Shown here: positions 1-45,314 of the stretch, in pieces | How positions within the stretch are numbered: the first letter of the stretch is position 1 | Layout of the letters: every line of letters begins with the position of its first letter | Origin: Lachnospiraceae bacterium | GTDB lineage: Bacteria; Bacillota; Clostridia; Lachnospirales; Lachnospiraceae | DNA length: 45,314 nucleotides | Assembly: GCA_017461775.1 (NCBI GenBank) | Contig: JAFTXD010000046.1 | Coordinates: 1 to 45,314, forward strand | Direction of reading: 5' to 3' | Translations under genes and position numbers: made by a program | Notes under the pieces: generated by a model | What the model saw: only the letters and a program-made list of their open reading frames with translations | Told to the model about the DNA's origin: nothing | Database searches by the model: none

Positions 1-187
1 ACCCCGACTCAATTCACACGTACCCCCCCCTCTAGTACCCGATGGTAGAAAAGTACCAGAAATTGTGCAAAAACCTAGTACTTTTCACACAATTGAGAAA
101 AATATAACAAATATGTTAAAAATCTGGCAAGAGAATTTGGTAATTTTTAACAGAAATGTAAAAATTAAACCGTTATTTGTGCCAATT

Positions 188-217
188 TTGCATTAAAAAG
201 TTTTGTGATAGTATAAA
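188..217 (+). promoter_or_regulatory. Sigma-A-type promoter of the PL1/PL9 pectate lyase gene
   Basis: TTGCAT (188-193), an 18-nt spacer and TATAAA (212-217) lie just upstream of the GGGGAGG ribosome site and the ATG at 250, giving a short leader of about 25 nt. The rest of 1-219 is AT-rich non-coding sequence; the only other structure seen is an AAAAGTAC/GTACTTTT inverted repeat at about 50-85. Confidence 0.5.
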
Positions 218-249
218 TATTGCGAAAATATAAAGGGGAGGTTTTTATA

Positions 250-3200
250 ATGAAAACAATGGTTCGCAAAACGAAAAAATTGTTGGCATATATGCTGGTA
301 ACAGCTCTTATGCTGACAGGCCTGGTATCTACCACCAGTCAGGATGTACAGGCCGCAGGTAGTGTAACAATTACCGAAGCTGCAGGTTGGCTTGAATCTG
401 CATATGTAGAATGGAGTCCAGTAAGCGGTGCAAAGGGCTACGCCGTTTACGTGAAGGGAGCCTCACAGGCTGACTCCGCATATGTGCAGCTTGATTCTGA
501 GCTGATCAGACAGTACGCATCTTACTGGCGTGCAGATGCACTTGGACTTACTGCAGGTAACTACGTGCTGAAGGTAGTTGCAGTGATGCAGGATGGTTCC
601 ACCGTGGGCGCGCAGACTGCCACATTGTCTGTAAAGGCTCATGACAGAAGCGGATTTGCCTGGGTGGATGGCACTGCTTCCGGCGCTTACAATGAGGATG
701 GTTCCTTAAAGTCAGGCGCAAAAGTATTTTATGTAACAGAAGATACCGCAGATTCCCTGGTGTCTGAAATCGATACATATGTGGATGGAAGCTATCCCTT
801 ATGTGTGCGTATTATCGGCGAAATCAGTGATTTTACCGGTTTAGACAAGGGCGATTTACTCATTGACAACGGTGGTAACGACGCAGGTCTTACTATCGAA
901 GGTGTAGGCGAGGACGCAACCGCTAACGGTTGGGGTATTCGCCTTAAAAACAGCACTAATGTGGAAATCCGTAACATCGGTGTAATGAACTGCGACAGCT
1001 CTGAAGGCGATAACATCGGTCTTCAGCAGAAGAATACCCATATCTGGGTTCACAACTGCGATTTATTTTACGGTGACGCAGGTAGTGATGCTGACCAGGT
1101 AAAGGGTGATGGTGCACTGGATACCAAGAAATCCCAGTATGTAACTCATTCTTACAACCATTTCTGGGATAGTGGAAAGTGTAATCTCCAGGGTGCAAAC
1201 TCCAGCGATACTTCCAATTACATTACCTATCACCACAACTGGTACGACCACTCCGATTCCCGTCATCCACGTGTTCGTGTGGCTACCGTACATGTTTACA
1301 ACAATTACTATGATGGTAACGCGAAGTATGGTATCGGCTCTACCACAGATTCTGATATCTTTGCAGAGGCAAACTACTTCAGAAATTGTAAGAACCCTAT
1401 GATGATCTCTGGTCAGGGTACGGATGCTCTTGGTGAGGGTACCTTCTCCGGCGAAGTTGGCGGTATGATTAAAGCATACAACAACTACATTGAAGGCGCG
1501 GAATCCTTCATCTCTTATCAGGAGAACAGCACAGAGTTCGATGCTTATGTGGCTACCTCCAGAAACGAAACTCTTTCCTCATCTGTAAAGAATGTGGATG
1601 GAAAGACCTATAACAACTTTGATACTTCTTCCAGCATGTACAGCTATAATGTACAGTCTCCTGCAGAGGCAAAGGCATCTGTAGAGAAGTATGCAGGCCG
1701 TGTAAACGGTGGTGACTTTAAGTGGGAGTTTGATGATTCCGTAGAAGACACCAATTATGATGTAATTACTGAGTTAAAGAGTGCGTTAGTAGCTTACTCT
1801 ACCTCTTTAGTATCCGTAGGTGGATACACCGGTTCTGTGGATGTACCGGATACTGAGGCTCCTGCGGAGACCGAGACTCCTGCAGCTACCCAGGCTCCTA
1901 CTACAGCACCTACCGTAGCGCCTACTGTAGCACCTACCACTGCTCCTACCCAGGCACCTTCCGGAGATGTTGAGGCAGCAGATTATGTACATAACTTTAC
2001 TACAAGTGGTACATCCAGTGATTTCTTTAGCATTACCGGTAACCTTTCTACCAGCAAGGGTTCTGTAAGCTATAATGGATTATCTTTAACCCAGTGCTTA
2101 AAGATGGAATCCTCTACCAGCGTTACCTTTACCACCGATGCAGCTGCTGAGTTAACCTTAGTATTTAACTCTGCAAACAGCTCAAATGTAAAGGTAGATG
2201 GAACAAAATATACTTTAACTGATGGTATTTTAACCATGGATATCGCAGCAGGCAGCCATACTATTACCAAGGCGGATACTGCGAACCTGTTCTACATGGC
2301 AGTAAGCGTAGAGGGCAGCAGCGCAGGCTCTACCACTACTCCTACCGCAGCACCTACTACAGCTCCAACTGTAGCACCGACCACCGCACCGACGGAGGCA
2401 CCTGTAGCAACAGAGGCACCTTCTGTATCCGGCGTGGCATATACCGGTTCTACCACTATCACCGGAGCAAACTGGTGGGCAAGCAAGGATATCGCAAAGT
2501 CTGATTTATTAGGCGGCGTGGATGCATCCGCAGTAACCTCTATTAAGTTCAGCGCACCTACCGATTTCTGGGTATGCTACAACGCAACCAGCGGTTATAC
2601 TCAGGCATCTGGTCAGACCTCTTATGAATTAAGCAATGTAAATCTTAGCGACAGCTACTATTTACAGCTTTGCGTAAGCAAGAATGATAATGTAAACTAT
2701 ACCATTACTTGGGAAGTGTATACGGATTCTGCAGCAGAGGTAACTCCAACCGCAGCACCTACCGCAGCACCTACTGCTACTCCAACCGTAGCACCAACCG
2801 CTACTCCAACTGTAGCACCAACCGCTACTCCAACCGTAGCTCCTACCGTAGCTCCTACTGAGGCACCTACCCAGGCACCATCTGTATCAGGTGTAGCATA
2901 TACCGGTTCTACCACCATTACTGGTTCTAACTGGTGGGCAAGCAAGGATATTGCAAAGTCTGATTTATTAGGCGGCGTGGATGCATCCGCAGTAACTTCT
3001 ATTAAGTTCAGCGCACCTACTGATTTCTGGGTATGCTACAATGCAACCAGCGGCTACACCCAGGCATCCGGTCAGACCTCTTATGAGTTAAGTAATGTAA
3101 ACTTAAGCGACAGCTATTACTTACAGCTTTGCGTAAGCAAGAATGATAATGTAAACTATACTATTACTTGGGAAGTGTACACCGATTCTGCAGCAGAGGT

Positions 3201-5010
3201 AACTCCAACCGCAGCACCTACTACTGCACCAACCGCAGCACCTACCACTGCACCGACAGCAGCGCCTACTGAGGCACCTTCTACTGATGCAGAAACTGCA
3301 AGCTATGTACACAACTTTACTACGGATGGAAAGTCCAGTGATTTCTTTACCATTACCGGTAACCTTTCTACCAGCAAGGGTTCTGTAACCTACAACGGAT
3401 TATCATTAACCCAGTGCTTAAAGATGGAATCTTCCACCAGCGTTACCTTTATTACCGCTTCTGCAGGTGAGTTAGTACTTGTATTTAACTCTGCAAACAG
3501 CTCTAACGTAAAGGTAGATGGAACCAAGTATACTTTAACAAACGGTATTTTAACCATGGACATTGCAGCAGGCAGCCATACCATTACCAAGGCGGATACT
3601 GCAAACCTGTTCTACATGGCAGTAAATGCAGAGGGCGGTAGCTCAGACTCGGGCTCCACTGCAACACCTGCACCAACCGCTGCTCCTACAGCAGCACCCA
3701 CAGCAGCACCAACCGCTGCTCCTACAACTGCACCTACAAGCGCACCTTCTACTGTAATCAGCGGAGATATTTTCGTTTCTCCAAGTGGTAAGTCTTCTAA
3801 CAGCGGTACCCAGAGCAGCCCTATGGATTTAGAAACCGCAATTAATTCTATTTCCGCAGGCAAGACTATCTGGATGCTTGGCGGTACCTACAGCTTCTCA
3901 AGCACCATTTTGATTGAGGAGAGCAACAGTGGTAAGTCCGGCGCTTACAAGACCGTAAGTGCATACAACGGCGCGGATGTAGTTATTGACTTTAGCGCAA
4001 TGTCTGAGTCAGGCTCTAACAGAGGTATTGTCTTAGACGGCGATTACTGGTATTTCTACGGCGTGGATATCAAGGGTGCCGGCGACAACGGTATGCTTTT
4101 ATCCGGTAGCAACAATGTGATTGAGTTCTGTCAGTTCTACGAGAACCATGATACAGGTTTACAGCTGAGCCGTTACAACACCAGCTACGATGAATTATCT
4201 GAGTGGCCTTCTTACAATCAGGTAATTAACTGTACCTCTTACAACAACAAGGATGAAGCTACCGCTGAGAACGCAGACGGTTTCGCAGCAAAGCTTACCT
4301 GTGGTGAGGGCAACGTATTCGATGGCTGTATCGCATACTGTAACAGTGATGACGGTTGGGATTTATATGCGAAGCCTGCCACCGGCGCAATCGGCGTTGT
4401 TACGATCAAGAACTGTGTAGCTTTCGGTAACGGTAAGTTAACCGACGGAACCGGTTCTGCAAATGGCGATATGAACGGATTTAAGCTTGGTGGAAGCAAC
4501 GGTCAGTGTCCTACTCCTCACGTAGTAGAGAACAGCCTTGCATTCAACAACGGTGCTACCGGTTTCACCGATAACGGTAACGGCGGAGCACTTGTAATGA
4601 AGAATTGTACCTCTGTAAACAATGGTGTATATGCTTCTAAGGCAAACTTTATGTGCTACAGAACCTCATCTTCTGCACAGTATGCAAACCTTCTTTCTTA
4701 CTCTGACTCCTTAAAGTCAGCAGATAAGTTCCTTGGAAAGATGAGCAACACCGTATATGCAAACAGTGGTTATTACTACATTAGCTCAGGCTCCTTCTCA
4801 GGAAGCTCTGCAAAGGAAGGAACCAAGCTTAGCTTAACCTCATCCATTTTTGAGAGCGCAACCATTCCTGGATATTCAAATGGTACTTATGCAACCAATT
4901 ATCATGAAGTATTCCGTAACGCAGACGGAAGTGTAAACATGAACGGATTATTCCAGGTTAAGAGCAGCGGTGCGGTAGGAAGCTACGGCGTAGGCGCTGA
5001 CCTTAACTAA
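250..5010 (+). CDS. Secreted bifunctional pectate lyase, PL1 + PL9 with four binding-like modules
   Basis: A 1586-residue extracellular enzyme predicted to cleave homogalacturonan by beta-elimination. ATG 250 is preferred over an in-frame TTG at 220 because GGGGAGG precedes it. A signal peptide (about residues 1-36, ending VQAA) is followed by a Fn3-like segment (about 37-130). The PL1 parallel beta-helix (about 130-525) carries the HSDSRHPR motif holding the catalytic Arg. Next come Thr/Pro/Ala linkers and modules in the order A, B, B, A. The C-terminal PL9 domain (about 1171-1586) shows DGFAAKLT with Lys1348 as the probable Bronsted base and the Ca-binding NSDDGWDLY. Two different lyase families in one chain suggest combined endo-action on one substrate. 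There is no sortase motif or dockerin, so it is probably free or held by its modules. A hairpin with a T-run separates it from the next lyase gene. Confidence 0.93.
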   Translation: MKTMVRKTKKLLAYMLVTALMLTGLVSTTSQDVQAAGSVTITEAAGWLESAYVEWSPVSGAKGYAVYVKGASQADSAYVQLDSELIRQYASYWRADALGLTAGNYVLKVVAVMQDGSTVGAQTATLSVKAHDRSGFAWVDGTASGAYNEDGSLKSGAKVFYVTEDTADSLVSEIDTYVDGSYPLCVRIIGEISDFTGLDKGDLLIDNGGNDAGLTIEGVGEDATANGWGIRLKNSTNVEIRNIGVMNCDSSEGDNIGLQQKNTHIWVHNCDLFYGDAGSDADQVKGDGALDTKKSQYVTHSYNHFWDSGKCNLQGANSSDTSNYITYHHNWYDHSDSRHPRVRVATVHVYNNYYDGNAKYGIGSTTDSDIFAEANYFRNCKNPMMISGQGTDALGEGTFSGEVGGMIKAYNNYIEGAESFISYQENSTEFDAYVATSRNETLSSSVKNVDGKTYNNFDTSSSMYSYNVQSPAEAKASVEKYAGRVNGGDFKWEFDDSVEDTNYDVITELKSALVAYSTSLVSVGGYTGSVDVPDTEAPAETETPAATQAPTTAPTVAPTVAPTTAPTQAPSGDVEAADYVHNFTTSGTSSDFFSITGNLSTSKGSVSYNGLSLTQCLKMESSTSVTFTTDAAAELTLVFNSANSSNVKVDGTKYTLTDGILTMDIAAGSHTITKADTANLFYMAVSVEGSSAGSTTTPTAAPTTAPTVAPTTAPTEAPVATEAPSVSGVAYTGSTTITGANWWASKDIAKSDLLGGVDASAVTSIKFSAPTDFWVCYNATSGYTQASGQTSYELSNVNLSDSYYLQLCVSKNDNVNYTITWEVYTDSAAEVTPTAAPTAAPTATPTVAPTATPTVAPTATPTVAPTVAPTEAPTQAPSVSGVAYTGSTTITGSNWWASKDIAKSDLLGGVDASAVTSIKFSAPTDFWVCYNATSGYTQASGQTSYELSNVNLSDSYYLQLCVSKNDNVNYTITWEVYTDSAAEVTPTAAPTTAPTAAPTTAPTAAPTEAPSTDAETASYVHNFTTDGKSSDFFTITGNLSTSKGSVTYNGLSLTQCLKMESSTSVTFITASAGELVLVFNSANSSNVKVDGTKYTLTNGILTMDIAAGSHTITKADTANLFYMAVNAEGGSSDSGSTATPAPTAAPTAAPTAAPTAAPTTAPTSAPSTVISGDIFVSPSGKSSNSGTQSSPMDLETAINSISAGKTIWMLGGTYSFSSTILIEESNSGKSGAYKTVSAYNGADVVIDFSAMSESGSNRGIVLDGDYWYFYGVDIKGAGDNGMLLSGSNNVIEFCQFYENHDTGLQLSRYNTSYDELSEWPSYNQVINCTSYNNKDEATAENADGFAAKLTCGEGNVFDGCIAYCNSDDGWDLYAKPATGAIGVVTIKNCVAFGNGKLTDGTGSANGDMNGFKLGGSNGQCPTPHVVENSLAFNNGATGFTDNGNGGALVMKNCTSVNNGVYASKANFMCYRTSSSAQYANLLSYSDSLKSADKFLGKMSNTVYANSGYYYISSGSFSGSSAKEGTKLSLTSSIFESATIPGYSNGTYATNYHEVFRNADGSVNMNGLFQVKSSGAVGSYGVGADLN
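1975..2313 (+). repeat. Module A, copy 1 (binding-like beta module)
   Basis: About 110 residues starting YVHNFTT and containing GLSLTQCLKMESS and ANSSNVKVDGTKY. Near-identical copies lie at 3286-3645 in the same gene and at 7117-7479 in the next gene. Similar domains occur C-terminal to pectate lyases of gut bacteria; carbohydrate binding is inferred. Confidence 0.8.
2425..2736 (+). repeat. Module B, copy 1 (binding-like beta module)
   Basis: About 100 residues with GSTTITGANWWASKD at the start and YLQLCVSKNDNVNYT near the end. It is almost identical in protein and DNA to the copy at 2878-3195, which points to recent tandem duplication or gene conversion. Confidence 0.8.
2878..3195 (+). repeat. 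Module B, copy 2
   Basis: Second copy of module B in the PL1/PL9 enzyme. It differs from copy 1 mainly at synonymous sites and in a single Ala/Ser change near the start (GANWW versus GSNWW). Confidence 0.8.
3286..3645 (+). repeat. Module A, copy 2
   Basis: Second copy of module A in the PL1/PL9 enzyme, directly before the last Pro/Thr/Ala linker and the PL9 domain. It keeps the GLSLTQCLKMESS and HTITKADTANLFYM blocks. Confidence 0.8.
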
Positions 5011-5036
5011 AATTTGTACTTGTAAGTGATTTATGA

Positions 5037-5083
5037 GAAAGCTCCTTGCACCTCACCAGAAGAGGAGCGGGAGCTTTCTTTTT
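5037..5083 (+). terminator. Intrinsic terminator between the two pectin lyase genes
   Basis: GAAAGCTCC (5037-5045) pairs perfectly with GGAGCTTTC (5070-5078), followed by T5. It sits 27 nt upstream of the next ATG, so it could end the first transcript or set read-through into the PL11 gene. Confidence 0.6.
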
Positions 5084-5109
5084 GGGGAAAATATAGAAAG
5101 AGGGTTTAT

Positions 5110-7887
5110 ATGAAAAAGAGGAATTTTTTCCTGCGGCTTTTGACGGTGGCACTGACCTGTAGCTTGACCTTGGGAGGCGTAGTAGCGCAACCGGAGGTAG
5201 TGGCAAATGCAGCGACCACCGCCAGACAGATGGAGGCCTTAAGCAGAGGCCTTGTAGCAGTAAAGACAAATGGCGGAGTATTTTTATCCTGGAGACTTCT
5301 GGGAACGGAAAGCTACTCTACCAAATTCAACGTATATCGTAATGGGGTAAAGATAGCGTCCAATATCAGCGACAGTACTAATTATCTGGATACCTCGGGC
5401 AGCAGCAATGCATCCTATATGGTTCGCGCGGTGGTGAACGGCACCGAGACCAATCAGTCCGATACCGTGACACCTTGGAGCAATAATTATAAGGACGTGC
5501 CTATTAATAAGCCCGCCAACACTACCTTGAATGGCTCTACCGTAACCTATTCTGCCAACGATGCTACGGTAGCAGACGTGGACGGCGATGGCGAATATGA
5601 GATTATCTTAAAATGGGACCCTTCCAATGCCAAGGATAATTCCCAGTCCGGCTATACCTCCAATGTATACGTGGACTGTTATGAAATGGATGGTACCATG
5701 AGATGGCGTATCGATTTGGGTAAGAATATCCGTGCAGGCGCACATTATACCCAGATTATGGCCTATGATTTAAACGGTGACGGTAAGGCAGAGGTTGCCA
5801 TGAAAACTGCGGATGGTACGGTGGCCGGTGACGGAACCGTTATCGGGGATGCTTCCAAGGATTACCGCAATTCCAGTGGCTATGTGCTCAGCGGTCCGGA
5901 GTATCTCACCTTGTTTGAAGGTAAGACCGGTAAGGTACTTACTACCATCGACTATAACCCGGCAAGAGGTACGGTAAAAAACTGGGGTGACAGCTACGGT
6001 AACCGTGTGGACCGTTTCCTTGCGGCAGTAGCTTACTTTGACGGCAAGACCCCCAGCCTTGTGGTATGTCGTGGTTATTATACAAGAAGTGTGATTGTTT
6101 CTTATGAATACAAGGGCGGAAAATTAAATGAAGAATGGGTATTTGATACCAATAATTCCGGCAACTCCAGCTATGCAGGTCAGGGAAATCATAACCTGAG
6201 TATTGCAGACGTGGATGGAGATGGCAAGGATGAAATCGTATATGGTTCCGCAGTTATCGACCATGACGGAACCGGTCTCTATACTACCGGAGATGGTCAC
6301 GGAGATGCTCTCCACGTAGGCGATTTTGACCCGGATATTGATGGTCTGGAGATTTATCAGGTGCATGAAACCAAGTCTTCGGATATCGAGAGTATTCAGC
6401 TGAGAAAAGCAAAGAGTGGCAGCACTATTTGGTGCAAGAAGCTCAGCAAGGATATCGGCCGTGGTTTGATTTTGAATATCGACCCGGATTTCTATCCTTA
6501 TGTAACTCTGGCAAGTAATGGTAATTACTACACCAAAAATGGAACGGCAGTGACCTCTGCGGTATCCGGTCTGGGTATCAACTTCGCCACCTACTGGGAT
6601 GGAGACTTATATCGTGAGGGTCTGGATGGCACTACGATTCGTAAGTGGGACTACAATAACGATAAGGTGGTAACGGCGCTTTCCGGTTCTAACGTACATT
6701 CTAACAACGGAACCAAGTCCACCCCCAGCCTTTCGGGTGATATTTTAGGTGACTGGAGAGAAGAGGTGATTTGGCCGACCTCCGATGATACGGCACTTCG
6801 TATTTATACGACCACGGATGTAACCAGTGAAAAGCTTTACACCTTAATGCATGATTCTCAGTACAGACTGTCCATCGCATGGCAGAACGTGGCATACAAT
6901 CAGCCACCACACACCAGCTATTATGTGGGACCGGATATGGACACACCAACCCAGCCCGCACTTTATACGGTAGGAAGCTATACATTACCTGCTGTTTCCG
7001 GCAATGTATCCACACCGACCGAAGCACCGACAGCGGCACCAACTGTGGCTCCGACTACAGCACCTACCGTGGCACCAACTGTGGCGCCAACTACAGCACC
7101 CACACAGGCGCCTTCTCAGGATGTAGAGGTCGCTACATATGTACAGAACTTTACTACAGATGGTAAAAACAGCGATTTCTTCAGCATTACCGGCAATCTT
7201 TCTACCAGTAAGGGTACGGTAAGCTATAATGGCTTGTCCTTGACCCAGTGCTTAAAGATGGAATCCTCCACCAATATCTCCTTTACTGTGGACAGTGATG
7301 CACAGCTGACGCTTGTATTCAACTCCGCAAACAGTTCTAATGTAAAGGTGGATGGAACAAAGTATACTTTAACGGATGGTATTCTGACCATGGACATTGC
7401 GGCAGGAACTCACACCGTGACTAAGGCAAACACGGCTAATCTGTTCTACATGTCCGTAGGTGTAGAGGGCAGCAGTTCAGGAGCTGTAGCTACAGCAACT
7501 CCCGCTCCTACAGTAGCACCGACTCAGGCGCCTACGGCAACTCCTGTGCCAACGGCAGCGCCAACAGCGGCGCTCAGTCAGGAATCGGGTGTGGCACATA
7601 CCGGCTCTACCACCATCACCGGAGCAAACTGGTGGGCAAGCAAGGACATCAGCTTTGCAGATTTACTGGGTGATGTGGATGCCTCCGGGGTGACCTCGAT
7701 TAAGTTCAGCGGCGATACGGAATTCTGGGTGGGCTATAACTCCACCAGCCAGTACAAGCAGCTTTCCGGCCAGACCGAGTATACCTTAACAGATATCAAC
7801 CTGTCCGGCAGCTATTACCTACAGCTTTGTCTTAGCAAAAACGATAATGTGAACTATACCTTTACTTGGGAAGTGTATACTGATTAA
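5110..7887 (+). CDS. Secreted rhamnogalacturonan lyase, PL11 (YesW/YesX-like)
   Basis: A 925-residue secreted lyase predicted to cleave the rhamnogalacturonan-I backbone. The start at ATG 5110 follows AGAGGG and opens a signal peptide (MKKRNFFLRLLTV, hydrophobic core, ending ANAA); the frame stays open upstream, but that part lacks a ribosome site. The catalytic region (about residues 35-630) has the eight-bladed propeller hallmarks of PL11: repeated calcium-binding loops such as DVDGDGEYE, DLNGDGKAE and DVDGDGKDE, plus GDWREEVIW. A Pro/Thr linker then leads to one module A (about 7117-7479) and one module B (about 7582-7884), homologous to those in the upstream pectate lyase. It shares the direction and pectin theme of the upstream gene. 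Exo versus endo action cannot be decided from sequence alone. Confidence 0.92.
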   Translation: MKKRNFFLRLLTVALTCSLTLGGVVAQPEVVANAATTARQMEALSRGLVAVKTNGGVFLSWRLLGTESYSTKFNVYRNGVKIASNISDSTNYLDTSGSSNASYMVRAVVNGTETNQSDTVTPWSNNYKDVPINKPANTTLNGSTVTYSANDATVADVDGDGEYEIILKWDPSNAKDNSQSGYTSNVYVDCYEMDGTMRWRIDLGKNIRAGAHYTQIMAYDLNGDGKAEVAMKTADGTVAGDGTVIGDASKDYRNSSGYVLSGPEYLTLFEGKTGKVLTTIDYNPARGTVKNWGDSYGNRVDRFLAAVAYFDGKTPSLVVCRGYYTRSVIVSYEYKGGKLNEEWVFDTNNSGNSSYAGQGNHNLSIADVDGDGKDEIVYGSAVIDHDGTGLYTTGDGHGDALHVGDFDPDIDGLEIYQVHETKSSDIESIQLRKAKSGSTIWCKKLSKDIGRGLILNIDPDFYPYVTLASNGNYYTKNGTAVTSAVSGLGINFATYWDGDLYREGLDGTTIRKWDYNNDKVVTALSGSNVHSNNGTKSTPSLSGDILGDWREEVIWPTSDDTALRIYTTTDVTSEKLYTLMHDSQYRLSIAWQNVAYNQPPHTSYYVGPDMDTPTQPALYTVGSYTLPAVSGNVSTPTEAPTAAPTVAPTTAPTVAPTVAPTTAPTQAPSQDVEVATYVQNFTTDGKNSDFFSITGNLSTSKGTVSYNGLSLTQCLKMESSTNISFTVDSDAQLTLVFNSANSSNVKVDGTKYTLTDGILTMDIAAGTHTVTKANTANLFYMSVGVEGSSSGAVATATPAPTVAPTQAPTATPVPTAAPTAALSQESGVAHTGSTTITGANWWASKDISFADLLGDVDASGVTSIKFSGDTEFWVGYNSTSQYKQLSGQTEYTLTDINLSGSYYLQLCLSKNDNVNYTFTWEVYTD
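7117..7479 (+). repeat. Module A, copy 3 (in the PL11 enzyme)
   Basis: YVQNFTTDGK start and GLSLTQCLKMESS core match the two copies in the upstream PL1/PL9 gene. More substitutions than between those two copies suggest older divergence. Confidence 0.8.
7582..7884 (+). repeat. Module B, copy 3 (in the PL11 enzyme)
   Basis: GSTTITGANWWASKDI start and YLQLCLSKNDNVNYT end match module B of the upstream gene. It forms the extreme C-terminus of the PL11 lyase. Confidence 0.8.
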
Positions 7888-7899
7888 GTGAAACAAAAG

Positions 7900-7934
7900 A
7901 ATCCGTCCATTCCGATGGGAGTGGGCGGATTTTG
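7900..7934. terminator. Bidirectional terminator between convergent genes
   Basis: A 14-bp stem (7900-7913 with 7918-7931, two G-U pairs) has a GATG loop, a TTTT run on the plus strand and an A-rich left flank that gives a TTTTGTTT tail on the minus strand. Confidence 0.75.
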
Positions 7935-7940
7935 AAGTCT

Positions 7941-8462
7941 TTATAAATCAATATCGATTTCGTATGCATCATTAATAAGTACATAGTTTACCTTGTGCTT
8001 TTGAGCAAGTGCTAAAATCTGCGCATTAGCCTGTAATATATTTTCCATGGTACACCATTCATCATCCAAGCGACTTTCGATGACGCTTGCGTACTTCTTT
8101 ATCTGGTCAAAATGGGTTCTGATATAGTTTTCACTCATCACAAGGCAATAGTATCGGATATCCTCAAGATATTCTTCATCGAAGTCCTTTTCCCAATCAA
8201 AAGGAATATAGCATCCCTCAACAACAAGATTCTGCTCGTTTTCTATGGCCGTTTTAATCATTTCACGAACAACGGGCCAGAGATAATCGGTAAGCTGATC
8301 ATCATCTTCGGGGGTAAGAGTGGTGTAGCCGCTACGAATCAACCCCATTTTCAAATGGTCTATGGATAAATAGGGATATTTATATTTTTCCAAAAGTTTC
8401 TGAGCAAGAGCAGTCTTGCCGGTATGTGATGCTCCTGATATTAAAATTATCATTTTTCTCAT
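7941..8462 (-). CDS. P-loop nucleotide kinase-like protein
   Basis: A 173-residue cytoplasmic protein with a Walker A motif GASHTGKT near the N-terminus (residues 10-17), then DHLKMGLIRSG and a probable Walker B strand NLVVEGCYIP. The pattern resembles small AAA-type/adenylate-kinase-fold kinases, including 2-phosphoglycerate-kinase-like and zeta-toxin-like ATPases. The phosphate acceptor cannot be named. It is transcribed alone, convergent with the PL11 gene and divergent from the toxin-antitoxin pair, with a possible promoter at 8495-8524. Confidence 0.75.
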   Translation of the reverse strand: MRKMIILISGASHTGKTALAQKLLEKYKYPYLSIDHLKMGLIRSGYTTLTPEDDDQLTDYLWPVVREMIKTAIENEQNLVVEGCYIPFDWEKDFDEEYLEDIRYYCLVMSENYIRTHFDQIKKYASVIESRLDDEWCTMENILQANAQILALAQKHKVNYVLINDAYEIDIDL

Positions 8463-8494
8463 CCTTTTCTACAAATGCATGTTTAACTACATCA

Positions 8495-8524
8495 ATCATA
8501 GCACAATCACACAATAACGGACAA
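8495..8524 (-). promoter_or_regulatory. Possible promoter of the P-loop kinase gene
   Basis: On the minus strand TTGTCC (8524-8519) is followed after 18 nt by TATGAT (8500-8495), about 33 nt upstream of the kinase start. Confidence 0.35.
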
Positions 8525-8566
8525 GGAGTTATAAGATAGTTTGGAAAGGCTGCTCACATATTTTCA

Positions 8567-8595
8567 TTGTTATAAGTGCATAATTATGCTATAAT
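8567..8595 (+). promoter_or_regulatory. Promoter of the toxin-antitoxin operon
   Basis: TTGTTA (8567-8572), a 17-nt spacer and a perfect TATAAT (8590-8595) lie 27 nt upstream of the antitoxin ATG. Confidence 0.75.
8578..8589. promoter_or_regulatory. Palindromic operator of the toxin-antitoxin operon
   Basis: GCATAATTATGC is a perfect 12-bp palindrome filling the end of the promoter spacer, directly against the -10 box. A related half-site, ATAATTGTGC, overlaps the -10. Phd/YefM antitoxins repress their own promoters through such palindromes; assignment here is by position. Confidence 0.6.
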
Positions 8596-8621
8596 TGTGC
8601 CATCGAAAGGAGATAAACATT

Positions 8622-8885
8622 ATGCCACTTATAATGCCTATTAAAGATTTACGTAACACAACCGAGATTTCCAATATTGCTCATAAGGTGCAGGAGCCTA
8701 TTTTCATCACCAAAAATGGATATAGTGACTTAGTCGTGATGAGTAGTGAATTATATGATAAGTTTGCACGAATCAACAGAATTGACCTGGCTATTCATGA
8801 ATCGGAGCAGGAAGTAGCAAATGGAGCGGAAGCAGTCGATGCAGATGTAGTTTTTGTAGAACTGGAGAAAAAGTATTTTGGATAA
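8622..8885 (+). CDS. Type II antitoxin, Phd/YefM family
   Basis: An 87-residue DNA-binding antitoxin. The ATG at 8622 is chosen because AAAGGAG (8606-8612) precedes it; the frame extends further upstream without a good site. The N-terminal MPIKDLRNTTEISNIAHKVQEPIFITKNGYSDLVVMSSE pattern is typical of the family: an N-terminal dimer and DNA-binding unit with the VFITKNG-like strand and a predicted acidic, flexible C-terminus that would cover the toxin. Its stop overlaps the toxin start by 8 nt, showing translational coupling. Autorepression through the palindrome at 8578-8589 is likely. Confidence 0.85.
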   Translation: MPLIMPIKDLRNTTEISNIAHKVQEPIFITKNGYSDLVVMSSELYDKFARINRIDLAIHESEQEVANGAEAVDADVVFVELEKKYFG

Positions 8886-9180
8886 ATACAAAGTAAAGCT
8901 CAATCCCAGAGCCATACGTGAATTGGAAAGTATTTATGAATATATTGCAAAGGAAAAACAGGCTCCTGAAAATGCAAGAGGTCAGATTGATAGAATCAAA
9001 CAGGCTATTCTGAATTTGGATATATTTCCCCAGTCCCATCAAGAACGCATGGAGGGAAGATATGTCGGAAAAGGTTATCGACAGTTGCTGGTCGACAATT
9101 ATATTGTGATTTTCCGAATTGATGAAGTAAGCAAAGTAGTCTATGTTGTAACAATACAATACCAAGGACATAATTTGTAA
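8878..9180 (+). CDS. RelE/ParE-family toxin
   Basis: A 100-residue toxin of the RelE/ParE superfamily, starting at TTG 8878 inside the end of the antitoxin gene; the next in-frame ATG would remove over half of the fold. Typical features are YKVKLNPRAIRELESIYEYIA at the N-terminus, a conserved GYRQLLVDNYIVIFRID strand pair and a C-terminal VVTIQYQGHNL. Whether it cleaves mRNA on the ribosome (RelE) or poisons gyrase (ParE) cannot be fixed by sight, though the architecture is closer to ParE/RelE-like proteins paired with Phd antitoxins. A hairpin follows at 9192-9215. Confidence 0.85.
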   Translation: MDKYKVKLNPRAIRELESIYEYIAKEKQAPENARGQIDRIKQAILNLDIFPQSHQERMEGRYVGKGYRQLLVDNYIVIFRIDEVSKVVYVVTIQYQGHNL

Positions 9181-9191
9181 AGGAAGTCAAA

Positions 9192-9215
9192 GGAGGATTT
9201 TAGGTAAAATCCTCC
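9192..9215. terminator. Hairpin at the toxin/MerR convergence
   Basis: GGAGGATTTT (9192-9201), loop AGGT, AAAATCCTCC (9206-9215): a perfect 10-bp stem overlapping the MerR gene stop codon. The T-run is weak on both strands, so terminator function is uncertain. Confidence 0.45.
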
Positions 9216-9607
9216 CACTTCGGCGGCTCTTGTCCAGCATCTATGGCTTCCTTGATTCCATTATAAAACCGCACCTTATGCTGGATGTGGAGAAGCTCCT
9301 GTTGCAATTCTGCGATTTTGTTCTGAATATTGCTTTCGTGCTCCGTAACCAGCTGGATGATTTCTTCGATGTGTGTATCCACATCCTTTTCATATTGGTA
9401 AAATTCTTGAATCCTGGCGATGGGCAGACCGGTTTTCTTAAAGCAGTTAATGCCCTCCAAGCGGCGGATGTGTTCATCCGTATAGATGCGTTGATTGTTG
9501 TCGGTTCTTTCTACGTTTTCCAAAAGTCCCATATCCTCGTAATAGCGAAGGGTAGAGGAAGGAACATCAAAACGCTGGGATAAGTCTCTGATTGTGTATG
9601 TGTTCAT
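9200..9607 (-). CDS. MerR-family transcriptional regulator
   Basis: A 135-residue DNA-binding regulator. The N-terminal winged helix (YTIRDLSQRFDVPSSTLRYYEDMGLL, then DEHIRRLEGINCFKKTGLPIARIQEF) is classic MerR. A long dimerising coiled coil (about residues 80-120) follows and ends in EPPKWEDF. There is no C-terminal cysteine metal site, so it resembles the stress or small-molecule MerR branch (AdhR-like) rather than metal sensors. It starts 15 nt after the stop of the upstream lipoprotein gene on the same strand and so is probably cotranscribed with it. Confidence 0.88.
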   Translation of the reverse strand: MNTYTIRDLSQRFDVPSSTLRYYEDMGLLENVERTDNNQRIYTDEHIRRLEGINCFKKTGLPIARIQEFYQYEKDVDTHIEEIIQLVTEHESNIQNKIAELQQELLHIQHKVRFYNGIKEAIDAGQEPPKWEDFT

Positions 9608-9622
9608 AGAAATCTCCTATTG

Positions 9623-10495
9623 CTATTTATCTTGCTTACTATCTGGTGTTATTGTAGTGGAAAATTCTGCATTTCCACCATTATGATCCATGTACAAAAT
9701 ATATTCCGGAGTTTTATCATCATCCTCGTAAATATAATACCAGTTCAAAGACCCATGTGTGATATATGCCTGCTCATAAACCGGTCTACCCTGTTCATCA
9801 AACCATGTTTTTATTGAAGATGATGTGGTACCTAAAATAAATGGATTGTGAAAATATGCTCTGTATGCTACTTCACCGTTGGTATGATACCGATAGGTGA
9901 TGCGCAAAGCTACGTCGTCCGTACCTCCGGCATCACCCAGTTCTGCCTCTAAAAGCTCGACGGCACCTGTGACACGATATTCTGTAAGACGACCTTGCGC
10001 ATCATATTCCGTTATTTCGTCATAGGCAACATCACCCATATAATCTTCCGGTCGTTCACCGTATGCGGACACCAGCTCCATATAGTCTCCCCTGGGAAAA
10101 CCGTTCCATTCGGTTTGCGTGCATCCCAAAAAGCAAAATCCCCAGCCAGACCCGTCATCGCCACACCCAAGCTGTGTTTCCTCATCATAGTACAAAGTTA
10201 GCTTTAATTCTTCTTCTACATAAATTTCATAAAAAGGAGCTTCCTTGGCAAATCCAAAAGCCTCCAAAAAAGACTCGGCATCCTTGAAAATCAGAAAATC
10301 TAAGGTTCCACAGGTTTTTTCCACACAGTAGTATTTATCTGAATCCATGTCTTGTATTTCTTCGTAGGTATAATCACCTCTAATAGAATCCAGCTTGGCA
10401 AGGAATAATTTCTCTTCCAATAATTTATTTTCCTGACATGCAGTCAGTATGATAGAACATACTAGACATGCTACTAATGACAATACTCTTTTCAT
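9623..10495 (-). CDS. Lipoprotein of unknown function
   Basis: A 290-residue predicted lipoprotein. The N-terminus MKRVLSLVACLVCSIILTAC has a lipobox (LTAC) with Cys20 as the lipidation site. The mature part is acidic, rich in Tyr, Glu and Asp, with WGFCFLGCTQTEWNGFPRGDY and repeated beta-like strands such as ALRITYRYHTNGEVAYRAYFHNP. No family was recognised. It lies 15 nt upstream of the MerR gene and may be part of the same transcript, so that regulator may control it. Confidence 0.7.
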   Translation of the reverse strand: MKRVLSLVACLVCSIILTACQENKLLEEKLFLAKLDSIRGDYTYEEIQDMDSDKYYCVEKTCGTLDFLIFKDAESFLEAFGFAKEAPFYEIYVEEELKLTLYYDEETQLGCGDDGSGWGFCFLGCTQTEWNGFPRGDYMELVSAYGERPEDYMGDVAYDEITEYDAQGRLTEYRVTGAVELLEAELGDAGGTDDVALRITYRYHTNGEVAYRAYFHNPFILGTTSSSIKTWFDEQGRPVYEQAYITHGSLNWYYIYEDDDKTPEYILYMDHNGGNAEFSTTITPDSKQDK

Positions 10496-10526
10496 TTATG
10501 TTTTCTTTCTAATAAAAATTCTCTTC

Positions 10527-10628
10527 TCATGCGATATCCAGATACCAAACATATTGAATTTCATCCCGTATTTCTGGCTCCGCATAATAGGCATACATAT
10601 CCACCTTGAATAGCACGCAGGCATCCCC
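10527..10628 (-). pseudogene. Possible C-terminal gene remnant
   Basis: On the minus strand an uninterrupted 33-codon frame, bounded upstream by a stop and with no clear start, reads VDMYAYYAEPEIRDEIQYVW then YLDIA and a stop. Its composition looks protein-like. It lies just upstream of the lipoprotein gene and could be a decayed paralogue end. The rest of 10496-10719 shows nothing else. Confidence 0.2.
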
Positions 10629-10719
10629 TTAAGTTGTTATTTAAGTATTATACACCGACAAAATTCTTCTGAAAAGGAAGAATTACTTTTCAGAAAAGAC
10701 TTCTGGTGGAAAAATGTAG

Positions 10720-10748
10720 TTGCAAAATAATAATTTCATTAGTATAAT
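10720..10748 (+). promoter_or_regulatory. Strong promoter for the structured leader and small gene
   Basis: TTGCAA (10720-10725), exactly 17 nt, then TATAAT (10743-10748). Transcription would begin at about 10755 and run through the hairpins at 10769-10823. Confidence 0.65.
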
Positions 10749-10768
10749 GCACTTATAAATTTGAGTTC

Positions 10769-10823
10769 GAAAACAATTGGTTTTCACGGTCGCAAGACCA
10801 ACTGCTTCTAAGCCGGTTCCGGC
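10769..10823 (+). ncRNA. Three-hairpin leader RNA (candidate)
   Basis: Three consecutive short hairpins directly follow a strong promoter: GAAAAC/GTTTTC (10769-10785), GGTC-GCAA-GACC with a GNRA tetraloop (10788-10799), and GCCG-GTTC-CGGC (10812-10823). The unit ends at the terminator at 11147-11193. It is either a regulatory 5' leader of the small gene or an independent small RNA. I could not match it to a known riboswitch. Confidence 0.4.
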
Positions 10824-10849
10824 GGGATTTCAAGGCCAAAAGTTAATAA

Positions 10850-11095
10850 TTGAATAAAGGACTTTACACCATTAGGAAATCTGCCTATAATGTACTTAGA
10901 AGGGCGGTGGAAGGTATGGATGAGATGAACCAGTTTGAAGTGATAGACAATGTTATTGATTATTATAAGGCGTTGCAGGCAATAAAGCATGCCAATACCT
11001 GCGAAAATAAAGTATTAGATTATGAAATCAAAACCACCAGAGTCAAACTTGAAAAGTTTGGAATAAATCTTCATGATTTGGAATTTGAAGATTAG
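10850..11095 (+). CDS. Small hypothetical protein
   Basis: Up to 81 residues from TTG 10850, or 59 from ATG 10917 preceded by GGTGGAAGG; the shorter start has the better ribosome site. The sequence is charged and helical (MNQFEVIDNVIDYYKALQAI, then a Lys/Glu-rich end) with no cysteine pair or membrane segment. No family was recognised. It has its own promoter (10720-10748), a hairpin-rich leader and a terminator, which argues for a real gene. Confidence 0.5.
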   Translation: MNKGLYTIRKSAYNVLRRAVEGMDEMNQFEVIDNVIDYYKALQAIKHANTCENKVLDYEIKTTRVKLEKFGINLHDLEFED

Positions 11096-11146
11096 AGAGT
11101 AACTGTTAACCAAGGTATAAAGCATTTTATTGAATAATTAAAACTC

Positions 11147-11193
11147 AAGGACTACCTTTTGTTGTTATAAACACACAAAGGCAGTCCTTTTCT
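11147..11193. terminator. Bidirectional terminator
   Basis: AAGGACT-ACCTTTTGT (from 11147) pairs with ACACAAAGG-CAGTCCTT (to 11189), followed by TTTTC. It ends the small gene on the plus strand and lies just past the end of the ArsR gene on the minus strand. Confidence 0.65.
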
Positions 11194-11200
11194 ATATTCC

Positions 11201-11758
11201 TTATTTCAGCCTATAAATCCGTCCATCCCTCTCCATGATATGCTCTGAAATCATATCCCTGCGGATGGTGCAGAAATCATCATGGAAGCGTAGTATGATT
11301 TCATTTACTTCTTTTTCATCATACTCTGTGCCAAATGAAAATGCTTTTGCAATTTCCTCCAGGCAAATGCGCTGTTTCTTTCGCTGAGCGGGTATTGCTT
11401 TTAAGCGTCCGTACTCAAAGAAGGTTTTGATTACTTTTTCTCTGTACGCATCCTCTCGCTGCTTTTGCTCATCAATGACCTCGGATTCTTCGTTTATGAT
11501 ATCCAATATATTGGTCATAAACACCTCTTTGCACAAAGAGTACATGGTGTAATACTGCTCTTTATAAGAGGTGACGGCTTTTGCATCCTCCAGTTTTTTT
11601 AGATGAAAAGAAATAGTAGCGGGGGTGAGTCCCAATCGCTCTGCCAAGCGTTCCACATACATATCCTCTTTTGCTAAGGATTTTAGAATCTGTAATCTGG
11701 ATTTATCTGCTAAGCACTTAAATAATTTAATTGCATCTGCCTCTACCATGTTATTCAC
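11201..11758 (-). CDS. ArsR-family regulator with C-terminal DUF2087
   Basis: A 185-residue regulator. The N-terminal winged helix (AIKLFKCLADKSRLQILKSL, LAERLGLTPATISFHLKKLEDA) is ArsR-like and lacks an obvious cysteine metal site. The C-terminal part (LKAIPAQRKKQRICLEEIA, then EVNEIILRFHDDFCTIRRDMI, ending GRIYRLK) matches the DUF2087 pattern. It overlaps the upstream gene by 8 nt and so forms a two-gene operon. ATCTAAT repeats around the operon promoter (12129-12204) are likely its own binding sites. Confidence 0.85.
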   Translation of the reverse strand: MNNMVEADAIKLFKCLADKSRLQILKSLAKEDMYVERLAERLGLTPATISFHLKKLEDAKAVTSYKEQYYTMYSLCKEVFMTNILDIINEESEVIDEQKQREDAYREKVIKTFFEYGRLKAIPAQRKKQRICLEEIAKAFSFGTEYDEKEVNEIILRFHDDFCTIRRDMISEHIMERDGRIYRLK

Positions 11759-12098
11759 ACGCTCCTAATTCTTCAAACTTAGTCTTAATCGTTTGTAACA
11801 TTTCAAGCTTGATTTCTTCAATCACGCTTTTCTGTATGTCACCATGTTCCCTAGCTTTATCTAAGGATATTCTCCAATTTTCCGGTAGTTTTGTCAACTG
11901 TCTCAAATACTCTGCTTCTAAAGCATCGCCCGTGTTTGTCTTTGCAGAAGCATTGTAAATGGTTTTGCTAATATCGCAAATATTGATTTTTATTTTGACA
12001 AAATTGGCTTCATCCTTTCGGCTTGCCAAAATAAGTGCCTCTTCCTCTTTCTGCAATTCTTTGATGGTATCTTCTAAATATTCAATATATTTATTCAT
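11751..12098 (-). CDS. Small helical protein cotranscribed with an ArsR regulator
   Basis: 115 residues, predicted all-helical, starting MNKYIEYLEDTIKELQKEEEAL and containing LPENWRISLDKAREHGD. AAGGAG lies about 9 nt before the ATG. It overlaps the ArsR-DUF2087 gene by 8 nt, so translation is coupled. The function is unknown; proteins of this type accompany DUF2087 regulators in Firmicutes and may be part of the same switch. Confidence 0.75.
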   Translation of the reverse strand: MNKYIEYLEDTIKELQKEEEALILASRKDEANFVKIKINICDISKTIYNASAKTNTGDALEAEYLRQLTKLPENWRISLDKAREHGDIQKSVIEEIKLEMLQTIKTKFEELGACE

Positions 12099-12128
12099 TC
12101 TGATGTACTCCTTTTTGATTCGATAATT

Positions 12129-12204
12129 ATCTAATTAGATGATTTGATTATATATTCATCTAATCAATCTGTCAATATTCTGTTTTGATAAATATCTAAT
12201 TAAT
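12129..12204 (-). promoter_or_regulatory. ArsR operon promoter with three ATCTAAT operator repeats
   Basis: On the minus strand TTGACA (12175-12170), exactly 17 nt, TATAAT (12152-12147). The motif ATCTAAT occurs three times: as palindrome ATCTAATTAGAT (12129-12140) downstream of the -10, as ATCTAATCAAT (12158-12168) in the spacer, and as ATCTAATTAAT (12194-12204) upstream of the -35. This layout suggests autorepression by the ArsR protein. Confidence 0.7.
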
Positions 12205-12226
12205 TTTAGTGATAAAATACTATTGC

Positions 12227-12244
12227 CTTCAAGTGCACTTGAAG
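12227..12244. promoter_or_regulatory. 18-bp perfect palindrome upstream of the reductase/GH43 operon
   Basis: CTTCAAGTGCACTTGAAG is a perfect palindrome 68 nt before the first reductase ATG. It is a probable operator for a dimeric regulator of the operon at 12312-17604; the regulator gene is not evident here. Confidence 0.55.
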
Positions 12245-12311
12245 TGTTAGCATATATAAAAACAGGACAAATATTATTATAAGTGCGTCAGCACAGGAAA
12301 AGGAGAGGGTT

Positions 12312-13289
12312 ATGAAATATCGCAATGTAGGAAAATCAGGTTTAAAGGTCAGTGAGGTTTCCTTAGGAAGCTGGATGACGGACTTAAGGGGCAGTGAAAA
12401 GTACGAGCTTGCCAAGGAGACAGTAAAGCTGGCGTATGAGCAGGGAGTGAATTTTTTTGATTGTGCAGATGCTTACGGAAATGGTGCGGCAGAGCGCTTT
12501 CTGGGAGATGTGCTCAGTGAGTATGATAGAGAGGACATCGTAGTTTCCAGTAAGGTATTTTTTAAAACCGGCGCGGGCGTAAATGGTGGAGGCTTGTCCA
12601 GAAAGCACATTTTTAACAATATTGACCGCAGTCTGAAGAATTTGAATATGGATTATATTGATTTGTACTATTGTCATCGCTTTGACCCTACCACACCTAT
12701 GGAGGAGACCCTTCGGGCTCTCAGTGATTTGGTGAGTCAGGGCAAGATTCTGTACTATGGTGTCAGTGAGGAATGGGGAGCTGCCCGGCTTATGGAGGCC
12801 CAGAAGATTATTGAAAGATACAATCTGTATCCTATGACGGTTATTCAGCCCCAGTATCACATGATGGACCGCTATATTGAGCATGAAATTGTGGATGTAT
12901 GTGAGAGATATGGTATCGGCATCACTCCGTTTTCCCCTTTGGCACAGGGACTTCTTACCGGAAAGTATAAGAAGGGGCAGCCCTATCCGGAAGGCTCCAG
13001 AGCCACTCATCAGGCGGATAAGCAGGTGAATAATCTGCTCACCGATGAAAATCTTGATAAGGTGGAGAAGCTGTCGAAGCTTGCAGCAGAACTGGATACC
13101 AATGTGTCCGTGCTGGCTCTTGCCTGGATTTTGAGAAAGGATATTATTAGCAGCGTGATTACCGGTGCCAGCAAGCCGGAGCAGCTGAAAAATAATATTG
13201 CAGCCAGTGGGTTTGTAATTCCGGAGGATGCTCTTAAGGAAATCGAGAAGATTCTTGGCTTTGAGAGATTCGAAAGACATGTGGGATAG
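12312..13289 (+). CDS. Aldo/keto reductase
   Basis: 325 residues, an (alpha/beta)8-barrel NADPH-dependent reductase similar to the potassium-channel beta-subunit branch. The catalytic tetrad is visible as Asp50, Tyr55, Lys82 and His123 (FFDCADAYGNG, VVSSKVFF, YYCHRFD). The cofactor-binding end ITGASKPEQLKNNIAA is present. AAAAGGAGAGG precedes the ATG. It heads a four-gene operon with a second reductase, an alpha/alpha-toroid protein and an arabinanase-like lipoprotein, so a sugar aldehyde or ketose substrate is plausible but unproven. Confidence 0.9.
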   Translation: MKYRNVGKSGLKVSEVSLGSWMTDLRGSEKYELAKETVKLAYEQGVNFFDCADAYGNGAAERFLGDVLSEYDREDIVVSSKVFFKTGAGVNGGGLSRKHIFNNIDRSLKNLNMDYIDLYYCHRFDPTTPMEETLRALSDLVSQGKILYYGVSEEWGAARLMEAQKIIERYNLYPMTVIQPQYHMMDRYIEHEIVDVCERYGIGITPFSPLAQGLLTGKYKKGQPYPEGSRATHQADKQVNNLLTDENLDKVEKLSKLAAELDTNVSVLALAWILRKDIISSVITGASKPEQLKNNIAASGFVIPEDALKEIEKILGFERFERHVG

Positions 13290-13351
13290 AAGTAGATTTT
13301 TGACGATGGATTTGATATGATGAAAATAACAATGAATTGGGAGGGGTTCTT

Positions 13352-14335
13352 ATGTATATTGCAAAGGAAAACAGATACGAAAATATGATTTACAACAGAA
13401 GCGGTAAGACCGGCTTAAAGCTGCCGGCTATGTCCCTTGGTATGTGGCACAATTTCGGTAGCGGAAGCAGCTACGACAATATGAAGGACATTGTATTTAC
13501 CAGCTTTGATGCGGGTATTACCCACTTTGATTTAGCGAACAATTATGGTCCTGTGCCGGGAAGCGCAGAAGAGAACTTTGGCAAGATGCTGGCTACGGAT
13601 TTAAAGCCCTACAGGGATGAGCTGGTTATCTCTACCAAGGCGGGCTATACCATGTGGCCGGGACCTTACGGAGACTGGGGTTCCAAGAAATATCTGGTGT
13701 CCTCTCTGGATCAGAGCTTAAAGCGCATGGGTCTGGATTATGTGGATATTTTTTATCATCACCGCATGGACCCGGAGACACCTCTTTGGGAGACTATGGA
13801 TGCCTTGGCCGGTATTGTGCGTTCCGGAAAGGCTCTGTATGTGGGATTATCCAATTATAATCCGGAGAAGCTGGCTGAGGCTGCAGCTATGTTAAAGGAG
13901 ATGGGTGTACCCTGCCTTATCCACCAGCACAGGTATTCCATGCTGGATAGAAAGAATGAGGAGCTTATCCCGGTAATCGAGGATGCCGGTATGGGTTCCA
14001 TCGCATTCTGTCCTCTGGCTCAGGGAATGCTGACAGATAAGTACTTAAATGGTATTCCAGCAGATTCCAGAGCGGCAGGAAAGAGCGTGTTCCTAAGCGA
14101 GAAGGCCATCACCGAGGAGGTCATTTCCAAGGTGGCAAGACTGAACGAAATCGCTAAGGAAAGAGACCAGTCCTTGGCACAGATGGCTCTGGTATGGGCA
14201 CTGCAGCAGGGCAAGCTGACAAGCGTAATTCTGGGTGCCAGCCGTGCATCTCAGGTAACCGAGAATATTGCTGCACTGAAGAATAGAAGCTTCACCGAAG
14301 AAGAGCTGAAGATGATTGAAGATATTTTAAAATAA
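13352..14335 (+). CDS. Aldo/keto reductase, YghZ-like
   Basis: 327 residues from ATG 13352 (GGGAGGGG before it; an upstream TTG in frame is weaker). Tetrad candidates are Asp60 and Tyr65 (FDLANNYGPVPGSAEENFG), Lys97 (ISTKAGYTMWPGPYGD) and His137 or His138 (FYHHRMD). The NNYGPxPGSAE and TKAGYxMWxGPYGxxGS signatures match the glyceraldehyde-3-phosphate reductase (YghZ) subgroup. The gene sits 62 nt after the first reductase and is followed after 15 nt by the toroid gene. Confidence 0.9.
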   Translation: MYIAKENRYENMIYNRSGKTGLKLPAMSLGMWHNFGSGSSYDNMKDIVFTSFDAGITHFDLANNYGPVPGSAEENFGKMLATDLKPYRDELVISTKAGYTMWPGPYGDWGSKKYLVSSLDQSLKRMGLDYVDIFYHHRMDPETPLWETMDALAGIVRSGKALYVGLSNYNPEKLAEAAAMLKEMGVPCLIHQHRYSMLDRKNEELIPVIEDAGMGSIAFCPLAQGMLTDKYLNGIPADSRAAGKSVFLSEKAITEEVISKVARLNEIAKERDQSLAQMALVWALQQGKLTSVILGASRASQVTENIAALKNRSFTEEELKMIEDILK

Positions 14336-14350
14336 GTGAGGAACGGGGTT

Positions 14351-15343
14351 ATGTATGATTTAAGACCGTTTATTGGGGAAGTGGAACGAATTGTGGAGCG
14401 CCACTATCTGGGGGAGCCGGGAAAGTATACCCGCTGGATTACCCAGGATGAAAAAGGAAGCCGCGACCTTGGTTCTACACCCTATGGTTGTGCCAATGCA
14501 GTGAATATTTTATATACCATCGGCGCATTACCCTCCGCTATGGAAGAGAGAGCCGCCTTTGTGAAGGTTTTGCAGGATTTCCAGAATCCTGAGGATGGAC
14601 TTTTTATGAATCCGGGGAACTATGAGACCCATACCACGGCGTTTGTCAGTGGTGCTTTGAATCTTCTGGATGCAAAACCTCTTTATACAGCAAAGGGATT
14701 TGCGAAGTATCAGTCGAAAGAGGGGCTCTGGGCATTTATGGACAGTATCGATTGGGCGAAAAATCCCTGGCTGGGAGCCCATCTTGGAGCCGGCATCTAT
14801 GCGTCCATGCTGCTTACGGATACTGTGGCGGATGACTGGGAGGATCTTTATTTCCAGTGGCTGGATGAAAATGCTGACCCAGCTACAGGACTGTGGAAGA
14901 AGGGGGCCTTAGAGGGGGCGGAGGCTTTTCATTATCTGGCAAGCACCTTCCATTATGTATTCAACTATGAATATGCCAAGCGTGCATTACCCTATCCGAA
15001 GGAGTTGTTAGATACTTGTATCAAGGCGTACCGTGAGGGGGTCTGCATGGATTTTTCCAAGTCCGTAGGCTGGCCGGATATTGATTTTACATACCTTCTG
15101 GCGAGAGTACAGCGCCGGGCAGGAAGCAGGTTCGAGGAGACGCAGGAGATACTGAAGGAGATTGCAGATGGGCTGATTACCCAGCTTCTGGCCATGAATC
15201 CGGAAGAATCCGAGACTTTGAATGATTTAAATACACTTTTTGCCATTGTGTGTACACTGGCGGTATTACAGGATGCGTTGCCGGGATATATCCGGACATC
15301 GAAGCCTTTAAAACTGGTTTTGGATAAAAGACCGTTCCTGTAG
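14351..15343 (+). CDS. Alpha/alpha-toroid-like protein of unknown specificity
   Basis: 330 residues, cytoplasmic, from ATG 14351. The sequence has repeating helix pairs with YGCANAVNILYTIG, NPEDGLF, HTTAFVSGALNLL, NPWLGAHLGAGIYASML and ADPATGLWKK. These resemble the Gly-rich turns of alpha/alpha-toroid folds seen in prenyltransferase/cyclase-like and some carbohydrate-active proteins. No catalytic motif could be assigned. It is placed between a reductase and the GH43-like lipoprotein, 15 nt after one and 20 nt before the other, which suggests a role in handling plant-polymer fragments. Confidence 0.6.
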   Translation: MYDLRPFIGEVERIVERHYLGEPGKYTRWITQDEKGSRDLGSTPYGCANAVNILYTIGALPSAMEERAAFVKVLQDFQNPEDGLFMNPGNYETHTTAFVSGALNLLDAKPLYTAKGFAKYQSKEGLWAFMDSIDWAKNPWLGAHLGAGIYASMLLTDTVADDWEDLYFQWLDENADPATGLWKKGALEGAEAFHYLASTFHYVFNYEYAKRALPYPKELLDTCIKAYREGVCMDFSKSVGWPDIDFTYLLARVQRRAGSRFEETQEILKEIADGLITQLLAMNPEESETLNDLNTLFAIVCTLAVLQDALPGYIRTSKPLKLVLDKRPFL

Positions 15344-15363
15344 ATATATAAGGGAGGATTTAT

Positions 15364-17604
15364 ATGTTAAAGAGAAGAAACAAATTACTTAGTCTTGCGC
15401 TGGCCGGCTGTATGATGATGCAGCTGACGGCCTGTGGAGGTGGCCAAACCTTAAGTGAGCTGCAGGAGCAGAATCCTCAGCAGTCATCAGAGGTGGCAGC
15501 TTCTGATGCAACACCGACAGAAGCACCTGCTCCTACAGAGGAGCCTGTGCCGGAGGGATATGTGTTTACCCCTACGGATTCCAGCCTTGTTCCTATGGAT
15601 TACGATGTGAAGATGGCTTCCAATCGTAACGAGGATGGCAGCAAGAAGTATGTAAAGGGTGATATTGCACCTACTATCTGCTATGACAATCTGTCCTTAG
15701 GTTATCTGACCGAGGAGGACAAGAGCTACACCTTAGAGCTGGTGGACGGCTGTGGTATTGACAGTGTGGAAGTGTCTGCAATTGGTGAGGATTATGCTTC
15801 TGTGGCAGTGGACACTTTAGCGATCTGGGATGCAGCTACGGGCACCATTACAGCCAATCCTGCAGCAAAGGAAAGCGGCAAGGTATTCCTGGATTTAAAG
15901 AGTGGCAGTGATGTGGTATATACCGTGTCCGTCAATGTGGCAGCGGCTTACCCTTCAGACCCCAACTATGATATCGACAGAGGCTCCATGGATGATGGTG
16001 AGTATGAGTTCCTCTGGAACGATGCAGACGGCAACGGTGGCGTACATGACCCATCCTTAACGGAAGTGGAGATTGACGGCCAGCGTTATTATTACATGGT
16101 ACAGACCGGCTGGGAAGGCGGCAATACCATCCGTCGTTCTACCGATTTGATGCATTGGGAGGTTTTGGGACAGACCACTCCGAAAGCAGAGCAGATGGAG
16201 GAGTATGGCTGGACAGAAATTAATGACTGGATGTTAAAGGACGCGAAGAAGTGCCAGTACTGGGCAGCGGATATTGTGCCTGCGGCTTACGGCGGTTACT
16301 GGTTGTACACCTGTATTGTAAATTCCGCAGTGGATGAAGAAAAGCATGATAGAGTATGTACCGTGCTTGCATGGTCTCCTACCTTAGAGGCTGGTTCCTT
16401 TAAGTATGTGGATGTCATTGTACAGTCCATCAGTGACTATGCTCAGGATGCTCTTTACTACAATGTGGTAGCACTTGACCCACAGGTAGTGTATGATGCA
16501 GATGGTAATATGTACTTAACCTTTGGTTCCTTTGGTGCCGGTACCTATATGATTGAACTTGACCCGGAGACCGGACTTCGTAAGGATGGACAGACCGGCT
16601 GGCTGGATGAAGCAACCATCAATACCTATATGGAAGAGGCCCGCGCAACGGATATCGGCGAGGTACACTCTTACTACGGAAGACATATGACCTACTGTGC
16701 AGAGGGTAGTCTTATTACCCACCAGTATGACGTGCCCATGGTGGCAGAGGACGGAACCGTTACCGAGGTGAAGGATGACTACTATTATCTGATGACCTGT
16801 CTGGGCGTACTTTCCAGAAACTATGTACTTTTTACTGCAAAGAGCGAGGATATTACCAGCTTTAGCAACTTAAGCGGTGACCCCATGGCTTCCGGCTGGA
16901 TTGGCAAGGAGCTGGTAACCGGCTTATTCCCGCCTTTATCCGGTTATAGGAAGGATTTGGACCGCGAAGGATATATCACTACCGCAGACCGTATCGAGGG
17001 AAGTACCGAGTATATCGCAATGTCCTCCTTCAAGTGGGCGGACTATGACTTCGATATTCACGCACCGGGACACGGTGACTTATATACCACCAGTGATGGT
17101 GTAAATATTGCACAGCTGATGACCAGAACTCTGGCATATCAGGGCGATAAAGTGGGTGCCTGTGACAATGGACATCCGCTGGCAGCTTCCAGTACCAAGT
17201 TTATGATGCAGGCACATCAGTACTATATCAACTCCGTAGGTGACATCGTTATCAATGCGAACCGTTATGCAGGGGAAGTAGACCGTACTGTGACCCAGGA
17301 GGAGTTCCTTGCTTTTGCAGAGAACGGACAGTTCCAGATGGTACTTGCCGGTGATCCTTATGTCACCACCGAGGGTATTTATGTGACCTTAAATGCAGAT
17401 GGCACCATCAGCGGTGATGCTACCGGTACCTGGAATATGTACGGTGACAGCTACATTAAGGTAGTTGTGGACGGCTACGATACCTATCTTGGCGTAGTAG
17501 CGATTTCATGGCTGGAGAACAAAGGCTGCGTGGGAACCACGGTGACCGCTATGGGACAGACCACCGGTTGGCCACTTTATATGAATAGTGAGACCAATTC
17601 GTAA
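15364..17604 (+). CDS. GH43 arabinanase-like lipoprotein
   Basis: 746 residues. MLKRRNKLLSLALAGCMMM then LTAC gives a lipoprotein signal (Cys near residue 25), followed by a Ser/Glu/Pro spacer, a beta domain and a five-bladed GH43 propeller. The catalytic trio can be placed: Asp229 in VHDPSL (base), Asp372 in ALDPQVVYDADGNMYLTFGS (pKa modulator) and Glu447 in CAEGSLI (acid). The last about 110 residues resemble the beta-barrel found C-terminal in endo-arabinanases of the AbnA type. Predicted role: cell-surface hydrolysis of alpha-1,5-arabinan side chains of pectin. It is the last gene of the operon, followed by a terminator at 17642. Confidence 0.85.
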   Translation: MLKRRNKLLSLALAGCMMMQLTACGGGQTLSELQEQNPQQSSEVAASDATPTEAPAPTEEPVPEGYVFTPTDSSLVPMDYDVKMASNRNEDGSKKYVKGDIAPTICYDNLSLGYLTEEDKSYTLELVDGCGIDSVEVSAIGEDYASVAVDTLAIWDAATGTITANPAAKESGKVFLDLKSGSDVVYTVSVNVAAAYPSDPNYDIDRGSMDDGEYEFLWNDADGNGGVHDPSLTEVEIDGQRYYYMVQTGWEGGNTIRRSTDLMHWEVLGQTTPKAEQMEEYGWTEINDWMLKDAKKCQYWAADIVPAAYGGYWLYTCIVNSAVDEEKHDRVCTVLAWSPTLEAGSFKYVDVIVQSISDYAQDALYYNVVALDPQVVYDADGNMYLTFGSFGAGTYMIELDPETGLRKDGQTGWLDEATINTYMEEARATDIGEVHSYYGRHMTYCAEGSLITHQYDVPMVAEDGTVTEVKDDYYYLMTCLGVLSRNYVLFTAKSEDITSFSNLSGDPMASGWIGKELVTGLFPPLSGYRKDLDREGYITTADRIEGSTEYIAMSSFKWADYDFDIHAPGHGDLYTTSDGVNIAQLMTRTLAYQGDKVGACDNGHPLAASSTKFMMQAHQYYINSVGDIVINANRYAGEVDRTVTQEEFLAFAENGQFQMVLAGDPYVTTEGIYVTLNADGTISGDATGTWNMYGDSYIKVVVDGYDTYLGVVAISWLENKGCVGTTVTAMGQTTGWPLYMNSETNS

Positions 17605-17641
17605 ATCATGTTGATAATAGAATACTGGATATAATAGACAG

Positions 17642-17673
17642 ACCCTGTTGCATGTAATGTGCCACAGGGTTTT
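17642..17673 (+). terminator. Terminator of the reductase/GH43 operon
   Basis: ACCCTGT (17642-17648) pairs with ACAGGGT (17664-17670), followed by TTTTG. Confidence 0.6.
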
Positions 17674-17689
17674 GTTGTGGTGGTGACGC

Positions 17690-17734
17690 CTGACCGAATC
17701 CGTGGGCTGTGCCGGGGGTGGGGAAGGCTTTTTT
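17690..17734 (+). repeat. Possible relic of a giant-stem-loop left arm
   Basis: CCGTG-GGCTG-TG-CCGGGGG-TGGGG followed by a T-run closely resembles the left arm of the element at 25033-25081 (CCGTG-CTG-CCGGGG-TGGGGG then T7). No matching right arm was found nearby, so it would be a solo, degenerate copy. Confidence 0.35.
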
Positions 17735-17758
17735 AGTTCAATTTTTTAAAAAAAGTGG

Positions 17759-17787
17759 TTGACAATTATGAAACCTAGTTATAATAT
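17759..17787 (+). promoter_or_regulatory. Promoter of the PadR operon
   Basis: TTGACA (17759-17764), then TAATAT (17782-17787) after 17 nt, or TATAAT (17780-17785) after 15 nt. Transcripts would carry a leader of about 390 nt including the operator array and the giant stem-loop. Confidence 0.6.
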
Positions 17788-17811
17788 GTCAATATAAGAT
17801 ATATCGAGACT

Positions 17812-17852
17812 CGACATGTCGCGAGCAAACATGTTTACGGTCGACATGTCGA
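17812..17852. promoter_or_regulatory. Triple ACATGT operator array
   Basis: Three palindromes centred exactly 15 bp apart: CGACATGTCG (17812-17821), AAACATGTTT (17827-17836) and TCGACATGTCGA (17841-17852). Successive sites also give ATGT-N9-ACAT pairs, close to the ATGT/ACAT half-site pattern known for PadR regulators. They lie just downstream of the promoter and before the PadR gene, fitting autorepression. Confidence 0.65.
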
Positions 17853-17862
17853 GGATAACCAG

Positions 17863-18147
17863 AGATGTTCGAGAGGGATGCTTCGGGGTAGGAGCTGGAA
17901 TATAGCAGTGTTAATTTTGAATATGGAGATATTTTAGATTTTCTTAGCTTGCTGCTCCATATTCAGCGGAATCCGGGCATGGACGCCCGGATTAGGAGGC
18001 ACTGTGCACGGGAAGCACATTGCCTACGACGCGTCGCCCTACATTAACCTTTATGCAGCAAACTTAGAAAATCTTAAATATCGGAGTCTGAAAAATTAAC
18101 ACTGCTATATTCCAGCTCCTACCCCGAAGCATCCCTCTCGAACATCT
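17863..18147 (+). ncRNA. Giant stem-loop element 1 (structured RNA candidate)
   Basis: A perfect 56-bp inverted repeat (17863-17918 with 18092-18147) encloses 173 nt. The order inward is: a symmetric 9x9 purine-rich internal loop; a 28-bp helix (17928-17955 with 18055-18082) with two U-U mismatches and one C-A; a 9-bp hairpin with loop ATGGAC (17970-17993); the linker AGG; an 11-bp hairpin with one mismatch and loop ACGGGAA (17997-18025); and a weakly structured tail. It lies in the leader of the PadR operon, ending 38 nt before the ATG. A homologue is at 25033-25302. I know no named RNA family that fits. Confidence 0.75.
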
Positions 18148-18185
18148 TGGCTAAAGGGGAGTACAAAGTGTAAAGGAGGAGAGGA

Positions 18186-18506
18186 ATGGAGGAGAAGCTG
18201 CAAAAAAAATATTGTCCCATGACGGAGACCATATTTTATACGTTATTGGCGTTATTGGAGCCTAATCATGGGTATGGCATCATGAAGTTTGTCCGGGAGC
18301 TGACGGAGGAAAGAGTGAAAATGGGCACCGGCACATTGTACACCATGCTGGGGCGATTGGTGGATGATGAGATGATTACTGTGGTCAGTGAGGTGGATGG
18401 AAAGAAAACCTACCAGATTACGGAGGACGGTAAGGAGTTGCTTTATTTGGAGCAGGAGCGATTAGAGAAACAGTGTGAAAATGGCGATAAGATTTTGAGG
18501 GGGTAA
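18186..18506 (+). CDS. PadR-family transcriptional regulator
   Basis: A 106-residue winged-helix regulator. ETIFYTLLALLEPNHGYGIMKFV, GTGTLYTMLGRLVDDEMI and KTYQITEDGKELL are the standard PadR signatures; the protein is of the short type with one C-terminal dimerising helix. GGAGGAGAGG overlaps the region just before the ATG. It is followed after 4 nt by a DUF2812 gene, a common partner. The three ACATGT palindromes upstream are probable binding sites, so it likely represses its own operon until a ligand or stress releases it. Confidence 0.9.
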   Translation: MEEKLQKKYCPMTETIFYTLLALLEPNHGYGIMKFVRELTEERVKMGTGTLYTMLGRLVDDEMITVVSEVDGKKTYQITEDGKELLYLEQERLEKQCENGDKILRG

Positions 18507-18510
18507 GGGA

Positions 18511-19593
18511 ATGAAGAAATGGAAGTATTTTTCGAGTATATTGAAGGAGCGTGACTGGCTGGAGGAAATGGCCAGACAGGGCTGGCTGTTAAAGGATATG
18601 ACCTTAGGTATGCGGTATGAATTTGAAGAGATAGAGCCTTCGGAGAAGGTGTACGAAATCGAGAAATTCTCCGTACAGGGAAAGCCAACGAAGGAAAAGA
18701 TTTTTGCAAGAAAGACCGCACTGGATATTGCCAAGCAGGCGGGCTGGCAGGTCATCACTCACGACGAGGCTATGAATTACTACTTTGTGAAGGATAAGGC
18801 CGGGGACGAAAGTGATGAATTCTACGATGACGAAGAGATGCGCAGAGCCAGAGCGGAAAAGTTCACTAAAGAAGGGCAGAATATGCTGATGATACAGTTA
18901 AAGTCCATGCTGGCATTTACCTTTTGCTTCCTGCTGTATTTTGCAATTATGAGCATCCTTGGTCAGTCCTTTACCGGGCTGGCATGGATCTATATTGTGT
19001 ATATGGTGATAGATATTGCTTACTGTGTGTGGATGATGAAGCTATCCAGAGGCTGGCATGATGAGCTTTGCTTAAGCCGTGAAGAGTGGGAACATAGGAA
19101 ACGCTTTGGCGAAGAGAAGAAGTTTAAAAAGACTGCTGAGCTACTTTCTTACCTTCAGCAGAAGGCGCAGCAGGGGCTGATGTTTACTGAGTATGACAAA
19201 GGAACCTATCTGTTTGCAGAAACGGAAAAGGTGTATCAGTATGAAATCGACACCATGAAGGCGCTGAAGAACCGCATGAAGGCGCAGGGTGAAGCGTTCA
19301 AAAATGATGAAAAGGACTGGACCGACAGAAGACTGAAATGGTACGAACTGAGTGTGGCGGAGGCACAGAGCAAGGGCTTTGAGCTTCTTACCGTAATCGA
19401 AGGTGACACTATCGTGTACAGACGCAGCATAAAAGATGGGGAAGCACCGGTGTATTTAAATCCCGGTCACAACGAGACCATGGGCTGGACCCAGAGACTT
19501 CTCCTGATTAGCGGAGCCTTTTTGGTACTGATGATTGTTGCGTTCTTAATTGGTTTCGCAGTTGGCGGTTTTGTAGCAGGAATCGGCTTGTAA
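18511..19593 (+). CDS. DUF2812 membrane protein
   Basis: 360 residues. The N-terminal DUF2812 domain (MKKWKYFSSILKERDWLEEMARQGWLL, then VYEIEKFSVQGKPTKEKIFA) is followed by two membrane spans (about residues 130-180), a cytoplasmic helical region and a final span (TQRLLLISGAFLVLMIVAF and a Gly-rich end). DUF2812 proteins are regularly encoded behind a PadR gene; the function is unknown, often assumed to be envelope stress or drug response. The gene is 4 nt downstream of PadR and 18 nt upstream of a small membrane protein gene. Confidence 0.85.
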   Translation: MKKWKYFSSILKERDWLEEMARQGWLLKDMTLGMRYEFEEIEPSEKVYEIEKFSVQGKPTKEKIFARKTALDIAKQAGWQVITHDEAMNYYFVKDKAGDESDEFYDDEEMRRARAEKFTKEGQNMLMIQLKSMLAFTFCFLLYFAIMSILGQSFTGLAWIYIVYMVIDIAYCVWMMKLSRGWHDELCLSREEWEHRKRFGEEKKFKKTAELLSYLQQKAQQGLMFTEYDKGTYLFAETEKVYQYEIDTMKALKNRMKAQGEAFKNDEKDWTDRRLKWYELSVAEAQSKGFELLTVIEGDTIVYRRSIKDGEAPVYLNPGHNETMGWTQRLLLISGAFLVLMIVAFLIGFAVGGFVAGIGL

Positions 19594-19611
19594 GAGGAAG
19601 GGGGAGAATAA

Positions 19612-19818
19612 ATGAAGGGCATAATTCGAAAAGTTTGTGCATGTGTGGTGATACTGTTTTTGCTGATATGCACAACCACACTTACTTTGCAAATCCTGGA
19701 ATGGATTTTCAAAGTGGATATTGGAAATATCTGGCAACAGGGAATTAAGCTGGCAATTATTGCATTCCTGGTGGTAGCACTGGGCGAATGGCACAAAAAG
19801 AAAAAACAAGTAAAATAA
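19612..19818 (+). CDS. Small two-span membrane protein
   Basis: 68 residues with two hydrophobic segments (VCACVVILFLLICTTTLTLQI and KLAIIAFLVVALGEW) and a Lys-rich cytoplasmic tail. GGAAGGGGGAG precedes the ATG. It lies between the DUF2812 and CPBP protease genes in the PadR operon. No family was recognised. Confidence 0.65.
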   Translation: MKGIIRKVCACVVILFLLICTTTLTLQILEWIFKVDIGNIWQQGIKLAIIAFLVVALGEWHKKKKQVK

Positions 19819-19844
19819 ACAAAAGAAGGGTTAAAGGTGAGAGT

Positions 19845-20825
19845 ATGGAAAAGAAGTATTTTTCAAAATTAGGGTTAATGTATTTTATTGGAGCAATTAT
19901 AATTTATGCGGTGCAGCTGGTGGGCATCAGTATTGGTAATGCTGTGGCACCCATGTATATGGCGGATGGTAGTTTCGCGACCATGTCCTATATGCTGCCT
20001 ATGTATCTGATTGGTTACCCCATCATGATTGCACTTATCAAGAGAGTACCGGTGGCTGAGGGGGCTATCCAGAAGAAGAAAATGACCGTAGGTCAGTGGA
20101 TTGTGGCTTTTATCATGAGCTTCGCGCTGGTGTATATCGGCAACATTTTAGGTACTGTGATCACAACTATTATCGGGGTGTTTAAGCAGAGCTCTGTGGA
20201 AAATCCCATTGTGAATGTAACCATGCAGCTGAATATGGTAACCATGCTTGTTTTCATGGTAATCCTTGCTCCCATTGTAGAGGAATTTATCTTCCGTAAG
20301 CTGCTCATTGACAGAGCGTCCAAGTATGGTGAGGGTCTTGCCATTGTCCTTTCCGGTGCTATGTTCGGTCTCTTCCATGCCAACTTAAACCAGTTTGCAT
20401 TTACCTTTATCATGGGATGCTTTTACGGATTTATTTATACCAGAACCAGAAATGTGTTACATACCATTCTGCTCCACATGCTGAATAACTTTATGTCTTC
20501 CATCGTGGCAATGTTTGTTATGGAAAAAAGTGGTTTCTTAGAGCTGGCAACAGCTATGGAGACTGCATCTGTTGAGGAGCTTACCAATATGGTGACGGCA
20601 AATATGGGTGGTATCATGTTATTCTTTGGTTATGCACTTATTCTGTTTGTGCTGGTGATTATTGGAGTAATCCTGTTAATCGTAAAGAGAAAGAAATTTG
20701 TGGTAAACCACACCGAAGAGGAGCTTCCAAAAGGAAAGCGTTTCTCCACAGTATTCTTAAATGTGGGAATGATTCTGTTCTGCGGATTAATGATTGTGCA
20801 GATTGTAATGCAGCTTTTTGCATAA
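19845..20825 (+). CDS. CPBP-family intramembrane metalloprotease (Abi)
   Basis: 326 residues, about eight membrane spans. ATG 19845 is preferred to an earlier in-frame ATG at 19788 inside the previous gene because AAAGGTGAGAG precedes it. The CPBP motifs are present: APIVEEFIFRKLL (EExxxR, about residue 145), GLFHANLNQF and HTILLHMLNNF. These families include prenyl-protein proteases and bacteriocin self-immunity proteins. It is the last gene of the PadR operon, before a strong terminator. A role in membrane stress or immunity is possible; no bacteriocin gene is visible here. Confidence 0.88.
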   Translation: MEKKYFSKLGLMYFIGAIIIYAVQLVGISIGNAVAPMYMADGSFATMSYMLPMYLIGYPIMIALIKRVPVAEGAIQKKKMTVGQWIVAFIMSFALVYIGNILGTVITTIIGVFKQSSVENPIVNVTMQLNMVTMLVFMVILAPIVEEFIFRKLLIDRASKYGEGLAIVLSGAMFGLFHANLNQFAFTFIMGCFYGFIYTRTRNVLHTILLHMLNNFMSSIVAMFVMEKSGFLELATAMETASVEELTNMVTANMGGIMLFFGYALILFVLVIIGVILLIVKRKKFVVNHTEEELPKGKRFSTVFLNVGMILFCGLMIVQIVMQLFA

Positions 20826-20834
20826 GTAATGATG

Positions 20835-20870
20835 TACTTCCGGTAATTAACTGCCGGAAGTATTTTTTTT
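20835..20870 (+). terminator. Terminator of the PadR-CPBP operon
   Basis: TACTTCCGG (20835-20843) and CCGGAAGTA (20854-20862), perfect 9-bp stem, followed by T8. Confidence 0.85.
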
Positions 20871-20901
20871 GATGAAATAACGAACTGGGAAAAATGGGCA
20901 G

Positions 20902-20930
20902 TTGCAATCTGGATAGTTACGTGATACATT
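20902..20930 (+). promoter_or_regulatory. Possible promoter of the iron-uptake operon
   Basis: TTGCAA (20902-20907), 17 nt, TACATT (20925-20930). About 110 nt of leader would precede the first permease gene. Confidence 0.4.
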
Positions 20931-20958
20931 AGTTAGCGTTGGCGAACAAAAGGAAAAT

Positions 20959-21016
20959 CAGTCAGTTTTCAGCTGGCTGTTCTTTTTAAATGATGGTTAG
21001 CAAAGACTAACTTTTT
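20959..21016 (+). terminator. Two tandem leader hairpins with T-runs (attenuator candidate)
   Basis: CAGTCAG/CTGGCTG (20959-20979, one G-U) is followed by TTCTTTTT, and GTTAG/CTAAC (20996-21011) by TTTTT. Both lie between the possible promoter and the first permease gene at 21041, so they may attenuate the operon. No clear Fur box was seen. Confidence 0.45.
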
Positions 21017-21040
21017 GTAGAAAGGTGTAACCTTGCGAAA

Positions 21041-22129
21041 ATGATAAAACAGATATGCAGAAAAAGCTGGTTCAGCACATTTATATTAGCAATACTTCTT
21101 ATCCTCTTATCCTGCGTTTCTTTGTTTGTTGGTGTAATGGATATCGATATTCCTACGCTGCTTTCCGGCAGGGAGGGAATGGAACTGAAAATATTCATAC
21201 TGGGGAGAATTCCCAGACTCCTTGCCATTTTGTGTACCGGCGTAGGAATGAGCGTGGCGGGACTGATTATGCAGCAGCTCTGTATGAACAAATTCGTTTC
21301 CCCTACTACGGGTGCAACGATCCAATCCGCCCAGCTGGGAATCGTACTTTCCATGGTATTTCTTCCCACCATGGGGCTGGGAATGCGAACCATCTTTGCT
21401 TTTATCTTCGCAATCATCGGCACCCTGCTCTTTGTATTCTTTGTGCAGAGGATACAGGTGAAGGATACGGTTCTGGTACCGCTGGTGGGTATTATGTTTG
21501 GTAATATCATCGGTGGCGTCACTAATTTCCTGGCATACCAGGCAGAGGTGACACAGCAGCTTTCCACCTACTTTTCCGGTTCCTTTGCGCTGATACTGAA
21601 AGGAAACTATGAGCTGGTGTATCTGGTGGCACCGCTGGTAATTCTGGCTTTTATCTATGCAAACCACTTTAACATCGTGGGCATGGGGCAGGATTTTTCC
21701 AGAAATCTGGGTGTGAATTACAATGTAATATTGATTTTAGGCCTTTCCATTTCGGCAGTAATCACTGCCAGTGTCATCGTGATTGTGGGACAGATTTCTT
21801 ACATTGGTTTGATTGTCCCCAATCTGGTGACCTTGTTTAAGGGAGATAAAATTCGAGGAACCCTGATAGATACGGCACTTTTCGGTGCACTGTTTGTACT
21901 GCTGTGCGATATGATTGCCCGCAGTGTGATTAAACCCTATGAGATTCCCATGGAGCTGGTGGTGGGAATCATCGGAAGTATTATCTTCATCATCATGCTG
22001 TTTTATAAATTAAAGCATGGGAAGAAGGCCATCCGCTGGGGAGGACATCATAGAAAACATCTTCATGGAGCTCATCATGGAAGGCATCACCACCACAGGA
22101 GAAATAAGGAGGTGGGCATTTGTGAATAG
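21041..22129 (+). CDS. Iron-siderophore ABC permease (YclN-like, FecCD family) with His-rich tail
   Basis: 362 residues, about nine or ten membrane spans, BtuC/FecCD family permease that carries ferric siderophore across the membrane with the second permease. The family features RIPRLLAILCTGVGMSVAGLIMQQL and GQISYIGLIVPNLV are present. The order permease-permease-ATPase-binding protein and the sequences resemble the YclNOPQ petrobactin system. Unusual is a C-terminal tail of about 35 residues after the last span with about 11 His (GGHHRKHLHGAHHGRHHHHR), which could bind metal in the cytoplasm. Its stop overlaps the next gene by 8 nt. Confidence 0.88.
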   Translation: MIKQICRKSWFSTFILAILLILLSCVSLFVGVMDIDIPTLLSGREGMELKIFILGRIPRLLAILCTGVGMSVAGLIMQQLCMNKFVSPTTGATIQSAQLGIVLSMVFLPTMGLGMRTIFAFIFAIIGTLLFVFFVQRIQVKDTVLVPLVGIMFGNIIGGVTNFLAYQAEVTQQLSTYFSGSFALILKGNYELVYLVAPLVILAFIYANHFNIVGMGQDFSRNLGVNYNVILILGLSISAVITASVIVIVGQISYIGLIVPNLVTLFKGDKIRGTLIDTALFGALFVLLCDMIARSVIKPYEIPMELVVGIIGSIIFIIMLFYKLKHGKKAIRWGGHHRKHLHGAHHGRHHHHRRNKEVGICE

Positions 22130-23105
22130 AGCGAAAATGCACCGAAGAAATGTAACCCGGCTGGCACTTTTGGCAGTGATGGTTTTGGTGGCAGTAGTCT
22201 TTTACCTGCTGGTGAATTCCCATCCCGAGAAGCCGAAGCTGTTTCAGTATATTTTAAGCCTTCGACTGCCCACCCTGTTATGTATGATAATTGCCTGTAT
22301 CTCCATCGGTGCGGCGACACTGATTTTTCAGTCCATTGTAAATAACCGCATTGTGACCCCGGCTCTTTTGGGCATGAATTCCATTTATTCCTTCCTGCAT
22401 ACCGCAGCGGTATTTGTGCTGGGAACCGGTAGTACTTTGTTTTTGAATGCCAACCTTGCCTTTGCGGTGGACCTTTTGACCATGGGCGTGGTAGGAACCT
22501 TGATTTACTGGTACCTGTTTAAGAAGACCGGGCATAACGTTTTGTATATTATGCTTATCGGAACGGTGCTGTCCTCCCTGTTTGGAAGCGTACAGTCCGC
22601 CATGATAAGGGTGATGGATCCCAACGAATACGACGCCCTGCTGGGCAGTCTGGTGGCGGATTTTAACAATATAAATGGGGAAATTATTCTGTTTGCCACC
22701 ATTATGCTTCTGGTGCTGGCCTTTGTGCTGCGTAGGGAGCTTGGCCTTCTGGACGTGATTACCATGGGCAGAAATCAGGCAATTAATTTGGGTGTAGATT
22801 ACGACAATGTGATTCGAAAGCTGCTGTTTGGGGTAGTGCTTTGTATGGCAGTAGCTACGGCAACCATCGGTCCTGTATCCTTCCTGGGACTGATTGTTGC
22901 CAACATGTCACGACAGATTTTCAAGACATACAAACATTCCCATCTGATGGTGGGAGCGTCGCTGATGGGCATGTTGGCACTGATAGGAGGCCAGATGATT
23001 TCCCAGCACCTGTTCCATTTCACGGTGCCGGTAAGCACCTTTGTGACCATTGCAGGAGGAATTTACTTCCTCTATCTGCTGCTTTTTAAGAAAGGAGCGT
23101 ACTAA
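22122..23105 (+). CDS. Iron-siderophore ABC permease (YclO-like, FecCD family)
   Basis: 327 residues from GTG 22122, chosen because AAGGAGG (22107-22113) is well spaced and the start overlaps the previous stop by 8 nt, giving translational coupling; the frame is open further upstream inside the first permease gene. FecCD features include LRLPTLLCMIIACISIGAATLIFQSIV and GPVSFLGLIVANMSRQIF. It pairs with the previous permease to form the membrane channel of the importer. Confidence 0.88.
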   Translation: MNRAKMHRRNVTRLALLAVMVLVAVVFYLLVNSHPEKPKLFQYILSLRLPTLLCMIIACISIGAATLIFQSIVNNRIVTPALLGMNSIYSFLHTAAVFVLGTGSTLFLNANLAFAVDLLTMGVVGTLIYWYLFKKTGHNVLYIMLIGTVLSSLFGSVQSAMIRVMDPNEYDALLGSLVADFNNINGEIILFATIMLLVLAFVLRRELGLLDVITMGRNQAINLGVDYDNVIRKLLFGVVLCMAVATATIGPVSFLGLIVANMSRQIFKTYKHSHLMVGASLMGMLALIGGQMISQHLFHFTVPVSTFVTIAGGIYFLYLLLFKKGAY

Positions 23106-23111
23106 ATTTCG

Positions 23112-23864
23112 ATGAATGTTGTGGATTTGATAAAGAGCTATGGCTCCAAAACCGTAGTAAAGGAAGTGAGCTTTACGGTGCCAAAGGGAAAGGTTTTATC
23201 CTTGATTGGTCCCAACGGTGCCGGAAAATCTACGGTCATGGGTATGATTTCCCGGCTGATTGCCAGAGATGCAGGCGTGATTGATTTTGAAGGACAGGAT
23301 TTGACCAAGTGGAAGAGCAAGGAGCTTGCCAAGCATCTGGCGATTTTGACACAGCACAACAATGTGCAGATGAAGCTGACCGTGCGGGAGCTGGTGGCCT
23401 TTGGGCGCTTTCCCTATTCCGGCAGCAGGCTTACCCCGGAAGATAATGAGATGGTGGATAAAGCCATTGCATATATGGAGCTGCAGGAGTACCAAGACCA
23501 GTATATTGATGAGCTTTCCGGTGGCCAGAGGCAGAGAGCTTATATCGCCATGGTCATTGCTCAGGATACGGAGTATGTGCTCTTGGATGAGCCTACCAAC
23601 AATCTGGATATCTATCATGCCACCAACCTGATGCGCATAGCCCGGAGGCTCTGTGACGAGCTGGGCAAAACAGTAATACTGGTTCTGCATGAAATCAATT
23701 ATGCGGCCTTTTACTCGGACTACATCTGTGCCTTTAAAAATGGACGGATTGCCAAATTCGGGCCGGTGGAAGAGGTCATTACCAAGGAAACCTTATCAGA
23801 AATCTATAAGGTGGATTTTGAAATCATGAATATAGGCGGCAAACCGCTGACTATATACTATTAA
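23112..23864 (+). CDS. Iron-siderophore ABC ATPase (YclP-like)
   Basis: 250 residues. Walker A GPNGAGKST (residues 33-41), Q-loop LTQHN, signature LSGGQRQR, Walker B YVLLDEPTNNLD and H-loop VLHEIN are all intact. FepC/YclP-like nucleotide-binding subunit. The nearest good ribosome site, AAAGGAG (23091-23097), is about 14 nt upstream of the ATG, which is rather long. It lies 6 nt after the second permease gene. Confidence 0.92.
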   Translation: MNVVDLIKSYGSKTVVKEVSFTVPKGKVLSLIGPNGAGKSTVMGMISRLIARDAGVIDFEGQDLTKWKSKELAKHLAILTQHNNVQMKLTVRELVAFGRFPYSGSRLTPEDNEMVDKAIAYMELQEYQDQYIDELSGGQRQRAYIAMVIAQDTEYVLLDEPTNNLDIYHATNLMRIARRLCDELGKTVILVLHEINYAAFYSDYICAFKNGRIAKFGPVEEVITKETLSEIYKVDFEIMNIGGKPLTIYY

Positions 23865-23897
23865 CCCGCGATTAAGCATAAATAGGAGGAGACTAGA

Positions 23898-24965
23898 ATG
23901 AAAAAATTAATCGGACTTTTACTTGCAGGAATGCTCGCACTGAGTGTCGTAGGATGCGGCGGTGCAGAGGAAAATACGAATATTGCGGATGAATCCGTAC
24001 CGGCTACAGAGGCCGTGACACAGGAAAGCGAAGCGGAAGCTACCGAAGCACCTGTAGAAACCCCGAAGCCGGAAACCATCACCATTCAGGCGATGAACGC
24101 AAACAAGGAAATGGCAGATATAGAGGTTCCTTATGACCCGGAAAGAATTGCCATTTTAGATATGGCAGCACTAGATATCATCGATTCTCTTGGCTTAGGC
24201 GACAGAGTTGTGGGTAGTGCTAAGGTGACCATTGAGTACTTAACTGACTACAATCCGGACGACTCTGAGGGGAAAATTTTGAATCTTGGTTCTGTAAAGA
24301 CTGCGGATATGGAGCAGCTTGCTATCTGTGAGCCGGACATCATCTTCATCGGTGGACGTCTCTCCAAGGAGTTTGAGAATCTTTCTGTGATTGCACCTGT
24401 GGTATATCTTGCTGTAGATTACGAGAAGGGTGTGGTACAGAGTACCGCAGACAATGCAAAGACCATTGCTTCCATTTTCGGTAAGGAAGCGGAGGTAGAG
24501 GCTATGATGGAAGGCTTCCAGACCAGAGTAGATGCACTGAAGCCTGTAGTAGAAGGTAAGAATGTGCTTCTGGGTATGTACAACAACAACGCAATGAGCA
24601 TCCTTGGTACTGACAGCCAGCTATCCATCATCGGAAATGAAATGGGTGGCATCAACCTTGGCGACACTGTCGGTGAAGTAGATAAGCCTGCTCACGGCGA
24701 CGACGCATCCTGGGAAACCATCATCAACTTAAATCCGGAGTACATGTTTGTACTGGACAGAAGCACAGCTACCGGTGCAGCTGACGAAGGTGTTCTGGGC
24801 GCACAGGAGGTAATCGAGAACGACTTAATCAAGGAGCTTGATGTATACAAGAATGGCAACATCGTATACTTTATCCAGCATGCAAACGTATGGTATACCT
24901 CTACCGGTGGTATTCAGGCACTTGACACGATGCTTTCTGATTTAGAGGCTGCATTGCTTCAGTAG
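23898..24965 (+). CDS. Iron-siderophore binding lipoprotein (YclQ-like)
   Basis: 355 residues. The lipoprotein signal MKKLIGLLLAGMLALSVVGC has Cys20 in the lipobox; a Glu/Ala/Thr spacer follows, then a type III periplasmic-binding fold with PERIAILDMAALDIIDSLG and CEPDIIFIGGRLSKEF in the first lobe and EYMFVLDRS in the second. This matches the FecB/YclQ family that captures ferric siderophore outside the cell. Last gene of the operon, with AGGAGG before the ATG and a terminator at 24992-25021. Confidence 0.9.
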   Translation: MKKLIGLLLAGMLALSVVGCGGAEENTNIADESVPATEAVTQESEAEATEAPVETPKPETITIQAMNANKEMADIEVPYDPERIAILDMAALDIIDSLGLGDRVVGSAKVTIEYLTDYNPDDSEGKILNLGSVKTADMEQLAICEPDIIFIGGRLSKEFENLSVIAPVVYLAVDYEKGVVQSTADNAKTIASIFGKEAEVEAMMEGFQTRVDALKPVVEGKNVLLGMYNNNAMSILGTDSQLSIIGNEMGGINLGDTVGEVDKPAHGDDASWETIINLNPEYMFVLDRSTATGAADEGVLGAQEVIENDLIKELDVYKNGNIVYFIQHANVWYTSTGGIQALDTMLSDLEAALLQ

Positions 24966-24991
24966 TTATTCAAATAAAACGCGGGAAATAC

Positions 24992-25021
24992 AAGCAGGTG
25001 GGATTCTTCTCACCTGCTTTT
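24992..25021 (+). terminator. Terminator of the iron-uptake operon
   Basis: AAGCAGGTG (24992-25000) and CACCTGCTT (25011-25019), perfect stem, TTTT tail. It ends only 12 nt before the second giant stem-loop. Confidence 0.8.
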
Positions 25022-25032
25022 GGTAGTGTGGG

Positions 25033-25302
25033 GGGAACTGCGTCCGTGCTGCCGGGGTGGGGGATGGGTGGTACATTTTTTTGAATGCGGAGATATTTAG
25101 AATTTCTTAGGTTTCTGCTCAATAATCAGGGACAAGTGGACAAGGATGTCCACTTGAGGAGGCACTGCGCATGGACGCGCATTGCCTCCGGCCCGTGGCT
25201 TTTCAAAAAACTTCCGCAGAAACCTTAGAAATTCTTAATATTGCAGCTCTGATAAAAAATGTACCATCCATCCCCCACCCCGGCAGCACGGACGCAGTTC
25301 CC
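25033..25302 (+). ncRNA. Giant stem-loop element 2 (structured RNA candidate)
   Basis: A 49-bp inverted repeat (25033-25081 with 25254-25302) with a single G-U pair encloses 172 nt. Inward: a purine-rich internal loop (GAATGCGGAG against TGCAGCTCTGA); a 26-bp helix (25093-25118 with 25216-25241) with two U-U mismatches 10 bp apart; a 9-bp hairpin with loop AAGGAT (25133-25156); the linker AGG; and an 11-bp hairpin with loop ATGGAC (25160-25187). Homologous to element 1 (17863-18147) but with different, still-pairing stem sequences. It ends 37 nt before the EamA ATG. No promoter was seen between the terminator at 25021 and the element. Confidence 0.75.
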
Positions 25303-25339
25303 TGCGAAGTTCTCATAGAAAGAAAAAGGAGGTTTGAAT

Positions 25340-25753
25340 ATGTGGTTTTTGTTTGCAATTTTGTCGGCGGTTTTTGCGGCGCTGACGTCGATTCTGGCGA
25401 AGATTGGGATTGAGGGCGTGAATTCTAATTTGGCGACGGCCATTCGTACCTTGGTGGTAGTGGCCATGGCCTGGGGAATGGTGCTGCTCACAAATACCCA
25501 GGGAGGAATTGTGGATATCAGCAAACGGAGCTGGCTTTTCCTGATTCTTTCAGGGCTGGCTACGGGGGCTTCGTGGTTATGTTATTATAAGGCATTGCAG
25601 CTGGGGGAGGCATCCAAGGTGGTGCCCATCGATAAGCTGAGTGTGGTGATTACCCTGGTGCTGGCCTTTGTTTTTCTGCATGAGAAGTTTACCGCCAAGT
25701 CGTTGATTGGAAGTATTCTTATCGCCGTTGGTACCCTTATCATGGTAGTATAA
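25340..25753 (+). CDS. Half-size EamA-family transporter
   Basis: 137 residues, about five membrane spans, a single EamA/DMT repeat (LFAILSAVFAALTSILAKIGIEGVNS, WLCYYKALQLGEASKVVPIDKLS, then FLHEKFTAKSLIGSILIAVG). Such half-length proteins must dimerise to transport metabolites; the substrate is unknown. AAGGAGG precedes the ATG. It is preceded by the second giant stem-loop and stands apart from the iron operon. Confidence 0.88.
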   Translation: MWFLFAILSAVFAALTSILAKIGIEGVNSNLATAIRTLVVVAMAWGMVLLTNTQGGIVDISKRSWLFLILSGLATGASWLCYYKALQLGEASKVVPIDKLSVVITLVLAFVFLHEKFTAKSLIGSILIAVGTLIMVV

Positions 25754-25790
25754 ACAAACTGGCATGGTCAAAATAATCAAAACTGGATAT

Positions 25791-25833
25791 TTTCACAAGG
25801 CCACAGAAGGTATACATTAGATGCATTGTGAAA
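25791..25833 (+). promoter_or_regulatory. Leader inverted repeat before the pyridoxal kinase gene
   Basis: TTTCACAA (25791-25798) and TTGTGAAA (25826-25833), a perfect 8-bp inverted repeat with a 27-nt interval, ending 17 nt before the kinase ATG. An operator or leader hairpin is possible. Confidence 0.35.
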
Positions 25834-25850
25834 GATGCAGGAGATAATGT

Positions 25851-26699
25851 ATGAAAAAGATTGCGTTAATAAATGATATGTCCGGTTTTGGCAAATGCTC
25901 TCTTACTGCGGCAATCCCCGTAATTTCCGTGATGGGTATGCAGGCTTGTCCGCTGCCTACAGCGGTGCTTACTGCCCAGACAGAATTTGGCGAGTACTAC
26001 TGCGATGATTTAACGGACAAAATGGATATGTTTACAGAAATGTGGAAGAAGATGGGAGTGTGCTTTGACGGAATATATTCCGGTTTTCTTGCCAGCGTGG
26101 AGCAGCTTAGGAAGCTGGAGCACTTTCTGGAGGTGTTTGAAGCGGAGGATACCTTTTACCTGGCAGACCCGGTGATGGGTGACCGGGGCATGACCTATGA
26201 TATGTTCAGTCAGGAGTTTTTGCAGGGAATGAAAAAGCTGACCAGTCGGGCGGATGTGATTACTCCTAACCTGATGGAGCTTTGCCTTTTGTCGGATGTG
26301 AGCTATGAGGAAATGATTACCCATCGCCAGGATGAAAATTATATAGAGAAGATTGCAGATTTGTGCAAAGGACTTCTGGAAAAGGCAGCAAAGCCCCAGA
26401 CAGTGGTAGTAACAGGCATCATTCGCACAAGGGATGGTCGGGAATATGTAGGAAATCTGGCAGTTTCGGATAAGGAAACCGTGCATGTGGAGAATCCATT
26501 TACCGGGAAGGGCTTTTCCGGAACAGGTGACTTGTTTGCTTCGGTGATCTGTGGCTCATTGGTGAAGGGTCTATCCGTGAAGGAGGCGGTGGAAAAAGCC
26601 ACCTACTTTTTACAGGAAGCCATTGAAGAAGCTACCCGGGAGAACATTCCCACCGTGCATGGCGTGAATTTTGAAAAGTACCTGTATAAGCTACTGTAG
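25851..26699 (+). CDS. pdxY: Pyridoxal/pyridoxamine kinase
   Basis: 282 residues, ribokinase-fold kinase that phosphorylates pyridoxal, pyridoxine or pyridoxamine to the 5'-phosphate. NDMSGFGKCSLTAAIPVISVMGMQACPLPTAVLT at the N-terminus, PVMGDRG, ITPNLMELCLL and the ATP/anion-hole segment GKGFSGTGDLFASVICG identify the PdxK/PdxY family. AGGAG precedes the ATG. It is cotranscribed with the downstream ECF S component, which suggests vitamin B6 salvage. The symbol is a best guess among PdxK/PdxY. Confidence 0.88.
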   Translation: MKKIALINDMSGFGKCSLTAAIPVISVMGMQACPLPTAVLTAQTEFGEYYCDDLTDKMDMFTEMWKKMGVCFDGIYSGFLASVEQLRKLEHFLEVFEAEDTFYLADPVMGDRGMTYDMFSQEFLQGMKKLTSRADVITPNLMELCLLSDVSYEEMITHRQDENYIEKIADLCKGLLEKAAKPQTVVVTGIIRTRDGREYVGNLAVSDKETVHVENPFTGKGFSGTGDLFASVICGSLVKGLSVKEAVEKATYFLQEAIEEATRENIPTVHGVNFEKYLYKLL

Positions 26700-26711
26700 G
26701 AGGTAATTTGT

Positions 26712-27218
26712 ATGAATGTGAATAGAAAGCTTAAGAATTTAACCATTACCGGCATCATGGCGGCGCTGATTACCTTGATGACGGCTTATATTTGCCATAT
26801 TCCCATGGGAGCAAATGGGGCGTACATACATTTTGGAGATGCCTTAATTTATCTGGCCGCAGCTATATTGCCCAAGCCCTACGCACTGGCGGCAGCAGCC
26901 ATCGGCGGAGGTCTGGCGGATCTGCTGACTGCGCCCATGTGGGCACCTGCTACGGTGATTATCAAGATGCTGATAGTTCTGCCATTTACAGAGAAGAAGC
27001 CCAAAATCGTGGTTCCCCGCAATGTGTTTGCGGCGGTGATTGGTTATCTTTTCACCGGAGTGGGATATTTCCTGGCAGAATATGTATTGTTTGAAAATCC
27101 GGCAGTGCTTTGGGTATCTTTGTCCCAGAATCTGGTGCAGTCCGTGGGAAGCGCGGTACTGTTTGTAGTGTTTGGACTGGCGTTGGATAAGGTGCAGGCG
27201 AAGACGAAATTTTTTTAA
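26712..27218 (+). CDS. ECF transporter S component, probable vitamin B6
   Basis: 168 residues, about six membrane spans. LTITGIMAALITLMTAYICHIPMG, GAYIHFGDALIYLAAAILPKPYA and GGGLADLLTAPMWAPATVIIKML are typical of ECF substrate-binding (S) subunits, which work with a shared EcfAA'T module encoded elsewhere. The gene begins 12 nt after pyridoxal kinase, so pyridoxine or a relative is the likely substrate (inference from neighbourhood). Followed by a terminator at 27231. Confidence 0.82.
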   Translation: MNVNRKLKNLTITGIMAALITLMTAYICHIPMGANGAYIHFGDALIYLAAAILPKPYALAAAAIGGGLADLLTAPMWAPATVIIKMLIVLPFTEKKPKIVVPRNVFAAVIGYLFTGVGYFLAEYVLFENPAVLWVSLSQNLVQSVGSAVLFVVFGLALDKVQAKTKFF

Positions 27219-27230
27219 TAAGTATTCCGA

Positions 27231-27264
27231 AAGATATCTCGCGGACTGGAGCGAGGTATCTTTT
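27231..27264 (+). terminator. Terminator of the pyridoxal kinase/ECF operon
   Basis: AAGATATCTCGC (27231-27242) pairs with GCGAGGTATCTT (27251-27262), one G-U, TTTT tail. Confidence 0.75.
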
Positions 27265-27281
27265 GTCCATCGCATTGCGAT

Positions 27282-27398
27282 ATGGAAGAACAAAAAGAGG
27301 AAATTTGTGTGGAGGAAGAGAATTACAGAGTTACAGTCCATGAGTGTTTCGTTGCAGGGGATAGGTGTTTGGCATCTATCCTTTGTTTTTTCTTTTAA
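27282..27398 (+). CDS. Possible short peptide gene
   Basis: A 38-codon frame from ATG 27282 reads MEEQKEEICVEEENYRVTVH then a cysteine-bearing, hydrophobic end. Its 3' part is the terminator-like hairpin at 27359-27396, and no good ribosome site precedes it. Coding status is doubtful; a leader peptide is possible. Confidence 0.2.
   Translation: MEEQKEEICVEEENYRVTVHECFVAGDRCLASILCFFF
27359..27396 (+). terminator. Terminator-like hairpin
   Basis: GGATAGGTG (27359-27367) and CATCTATCC (27373-27381), one G-U, followed by TTTGTTTTTT. It lies 55 nt before the next gene. Confidence 0.6.
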
Positions 27399-27450
27399 AG
27401 GGTAATATGCTTGTGCAGATTTCGACTAGATATGTAAAGGGGGATATGCC

Positions 27451-28062
27451 ATGAAAAGGAGAATTATTTTTGCTTTTATTGTTTGCCTCGGTTTGTTAAT
27501 AACAGGGATGCTCGCGTGTGTCTTTAAGGATATCAAAAAAGTGGCAGTTTTGCCATCTCATCGCCAGGAATTGACTCCTGGCATTGAACCTGAAATCATT
27601 GAACAATTTGGTAAAAATGTGGAAGTCAAAAAAGTGTACATACTCCTCACAAATGAGTGGTTTCGATCGGAGGAACTATCTGACTTTAGCCAGATTGTAA
27701 CAAATGATACGGTATATGTCATTGCAGATGGAGAATCCGGTTATGCTTTTTATGATACCAGTGAAGAAGGACTGCTTGAGTGGAATGGTTCTGCCTATCC
27801 TCCTACAAATGTTACCAGGCCATTTGGCTTCTATGGCTTGGCGGGGGATATGATTGATGATGCTTTAGTTGGTATGGAATACGAGGATTATATTTTCACT
27901 TATTCCCAGAGATTGCGTACGGTTTTTATATGGGTGCGAGGTGAGAAAGAGGATGTGATTATTACATATCCAACCCGTCCGGATCTGCTGGGGTTTGAGG
28001 TCGGAGGTGTGTATAACCTGGAAGAGGTGAAAGTAATATTATCTACTGCATTCACAAAGTAA
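27451..28062 (+). CDS. Membrane-anchored protein of unknown function
   Basis: 203 residues. The N-terminus (MKRRIIFAFIVCLGLLITGMLAC) is a hydrophobic anchor or atypical lipoprotein signal; the lipobox-like MLAC is weak. The exported part is acidic, with YVIADGESGYAFYDTSEEGL, a Gly/Tyr-rich middle and VRGEKEDVIITYPTRPD. No family was recognised. AAAGGGGG lies 8 nt upstream of the ATG. Probably a single-gene unit between a terminator and the flavodoxin operon. Confidence 0.65.
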   Translation: MKRRIIFAFIVCLGLLITGMLACVFKDIKKVAVLPSHRQELTPGIEPEIIEQFGKNVEVKKVYILLTNEWFRSEELSDFSQIVTNDTVYVIADGESGYAFYDTSEEGLLEWNGSAYPPTNVTRPFGFYGLAGDMIDDALVGMEYEDYIFTYSQRLRTVFIWVRGEKEDVIITYPTRPDLLGFEVGGVYNLEEVKVILSTAFTK

Positions 28063-28127
28063 GCCTCGTTTCTATGCCGGAAATATGTTATATTTGTCGT
28101 AATGTAATTTATCATGGAGGCAAAGTA

Positions 28128-28610
28128 ATGAGCAAAAAACTAGTGACTTTTTTTAGTGCAAGCGGAGTAACAAAAGGCGTAGCGGAGCTTTTAGCTAAGG
28201 CGGCAAGGGCAGAGCTATTTGAGATTAAGCCACAGATACCTTATAACCAGGCGGATTTAAATTGGATGGATAAAAAGTCCAGAAGCTCCATAGAGATGCA
28301 GGATAAGAGCTTTCGTCCTGCTATAGAAGAAGCAAATGCAAATGTAGCGGCTTACGATGTGATTTTTGTAGGTTTTCCTATTTGGTGGTATGTAGCGCCG
28401 ACGATTATCAACACGTTTTTGGAGACTTACGATTTTAGTGGCAAGAAAATTATATTGTTTGCTACTTCTGGCGGTAGTGGTTTTGGAAATACTTTAGCAG
28501 AGCTACAGGATAGTGTATCGGCATCCGCAGAGCTTGTGGAAGGTAAGCTGTTAAATGGTAAGCAGACGGTGGAATCACTGGAGGAGTGGGTAAAGGAGTT
28601 AGGGGTATAA
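28128..28610 (+). CDS. Flavodoxin
   Basis: 160 residues from ATG 28128, with GGAGG before it; the upstream in-frame ATG at 28074 lacks a site. FMN-binding fold: phosphate loop FFSASGVTKGVAELLA, then DVIFVGFPIWWYVAPTIINTFLE and FATSGGSGFGNTLAEL. This is a long-type flavodoxin of the NADPH-quinone-reductase-like group, an electron carrier in the cytoplasm. It ends 1 nt before the ArsC-like gene, with which it is cotranscribed. Confidence 0.9.
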   Translation: MSKKLVTFFSASGVTKGVAELLAKAARAELFEIKPQIPYNQADLNWMDKKSRSSIEMQDKSFRPAIEEANANVAAYDVIFVGFPIWWYVAPTIINTFLETYDFSGKKIILFATSGGSGFGNTLAELQDSVSASAELVEGKLLNGKQTVESLEEWVKELGV

Positions 28611-28611
28611 A

Positions 28612-28953
28612 ATGAACATCCAAATATTCGGAACGAAAAAATGCAACGAAACCAAAAAAGCCCAGCGGTACTTCAAGGAGCGGGGCATCAAGTTTCAATT
28701 TATCGATATGAGTGAGAAGGAAATCAGTAAAGGGGAGTTTCGCAGTGTTTGTCAAGTGGTGGGCGGAATCGATGCGGTCATCAACGAGGACTGTAAGGAC
28801 AAGGATGCCCTGGCGCTGGTGAAATATATTTCAGCTGATGAAAGAGAAGAAAAGCTTCTGGCTAATCAGCAGGTAATCAAGACACCCATTGTGCGGAACG
28901 GAAAGCAGGCCACGGTGGGCTATCAGCCGGAAATCTGGAAGACTTGGAGTTAG
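28612..28953 (+). CDS. ArsC/Spx-like thioredoxin-fold protein
   Basis: 113 residues. MNIQIFGTKKCNETKKAQRY carries a single N-terminal Cys (no CxxC), and KTPIVRNGKQATVGYQPEIW is the typical C-terminal segment of the ArsC family. The single-Cys form is seen in YffB-like proteins and glutaredoxin-coupled arsenate reductases; Spx normally has CxxC. An enzymatic role is uncertain. Between flavodoxin (1 nt) and deformylase (10 nt), which hints at redox or stress repair. Confidence 0.8.
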   Translation: MNIQIFGTKKCNETKKAQRYFKERGIKFQFIDMSEKEISKGEFRSVCQVVGGIDAVINEDCKDKDALALVKYISADEREEKLLANQQVIKTPIVRNGKQATVGYQPEIWKTWS

Positions 28954-28963
28954 AGGGAAGAAA

Positions 28964-29374
28964 ATGGTAAAACCAGTATGTAAAGATGTACTATTTTTAA
29001 GTAAAAAGGCGGAGCCTGCTACCCAGGCTGACATGCAGATTGCTTTGGATTTGCTGGATACTTTGAAGGCCAATGAAGCGGGCTGCGTGGGTATGGCAGC
29101 CAATATGATTGGTGTGAACAAAAGCATCATCGCCGTGAGTATGGGCTTTATGAATGTGGCCATGTTCAATCCAGTGATTGTGAAGAAGTCCGGTCCCTAC
29201 GAGACCGAGGAGGGGTGTCTGTCACTGGCAGGTGTCCGGGGGACTAAGCGTTATCAGGAAATTGAATTGGAATATTACGACATGAGCTGGAAAAAACAGC
29301 GCCAGAAATACTCCGGGTGGATTGCCCAGATTATTCAGCATGAGTGTGACCATTTGAAGGGAATTATTATCTAG
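28964..29374 (+). CDS. Divergent peptide deformylase
   Basis: 136 residues from ATG 28964 with GAGGGAAG before it. The metal-site motifs are intact: EEGCLSL (Cys ligand) and IQHECDHLKGI (two His ligands and the catalytic Glu). Motif I, usually GxGxAAxQ, reads CVGMAANM here: the catalytic Gln is Met and the first Gly is Cys. This fits a short paralogue class of Firmicutes deformylases rather than the main enzyme encoded beside fmt. It may remove N-formyl groups with altered specificity or in stress. Third gene of the flavodoxin operon. Confidence 0.85.
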   Translation: MVKPVCKDVLFLSKKAEPATQADMQIALDLLDTLKANEAGCVGMAANMIGVNKSIIAVSMGFMNVAMFNPVIVKKSGPYETEEGCLSLAGVRGTKRYQEIELEYYDMSWKKQRQKYSGWIAQIIQHECDHLKGIII

Positions 29375-29409
29375 CATACAAGAAGGTCCGTTTATTTTGT
29401 TACAGACAG

Positions 29410-29423
29410 CTTTAGGCCTAAAG
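29410..29423. repeat. 14-bp perfect palindrome
   Basis: CTTTAGGCCTAAAG lies between the deformylase gene and the convergent membrane-protein gene. Its role is unclear; it may be part of a termination region. Confidence 0.3.
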
Positions 29424-29482
29424 GCTTTAGAGTATATCATCATTATTCTATGTGTCAATAAGAATGGCGCTATAGACGCCAA

Positions 29483-29512
29483 GAAAGCCTGCCGCAGTCG
29501 CGACAGGCTTTC
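29483..29512. terminator. Hairpin between convergent genes
   Basis: GAAAGCCTG (29483-29491) and CAGGCTTTC (29504-29512), perfect 9-bp stem, with only weak T-runs on either strand. It directly precedes the end of the GlsB-type gene; a bidirectional terminator is likely. Confidence 0.5.
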
Positions 29513-29518
29513 GTAGTG

Positions 29519-29755
29519 CTATTTCTTAATTAATCTTACAACGAAGATAACGATGCATGCACCCACAACGCCGCTGATGATGTTACCCAGGATACCGCCC
29601 AGGGAGATGCCGATAAGATTGAAGAGAAATCCACCGACGAAACCGCCCACGATACCGAGAATGATGTTAACTAAAAGGCCGTGGCCGCTCTTCATGATGT
29701 AGCCCGCAAGCCATCCGCAGATTGCGCCGATGATAAGTGATACTAAAATACCCAT
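29519..29755 (-). CDS. GlsB/YeaQ/YmgE-family membrane protein
   Basis: 78 residues from ATG at 29755, with AAGGAGG just upstream. The upstream in-frame extension lacks a site. Three glycine-rich membrane spans (MGILVSLIIGAICGWLAGYI, GIVGGFVGGFLFNLIGISLGG, GNIISGVVGACIVIFVV) match the GlsB/YeaQ family. Members are stress-associated in many bacteria, with no known enzymatic activity. Confidence 0.88.
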   Translation of the reverse strand: MGILVSLIIGAICGWLAGYIMKSGHGLLVNIILGIVGGFVGGFLFNLIGISLGGILGNIISGVVGACIVIFVVRLIKK

Positions 29756-29881
29756 AATACATTCCTCCTTAAAGTAGAAAAGTTTTTGCTTTACTACGTT
29801 AGTATATAACAAAGTATGAGGTGTGTAAATAAATAGCAAGATTATCAGAGTTGAAAAACGACAGAATAAATGTGAACTGTA

Positions 29882-29967
29882 AAATATTTAATGTTTTTCA
29901 TTAAAAAGTAGTTGACAAGAGATAAAAACCGTATTATAGTGTGTTTGACGATAAACATTAAATATTT
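29882..29967 (+). promoter_or_regulatory. Promoter flanked by two copies of an AAATATTTAATGTTT inverted repeat
   Basis: Promoter: TTGACA (29912-29917), 17 nt, TATAGT (29935-29940). AAATATTTAATGTTT occurs at 29882-29896, and its exact reverse complement at 29953-29967, starting 71 bp apart on either side of the promoter. Probable operators of the XRE regulator at 30690, whose dimer or loop could cover the promoter. Confidence 0.65.
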
Positions 29968-29985
29968 AATTTAAGGAGAAAACAA

Positions 29986-30675
29986 ATGAAAGAACAAGCA
30001 ATTCAAAAAATTAACAAAATCGGTAAAATCAGCAGTATCATCGCATTGATTGGGAAGATTCTGGTAGGCATCGGCATCGCCGCAGCATTGATTGGTACAA
30101 TCGTCTGTTTTGTATTTCCGGAGGAGTTATTCAAGGTATCCGTAGTTGGTGACATGGTGATGGAGGTAGATTTTTCTTCTCTGGGTGTGGAGATGTCAGA
30201 GGCAGAGCTTTTAGAGGCGCGTGAGAGCCTGGAAGTAGAAATGGAGGGAGAGGAGCCGGAGTTTACAGAGTTTGAATTAACTGCAAGTAAGATGATGATG
30301 AAAGGAGATTTTGAACAATTCTCACTCACCATGCGTGATTTGGCAGGAATACTTGTGTTAGCGCTCATTACCTTAATTATGACCTTTATCACATTAATCT
30401 TCATAAGTGCGTTATGTAAGGCATTCCGCGACTGTGAATCTCCTTTTGAAGAGGGAGTAATCAAGAAGATGCAGAATTTTGCATTTGCTTTGATTCCTTG
30501 GACCGTTGTTGCAACAGTGACCAATTCTATTTCTGACAGTGTTATGAATCACAAATTCAGTCTCAATTTTACATTGGACCTTGGTGTTGTTTTAATCGTG
30601 CTGGTTGTGTTAGTATTAGTACATATCTTTAAGTATGGTGCAGTACTTCAGCAGGAATCTGATGAAACATTGTAG
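29986..30675 (+). CDS. DUF2975-type membrane protein
   Basis: 229 residues, four predicted membrane spans. An N-terminal span (about residues 17-42), a long acidic exposed loop (about 50-105), two spans (about 120-145 and 165-185) and a last span end in FKYGAVLQQESDETL, a hallmark of DUF2975 proteins. Such genes regularly pair with a short XRE regulator, as here 14 nt downstream. Function unknown; stress sensing at the membrane is a guess. AAGGAG lies before the ATG. Confidence 0.85.
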   Translation: MKEQAIQKINKIGKISSIIALIGKILVGIGIAAALIGTIVCFVFPEELFKVSVVGDMVMEVDFSSLGVEMSEAELLEARESLEVEMEGEEPEFTEFELTASKMMMKGDFEQFSLTMRDLAGILVLALITLIMTFITLIFISALCKAFRDCESPFEEGVIKKMQNFAFALIPWTVVATVTNSISDSVMNHKFSLNFTLDLGVVLIVLVVLVLVHIFKYGAVLQQESDETL

Positions 30676-30689
30676 AAGCGGGGTAGAGT

Positions 30690-30911
30690 ATGGGAAAGAT
30701 TATATTACGTTTAGACCGTGTGATGGCAGACAGGAAGATGAGTTTGAATGAGCTGTCCGAAAAGGTGGGCCTTTCCAATGTGAACCTGTCCAAAATGAAG
30801 ACCGGCAAAATCAGTGCCATTCGCTTCTCCACACTGGAGGCTATCTGCGAAGTGCTCAATTGCCAGCCCGGGGATATTTTAGAGTATGACCGGGATGCTA
30901 CAAGTGAATAA
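30690..30911 (+). CDS. XRE-family regulator (YozG-like)
   Basis: 73 residues, essentially one helix-turn-helix domain: MSLNELSEKVGLSNVNLSKMKTGK then RFSTLEAICEVLNCQPGDILEYD. This short class pairs with DUF2975 membrane proteins. It likely binds the AAATATTTAATGTTT sites at the operon promoter. Followed by a terminator at 30932. Confidence 0.88.
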   Translation: MGKIILRLDRVMADRKMSLNELSEKVGLSNVNLSKMKTGKISAIRFSTLEAICEVLNCQPGDILEYDRDATSE

Positions 30912-30931
30912 AATGGAATAATGAGTCGTTG

Positions 30932-30973
30932 CAGGGCGTATATCAGATTTTATGCTGATTACGCCCTGTTTTT
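30932..30973 (+). terminator. Terminator of the DUF2975-XRE operon
   Basis: CAGGGCGTA (30932-30940) and TACGCCCTG (30960-30968), with inner ATCAG/CTGAT pairing and a T5 tail. Confidence 0.8.
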
Positions 30974-31042
30974 CTATGGCGGAGCTTCTGTCGGAGCAAA
31001 AATGTAACATGGTTGTGCTGTATGCTCAAAAAGTGTTCTGCC

Positions 31043-31117
31043 ACGCCCCGTTTAGAGCTGTAGAACGGGGTGTAGAAGGAACAATTCAGCATTTTACAGT
31101 ACACGGGGACTGTAAAA
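31043..31117 (+). other. Two hairpins in a 370-nt stretch without a gene
   Basis: ACGCCCCGTT/AACGGGGTGT (31043-31073, one G-U) and TTTTACAGT/ACTGTAAAA (31092-31117, loop ACACGGGG) lie between a terminator and the next promoter. They could be parts of a small RNA; no clear promoter precedes them. Nothing else is seen in 30974-31282. Confidence 0.3.
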
Positions 31118-31282
31118 CAGTGGAAAAAGGACAAAAATAGGCTTGAAATGGCAGAAATGGGGCGTGGGGGAAGGATTAATTTATATACGCCTCAAGCAGT
31201 TGTGTAGTGGACCGGAGGTAGGGATTTTTAATTTGGTCAAACCCGTCAGTGTCAAAAATATCAAATTAAATGTAAAATATAG

Positions 31283-31311
31283 TTGACAAAGTGTCGCATC
31301 GGATGTATTGT
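31283..31311 (+). promoter_or_regulatory. Promoter of the second membrane protein/XRE operon
   Basis: TTGACA (31283-31288), 17 nt, TATTGT (31306-31311), followed by AAGGAGGG and the ATG at 31340, giving a short leader. Confidence 0.55.
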
Positions 31312-31339
31312 AAGATTACAACGAAGGAGGGAAATTGCT

Positions 31340-32362
31340 ATGAAGAAGAAAATAGTTGTAGTTTCGGCGATACTGGCAGCGGTGTTGATTGGGATAATCG
31401 TACTTATATGCATGCCAAGGGATAATTACATGGTGGACATGGAGACCGATATCATCGTGAAGGATGGCGTAGCGCAGTCGGAGCCGATGGAGTATGTGAT
31501 AGTGCTACCCAAGGATGGGGAGTACGTGATGTATGTGGACTGGAAAATCAACCCGCTGGGCATGCTGATGGGCTGCAGCTTCAGGGATGAGAGCGGGAAG
31601 GATATTAATACCTTCACTGCGCACTGGATTACGATGCAGTCCCATCCCTTGGAGCTTGAGGCAGGGAAATATACCATGACCCTGACACCGATTACCAATT
31701 CGGAGCAGTGGAGAGATTATTTTGCTGATGTGGATACCTCGGACTGGGATGTACCACCGGAGGAGATGGAGTCGCCGATGAAGCTTTTGGCTGATGGAGA
31801 GTTCCATCTGGATTTTGAGTTTAAGCTGGAGAGAAATGTACATTTGCAGTCGCTGGCGATTTTTATCGGTACTGTGATAGGGGCGTTATTGGTGGTGATT
31901 TTGATTGCCATCAGTACAAACGGTGATAGTATGAAGCAGAACTATGATGAGCGCCAGGAGCGGTTTCGGGGAAAGGGAGCGAATTATGCTTTTTGTGCGA
32001 TGATGTTTCTGAATTGTATTCTATTCATTCTGGAGACTGCCGAGGCGATTGTGTTGCCCATGACTACTGGAACTGGTCTGATGCTTAGCACTATGGTTGG
32101 GGTTGGTGTTTATGTTGTGTACTGTATCTGGAATGAAGCGTACTTTGCTCTAAATCAGAAGTCAAAGGTAGTAGTAGTGAGCTTGATTATTGTCGGTGTG
32201 ATTAATCTGTTCATAGGAATAGATGTTTTTAGAGATGGAGTGGCTTTTTATAATAATCAGCTTACAGTACGCAGCATGAACCTTTTCTGTGCTATATTGA
32301 TGTTAGTAATATGCGGAGCACTTATCCTTAAGAAGCTTTGCAAGGACAGAGAGGAAGAATAG
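31340..32362 (+). CDS. Membrane protein with an exported beta domain, paired with XRE
   Basis: 340 residues from ATG 31340. An N-terminal span (about residues 4-26), an exported domain (about 30-170; YVIVLPKDGEYVMYVDWKIN and ELEAGKYTMTLTPITN look like beta strands), then a cluster of five spans after residue 170. The cytoplasmic loop has YDERQERFRGKGANYAF, a YDERQ..RGK motif seen in several small-regulator-linked membrane proteins. The XRE gene starts 1 nt after its stop. The function is unknown; a ligand-binding membrane sensor is a reasonable guess. Confidence 0.7.
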   Translation: MKKKIVVVSAILAAVLIGIIVLICMPRDNYMVDMETDIIVKDGVAQSEPMEYVIVLPKDGEYVMYVDWKINPLGMLMGCSFRDESGKDINTFTAHWITMQSHPLELEAGKYTMTLTPITNSEQWRDYFADVDTSDWDVPPEEMESPMKLLADGEFHLDFEFKLERNVHLQSLAIFIGTVIGALLVVILIAISTNGDSMKQNYDERQERFRGKGANYAFCAMMFLNCILFILETAEAIVLPMTTGTGLMLSTMVGVGVYVVYCIWNEAYFALNQKSKVVVVSLIIVGVINLFIGIDVFRDGVAFYNNQLTVRSMNLFCAILMLVICGALILKKLCKDREEE

Positions 32363-32363
32363 G

Positions 32364-32561
32364 ATGAAGAATCTGAAATTAAAATCCGCCCGGGCGGCGA
32401 TGGATTTGTCCCAGCAGGAGCTGGCAGACAGGGTGGGCGTGTCCCGCCAGACCATCAACGCCATCGAAAAGGGCGATTATAATCCCACCATCCAGCTCTG
32501 TAAAAGTATTTGTAAGGTGCTTGGAAAGACGCTGGATGAGCTGTTTTGGGATGAAGAGTAA
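32364..32561 (+). CDS. Small XRE-family regulator
   Basis: 65 residues, a single helix-turn-helix: MKNLKLKSARAAMDLSQQEL, then ADRVGVSRQTINAIEKGDYN, then CKVLGKTLDELFWDEE. Typical of the YozG-like regulators paired with membrane proteins. It begins 1 nt after the membrane-protein stop, so it is translationally linked. Confidence 0.9.
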   Translation: MKNLKLKSARAAMDLSQQELADRVGVSRQTINAIEKGDYNPTIQLCKSICKVLGKTLDELFWDEE

Positions 32562-32571
32562 TAGATTCCCC

Positions 32572-32599
32572 TTGACAAATTCCCTTAACCCTATAAAAT
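32572..32599 (+). promoter_or_regulatory. Possible promoter upstream of the CNNM/CorC gene
   Basis: TTGACA (32572-32577), 16 nt, TAAAAT (32594-32599). The leader to ATG 32874 would be about 270 nt; it contains a CTTGTTT/AAACAAG inverted repeat and a possible small ORF. Confidence 0.4.
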
Positions 32600-32651
32600 A
32601 GTGTGTATATCTGATAAAGTGGAGATATTGTATTTTATAAAAGGAAAGGGG

Positions 32652-32816
32652 ATGGTTTCGGTGGATTCGATACCTCGAAGTAGGTACAGGGAATTTATGA
32701 AAGCAAGCTGTGAGCAGGAGTTTATAGCAGAAAATCAAAATCACATAATACTCAGAGTTTATAAATGTTGCAATCGCTTGTTTGTAAACAAGTGCGGTGC
32801 ACACTTTCGTTCGTGA
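32652..32816 (+). CDS. Possible small ORF in the CNNM/CorC leader
   Basis: 54 codons from ATG 32652 with AAGGAAAGGGG directly upstream, reading MVSVDSIPRSRYREFMKASC onward with three further cysteines. No family was recognised. It could be a real small protein or chance; the gap 32562-32873 holds nothing else certain. Confidence 0.25.
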   Translation: MVSVDSIPRSRYREFMKASCEQEFIAENQNHIILRVYKCCNRLFVNKCGAHFRS

Positions 32817-32873
32817 TATTTTCGCAGCAGAAGGTGATAACAAAAGAACATTTATTTAAATTTTGGAGGAAAT

Positions 32874-34193
32874 ATGGACATATTAAAACAGTTATTATTA
32901 CAGTTGATTTTGATTGGATTGAATGCATTTTTTGCGGCAACAGAGATCGCTATGATTTCGCTGAATGAGAAGAAATTGAAGGCGAAGGCAGAAAGTGGTG
33001 ATAAAAAAGCAGCTAAAATGCTGGCTATGATTGAGGAACCTACCAGATTCCTATCAACCATACAGATTGGTATTACCCTTGCAGGATTTTTAGGATCTGC
33101 ATTTGCTGCAGATAATTTTGCAGAAAGATTGTCAGGCTTTGTTGTTAGTACTTTTGAGATTCCAAACGAATTTGTGGGCGTGATTAACACGGCTGCAGTC
33201 GTTATTATCACGTTGGTGTTGTCTTATTTTACACTTGTTTTGGGTGAGCTTGTCCCGAAGCGTGTGGCAATGCGTCATAAAGAGAAGTTCGCAGATTTGG
33301 TGTGCGGTGCTATTTCTATATTGGCTACAGTTTTAAGCCCAATTATTGGACTTTTAACACTTTCTACGAATGGCGTTTTGAGACTTTTTGGAATTGATCC
33401 TAATGAAAAAGAGGAATCTGTCTCTGAGGAAGATATTGTAATCATGTTGGATGCAGGTGCGGATGAAGGTACTCTTAAAGAGGACGACATAACATATATT
33501 AAGAATGTGTTTAAGCTGGATAAGCAGGTTGCAGCGGATGTTATGACACATCGTAAGGCAATCACTTACATTTCCAGTGAGGCAACACAGGAGGAGATTT
33601 TGGCGACCATCGAAAGTGATGAGTATTCCAGAATGCCGGTATATTTAGAGAATGCAGACGATATCGTAGGTATTCTTCACACAAGAGATTATTTATTAAA
33701 GCATAGAAATCCGGATTTCTCACTGGAGCAGGCAATTATGCCCCCTACCTTTGTGCCGGAGAGCATGCATCTGGATGTACTTATTAAGGAGATGCAGACC
33801 AAGCATACTCATATGGTAATCGTCGTAAACGAGTATGGTGTTCCTTCCGGTATTGTGACCATGGAGGACATCTTAGAGGAAATCGTAGGCGAGATTTGGG
33901 ACGAAAGTGACGAAGCTATCGACAGCATTAAGCAGCTGGAGGACGGCACCTATCGGGTGCTTTGTACCACTTCTACAGAGGATTTCTTCGAGTATTTCGG
34001 CATCACGCCGGAGGAAGAAACGGAAGCCACCACCGTAAACGGCTGGCTGACGGAGAACAGCGGTAATATCCCGGATAAGGGAGATACCCTGGAATATCAG
34101 AAGCTTTCCATCACTGTTACGGAAGCGGATGAATTGATGGCTCATGAAATTCATGTTACAATAAGGGAAGAAGAGCCATCGGAAGAAGAATAA
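32874..34193 (+). CDS. CNNM/CorC-family transporter (DUF21-CBS-CorC_HlyC)
   Basis: 439 residues. An N-terminal DUF21 region with about four spans (QLILIGLNAFFAATEIAMIS, TIQIGITLAGFLGSAFAAD, FTLVLGELVPKRVAM) is followed by tandem CBS domains (about residues 215-335, e.g. VMTHRKAITYISSE, GVPSGIVTMEDILEEIVGEI) and a C-terminal CorC_HlyC domain (YRVLCTTSTEDFFEYFG). The family is linked to magnesium or cobalt efflux and metal homeostasis; old annotations say hemolysin. AGGAGG lies before the ATG. Confidence 0.92.
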   Translation: MDILKQLLLQLILIGLNAFFAATEIAMISLNEKKLKAKAESGDKKAAKMLAMIEEPTRFLSTIQIGITLAGFLGSAFAADNFAERLSGFVVSTFEIPNEFVGVINTAAVVIITLVLSYFTLVLGELVPKRVAMRHKEKFADLVCGAISILATVLSPIIGLLTLSTNGVLRLFGIDPNEKEESVSEEDIVIMLDAGADEGTLKEDDITYIKNVFKLDKQVAADVMTHRKAITYISSEATQEEILATIESDEYSRMPVYLENADDIVGILHTRDYLLKHRNPDFSLEQAIMPPTFVPESMHLDVLIKEMQTKHTHMVIVVNEYGVPSGIVTMEDILEEIVGEIWDESDEAIDSIKQLEDGTYRVLCTTSTEDFFEYFGITPEEETEATTVNGWLTENSGNIPDKGDTLEYQKLSITVTEADELMAHEIHVTIREEEPSEEE

Positions 34194-34197
34194 ATGT

Positions 34198-34244
34198 AAG
34201 CCACTATAGAATTTCCGAGGAGGTTCTGTAGTGGCTTCTTTTTT
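34198..34244 (+). terminator. Terminator of the CNNM/CorC gene
   Basis: AAGCCACTATAGAA (34198-34211) with TTCTGTAGTGGCTT (34224-34237), one G-U, followed by CTTTTTT. Confidence 0.85.
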
Positions 34245-34298
34245 GTGGATTTTCCCTCAATTCCAAGCGAAGACTATGTGGCTAAGGAGGTACGAGTG

Positions 34299-35495
34299 AT
34301 GAAATATGATTTTACGACGGTGATTGACCGTAGAGGTATGGACAGTATTGCGGCGGATGTGGTACCTGTTAAGGGTGCCAAGGTAAGGGAGGGACTGACT
34401 CCTATTCCTATGTGGATTGCGGATATGGGATTTGCTACGGCGCCGGCGGTGCGGGAGGCTATAGCTGGGAGGCTGGAGCATCCGGTGTTTGGTTATTTCC
34501 CGGCATCGGAAGAGTATTATGGAGCTATTATGGATTGGCATAAGAGACGTAATGGGGTAGAGGGGCTTGCCAAGGAGCATATCGGCTATGAGAATGGTGT
34601 GCTGGGATGTGTGACTTCGGCGCTACATGCTTTTACTTCTGCGGGGGAGGCGGTGCTGGTGCATGCGCCCTGCTATGTGGGATTTTTACATGTGCTTAAG
34701 GATTTGGGAAGGAAGATTATCTTTAGTGATTTGAAGCGGGACCATGAGGGAATCTGGCGTATGGACTACGAGGACATGGATGCTAAAATGAAGGAGCACA
34801 ATATCCACTTTGCCATTTTCTGCTCACCTCACAATCCGTCGGGACGTGTATGGGAAAGAGAAGAAATTGAGAAGGCTATGGAAGTGTATCGTGCAAATGA
34901 GGCTGTTGTTGTTTCCGACGAAATTTGGTCAGATTTAACGCTTCCCGGACAGAAACATATTCCGACGCAGAGTATTTCAGAGGATGCGAAGAATCGCACC
35001 ATCGCAGTGTATGCGCCATCCAAGACCTTTAATTTGGCAGGTTTAGTAGGCTCTTACCATATTATTTATAACAAATATCTGCGGGATAAAGTAAGTCGTC
35101 AGGGTTCTATCACTCATTATAATTCCATGAACGTGCTGTCCATGCATGCACTCATGGGAGCATATAGTGCTGCCGGTGAAGAATGGTTGGAGGAGCTGCG
35201 CCTTGTCCTCCAGGAAAACATCGACTACGCCTACGACTTTATCACCAAAAACTTCGAGGGTATTTCCCTTGCAAAGCCCCAGGGAACTTATATGCTCTAC
35301 TTAGATTGTAGTGAATGGCTGAAACGCTTTGGCTTCACCTTGGACGATTTGCTTCTCGCCGGTGCATCCGTGGGTGTCATCTGGCAGGATGGTAGAGATT
35401 TCGGCATGGACAGAACCATCCGTATGAATCTGGCTGCACCCCATAGCCAGATTGTGGAGGCTTTTGAGAGACTGGAGAAATTTGTATTTTGTTAG
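34299..35495 (+). CDS. MalY/PatB-family PLP-dependent C-S lyase
   Basis: 398 residues from ATG 34299, with AAGGAGG 8 nt upstream. Fold type I aminotransferase family, MalY/PatB branch (cystathionine beta-lyase-like). MWIADMGFATAPAVREAI at the N-terminus, FCSPHNPSGRVW, SDEIWSDL and the PLP lysine in YAPSKTFNLAGLVGS are intact. Predicted reaction: cleavage of cystathionine or cysteine conjugates to pyruvate, ammonia and a thiol. Single-gene unit ending in a bidirectional terminator. Confidence 0.92.
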   Translation: MKYDFTTVIDRRGMDSIAADVVPVKGAKVREGLTPIPMWIADMGFATAPAVREAIAGRLEHPVFGYFPASEEYYGAIMDWHKRRNGVEGLAKEHIGYENGVLGCVTSALHAFTSAGEAVLVHAPCYVGFLHVLKDLGRKIIFSDLKRDHEGIWRMDYEDMDAKMKEHNIHFAIFCSPHNPSGRVWEREEIEKAMEVYRANEAVVVSDEIWSDLTLPGQKHIPTQSISEDAKNRTIAVYAPSKTFNLAGLVGSYHIIYNKYLRDKVSRQGSITHYNSMNVLSMHALMGAYSAAGEEWLEELRLVLQENIDYAYDFITKNFEGISLAKPQGTYMLYLDCSEWLKRFGFTLDDLLLAGASVGVIWQDGRDFGMDRTIRMNLAAPHSQIVEAFERLEKFVFC

Positions 35496-35500
35496 GACAT

Positions 35501-35537
35501 AAAACAGGCATCCACTGGGAGGTGGATGCCTGTTTTT
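35501..35537. terminator. Bidirectional terminator, MalY/EAL genes
   Basis: AAAACAGGCATCCAC (35501-35515), loop TGGGAG, GTGGATGCCTGTTTT (35522-35536), perfect 15-bp stem with A/T flanks on both sides. It reaches the end of the EAL gene. Confidence 0.9.
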
Positions 35538-37437
35538 ATGCCATAGCCTGACAGAATGCCACAAATTGTTCGCCGGGAACCGGTCTGGAGAAGTAGTAAC
35601 CCTGGCAGTAGTCTACGCCAAGGGAAACCACCTTGTCCAGCTGCTCTTTGGTTTCCACGCCTTCGATGAGTACCTTGAAGTTCATGTCCTTCAGCATGCG
35701 GACGGTACAGGAAAGAATAGTCTGGGCGTTTTCATTGGTATCAGCGTTCCAGAGGATGCTCTTGTCCAGCTTGATGATGTCAAATTCCATGTCAAACATG
35801 TAGCTGAAATTGGAGTATCCGGTGCCGTAATCGTCCATGGAGAAGGTGAAGCCCTGCTCCTTTAAGCGGTGCATGGTGTCCAGGAAAATGTCCGGACTGT
35901 GTACCGCTACGGACTCTGTGATTTCCAGATTGAAGCGGATGGGTGTCAGGTCGTATTCCTTGAGAATCCTTTTGAAGGTTTCCGGGAGACCGGTGTACAT
36001 ACACTGTACGGTGGAAAGATTCACTTCGATGTATTCGATGCCATAACGGTGCAAATCGTTGTCGCGGTAAAATTCACAGGCTTTGCGGAATACCACTTCA
36101 CCGACCTTGACAATCAAACCGTTGTTTTCAGCAATGGGAATGAATTCATCCGGTTTAATCTCTCCCAGCTCGTCGTCAAAGAGACGAACCAGTGCTTCCG
36201 CAGAGTTCACCCGCCCCATTTCCTTGTTCCAGATGGGCTGATAATATACCTGGAAGGAATGATTGTCCAGCGCCTTCTGGATGGCATTGGCTACCTCGTT
36301 GCTTCGCTGGAGCTTCTTTAACTCCGCACCGCGCATGATGATTTCGTCGCCGAGTGCTTTATTGCTGTCCACCACGGCAAGTAACGCTTCCAGAGAATCC
36401 GCAGTTTCCGGGATATCAATGATGGAAATATGTATTCTTAAATCCAGTTCATACTCATTGTATGTCCAAGGGGTTTCAAATTTTTTCTGGATTTTTTCAG
36501 CAATATCCGCAATATCCGCATGGGAAATGCAGTACAGCGACAAACAGAAGTTGTCCTTTTCGCAATCGTATACCACACTATTTTTTGTGAAAGAACGCAT
36601 CCACTGTGCAATATTGTATCGTACCTCGTTCATGGCCAGAATACCCAGCACATTCTGATAATTGTTAATATTGGTCAGCTTTACAGATACCACGCTATAG
36701 TCTATTTTGGACTTGATGTAGATATCATTATCTTCCAAAAAGGCGCGGCGGTTGTATACCTTGGAAATGGCATTGTAAATATCTGCCTCGTTCTCCAGTG
36801 TGAAAAGTACGCCTAAGAAGGACAGGGACTGAACAAACATTTCTATCAGAATCGTAGAGAACATCATCTGGATGACTACGGAACCGATACCACCGATGGC
36901 AAAGACCACCAGCGCCGCCAGCTTGTCCTTGGGAATGGCTTTTCCTTTGGTAATTACATAATACAATGCGATGCAAATGTAGAGAAAAGCACTGGCATAG
37001 AGGTATATCATGGCCGGGCCATGGGTGTACATGTCATCTGCATTATAGTAGAATACCCAGCGGAATACAGGATTCAGGAAAAGGGCAATCAGAGTAATCA
37101 GATAAGGGGTAGCAATCAGCCTGAAAAAGCGCTTGTTTTTAGTGATATACACACCTGTGGTCGTGAGAATATACAGACATAAAAGCAGTGCCTGCATATT
37201 GTGGGTCGCAAGGTATAGGAAGTTCAGAATGTCCCTGCACAAAACAGAGGTCTTCTCAGGATATGAAATAGCAATGGAGCTTGCAATATCAAAAATACAG
37301 GATACCAGACCATTAAGCACAACGATGAAAAACATCATATGCTGGGGCTTCTTGATACCCTTGCGGGACAACGTAAAATACAGCAATATTAACAAAACCA
37401 GAGTAGCCGCAATGTCGTAATGTATATTGTAAAGCAT
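35536..37437 (-). CDS. Membrane EAL-domain protein with degenerate GGDEF
   Basis: 633 residues; ATG at 37437 is chosen because TTTTGGAGG sits just before it, not the upstream TTG. Seven or eight N-terminal spans (about residues 1-215) form a sensor, then a degenerate diguanylate cyclase domain (about 220-365) in which the GGDEF position reads EKDNF, and an intact EAL domain (about 375-630: SAEALVRL, SMDDYGTGYSNFSYM, IIKLDKS, LIEGVET). Predicted c-di-GMP phosphodiesterase at the membrane, with the GGDEF part regulatory. No FliW or flagellar genes are nearby. Confidence 0.9.
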   Translation of the reverse strand: MLYNIHYDIAATLVLLILLYFTLSRKGIKKPQHMMFFIVVLNGLVSCIFDIASSIAISYPEKTSVLCRDILNFLYLATHNMQALLLCLYILTTTGVYITKNKRFFRLIATPYLITLIALFLNPVFRWVFYYNADDMYTHGPAMIYLYASAFLYICIALYYVITKGKAIPKDKLAALVVFAIGGIGSVVIQMMFSTILIEMFVQSLSFLGVLFTLENEADIYNAISKVYNRRAFLEDNDIYIKSKIDYSVVSVKLTNINNYQNVLGILAMNEVRYNIAQWMRSFTKNSVVYDCEKDNFCLSLYCISHADIADIAEKIQKKFETPWTYNEYELDLRIHISIIDIPETADSLEALLAVVDSNKALGDEIIMRGAELKKLQRSNEVANAIQKALDNHSFQVYYQPIWNKEMGRVNSAEALVRLFDDELGEIKPDEFIPIAENNGLIVKVGEVVFRKACEFYRDNDLHRYGIEYIEVNLSTVQCMYTGLPETFKRILKEYDLTPIRFNLEITESVAVHSPDIFLDTMHRLKEQGFTFSMDDYGTGYSNFSYMFDMEFDIIKLDKSILWNADTNENAQTILSCTVRMLKDMNFKVLIEGVETKEQLDKVVSLGVDYCQGYYFSRPVPGEQFVAFCQAMA

Positions 37438-37542
37438 CCTTACCTCCAAAATAGTACCATTTTACCAAAAGTATACACCATTTTTATAAAGAAGAAAATA
37501 AAAATACAAGAAAAATGCCTTTTTATATATAAGAAAATATCT

Positions 37543-37548
37543 TATAAT
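37543..37548 (+). promoter_or_regulatory. TATAAT box 8 nt before the UvrD start
   Basis: A perfect TATAAT at 37543-37548 places the expected start site at about the ATG at 37556. There is no Shine-Dalgarno sequence and the -35 region is AT-rich without a clear TTGACA. Confidence 0.45.
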
Positions 37549-37555
37549 TTTCAAT

Positions 37556-39583
37556 ATGGAGCTAAAGAACTTTTTAAATACCTATGAAATTACATTAAGT
37601 GAGCAGCAGAAGGCTGCGGCAAGTGCTGTAGAGGGGCCGGTGCTTCTTTTGGCGGTGCCGGGAAGTGGTAAGACTACGGTGTTGGTGGCCAGGCTTGGTT
37701 ACATGATATACGGGCTGGGAATCGCACCGGAAAATATACTGACGGTGACCTATACGGTGGCAGCCACCAGGGATATGGCTGCCAGATTTACAAGTGTGTT
37801 TGGTCAGGAGTATGCAGGGCGGCTGGAGTTTCGCACTATCAATGGCATCTGTGCCCGGATTATCCAGTATTGTGCAAGCTCTCTTGGCAAAACCGCGTAT
37901 GAGCTGGTGACGGATGAAAAGCTATTGTCGGACATTCTCATCGGGATTTACCGGGATGTGGTAGGAGAATATCCCACGGAAAGCGATGTCAAGGCTGTGC
38001 GTACCCGCATTACCTATGCGAAAAATATGATGCTGACGAAGGATGAGCTGCGGGAGCTGGATGAAGAGGGTGTGCCCTACTCGGAGATGTATCTGCGCTA
38101 TTGTGCGGAGCTGAAAAGCAGGGGCTGGATGGACTACGATGACCAGATGGTGTATGCCTATCGTCTGCTGAAGGCCATTCCGGAGGCGCTGGAGCATTTT
38201 CAGGAGAGATACCGTTATATTTGCGTGGATGAAGCTCAAGATACCTCCAAGATTCAGCATGTGATTATCGCCATGCTGGCGGGAAGAGGCGGTAATCTTT
38301 TCATGGTGGGGGACGAGGACCAGAGTATTTACGGCTTCCGTGCGGCATATCCGGAGGCCTTGATGAATTTTGGGAAGGATCATCTCGGCGCCAAGGTGCT
38401 TCTGATGGAGGACAATTTCCGAAGCAGTGGTCGCATCGTTGCGGCAGCGGGAAGATTTATTAAGAAAAACATACACAGATACGAGAAAAATATGAAGGCC
38501 TCCCGGGAGGTGGGCAATTACATCCGGCAAATCGCGGTGAAATCCCGTAAGGGGCAGTACAGCTATCTGCTGAAGATGGCGGAGGACTGCAGGTCGGAGA
38601 CCGCTATTTTGTACCGGGACAATGAAAGTGCCCTGCCACTGGTGGATATGTTTGAACGTAAGGGCATTCCTTACCGGATTCGCAGTGCGGATTATACCTT
38701 TTTTTCCAACCGGGTGGTGATGGATATTGTAAATATCATTAAGTTTGCCATGGAGCCCACGGATACGGAGCTGTTTTCCAAGATATACTTTAAGATTGGC
38801 ACCTACCTTAGCAAGGCGGCTATGGAGGAGCTGTGCGAAAACAGTGTGGTGTATGGCTGTAATGTGCTGGCGGCGGCACCTCTTTGCAAGAAACTCCATC
38901 CTCAAACGGTGAAGAGCTGTAAAGCCATGAAGACTCATATGGAGAATTTGCTGACGGAGAGCGCGGACAAGGGTATTTACCGGATTGTGCATTTTATGGG
39001 CTACGGAGATTATCTGGAGCGGATGAAGATAAAGGATCACAAGGTGGAGATTCTGGAGGCGCTGGGGGCAAATATTGGTACGGTGGCCCAGCTTCCGGAT
39101 AGACTACAGGAGCTGCAGCAGCTTTTGCAGGAGAAGGAGAATGGCGGACACTGTCCGCTGATTTTGTCCACCATTCATTCCAGCAAGGGACTGGAATATG
39201 ATACGGTGTATCTGATGGATGTGCTGGATGGTATCTTCCCGGAGAGGGTGATAAGGGATATGCGAAATGCACCGCCCGAGGATGTGAAGACCTATGAGGA
39301 GGAGCGGCGGCTTTTCTATGTGGGTATTACCCGAAGCAAAAATCAGCTGAATGTGTTCACCTTGGCGAAGCAGTCCTCCTTTGGGGCGGAGCTGTTTGAT
39401 GCGTCCGGGGAGAATTATGAGGACTTTTGCAGTGATATCCGGGTAAATCAAGAGATTTCCCATAAAAAGTACGGAACGGGTGTGGTACAATATAAGCATG
39501 GAGATATTGTGACCGTGCTTTTTGCAGAGGGCGAAAAGAAGCTTTCCATGCGGATGCTGATGGAGAAGAGGCTGCTTATTTGA
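37556..39583 (+). CDS. UvrD/PcrA-like superfamily 1 helicase
   Basis: 675 residues, ATP-dependent DNA helicase. Motifs in order: Q-motif SEQQKAA, Walker A AVPGSGKTTVL (residues 33-43), VDEAQDTSKIQH, VGDEDQSIYGFRAAYPE, STIHSSKGLEYDTVYLMDVLDG and EEERRLFYVGITRSKNQL. It lacks the long C-terminal extension of PcrA and is slightly shorter than E. coli UvrD. The ATG is supported by the Q-motif position but has no ribosome site, so a leaderless transcript is possible. Three small genes follow closely. Confidence 0.92.
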   Translation: MELKNFLNTYEITLSEQQKAAASAVEGPVLLLAVPGSGKTTVLVARLGYMIYGLGIAPENILTVTYTVAATRDMAARFTSVFGQEYAGRLEFRTINGICARIIQYCASSLGKTAYELVTDEKLLSDILIGIYRDVVGEYPTESDVKAVRTRITYAKNMMLTKDELRELDEEGVPYSEMYLRYCAELKSRGWMDYDDQMVYAYRLLKAIPEALEHFQERYRYICVDEAQDTSKIQHVIIAMLAGRGGNLFMVGDEDQSIYGFRAAYPEALMNFGKDHLGAKVLLMEDNFRSSGRIVAAAGRFIKKNIHRYEKNMKASREVGNYIRQIAVKSRKGQYSYLLKMAEDCRSETAILYRDNESALPLVDMFERKGIPYRIRSADYTFFSNRVVMDIVNIIKFAMEPTDTELFSKIYFKIGTYLSKAAMEELCENSVVYGCNVLAAAPLCKKLHPQTVKSCKAMKTHMENLLTESADKGIYRIVHFMGYGDYLERMKIKDHKVEILEALGANIGTVAQLPDRLQELQQLLQEKENGGHCPLILSTIHSSKGLEYDTVYLMDVLDGIFPERVIRDMRNAPPEDVKTYEEERRLFYVGITRSKNQLNVFTLAKQSSFGAELFDASGENYEDFCSDIRVNQEISHKKYGTGVVQYKHGDIVTVLFAEGEKKLSMRMLMEKRLLI

Positions 39584-39598
39584 TAAGGAGGATGCAAT

Positions 39599-39835
39599 AT
39601 GGTAGTGATGATTTCCGGTATCATCCGTAAACAGGATGACAAGAGAGTATGTGTGCTTTTCAGCGACGATAACCGTATGGCAGAGGGCGTGGTGCCTGCC
39701 TGCAAGATTATCTCTAACACCGGCTTTTCCAAGGAAGAGGTGGAAGGTCTGGAGAAATATCTGCGGGAAAACGAGACCGGCATCTGGGATGAGGCTTTGC
39801 GGGTGAATCCTTTGAAGGGATTTCTGGGAATGTAA
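39599..39835 (+). CDS. Small conserved-looking hypothetical protein
   Basis: 78 residues. Starts MVVMISGIIRKQDDKRVCVL, ends NPLKGFLGM. No signal, span or metal site; mixed alpha/beta composition with SDDNRMAEGVVPACKII. AAGGAGG precedes the ATG. It lies 16 nt after the helicase gene in the same direction. No family was recognised. Confidence 0.75.
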   Translation: MVVMISGIIRKQDDKRVCVLFSDDNRMAEGVVPACKIISNTGFSKEEVEGLEKYLRENETGIWDEALRVNPLKGFLGM

Positions 39836-39844
39836 GGAGCGCCT

Positions 39845-40057
39845 ATGTTTGGAAGGAAGAAAACGGTGGTGAAAAGCTACGATAAAGAAAATCTGCGCCC
39901 AGTACTCAAGTGCAGCATTTGCACCGGCGAACAGGTGGCAGGATTTATGGATAAACGAACCGGGAAGTTCCAGGAGGTCATGCTGGTAGCCGGTCGGGAG
40001 GATTTGGAGCTTTTTAAGAGTATGTATGGTCTGGACGATGTGGAGAAGGTGTATTAG
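39845..40057 (+). CDS. Small CxxC protein
   Basis: 70 residues with KCSICTGEQVAGFMDKRTGK (one CxxC pair) and KFQEVMLVAGREDLELFKSMYG. Homologues of this type in Lachnospiraceae are sometimes mislabelled as aspartate dehydrogenase; nothing here supports that. Cotranscribed with the previous gene, 10 nt apart. Confidence 0.75.
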   Translation: MFGRKKTVVKSYDKENLRPVLKCSICTGEQVAGFMDKRTGKFQEVMLVAGREDLELFKSMYGLDDVEKVY

Positions 40058-40060
40058 GGT

Positions 40061-40252
40061 ATGGAGATTACAATTCGTTGCACGCATTTAAGCAGGGCGG
40101 CTTGTCCTGTTTGCGGAAGTAAGAATATTGTTGGCGTTGGTAAGGAGCATTGCCATTGTGGACAATGCGGCCAGGGTGTTGTCATAGAGATTGTAGAAAA
40201 GGTGAAGGACAACGAGGAAGCGGAGCAGTTTACGCAGATGCGTTTGTTTTAA
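40061..40252 (+). CDS. Small zinc-ribbon-like protein
   Basis: 63 residues with CPVCGSKNIVGVGKEHCHCGQCG: a CPVC knuckle and a CHCGQC cluster that could form a zinc ribbon. GVVIEIVEKVKDNEEAE follows. It starts 4 nt after the previous gene, so the three small genes and the helicase form one unit. Function unknown. Confidence 0.75.
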   Translation: MEITIRCTHLSRAACPVCGSKNIVGVGKEHCHCGQCGQGVVIEIVEKVKDNEEAEQFTQMRLF

Positions 40253-40305
40253 GTGGAGTTTGGGGGAAATTTTTGAAGGAGTGCTTTGGGAGTTTTTGGC
40301 GACAA

Positions 40306-40483
40306 AGGGTATATGCATGATTTGATGTGTATAATACCCTGGATTTAATGAAAATGTGTCAAGTAAACGACGCTAAAACGATACTTTCTTTGACGCACGG
40401 ACAAAAACGAGAATGTGTATTTGACACGAAGACACTTTGGGAGAATTTAGGGTATTAGAAGAGACATTTTCTGTATATACCCT
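40306..40483 (+). other. Nested inverted repeats (structured region)
   Basis: Three concentric inverted repeats: AGGGTATATGCA (40306-40317) with TGTATATACCCT (40472-40483, one G-U); TAATACCCT (40332-40340) with AGGGTATTA (40449-40457, perfect); GTGTCAAGTA (40356-40365) with TATTTGACAC (40418-40427, one G-U). Alternatively, two shorter AGGGTAT/ATACCCT hairpins can form. No gene, promoter or T-run is evident in 40253-40570. Confidence 0.45.
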
Positions 40484-40570
40484 GTGAGGTATGTGAAAGC
40501 ATTTTATATACGTTTTGTGAGTAACTTTTGTTTATGTTAGAGATTCTAAGTTCGAGGGGGATGGAAGGAA

Positions 40571-40972
40571 TTGCATATTACGTATACTGATAAAAAGGAT
40601 TATTCGGCAAATGATTTGGAACAACTATTTCAATCTGTTGAGTGGTTATCAGCGAATTACCCGGATAGGTTGAAGAAAGCTCTCGACAATGGCGAAACAG
40701 TTTTTACAGCGTGGGATGGAAAGCAGCTTGTAGGATTGGTGAATGCGATCGATGATAGTGAGCTAACTGCTTATGTTCATTACTTGTGTGTGAACCCTTT
40801 GTATCAAGGGAACGGAATTGGACAGGCGTTACTGGATAGGATTAAAGAAAAATATAAGGATTATCTTTACATTATCTTAATTGCAGAAAATGAGCAACTG
40901 GTTCAGTTTTATAGAAAGAGTGGATTTGAGTACATTGAAGGAAGATATGTGCTTGCTATTCTAAACGAGTAG
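40571..40972 (+). CDS. GNAT-family N-acetyltransferase
   Basis: 133 residues from TTG 40571 with AAGGAA upstream; no in-frame ATG covers the fold. Acetyl-CoA motif A reads LCVNPLYQGNGIGQALLDRI, with a final FYRKSGFEYIEGRYVL strand. The N-terminal half (FTAWDGKQLVGLVNAIDD) is the typical GNAT sheet. The substrate is unknown. Confidence 0.85.
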   Translation: MHITYTDKKDYSANDLEQLFQSVEWLSANYPDRLKKALDNGETVFTAWDGKQLVGLVNAIDDSELTAYVHYLCVNPLYQGNGIGQALLDRIKEKYKDYLYIILIAENEQLVQFYRKSGFEYIEGRYVLAILNE

Positions 40973-41008
40973 AATGATAGTTTTCTTGGTTTGCAACTTA
41001 TTTTTCTA

Positions 41009-41036
41009 TTGGCTAATGCAAAAGATGTGGTAATAT
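41009..41036 (+). promoter_or_regulatory. Possible promoter of the kinase-like gene
   Basis: TTGGCT (41009-41014), 16 nt, TAATAT (41031-41036). A structured leader follows at 41077-41144. Confidence 0.35.
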
Positions 41037-41076
41037 ATTATTAATGGTGAGTCCTACCTTTAAGTGGAGGTTGTAG

Positions 41077-41144
41077 AAGCGATGAAATCGCTTTAGGGTG
41101 ATTTCACACTGTGGCTGTGCCATCGGCATAGCCACAGTTTTATT
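41077..41144 (+). terminator. Leader hairpin and terminator (attenuator candidate)
   Basis: AAGCGAT-GAA-ATCGCTT (41077-41093) precedes a 14-bp hairpin (41108-41121 with 41125-41138, one G-U) and TTTTATT. GAAATC (41084-41089) can alternatively pair with GATTTC (41100-41105). The layout, promoter then alternative hairpins then terminator before ATG 41213, suggests transcription attenuation or simply termination. Confidence 0.5.
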
Positions 41145-41212
41145 ATACGGAAAGTTCAGATGCATTGGTGTTGTTTTTGCTCACGGAGGTGCCAAAGGGA
41201 GTGGTGAAGTCT

Positions 41213-41767
41213 ATGAGTATGAAATTGAATCAAACAGAATATGAAATCATCAAGCTCCTCGGCCACGGAAAAGGCGGCTATTCCTATCTGGTAGAAAAGG
41301 GTGGGAAGCAATATGTGCTGAAGCAAATTCACCATGAGCCATGCGATTATTATTCTTTTGGGAACAAAATAGAGGCAGAGCAAAATGATTACAAAAGGTT
41401 GCTGGAGACGGGAATCCGGATTCCGAAAATGCTGGACATTGATATGGAAAATGAACGCATTTTAAAGCAATACGTGGACGGGCCCACCATTTTTGAGCTG
41501 GTGAAAAATGGCGCAATGAAGGATATCTATCTGTGCCAGATGCGGGAGATGGTTGAGACGGTATATAGGGCCGGTTTGAATATAGACTATTTTCCTACTA
41601 ATTTCATTGTACAGGATGAGCAGATTTTTTACATTGATTATGAGTGTAATAGCTATATGGAAGAATGGAATTTTGAGAACTGGGGAATCAAGTATTGGTC
41701 AAAAACCCAGGAATTCATGAATTATGTAAATCAACATGAGGCGCTATCGGGAGAAAACAGTCTCTAA
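41213..41767 (+). CDS. Kinase-like protein (RIO/protein-kinase fold)
   Basis: 184 residues from ATG 41213. KLLGHGKGGYSYLVEKGGKQ resembles a glycine-rich nucleotide loop, followed by YVLKQI (probable catalytic Lys). GLNIDYFPTNFIVQDEQIFYIDYECN carries a catalytic-loop-like Asp/Asn and a DFG-like IDYE. It resembles small RIO-like kinases, perhaps acting on small molecules or proteins. The substrate is unknown. Confidence 0.7.
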   Translation: MSMKLNQTEYEIIKLLGHGKGGYSYLVEKGGKQYVLKQIHHEPCDYYSFGNKIEAEQNDYKRLLETGIRIPKMLDIDMENERILKQYVDGPTIFELVKNGAMKDIYLCQMREMVETVYRAGLNIDYFPTNFIVQDEQIFYIDYECNSYMEEWNFENWGIKYWSKTQEFMNYVNQHEALSGENSL

Positions 41768-41805
41768 TTAAGTTAAATTAACTAAAATTGGCTAATTTAA
41801 CTTAA
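41768..41805. promoter_or_regulatory. 13-bp AT-rich dyad upstream of the surface protein
   Basis: TTAAGTTAAATTA (41768-41780) and TAATTTAACTTAA (41793-41805), perfect inverted repeat with a 12-nt interval. No T-run follows, so an operator is more likely than a terminator. Confidence 0.45.
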
Positions 41806-41836
41806 AATACACCAGTGGAATGGGTACAAATTCCCC

Positions 41837-41865
41837 TTGACATGTCGGACAAGTCAAAGTATGAT
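41837..41865 (+). promoter_or_regulatory. Promoter of the repeat-module surface protein
   Basis: TTGACA (41837-41842), 17 nt, TATGAT (41860-41865). The leader of about 150 nt contains an AATCTACA/TGTAGATT hairpin (41916-41937) and a perfect palindrome GCTAAATTTAGC (41989-42000) just before the GGGGG ribosome site. Confidence 0.6.
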
Positions 41866-42019
41866 AAAATCACAGATTTGTCAAAAATTTGGTAAAAAAC
41901 TCGAGAAATTGGTCTAATCTACACAAAAATGTAGATTGGAATTCTGCGTTGGTAGAAAAAGGCTTGAGTGATGAGAAAGGTTAAAAAGGCTAAATTTAGC
42001 TAAAAAGGGGGATGGACAA

Positions 42020-45000
42020 ATGAAAGACAAGAAAAAAATATTTCTCTTCGGAGGAGTAGGGCTGGTTGTAATATTGGCCATTGTATTCCTGTTCATGAAT
42101 AAGGGTGGGAATAGAGATGCCAGTGTTGACCAGTCGGCTTCGGATAGCGTTGTTTCAGAGCTTGCCCAGTCAGATGCCCAGGCGACGGAAAAGCCTGCGG
42201 AGTCTGAGGTGAAGGAAGAGACACCCACGCAGGCTCCTGATGAAAAGGAGAAGGAAGAGAGTGTCACTGCGACAGAAGCTCCGGCAGAGAGTGAAGCTAC
42301 TTCCACACCGGAACCATCTGAGGAGGAGCTTACTGGCGAAGAAACCGTAGAGGGTCTGACCGGAACTTATGTAAAAACATTTGAGAGTACGGGTACACAT
42401 GATGTTAAGATTGCATCTATGTGTTCGGATTATGCAGCAGGCGATACCATAGAGGTTACTGTTGTGTTAGAGAGTGACGGACCTTTTACCGGAAGTATTG
42501 GAACTACTGTGGGTAAGGATTATAAGTGGCAGCAGACCGATTACGAGGTTACAGAGGCAGGTACTGTTACATGGAAATTCAGTGCGGCAGCTACCGGAGA
42601 CATTTTCCAGATTGGTATCTGGAGTATTGATGGCAGTGCAGTAGGAATTAAGTCCATATCTACGTCCATTACAGAGAAGGGCTCCGGTTCAGCGGGTGCG
42701 GGCTCTACATCAGCCGGATTAACAGGATCTTATATTAAGAAATTTACTGCGTCCGGTACATATGATATTAATATTTCAGCAGCATGCCCTGATTATGTGG
42801 CAGGAGATACCATTTCTGTTTCTATTGTTTTAGAAGGTGACGGAGGCTTTAACGGAAGTATCGGTACTTCTGTAGGAAGCAATTATACTTGGCAGCAGAC
42901 CGATTATTCTACAGATAAAGGTGGCACTGTTACCTGGAATTTCAGTGCAGCGGCTACCGGAGATACCGTACAGCTTGGTGTCTGGTATGTGGGTGGAAGT
43001 GCTGTAGGCGTGAAGTCTATCAGCGTATCTGTGACAGGCAAGGGCTCTGCATCCGCAGGCTTTGATGGTGCAATGCAGATTGTTACCACTCCGCAGAATA
43101 TTAAGATTAATCCAAAGAGCTATTGTGGGGACTTTGAGGTTGGAGATACCATCAAGATTACCGCAAGCTTATTCTCAGATAAGTACTTTAATGGTGCTAT
43201 TGGTATGAGCAATCAGGATGGTGACTGGAAACAGACCGGACAGCAGGAGTGTACCGGAGGCGCGGCAACATGGTCGCTTACTGTATCAGATGCCAGTGAT
43301 GGTGATGCAGAATTGCAGCTTTGGTGGATTGAAGGAAAGGTAGCAATTAAGTCTATTTCTGTCTCCATCGTGTCCAAGGGAATCGGTGATGATGCCGGAG
43401 ACGGAGATGATAGTGGAGAAACCGGAGATGGCGGAGAGACCGGAGACGGTGGAGAAACCGGAGACGGTGGAAATACTGGTGATGGCGGAAATACCGGAGA
43501 CGGTGGAAGCACCGGAGATGGTGGAAATACCGGAGACGGTGGAAACACTGGTGATAGTGGAAATACCGGTGATATGGAAGACGGCGTAGTATATGAAGGA
43601 AGTTTCAGCTCCGGCGCGTGGGCAAACAATCTGGAGGTAGCTGCAGATAAATTTGCAGGATTGAAATTTGACGGAACAGAAAAGCTGGTAATTACATATA
43701 CCACAGAAAGTGGAACATATTATACACAGTTTAAGGTTGCAACAAAGGATAACTATACCTCACTGGTGGATCAGATTGATGCGACAGTCACATCTGAATC
43801 CCTCACTGTAGAGGTGCCGTTGACCGCAGATTTTGCTACATTGGCAGACAATGGACTTCTGCTTCAGGGTGCAAACTGGGTAGTAACTAAGATAGCTGTA
43901 GAAGAAGTAGTAGCTACCAATATCGTATCTATCTGGAGCGGAGAATGTGCGAGCGGCGAGTGGAGTAACAACCTTGAACTCACCGCGGACAAGTTTGCAG
44001 ACTTAAAGTTTGATGGAACAGAGAGTCTGGTAATTACCTACAGTTCTCCAAGTGGTGCATCTTATGCGATGTTTAAGACTGCAACCATTAATAATTATAC
44101 TGCTATCGAAGATGGTATATCCGTTTCCGTATCAGAAACGACCGTGGAGAAGGAAATTGTATTAACTGAAGATTATGCAAAGATTGCTACAGATGGTCTG
44201 ATGCTTCAGGGAGCAAACTGGGTTGTGACAGATGTATCAATAAAGTCTGAGGCGGCAGATGATGGTTCATCCGAGGAAGCTTCCAATGTTCTTTTCAGTA
44301 GTGAAGAAGGTTTTGCGTCTGGTGATTGGAGTAATAACCTAGAGCTTACAGCAGATAAGCTTGCAGGTCTTAAGTTTGACGGAACGGAAAAGCTTGTAGT
44401 TACTTACGTTTCCCCAGAGGGAGCAAGCTACGCAATGTTTAAACTGGCAACCATCAATAATTATACTGCAATTGTGGATGGCTTGGGTGTAAACGTAGTA
44501 AATGAGCCTACAGAAAAGGAATTTGTATTAACAGAAGATTATGCGAAGATTGCGACGGATGGTCTGATGTTCCAGGGAGCAGGCTGGATTGTATCTAAGA
44601 TTACTGTCGAGAAGGTGATTCCTACTACATCTAACTCCATCTGGAGTGGTGAGTGTGCAGCGGCGGATGATTGGAGCGTTAATCTTGAGCTTTCTGCGGA
44701 TAAATTTGCAGGCCTTAAGTTTGATGGAAGCGAAAAGCTTATGGTTACTTATGTTTCAAATGAAACAACAAGTTACACAATGTTTAAGCTGGCAACCATC
44801 AACAACTATACTGCAATTGTAGATGGTGTGAATGTGAATGTAGTAAGCACACCTACAGAGCAGGAATTTGTATTAACCGAGGATTATGCAAAGATTGCAA
44901 CAGATGGTCTGATGCTTCAGGGAGTAGGCTGGATTGTATCGGACGTGTCAATAAAATCTGAGGCAACAGGTTCTTCAAGCCCTTCTGCGGCGGATATTAT

Positions 45001-45022
45001 TGCGGCAGCGAGCCAGCAGTAA
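42020..45022 (+). CDS. Membrane-anchored surface protein of repeated beta modules
   Basis: 1000 residues. An N-terminal anchor (KKIFLFGGVGLVVILAIVFLFMN) precedes a Glu/Thr/Pro stalk. Three copies of module C (about residues 118-225, 236-345, 350-450; e.g. SIGTTVGKDYKWQQTDY) follow, then a Gly/Asp-rich (TGDGGN)n linker (about 465-520). Four copies of module D follow (about 522-995; NNLELTADKFAGLKFDGTE, TINNYTAI, LTEDYAKIATDGLMLQG). No catalytic module is seen. The modules look like carbohydrate-binding beta-sandwiches, so the protein may hold plant polymers at the surface for the lyases. Binding is inferred. Confidence 0.75.
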   Translation: MKDKKKIFLFGGVGLVVILAIVFLFMNKGGNRDASVDQSASDSVVSELAQSDAQATEKPAESEVKEETPTQAPDEKEKEESVTATEAPAESEATSTPEPSEEELTGEETVEGLTGTYVKTFESTGTHDVKIASMCSDYAAGDTIEVTVVLESDGPFTGSIGTTVGKDYKWQQTDYEVTEAGTVTWKFSAAATGDIFQIGIWSIDGSAVGIKSISTSITEKGSGSAGAGSTSAGLTGSYIKKFTASGTYDINISAACPDYVAGDTISVSIVLEGDGGFNGSIGTSVGSNYTWQQTDYSTDKGGTVTWNFSAAATGDTVQLGVWYVGGSAVGVKSISVSVTGKGSASAGFDGAMQIVTTPQNIKINPKSYCGDFEVGDTIKITASLFSDKYFNGAIGMSNQDGDWKQTGQQECTGGAATWSLTVSDASDGDAELQLWWIEGKVAIKSISVSIVSKGIGDDAGDGDDSGETGDGGETGDGGETGDGGNTGDGGNTGDGGSTGDGGNTGDGGNTGDSGNTGDMEDGVVYEGSFSSGAWANNLEVAADKFAGLKFDGTEKLVITYTTESGTYYTQFKVATKDNYTSLVDQIDATVTSESLTVEVPLTADFATLADNGLLLQGANWVVTKIAVEEVVATNIVSIWSGECASGEWSNNLELTADKFADLKFDGTESLVITYSSPSGASYAMFKTATINNYTAIEDGISVSVSETTVEKEIVLTEDYAKIATDGLMLQGANWVVTDVSIKSEAADDGSSEEASNVLFSSEEGFASGDWSNNLELTADKLAGLKFDGTEKLVVTYVSPEGASYAMFKLATINNYTAIVDGLGVNVVNEPTEKEFVLTEDYAKIATDGLMFQGAGWIVSKITVEKVIPTTSNSIWSGECAAADDWSVNLELSADKFAGLKFDGSEKLMVTYVSNETTSYTMFKLATINNYTAIVDGVNVNVVSTPTEQEFVLTEDYAKIATDGLMLQGVGWIVSDVSIKSEATGSSSPSAADIIAAASQQ
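43419..43578 (+). repeat. 18-bp minisatellite encoding a TGDGG linker
   Basis: About nine tandem 18-bp units (ACCGGAGAYGGYGGAAAY with small changes) encode TGDGGN/E/S repeats in the surface protein. Prone to slippage length changes. Confidence 0.85.
43585..44970 (+). repeat. Four tandem module D repeats
   Basis: Starts at about 43585, 43927, 44286 and 44634, each about 110 codons. The last three share TINNYTAI, DYAKIATDGLM and GW/NWIV/VV blocks. Copies 3 and 4 are closest. Confidence 0.8.
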
Positions 45023-45065
45023 ACGAGGCAGATAGGTCCGTGAGGACAAAAGAGTAATAGATAAT

Positions 45066-45105
45066 CGCTGTAAAGTCTTGGAATATAAGGCTTTACAGCG
45101 TTTTT
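45066..45105 (+). terminator. Terminator of the surface protein gene
   Basis: A 14-bp stem (45066-45079 with 45087-45100, one G-U) followed by T5. Confidence 0.85.
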
Positions 45106-45132
45106 ACATCATGGATATAAGGAGAATTACGC

Positions 45133-45314
45133 ATGAAATCAAAAGTATATTTTTCCAAAGAAATTACCCCGGAGAAGGTGGTAGAGCTATATAAACAGCT
45201 TGGTGCTGCATTGCCGGGCAAGGTGGCGGTGAAGGTGCATTCCGGTGAGGAAGGGAATCAGAATTTCCTGCGTCCGCCTTTTTGGAAACCCATGATAGAC
45301 CTGGTACAGGGTAC
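45133..45314 (+). CDS. DUF362-family protein, 5' part
   Basis: First about 60 residues, cut by the window end: MKSKVYFSKEITPEKVVELY, then LPGKVAVKVHSGEEGNQNFLRPPFWKPMIDLV. This matches the N-terminus of DUF362 proteins, which usually carry C-terminal ferredoxin-type clusters. AAGGAG lies before the ATG. The role is unknown. Confidence 0.75.
   Translation, partial: MKSKVYFSKEITPEKVVELYKQLGAALPGKVAVKVHSGEEGNQNFLRPPFWKPMIDLVQG

Follow-up and report, generated by a model that had tools for sequence, protein, structure and literature searches.

The window analysed here, a 45,314-nt stretch of Lachnospiraceae DNA (contig JAFTXD010000046.1), contains at 25033-25302 a palindrome whose core is already known as TwoAYGGAY, a candidate RNA family (Rfam RF01731). 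What is new is that the TwoAYGGAY element has long, fast-changing, mirrored arms and is dispersed as a repeat. On balance, we favour reading it as a dispersed, probably mobile, non-coding palindromic repeat centred on TwoAYGGAY, in which the pairing of the stems is maintained mainly by a process acting on the DNA.

Between the arms of the focal palindrome, which enclose an interior of 172 nt, 48 of the 49 pairs are Watson-Crick, the remaining one being G-T (25068/25267). A second element of the window, at 17863-18147, has arms paired at 56/56 Watson-Crick positions and an interior of 173 nt. The recomputed pairing agrees with the geometry given in a preliminary description of the window, which had reported 49-bp arms, interiors of 172 and 173 nt and these exact coordinates. 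The fold z-scores of 25033-25302 and 17863-18147 were −20.1 and −20.0, with 0/200 shuffles equally stable, and the inverted-repeat score observed in the window was 56, against a maximum of 14 across 20 windows shuffled by two-base blocks. The features are the following:

23898..24965, + strand: upstream gene, Peripla_BP_2 (PF01497)
24992..25021, + strand: terminator-like hairpin and T-run, 3′ of the upstream gene and directly before the left arm, read from the sequence
25033..25081, + strand: 5′ (left) arm, 49 nt, G-rich, partner 25254-25302
25085..25249, + strand: TwoAYGGAY core, Rfam RF01731, cmscan 120.6 bits, model positions 1-168, gathering score 43
25092..25118, + strand: 5′ strand of the long interrupted core helix in the minimum free energy structure, covarying helix 2, partner approximately 25216-25242
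25133..25156, + strand: hairpin 1 of the fold, CAAGTGGACAAGGATGTCCACTTG, loop with GGA, covarying helix 3, 9 pairs in 31 sequences
25158..25189, + strand: hairpin 2 of the fold, loop ATGGAC, helix 4, 99.5% of cells paired
25216..25242, + strand: 3′ strand of the long interrupted core helix in the fold
25254..25302, + strand: 3′ (right) arm, 49 nt, C-rich, pairing with the left arm
25340..25753, + strand: downstream gene, EamA-like transporter (PF00892), in an ORF from 25334, with the ATG at 25340 after AGGAGG read from the sequence
17863..18147, + strand: second copy, with perfect 56-bp arms (17863-17918 and 18092-18147) and an RF01731 core at 17922-18089

Both window interiors match the full RF01731 model (1-168), with 120.6 bits for the focal copy and 99.2 bits for the 17863 copy. 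The two elements are homologous and have a common core and different arms, as the preliminary description had proposed. That description had also read the arm as containing a G-U pair in place of an A-U: the G-T pair is present, but the nearest relative of the focal copy (C139:7088) has G-C there, and comparison with the arm of the 17863 copy says little because the two arms are unlike. As for the AYGGAY-type loops, in the focal copy hairpin 2 has ATGGAC and hairpin 1 has CAAGGATG, i.e., AAGGAT, with A replacing the Y of the name. When the focal copy was tested as an intrinsic terminator, no T-run was present behind the right arm.

The table entry of Weinberg et al. 2010 marks TwoAYGGAY as RNA “y” and cis-reg “n” (probably RNA, probably not cis-regulatory), whereas the type given in the Rfam entry for RF01731 is Cis-reg. 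In the passage on the family by Gardner et al. 2014, CsrA binding was proposed and a poorly conserved external stem was mentioned in an older Rfam model; part of the arm had thus been noted previously. In the literature passages on the family, we found no description of its dispersal or of long arms.

The source genome (hereafter G000, a 2.9-Mb assembly) has 37 RF01731 matches and a closed 4.1-Mb relative (G006) has 30. The preliminary description had predicted a family with many copies and had held that copies identical throughout would count against its reading; the G000 copies differ from each other. Carriers are patchy, with RF01731 matches in 25/101 genomes of the genus and 45/299 of the family (per-genome copy numbers in these scans are lower bounds), and the core is conserved across 44 genera, in different carriers.

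The Rfam match does not reach into the arms, whose sequence varies from copy to copy. Of the 37 G000 copies, 34 could be judged (the other three have almost no flank on one side), and in 33 of these the two arms are nearly perfectly complementary. These 33 copies have at least 23 Watson-Crick arm pairs beside the core, mostly 45-73. A degenerate arm is found at C83:17139 (29/45 columns), and C58:150, at the end of its contig, folds back on itself over 120 pairs, which is unusual and possibly an assembly artefact. The arm alignment has a gap in 12/34 judged copies, so bulges without a mirror exist. Considering other genera (28 genomes, one copy each), the arms scored at least 15 in 22 genomes and were typically ~30 bp long, while flanks 300 nt further out scored at most 7; the 6/28 arms scoring below 15 were excluded from the pair counts given below. 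In G006, arms are imperfect in near-identical copies. Many G000 copies lie within ~150 bases of contig ends (C158, C83, C82, C144, C152, C113, C136, C42, and C58), and with so many copies in this position the assemblies seem to break at these palindromes.

In the genome G074, both long arms hold GGGGACGG...GTCCCC repeat-like stretches (L163-L165, L160, L161, L171, and L166), and contig C50 of this genome has one tandem pair of identical copies. The presence of other repeat-like sequence in both G074 arms, together with the variation of arm sequence from copy to copy, is what would be expected if the arms were inverted copies of host DNA produced at each insertion site. We consider this origin very improbable, as the G000 arms have common G-rich words (motif information of 11.05 bits; six shuffles, for which fewer restarts were used, gave 8.4-8.7) and the arms of related copies can be aligned.

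Within the palindrome, the focal copy (C17:25085) and C139:7088 share 92.6% identity over 256 nt, with no similarity continuing beyond it. Similarly, C152:36227 and C113:4199 present 1 difference in 165 core positions, have the next 49 nt in common and then diverge; we infer that these 49 nt are arm, the left side of both copies being unassembled. What disperses in G000 is the whole of arm, core and arm. Inspection by eye of the G000 flanks outside the arms showed neither a shared terminal repeat nor a duplicated target. An exact empty site was not found among the nearest relatives, which are just 72-80% identical; three relatives (L096, L097, and L100) keep both focal flanking genes at this identity but have no RF01731 match, and in L096 and L097 the focal site holds an ORF with the appearance of an MntR-type regulator.

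In G006, 19/30 copies (reference included) lie in a common non-coding repeat of ~450-530 nt with at least 92% identity, one of them in two pieces, and four of these 19 units have a different, longer downstream part. The unit termini are TGGAAAGTTAGT-type inverted repeats with TAA/TTA adjoining. No ORF accounting for the units was found in two units examined, nor in the others examined. Searching the end pattern in G006 and nine stretches for an autonomous transposon with the G006 ends, we found no transposase between matching ends among the matches listed. Allowing up to two mismatches, the pattern matched 50 and 65 times and its reversed control 41 and 40 times, so that only matches with zero or one mismatch are informative. 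The TGGAAAGTTAGT-ended units of G006 (e.g., L108, L113, L350, and L351) are ~0.5-1.2 kb long, non-coding and bounded by terminal inverted repeats (TIRs), and unit ends often adjoin TAA, possibly a stop codon. Two candidates were set aside: a companion protein gene beside single-copy elements, with no common neighbour seen by eye among the ORFs of 13 loci, and phage and plasmid carriers, for which no match was found.

The genes around the element give a different picture in the two genomes. The focal copy lies between the Peripla_BP_2 and EamA genes, behind the terminator-like hairpin, and 24/25 judged G000 copies are likewise between co-directional genes (16 along the gene direction and 8 against), with one between convergent genes. 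The background of gaps of at least 100 nt in 437 kb of G000 comprises 69 co-directional, 20 divergent, and 12 convergent cases, giving a co-directional excess (24/25 vs 69/101) with p 0.004, or p 0.07 against gaps of at least 250 nt. G006 differs, with 17/30 copies between convergent genes.

A miniature inverted-repeat transposable element (MITE) is a short non-coding repeat found in many places with unrelated flanks, and this is what we observed. The element could then be a passive MITE-like repeat, whose structure is merely needed or tolerated by the transposase of another element, with no RNA or host-factor role. The TIR-bounded units of G006, the other non-coding units with similar ends and the convergent placement in that genome fit such a repeat. 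We judge it unlikely, since the core is conserved over 44 genera in different carriers and, in G000, the copies lack common ends outside the arms and show the co-directional bias.

Promoter-like scores of at least 9 in the element’s direction occurred in 7/26 left flanks and 10/26 right flanks, where shuffles expect 17%. Thus, no promoter excess was seen upstream of the left arms, 7/26 being near the shuffled level. The 17863 copy has the best left promoter-like score of the set (12), in front of a PadR gene, and may well be transcribed. Window positions 17700-17862, before this copy and the PadR gene, contain a TTGACA/TATAAT promoter-like stretch and TCGACATGTCGA-type inverted repeats; judging by these motifs, the element could possibly lie in the 5′ UTR of an autoregulated PadR leader.

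Then, we evaluated the covariation of the core over 31 of the 37 G000 cores (six omitted). In this alignment 98.8% of 1426 cells were paired (shuffled 84.2%) and 31/46 core pairs had changed on both sides (17.1 in shuffles), with 0/500 shuffles as high. Double-change cells were 196 against 46.9 in shuffles, and the covariation score was 0.432 against 0.148, with shuffles that do not preserve relatedness. Sliding the partners by 1-3 columns left at most 44% of cells paired and at most 23 double-change cells. Hairpin 1 alone had 279/279 cells paired, 55 double changes, and zero one-sided ones. The preliminary description had called for a covariation test over many genomic copies, reading covariation as a sign of an RNA and a lack of it as a sign of a DNA element. 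Covariation is indeed far above shuffles, but the rule itself is not supported here: one-sided changes were almost equally A-C and G-U, unlike in rnpB and 6S RNA. The stem changes hint at one DNA arm being copied anew from its partner, and paired changes alone do not show RNA function.

The comparison with these RNAs rests on strand symmetry: a G-U on one strand is an A-C on the other, and selection acting on an RNA should tolerate the first much more readily than the second. Ten genomes supplied the 50 sister pairs that we compared (unpaired divergence 13%), pairs with no stem change, with more than 25% unpaired divergence or with fewer than 40 unpaired positions having been excluded. In the core stems, one-sided changes were 36 G-U, 34 A-C, and 50 other, with 150 double against 107 single changes; the 50 other mismatches point to alignment noise, which inflates A-C. 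In the arms, the counts were 22 G-U, 14 A-C, and 10 other, with 141 double against 46 single. The same procedure on genus-matched controls gave 52:3 (G-U:A-C) and 24 other for rnpB (120 double, 76 single) and 45:5 and 11 other for 6S RNA (30 double, 60 single). Treating changes as independent, Fisher p values were 5e-8 (core) and 1.5e-4 (arms) against rnpB, and 9e-6 and 0.003, respectively, against 6S RNA. The SAM riboswitch (3:2) had too few changes to be informative and was discarded as a control. The double:single ratio was also dropped as evidence: rnpB shows the same excess of double changes, so this ratio alone proves nothing.

Other counts of the same changes were less uniform. Cell counts within genomes gave G-U:A-C 135:62, compared with 70:8 for rnpB and 181:16 for 6S RNA, which leaves room for some RNA-level selection. 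The joint alignment of 128 distinct cores (142 extracted and 141 kept, copies with N or short cores being dropped) gave 146:176, and the pooled arms 105:80, or 120:89 with the other genera added (p 0.04). In general, the near-symmetric one-sided changes favour repair at the DNA level in which one arm is the template for the other, and the pairing looks mainly DNA-kept, with some RNA selection possible. Arm and stem changes are mostly mirrored, and insertions and deletions often look so as well: 26 arm gaps over 469 columns in 12 sister pairs lay in bulge-free paired stretches of both copies. These are 12 of 15 hand-picked pairs (arms at least 60% identical, three below 60% being left out), and gap placement is uncertain at such divergence.

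Template switching is a DNA route to mirrored stem changes described in passages of PMC8794818, where G-C is expected to outnumber C-G in stems, and U-A to outnumber A-U. Among G000 arm pairs we counted 555 G-C, 162 C-G, 342 T-A, and 255 A-T, with a score favouring G-U (the G-U:A-C count of the sister-pair arms used equal penalties). In the repeat that we favour, one arm would serve as template for the other, by template switching or hairpin-primed repair at replication. The arm sequence would then drift fast while pairing persists, and the conserved loops and internal loops would be held by the binding of some factor. Fixed loop sequences need some sequence-specific selection, which DNA repair does not explain. 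The leading published candidate for this binding would be a transcript bound by CsrA.

GGA is present in loop 1 of 90/128 and in loop 2 of 120/128 distinct cores, and a per-genome table implies at least one GGA loop in every copy. Both loops have GGA in 36/36 G000 cores examined, and overall loop 1 has lost it in 38/128. The csrA gene was found in 80/101 genomes of the genus, in detail 23/25 carriers and 57/76 non-carriers (Fisher p 0.09); the two carriers without csrA are 59% and 73% complete genomes, and G000 has two matches to PF02599 (csrA). Taken as sequence patterns, the GGA loops and the csrA distribution are compatible with the published candidate CsrA binding.

These observations bear on whether TwoAYGGAY is a functional structured RNA, either a CsrA-binding sRNA or a cis element, with stems and arms kept by RNA selection and dispersal secondary. 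The family was published as a candidate RNA, with CsrA binding proposed in the passages cited above, and the loop GGA counts, csrA in 23/25 carriers, the strong covariation and the G-U preference in cell counts (135:62) all suit an RNA. We nevertheless hold it possible rather than probable: one-sided changes are near-symmetric when compared with two RNA controls (rnpB and 6S), csrA is also common in non-carriers, loop 1 often lacks GGA, the upstream promoter excess is not seen, and copy numbers ranging from 1 to 37 would be uncommon for an RNA gene.

Long mirrored arms are found also elsewhere in G000. In 436,628 bases of this genome, inverted repeats with a score of at least 20 and a spacer of at most 320 were 19, nine with the TwoAYGGAY core and ten without. 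In this genome, then, long mirrored arms do not single out TwoAYGGAY, in keeping with a DNA process. Nine non-TwoAYGGAY palindromes in the scanned stretches had no Rfam match. Members of a second palindrome family share a conserved core containing GGTACTAGGCTCGAAAAAACCTCGCCAAG and CGTTTTTC and differ in their long arms; the core has six matches in 437 kb, and there was no Rfam match. The family includes these G000 loci:

C93:58701-58890 (L304)
C117:19187-19328 (L310)
C117:23113-23256 (L311)
C74:23339-23499 (L314)
C11:22885-23096 (L321)

In L216 (contig C67 of genome G062), a match to this second family lies ~200 bases from a TwoAYGGAY copy. A third core, AAAGGTTCCGATGCAGTGGCAAGTCACCTTT, has different long arms, two matches (G000 C163:9419-9535, L316, and C11:35132-35268, L321) and no Rfam match. 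Moreover, G000 C44:51546-51874 (L308) is a 329-bp palindrome with perfect 53-bp arms, nested long stems, and a fold energy of −256 kcal/mol.

A broader and rather doubtful possibility is that mobile palindromes whose mirrored arms are hypervariable form a class, in which a small conserved core (TwoAYGGAY, and in the same genome two or more unrelated ones) would fold as single-stranded DNA and hairpin-primed copying would rewrite one arm from its partner during spread or replication. Arm sequence could then change freely without loss of the fold. If this were true, TwoAYGGAY would no longer be simply an RNA family but an element acting as DNA, or as both DNA and RNA, and covariation would not indicate RNA function in families of this kind.

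Covariation is widely read as proof of functional RNA, and here a curated Rfam family, with copies behaving like a dispersed repeat, covaries very strongly while its remaining one-sided changes are near-symmetric. If stems of TwoAYGGAY are kept paired mainly at the DNA level, some of the catalogued candidate RNAs may be DNA palindromes whose pairing is maintained by templated repair, and comparing G-U:A-C counts with those of genus-matched RNA controls would be a cheap test. The element is also a natural system for measuring how often the arm of a long palindrome rewrites its partner.

REP/BIME and similar sequences are dispersed bacterial palindromic repeats. The element resembles these and MITEs in being short, non-coding, multi-copy, and intergenic, but differs in that the G000 arms are hypervariable between copies, and in that genome neither a shared terminal repeat nor a duplicated target was seen. 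Compared with the TwoAYGGAY RNA described in RF01731, the focal core fits the whole model and has the two hairpins with AYGGAY-type loops; the differences are the long near-perfect arms beyond the Rfam match, the dozens of dispersed copies, and the nearly strand-symmetric one-sided changes. The CsrB/CsrC-type sRNAs that titrate CsrA would share with it GGA in hairpin loops and two such hairpins adjacent (a proposal found in passages of PMC4333381); judging from the sequences, TwoAYGGAY would differ from them by its high and variable copy number and by one loop often without GGA. Lastly, hairpins maintained by template switching, as presented in passages of Monttinen and Loytynoja 2022 (PMC8794818), share mirrored changes, perfect stems, and the G-C/U-A bias (555:162 and 342:255 in the G000 arms); those are RNA genes, mainly rRNA, whereas here we describe a repeat family with arms tens of bases long.
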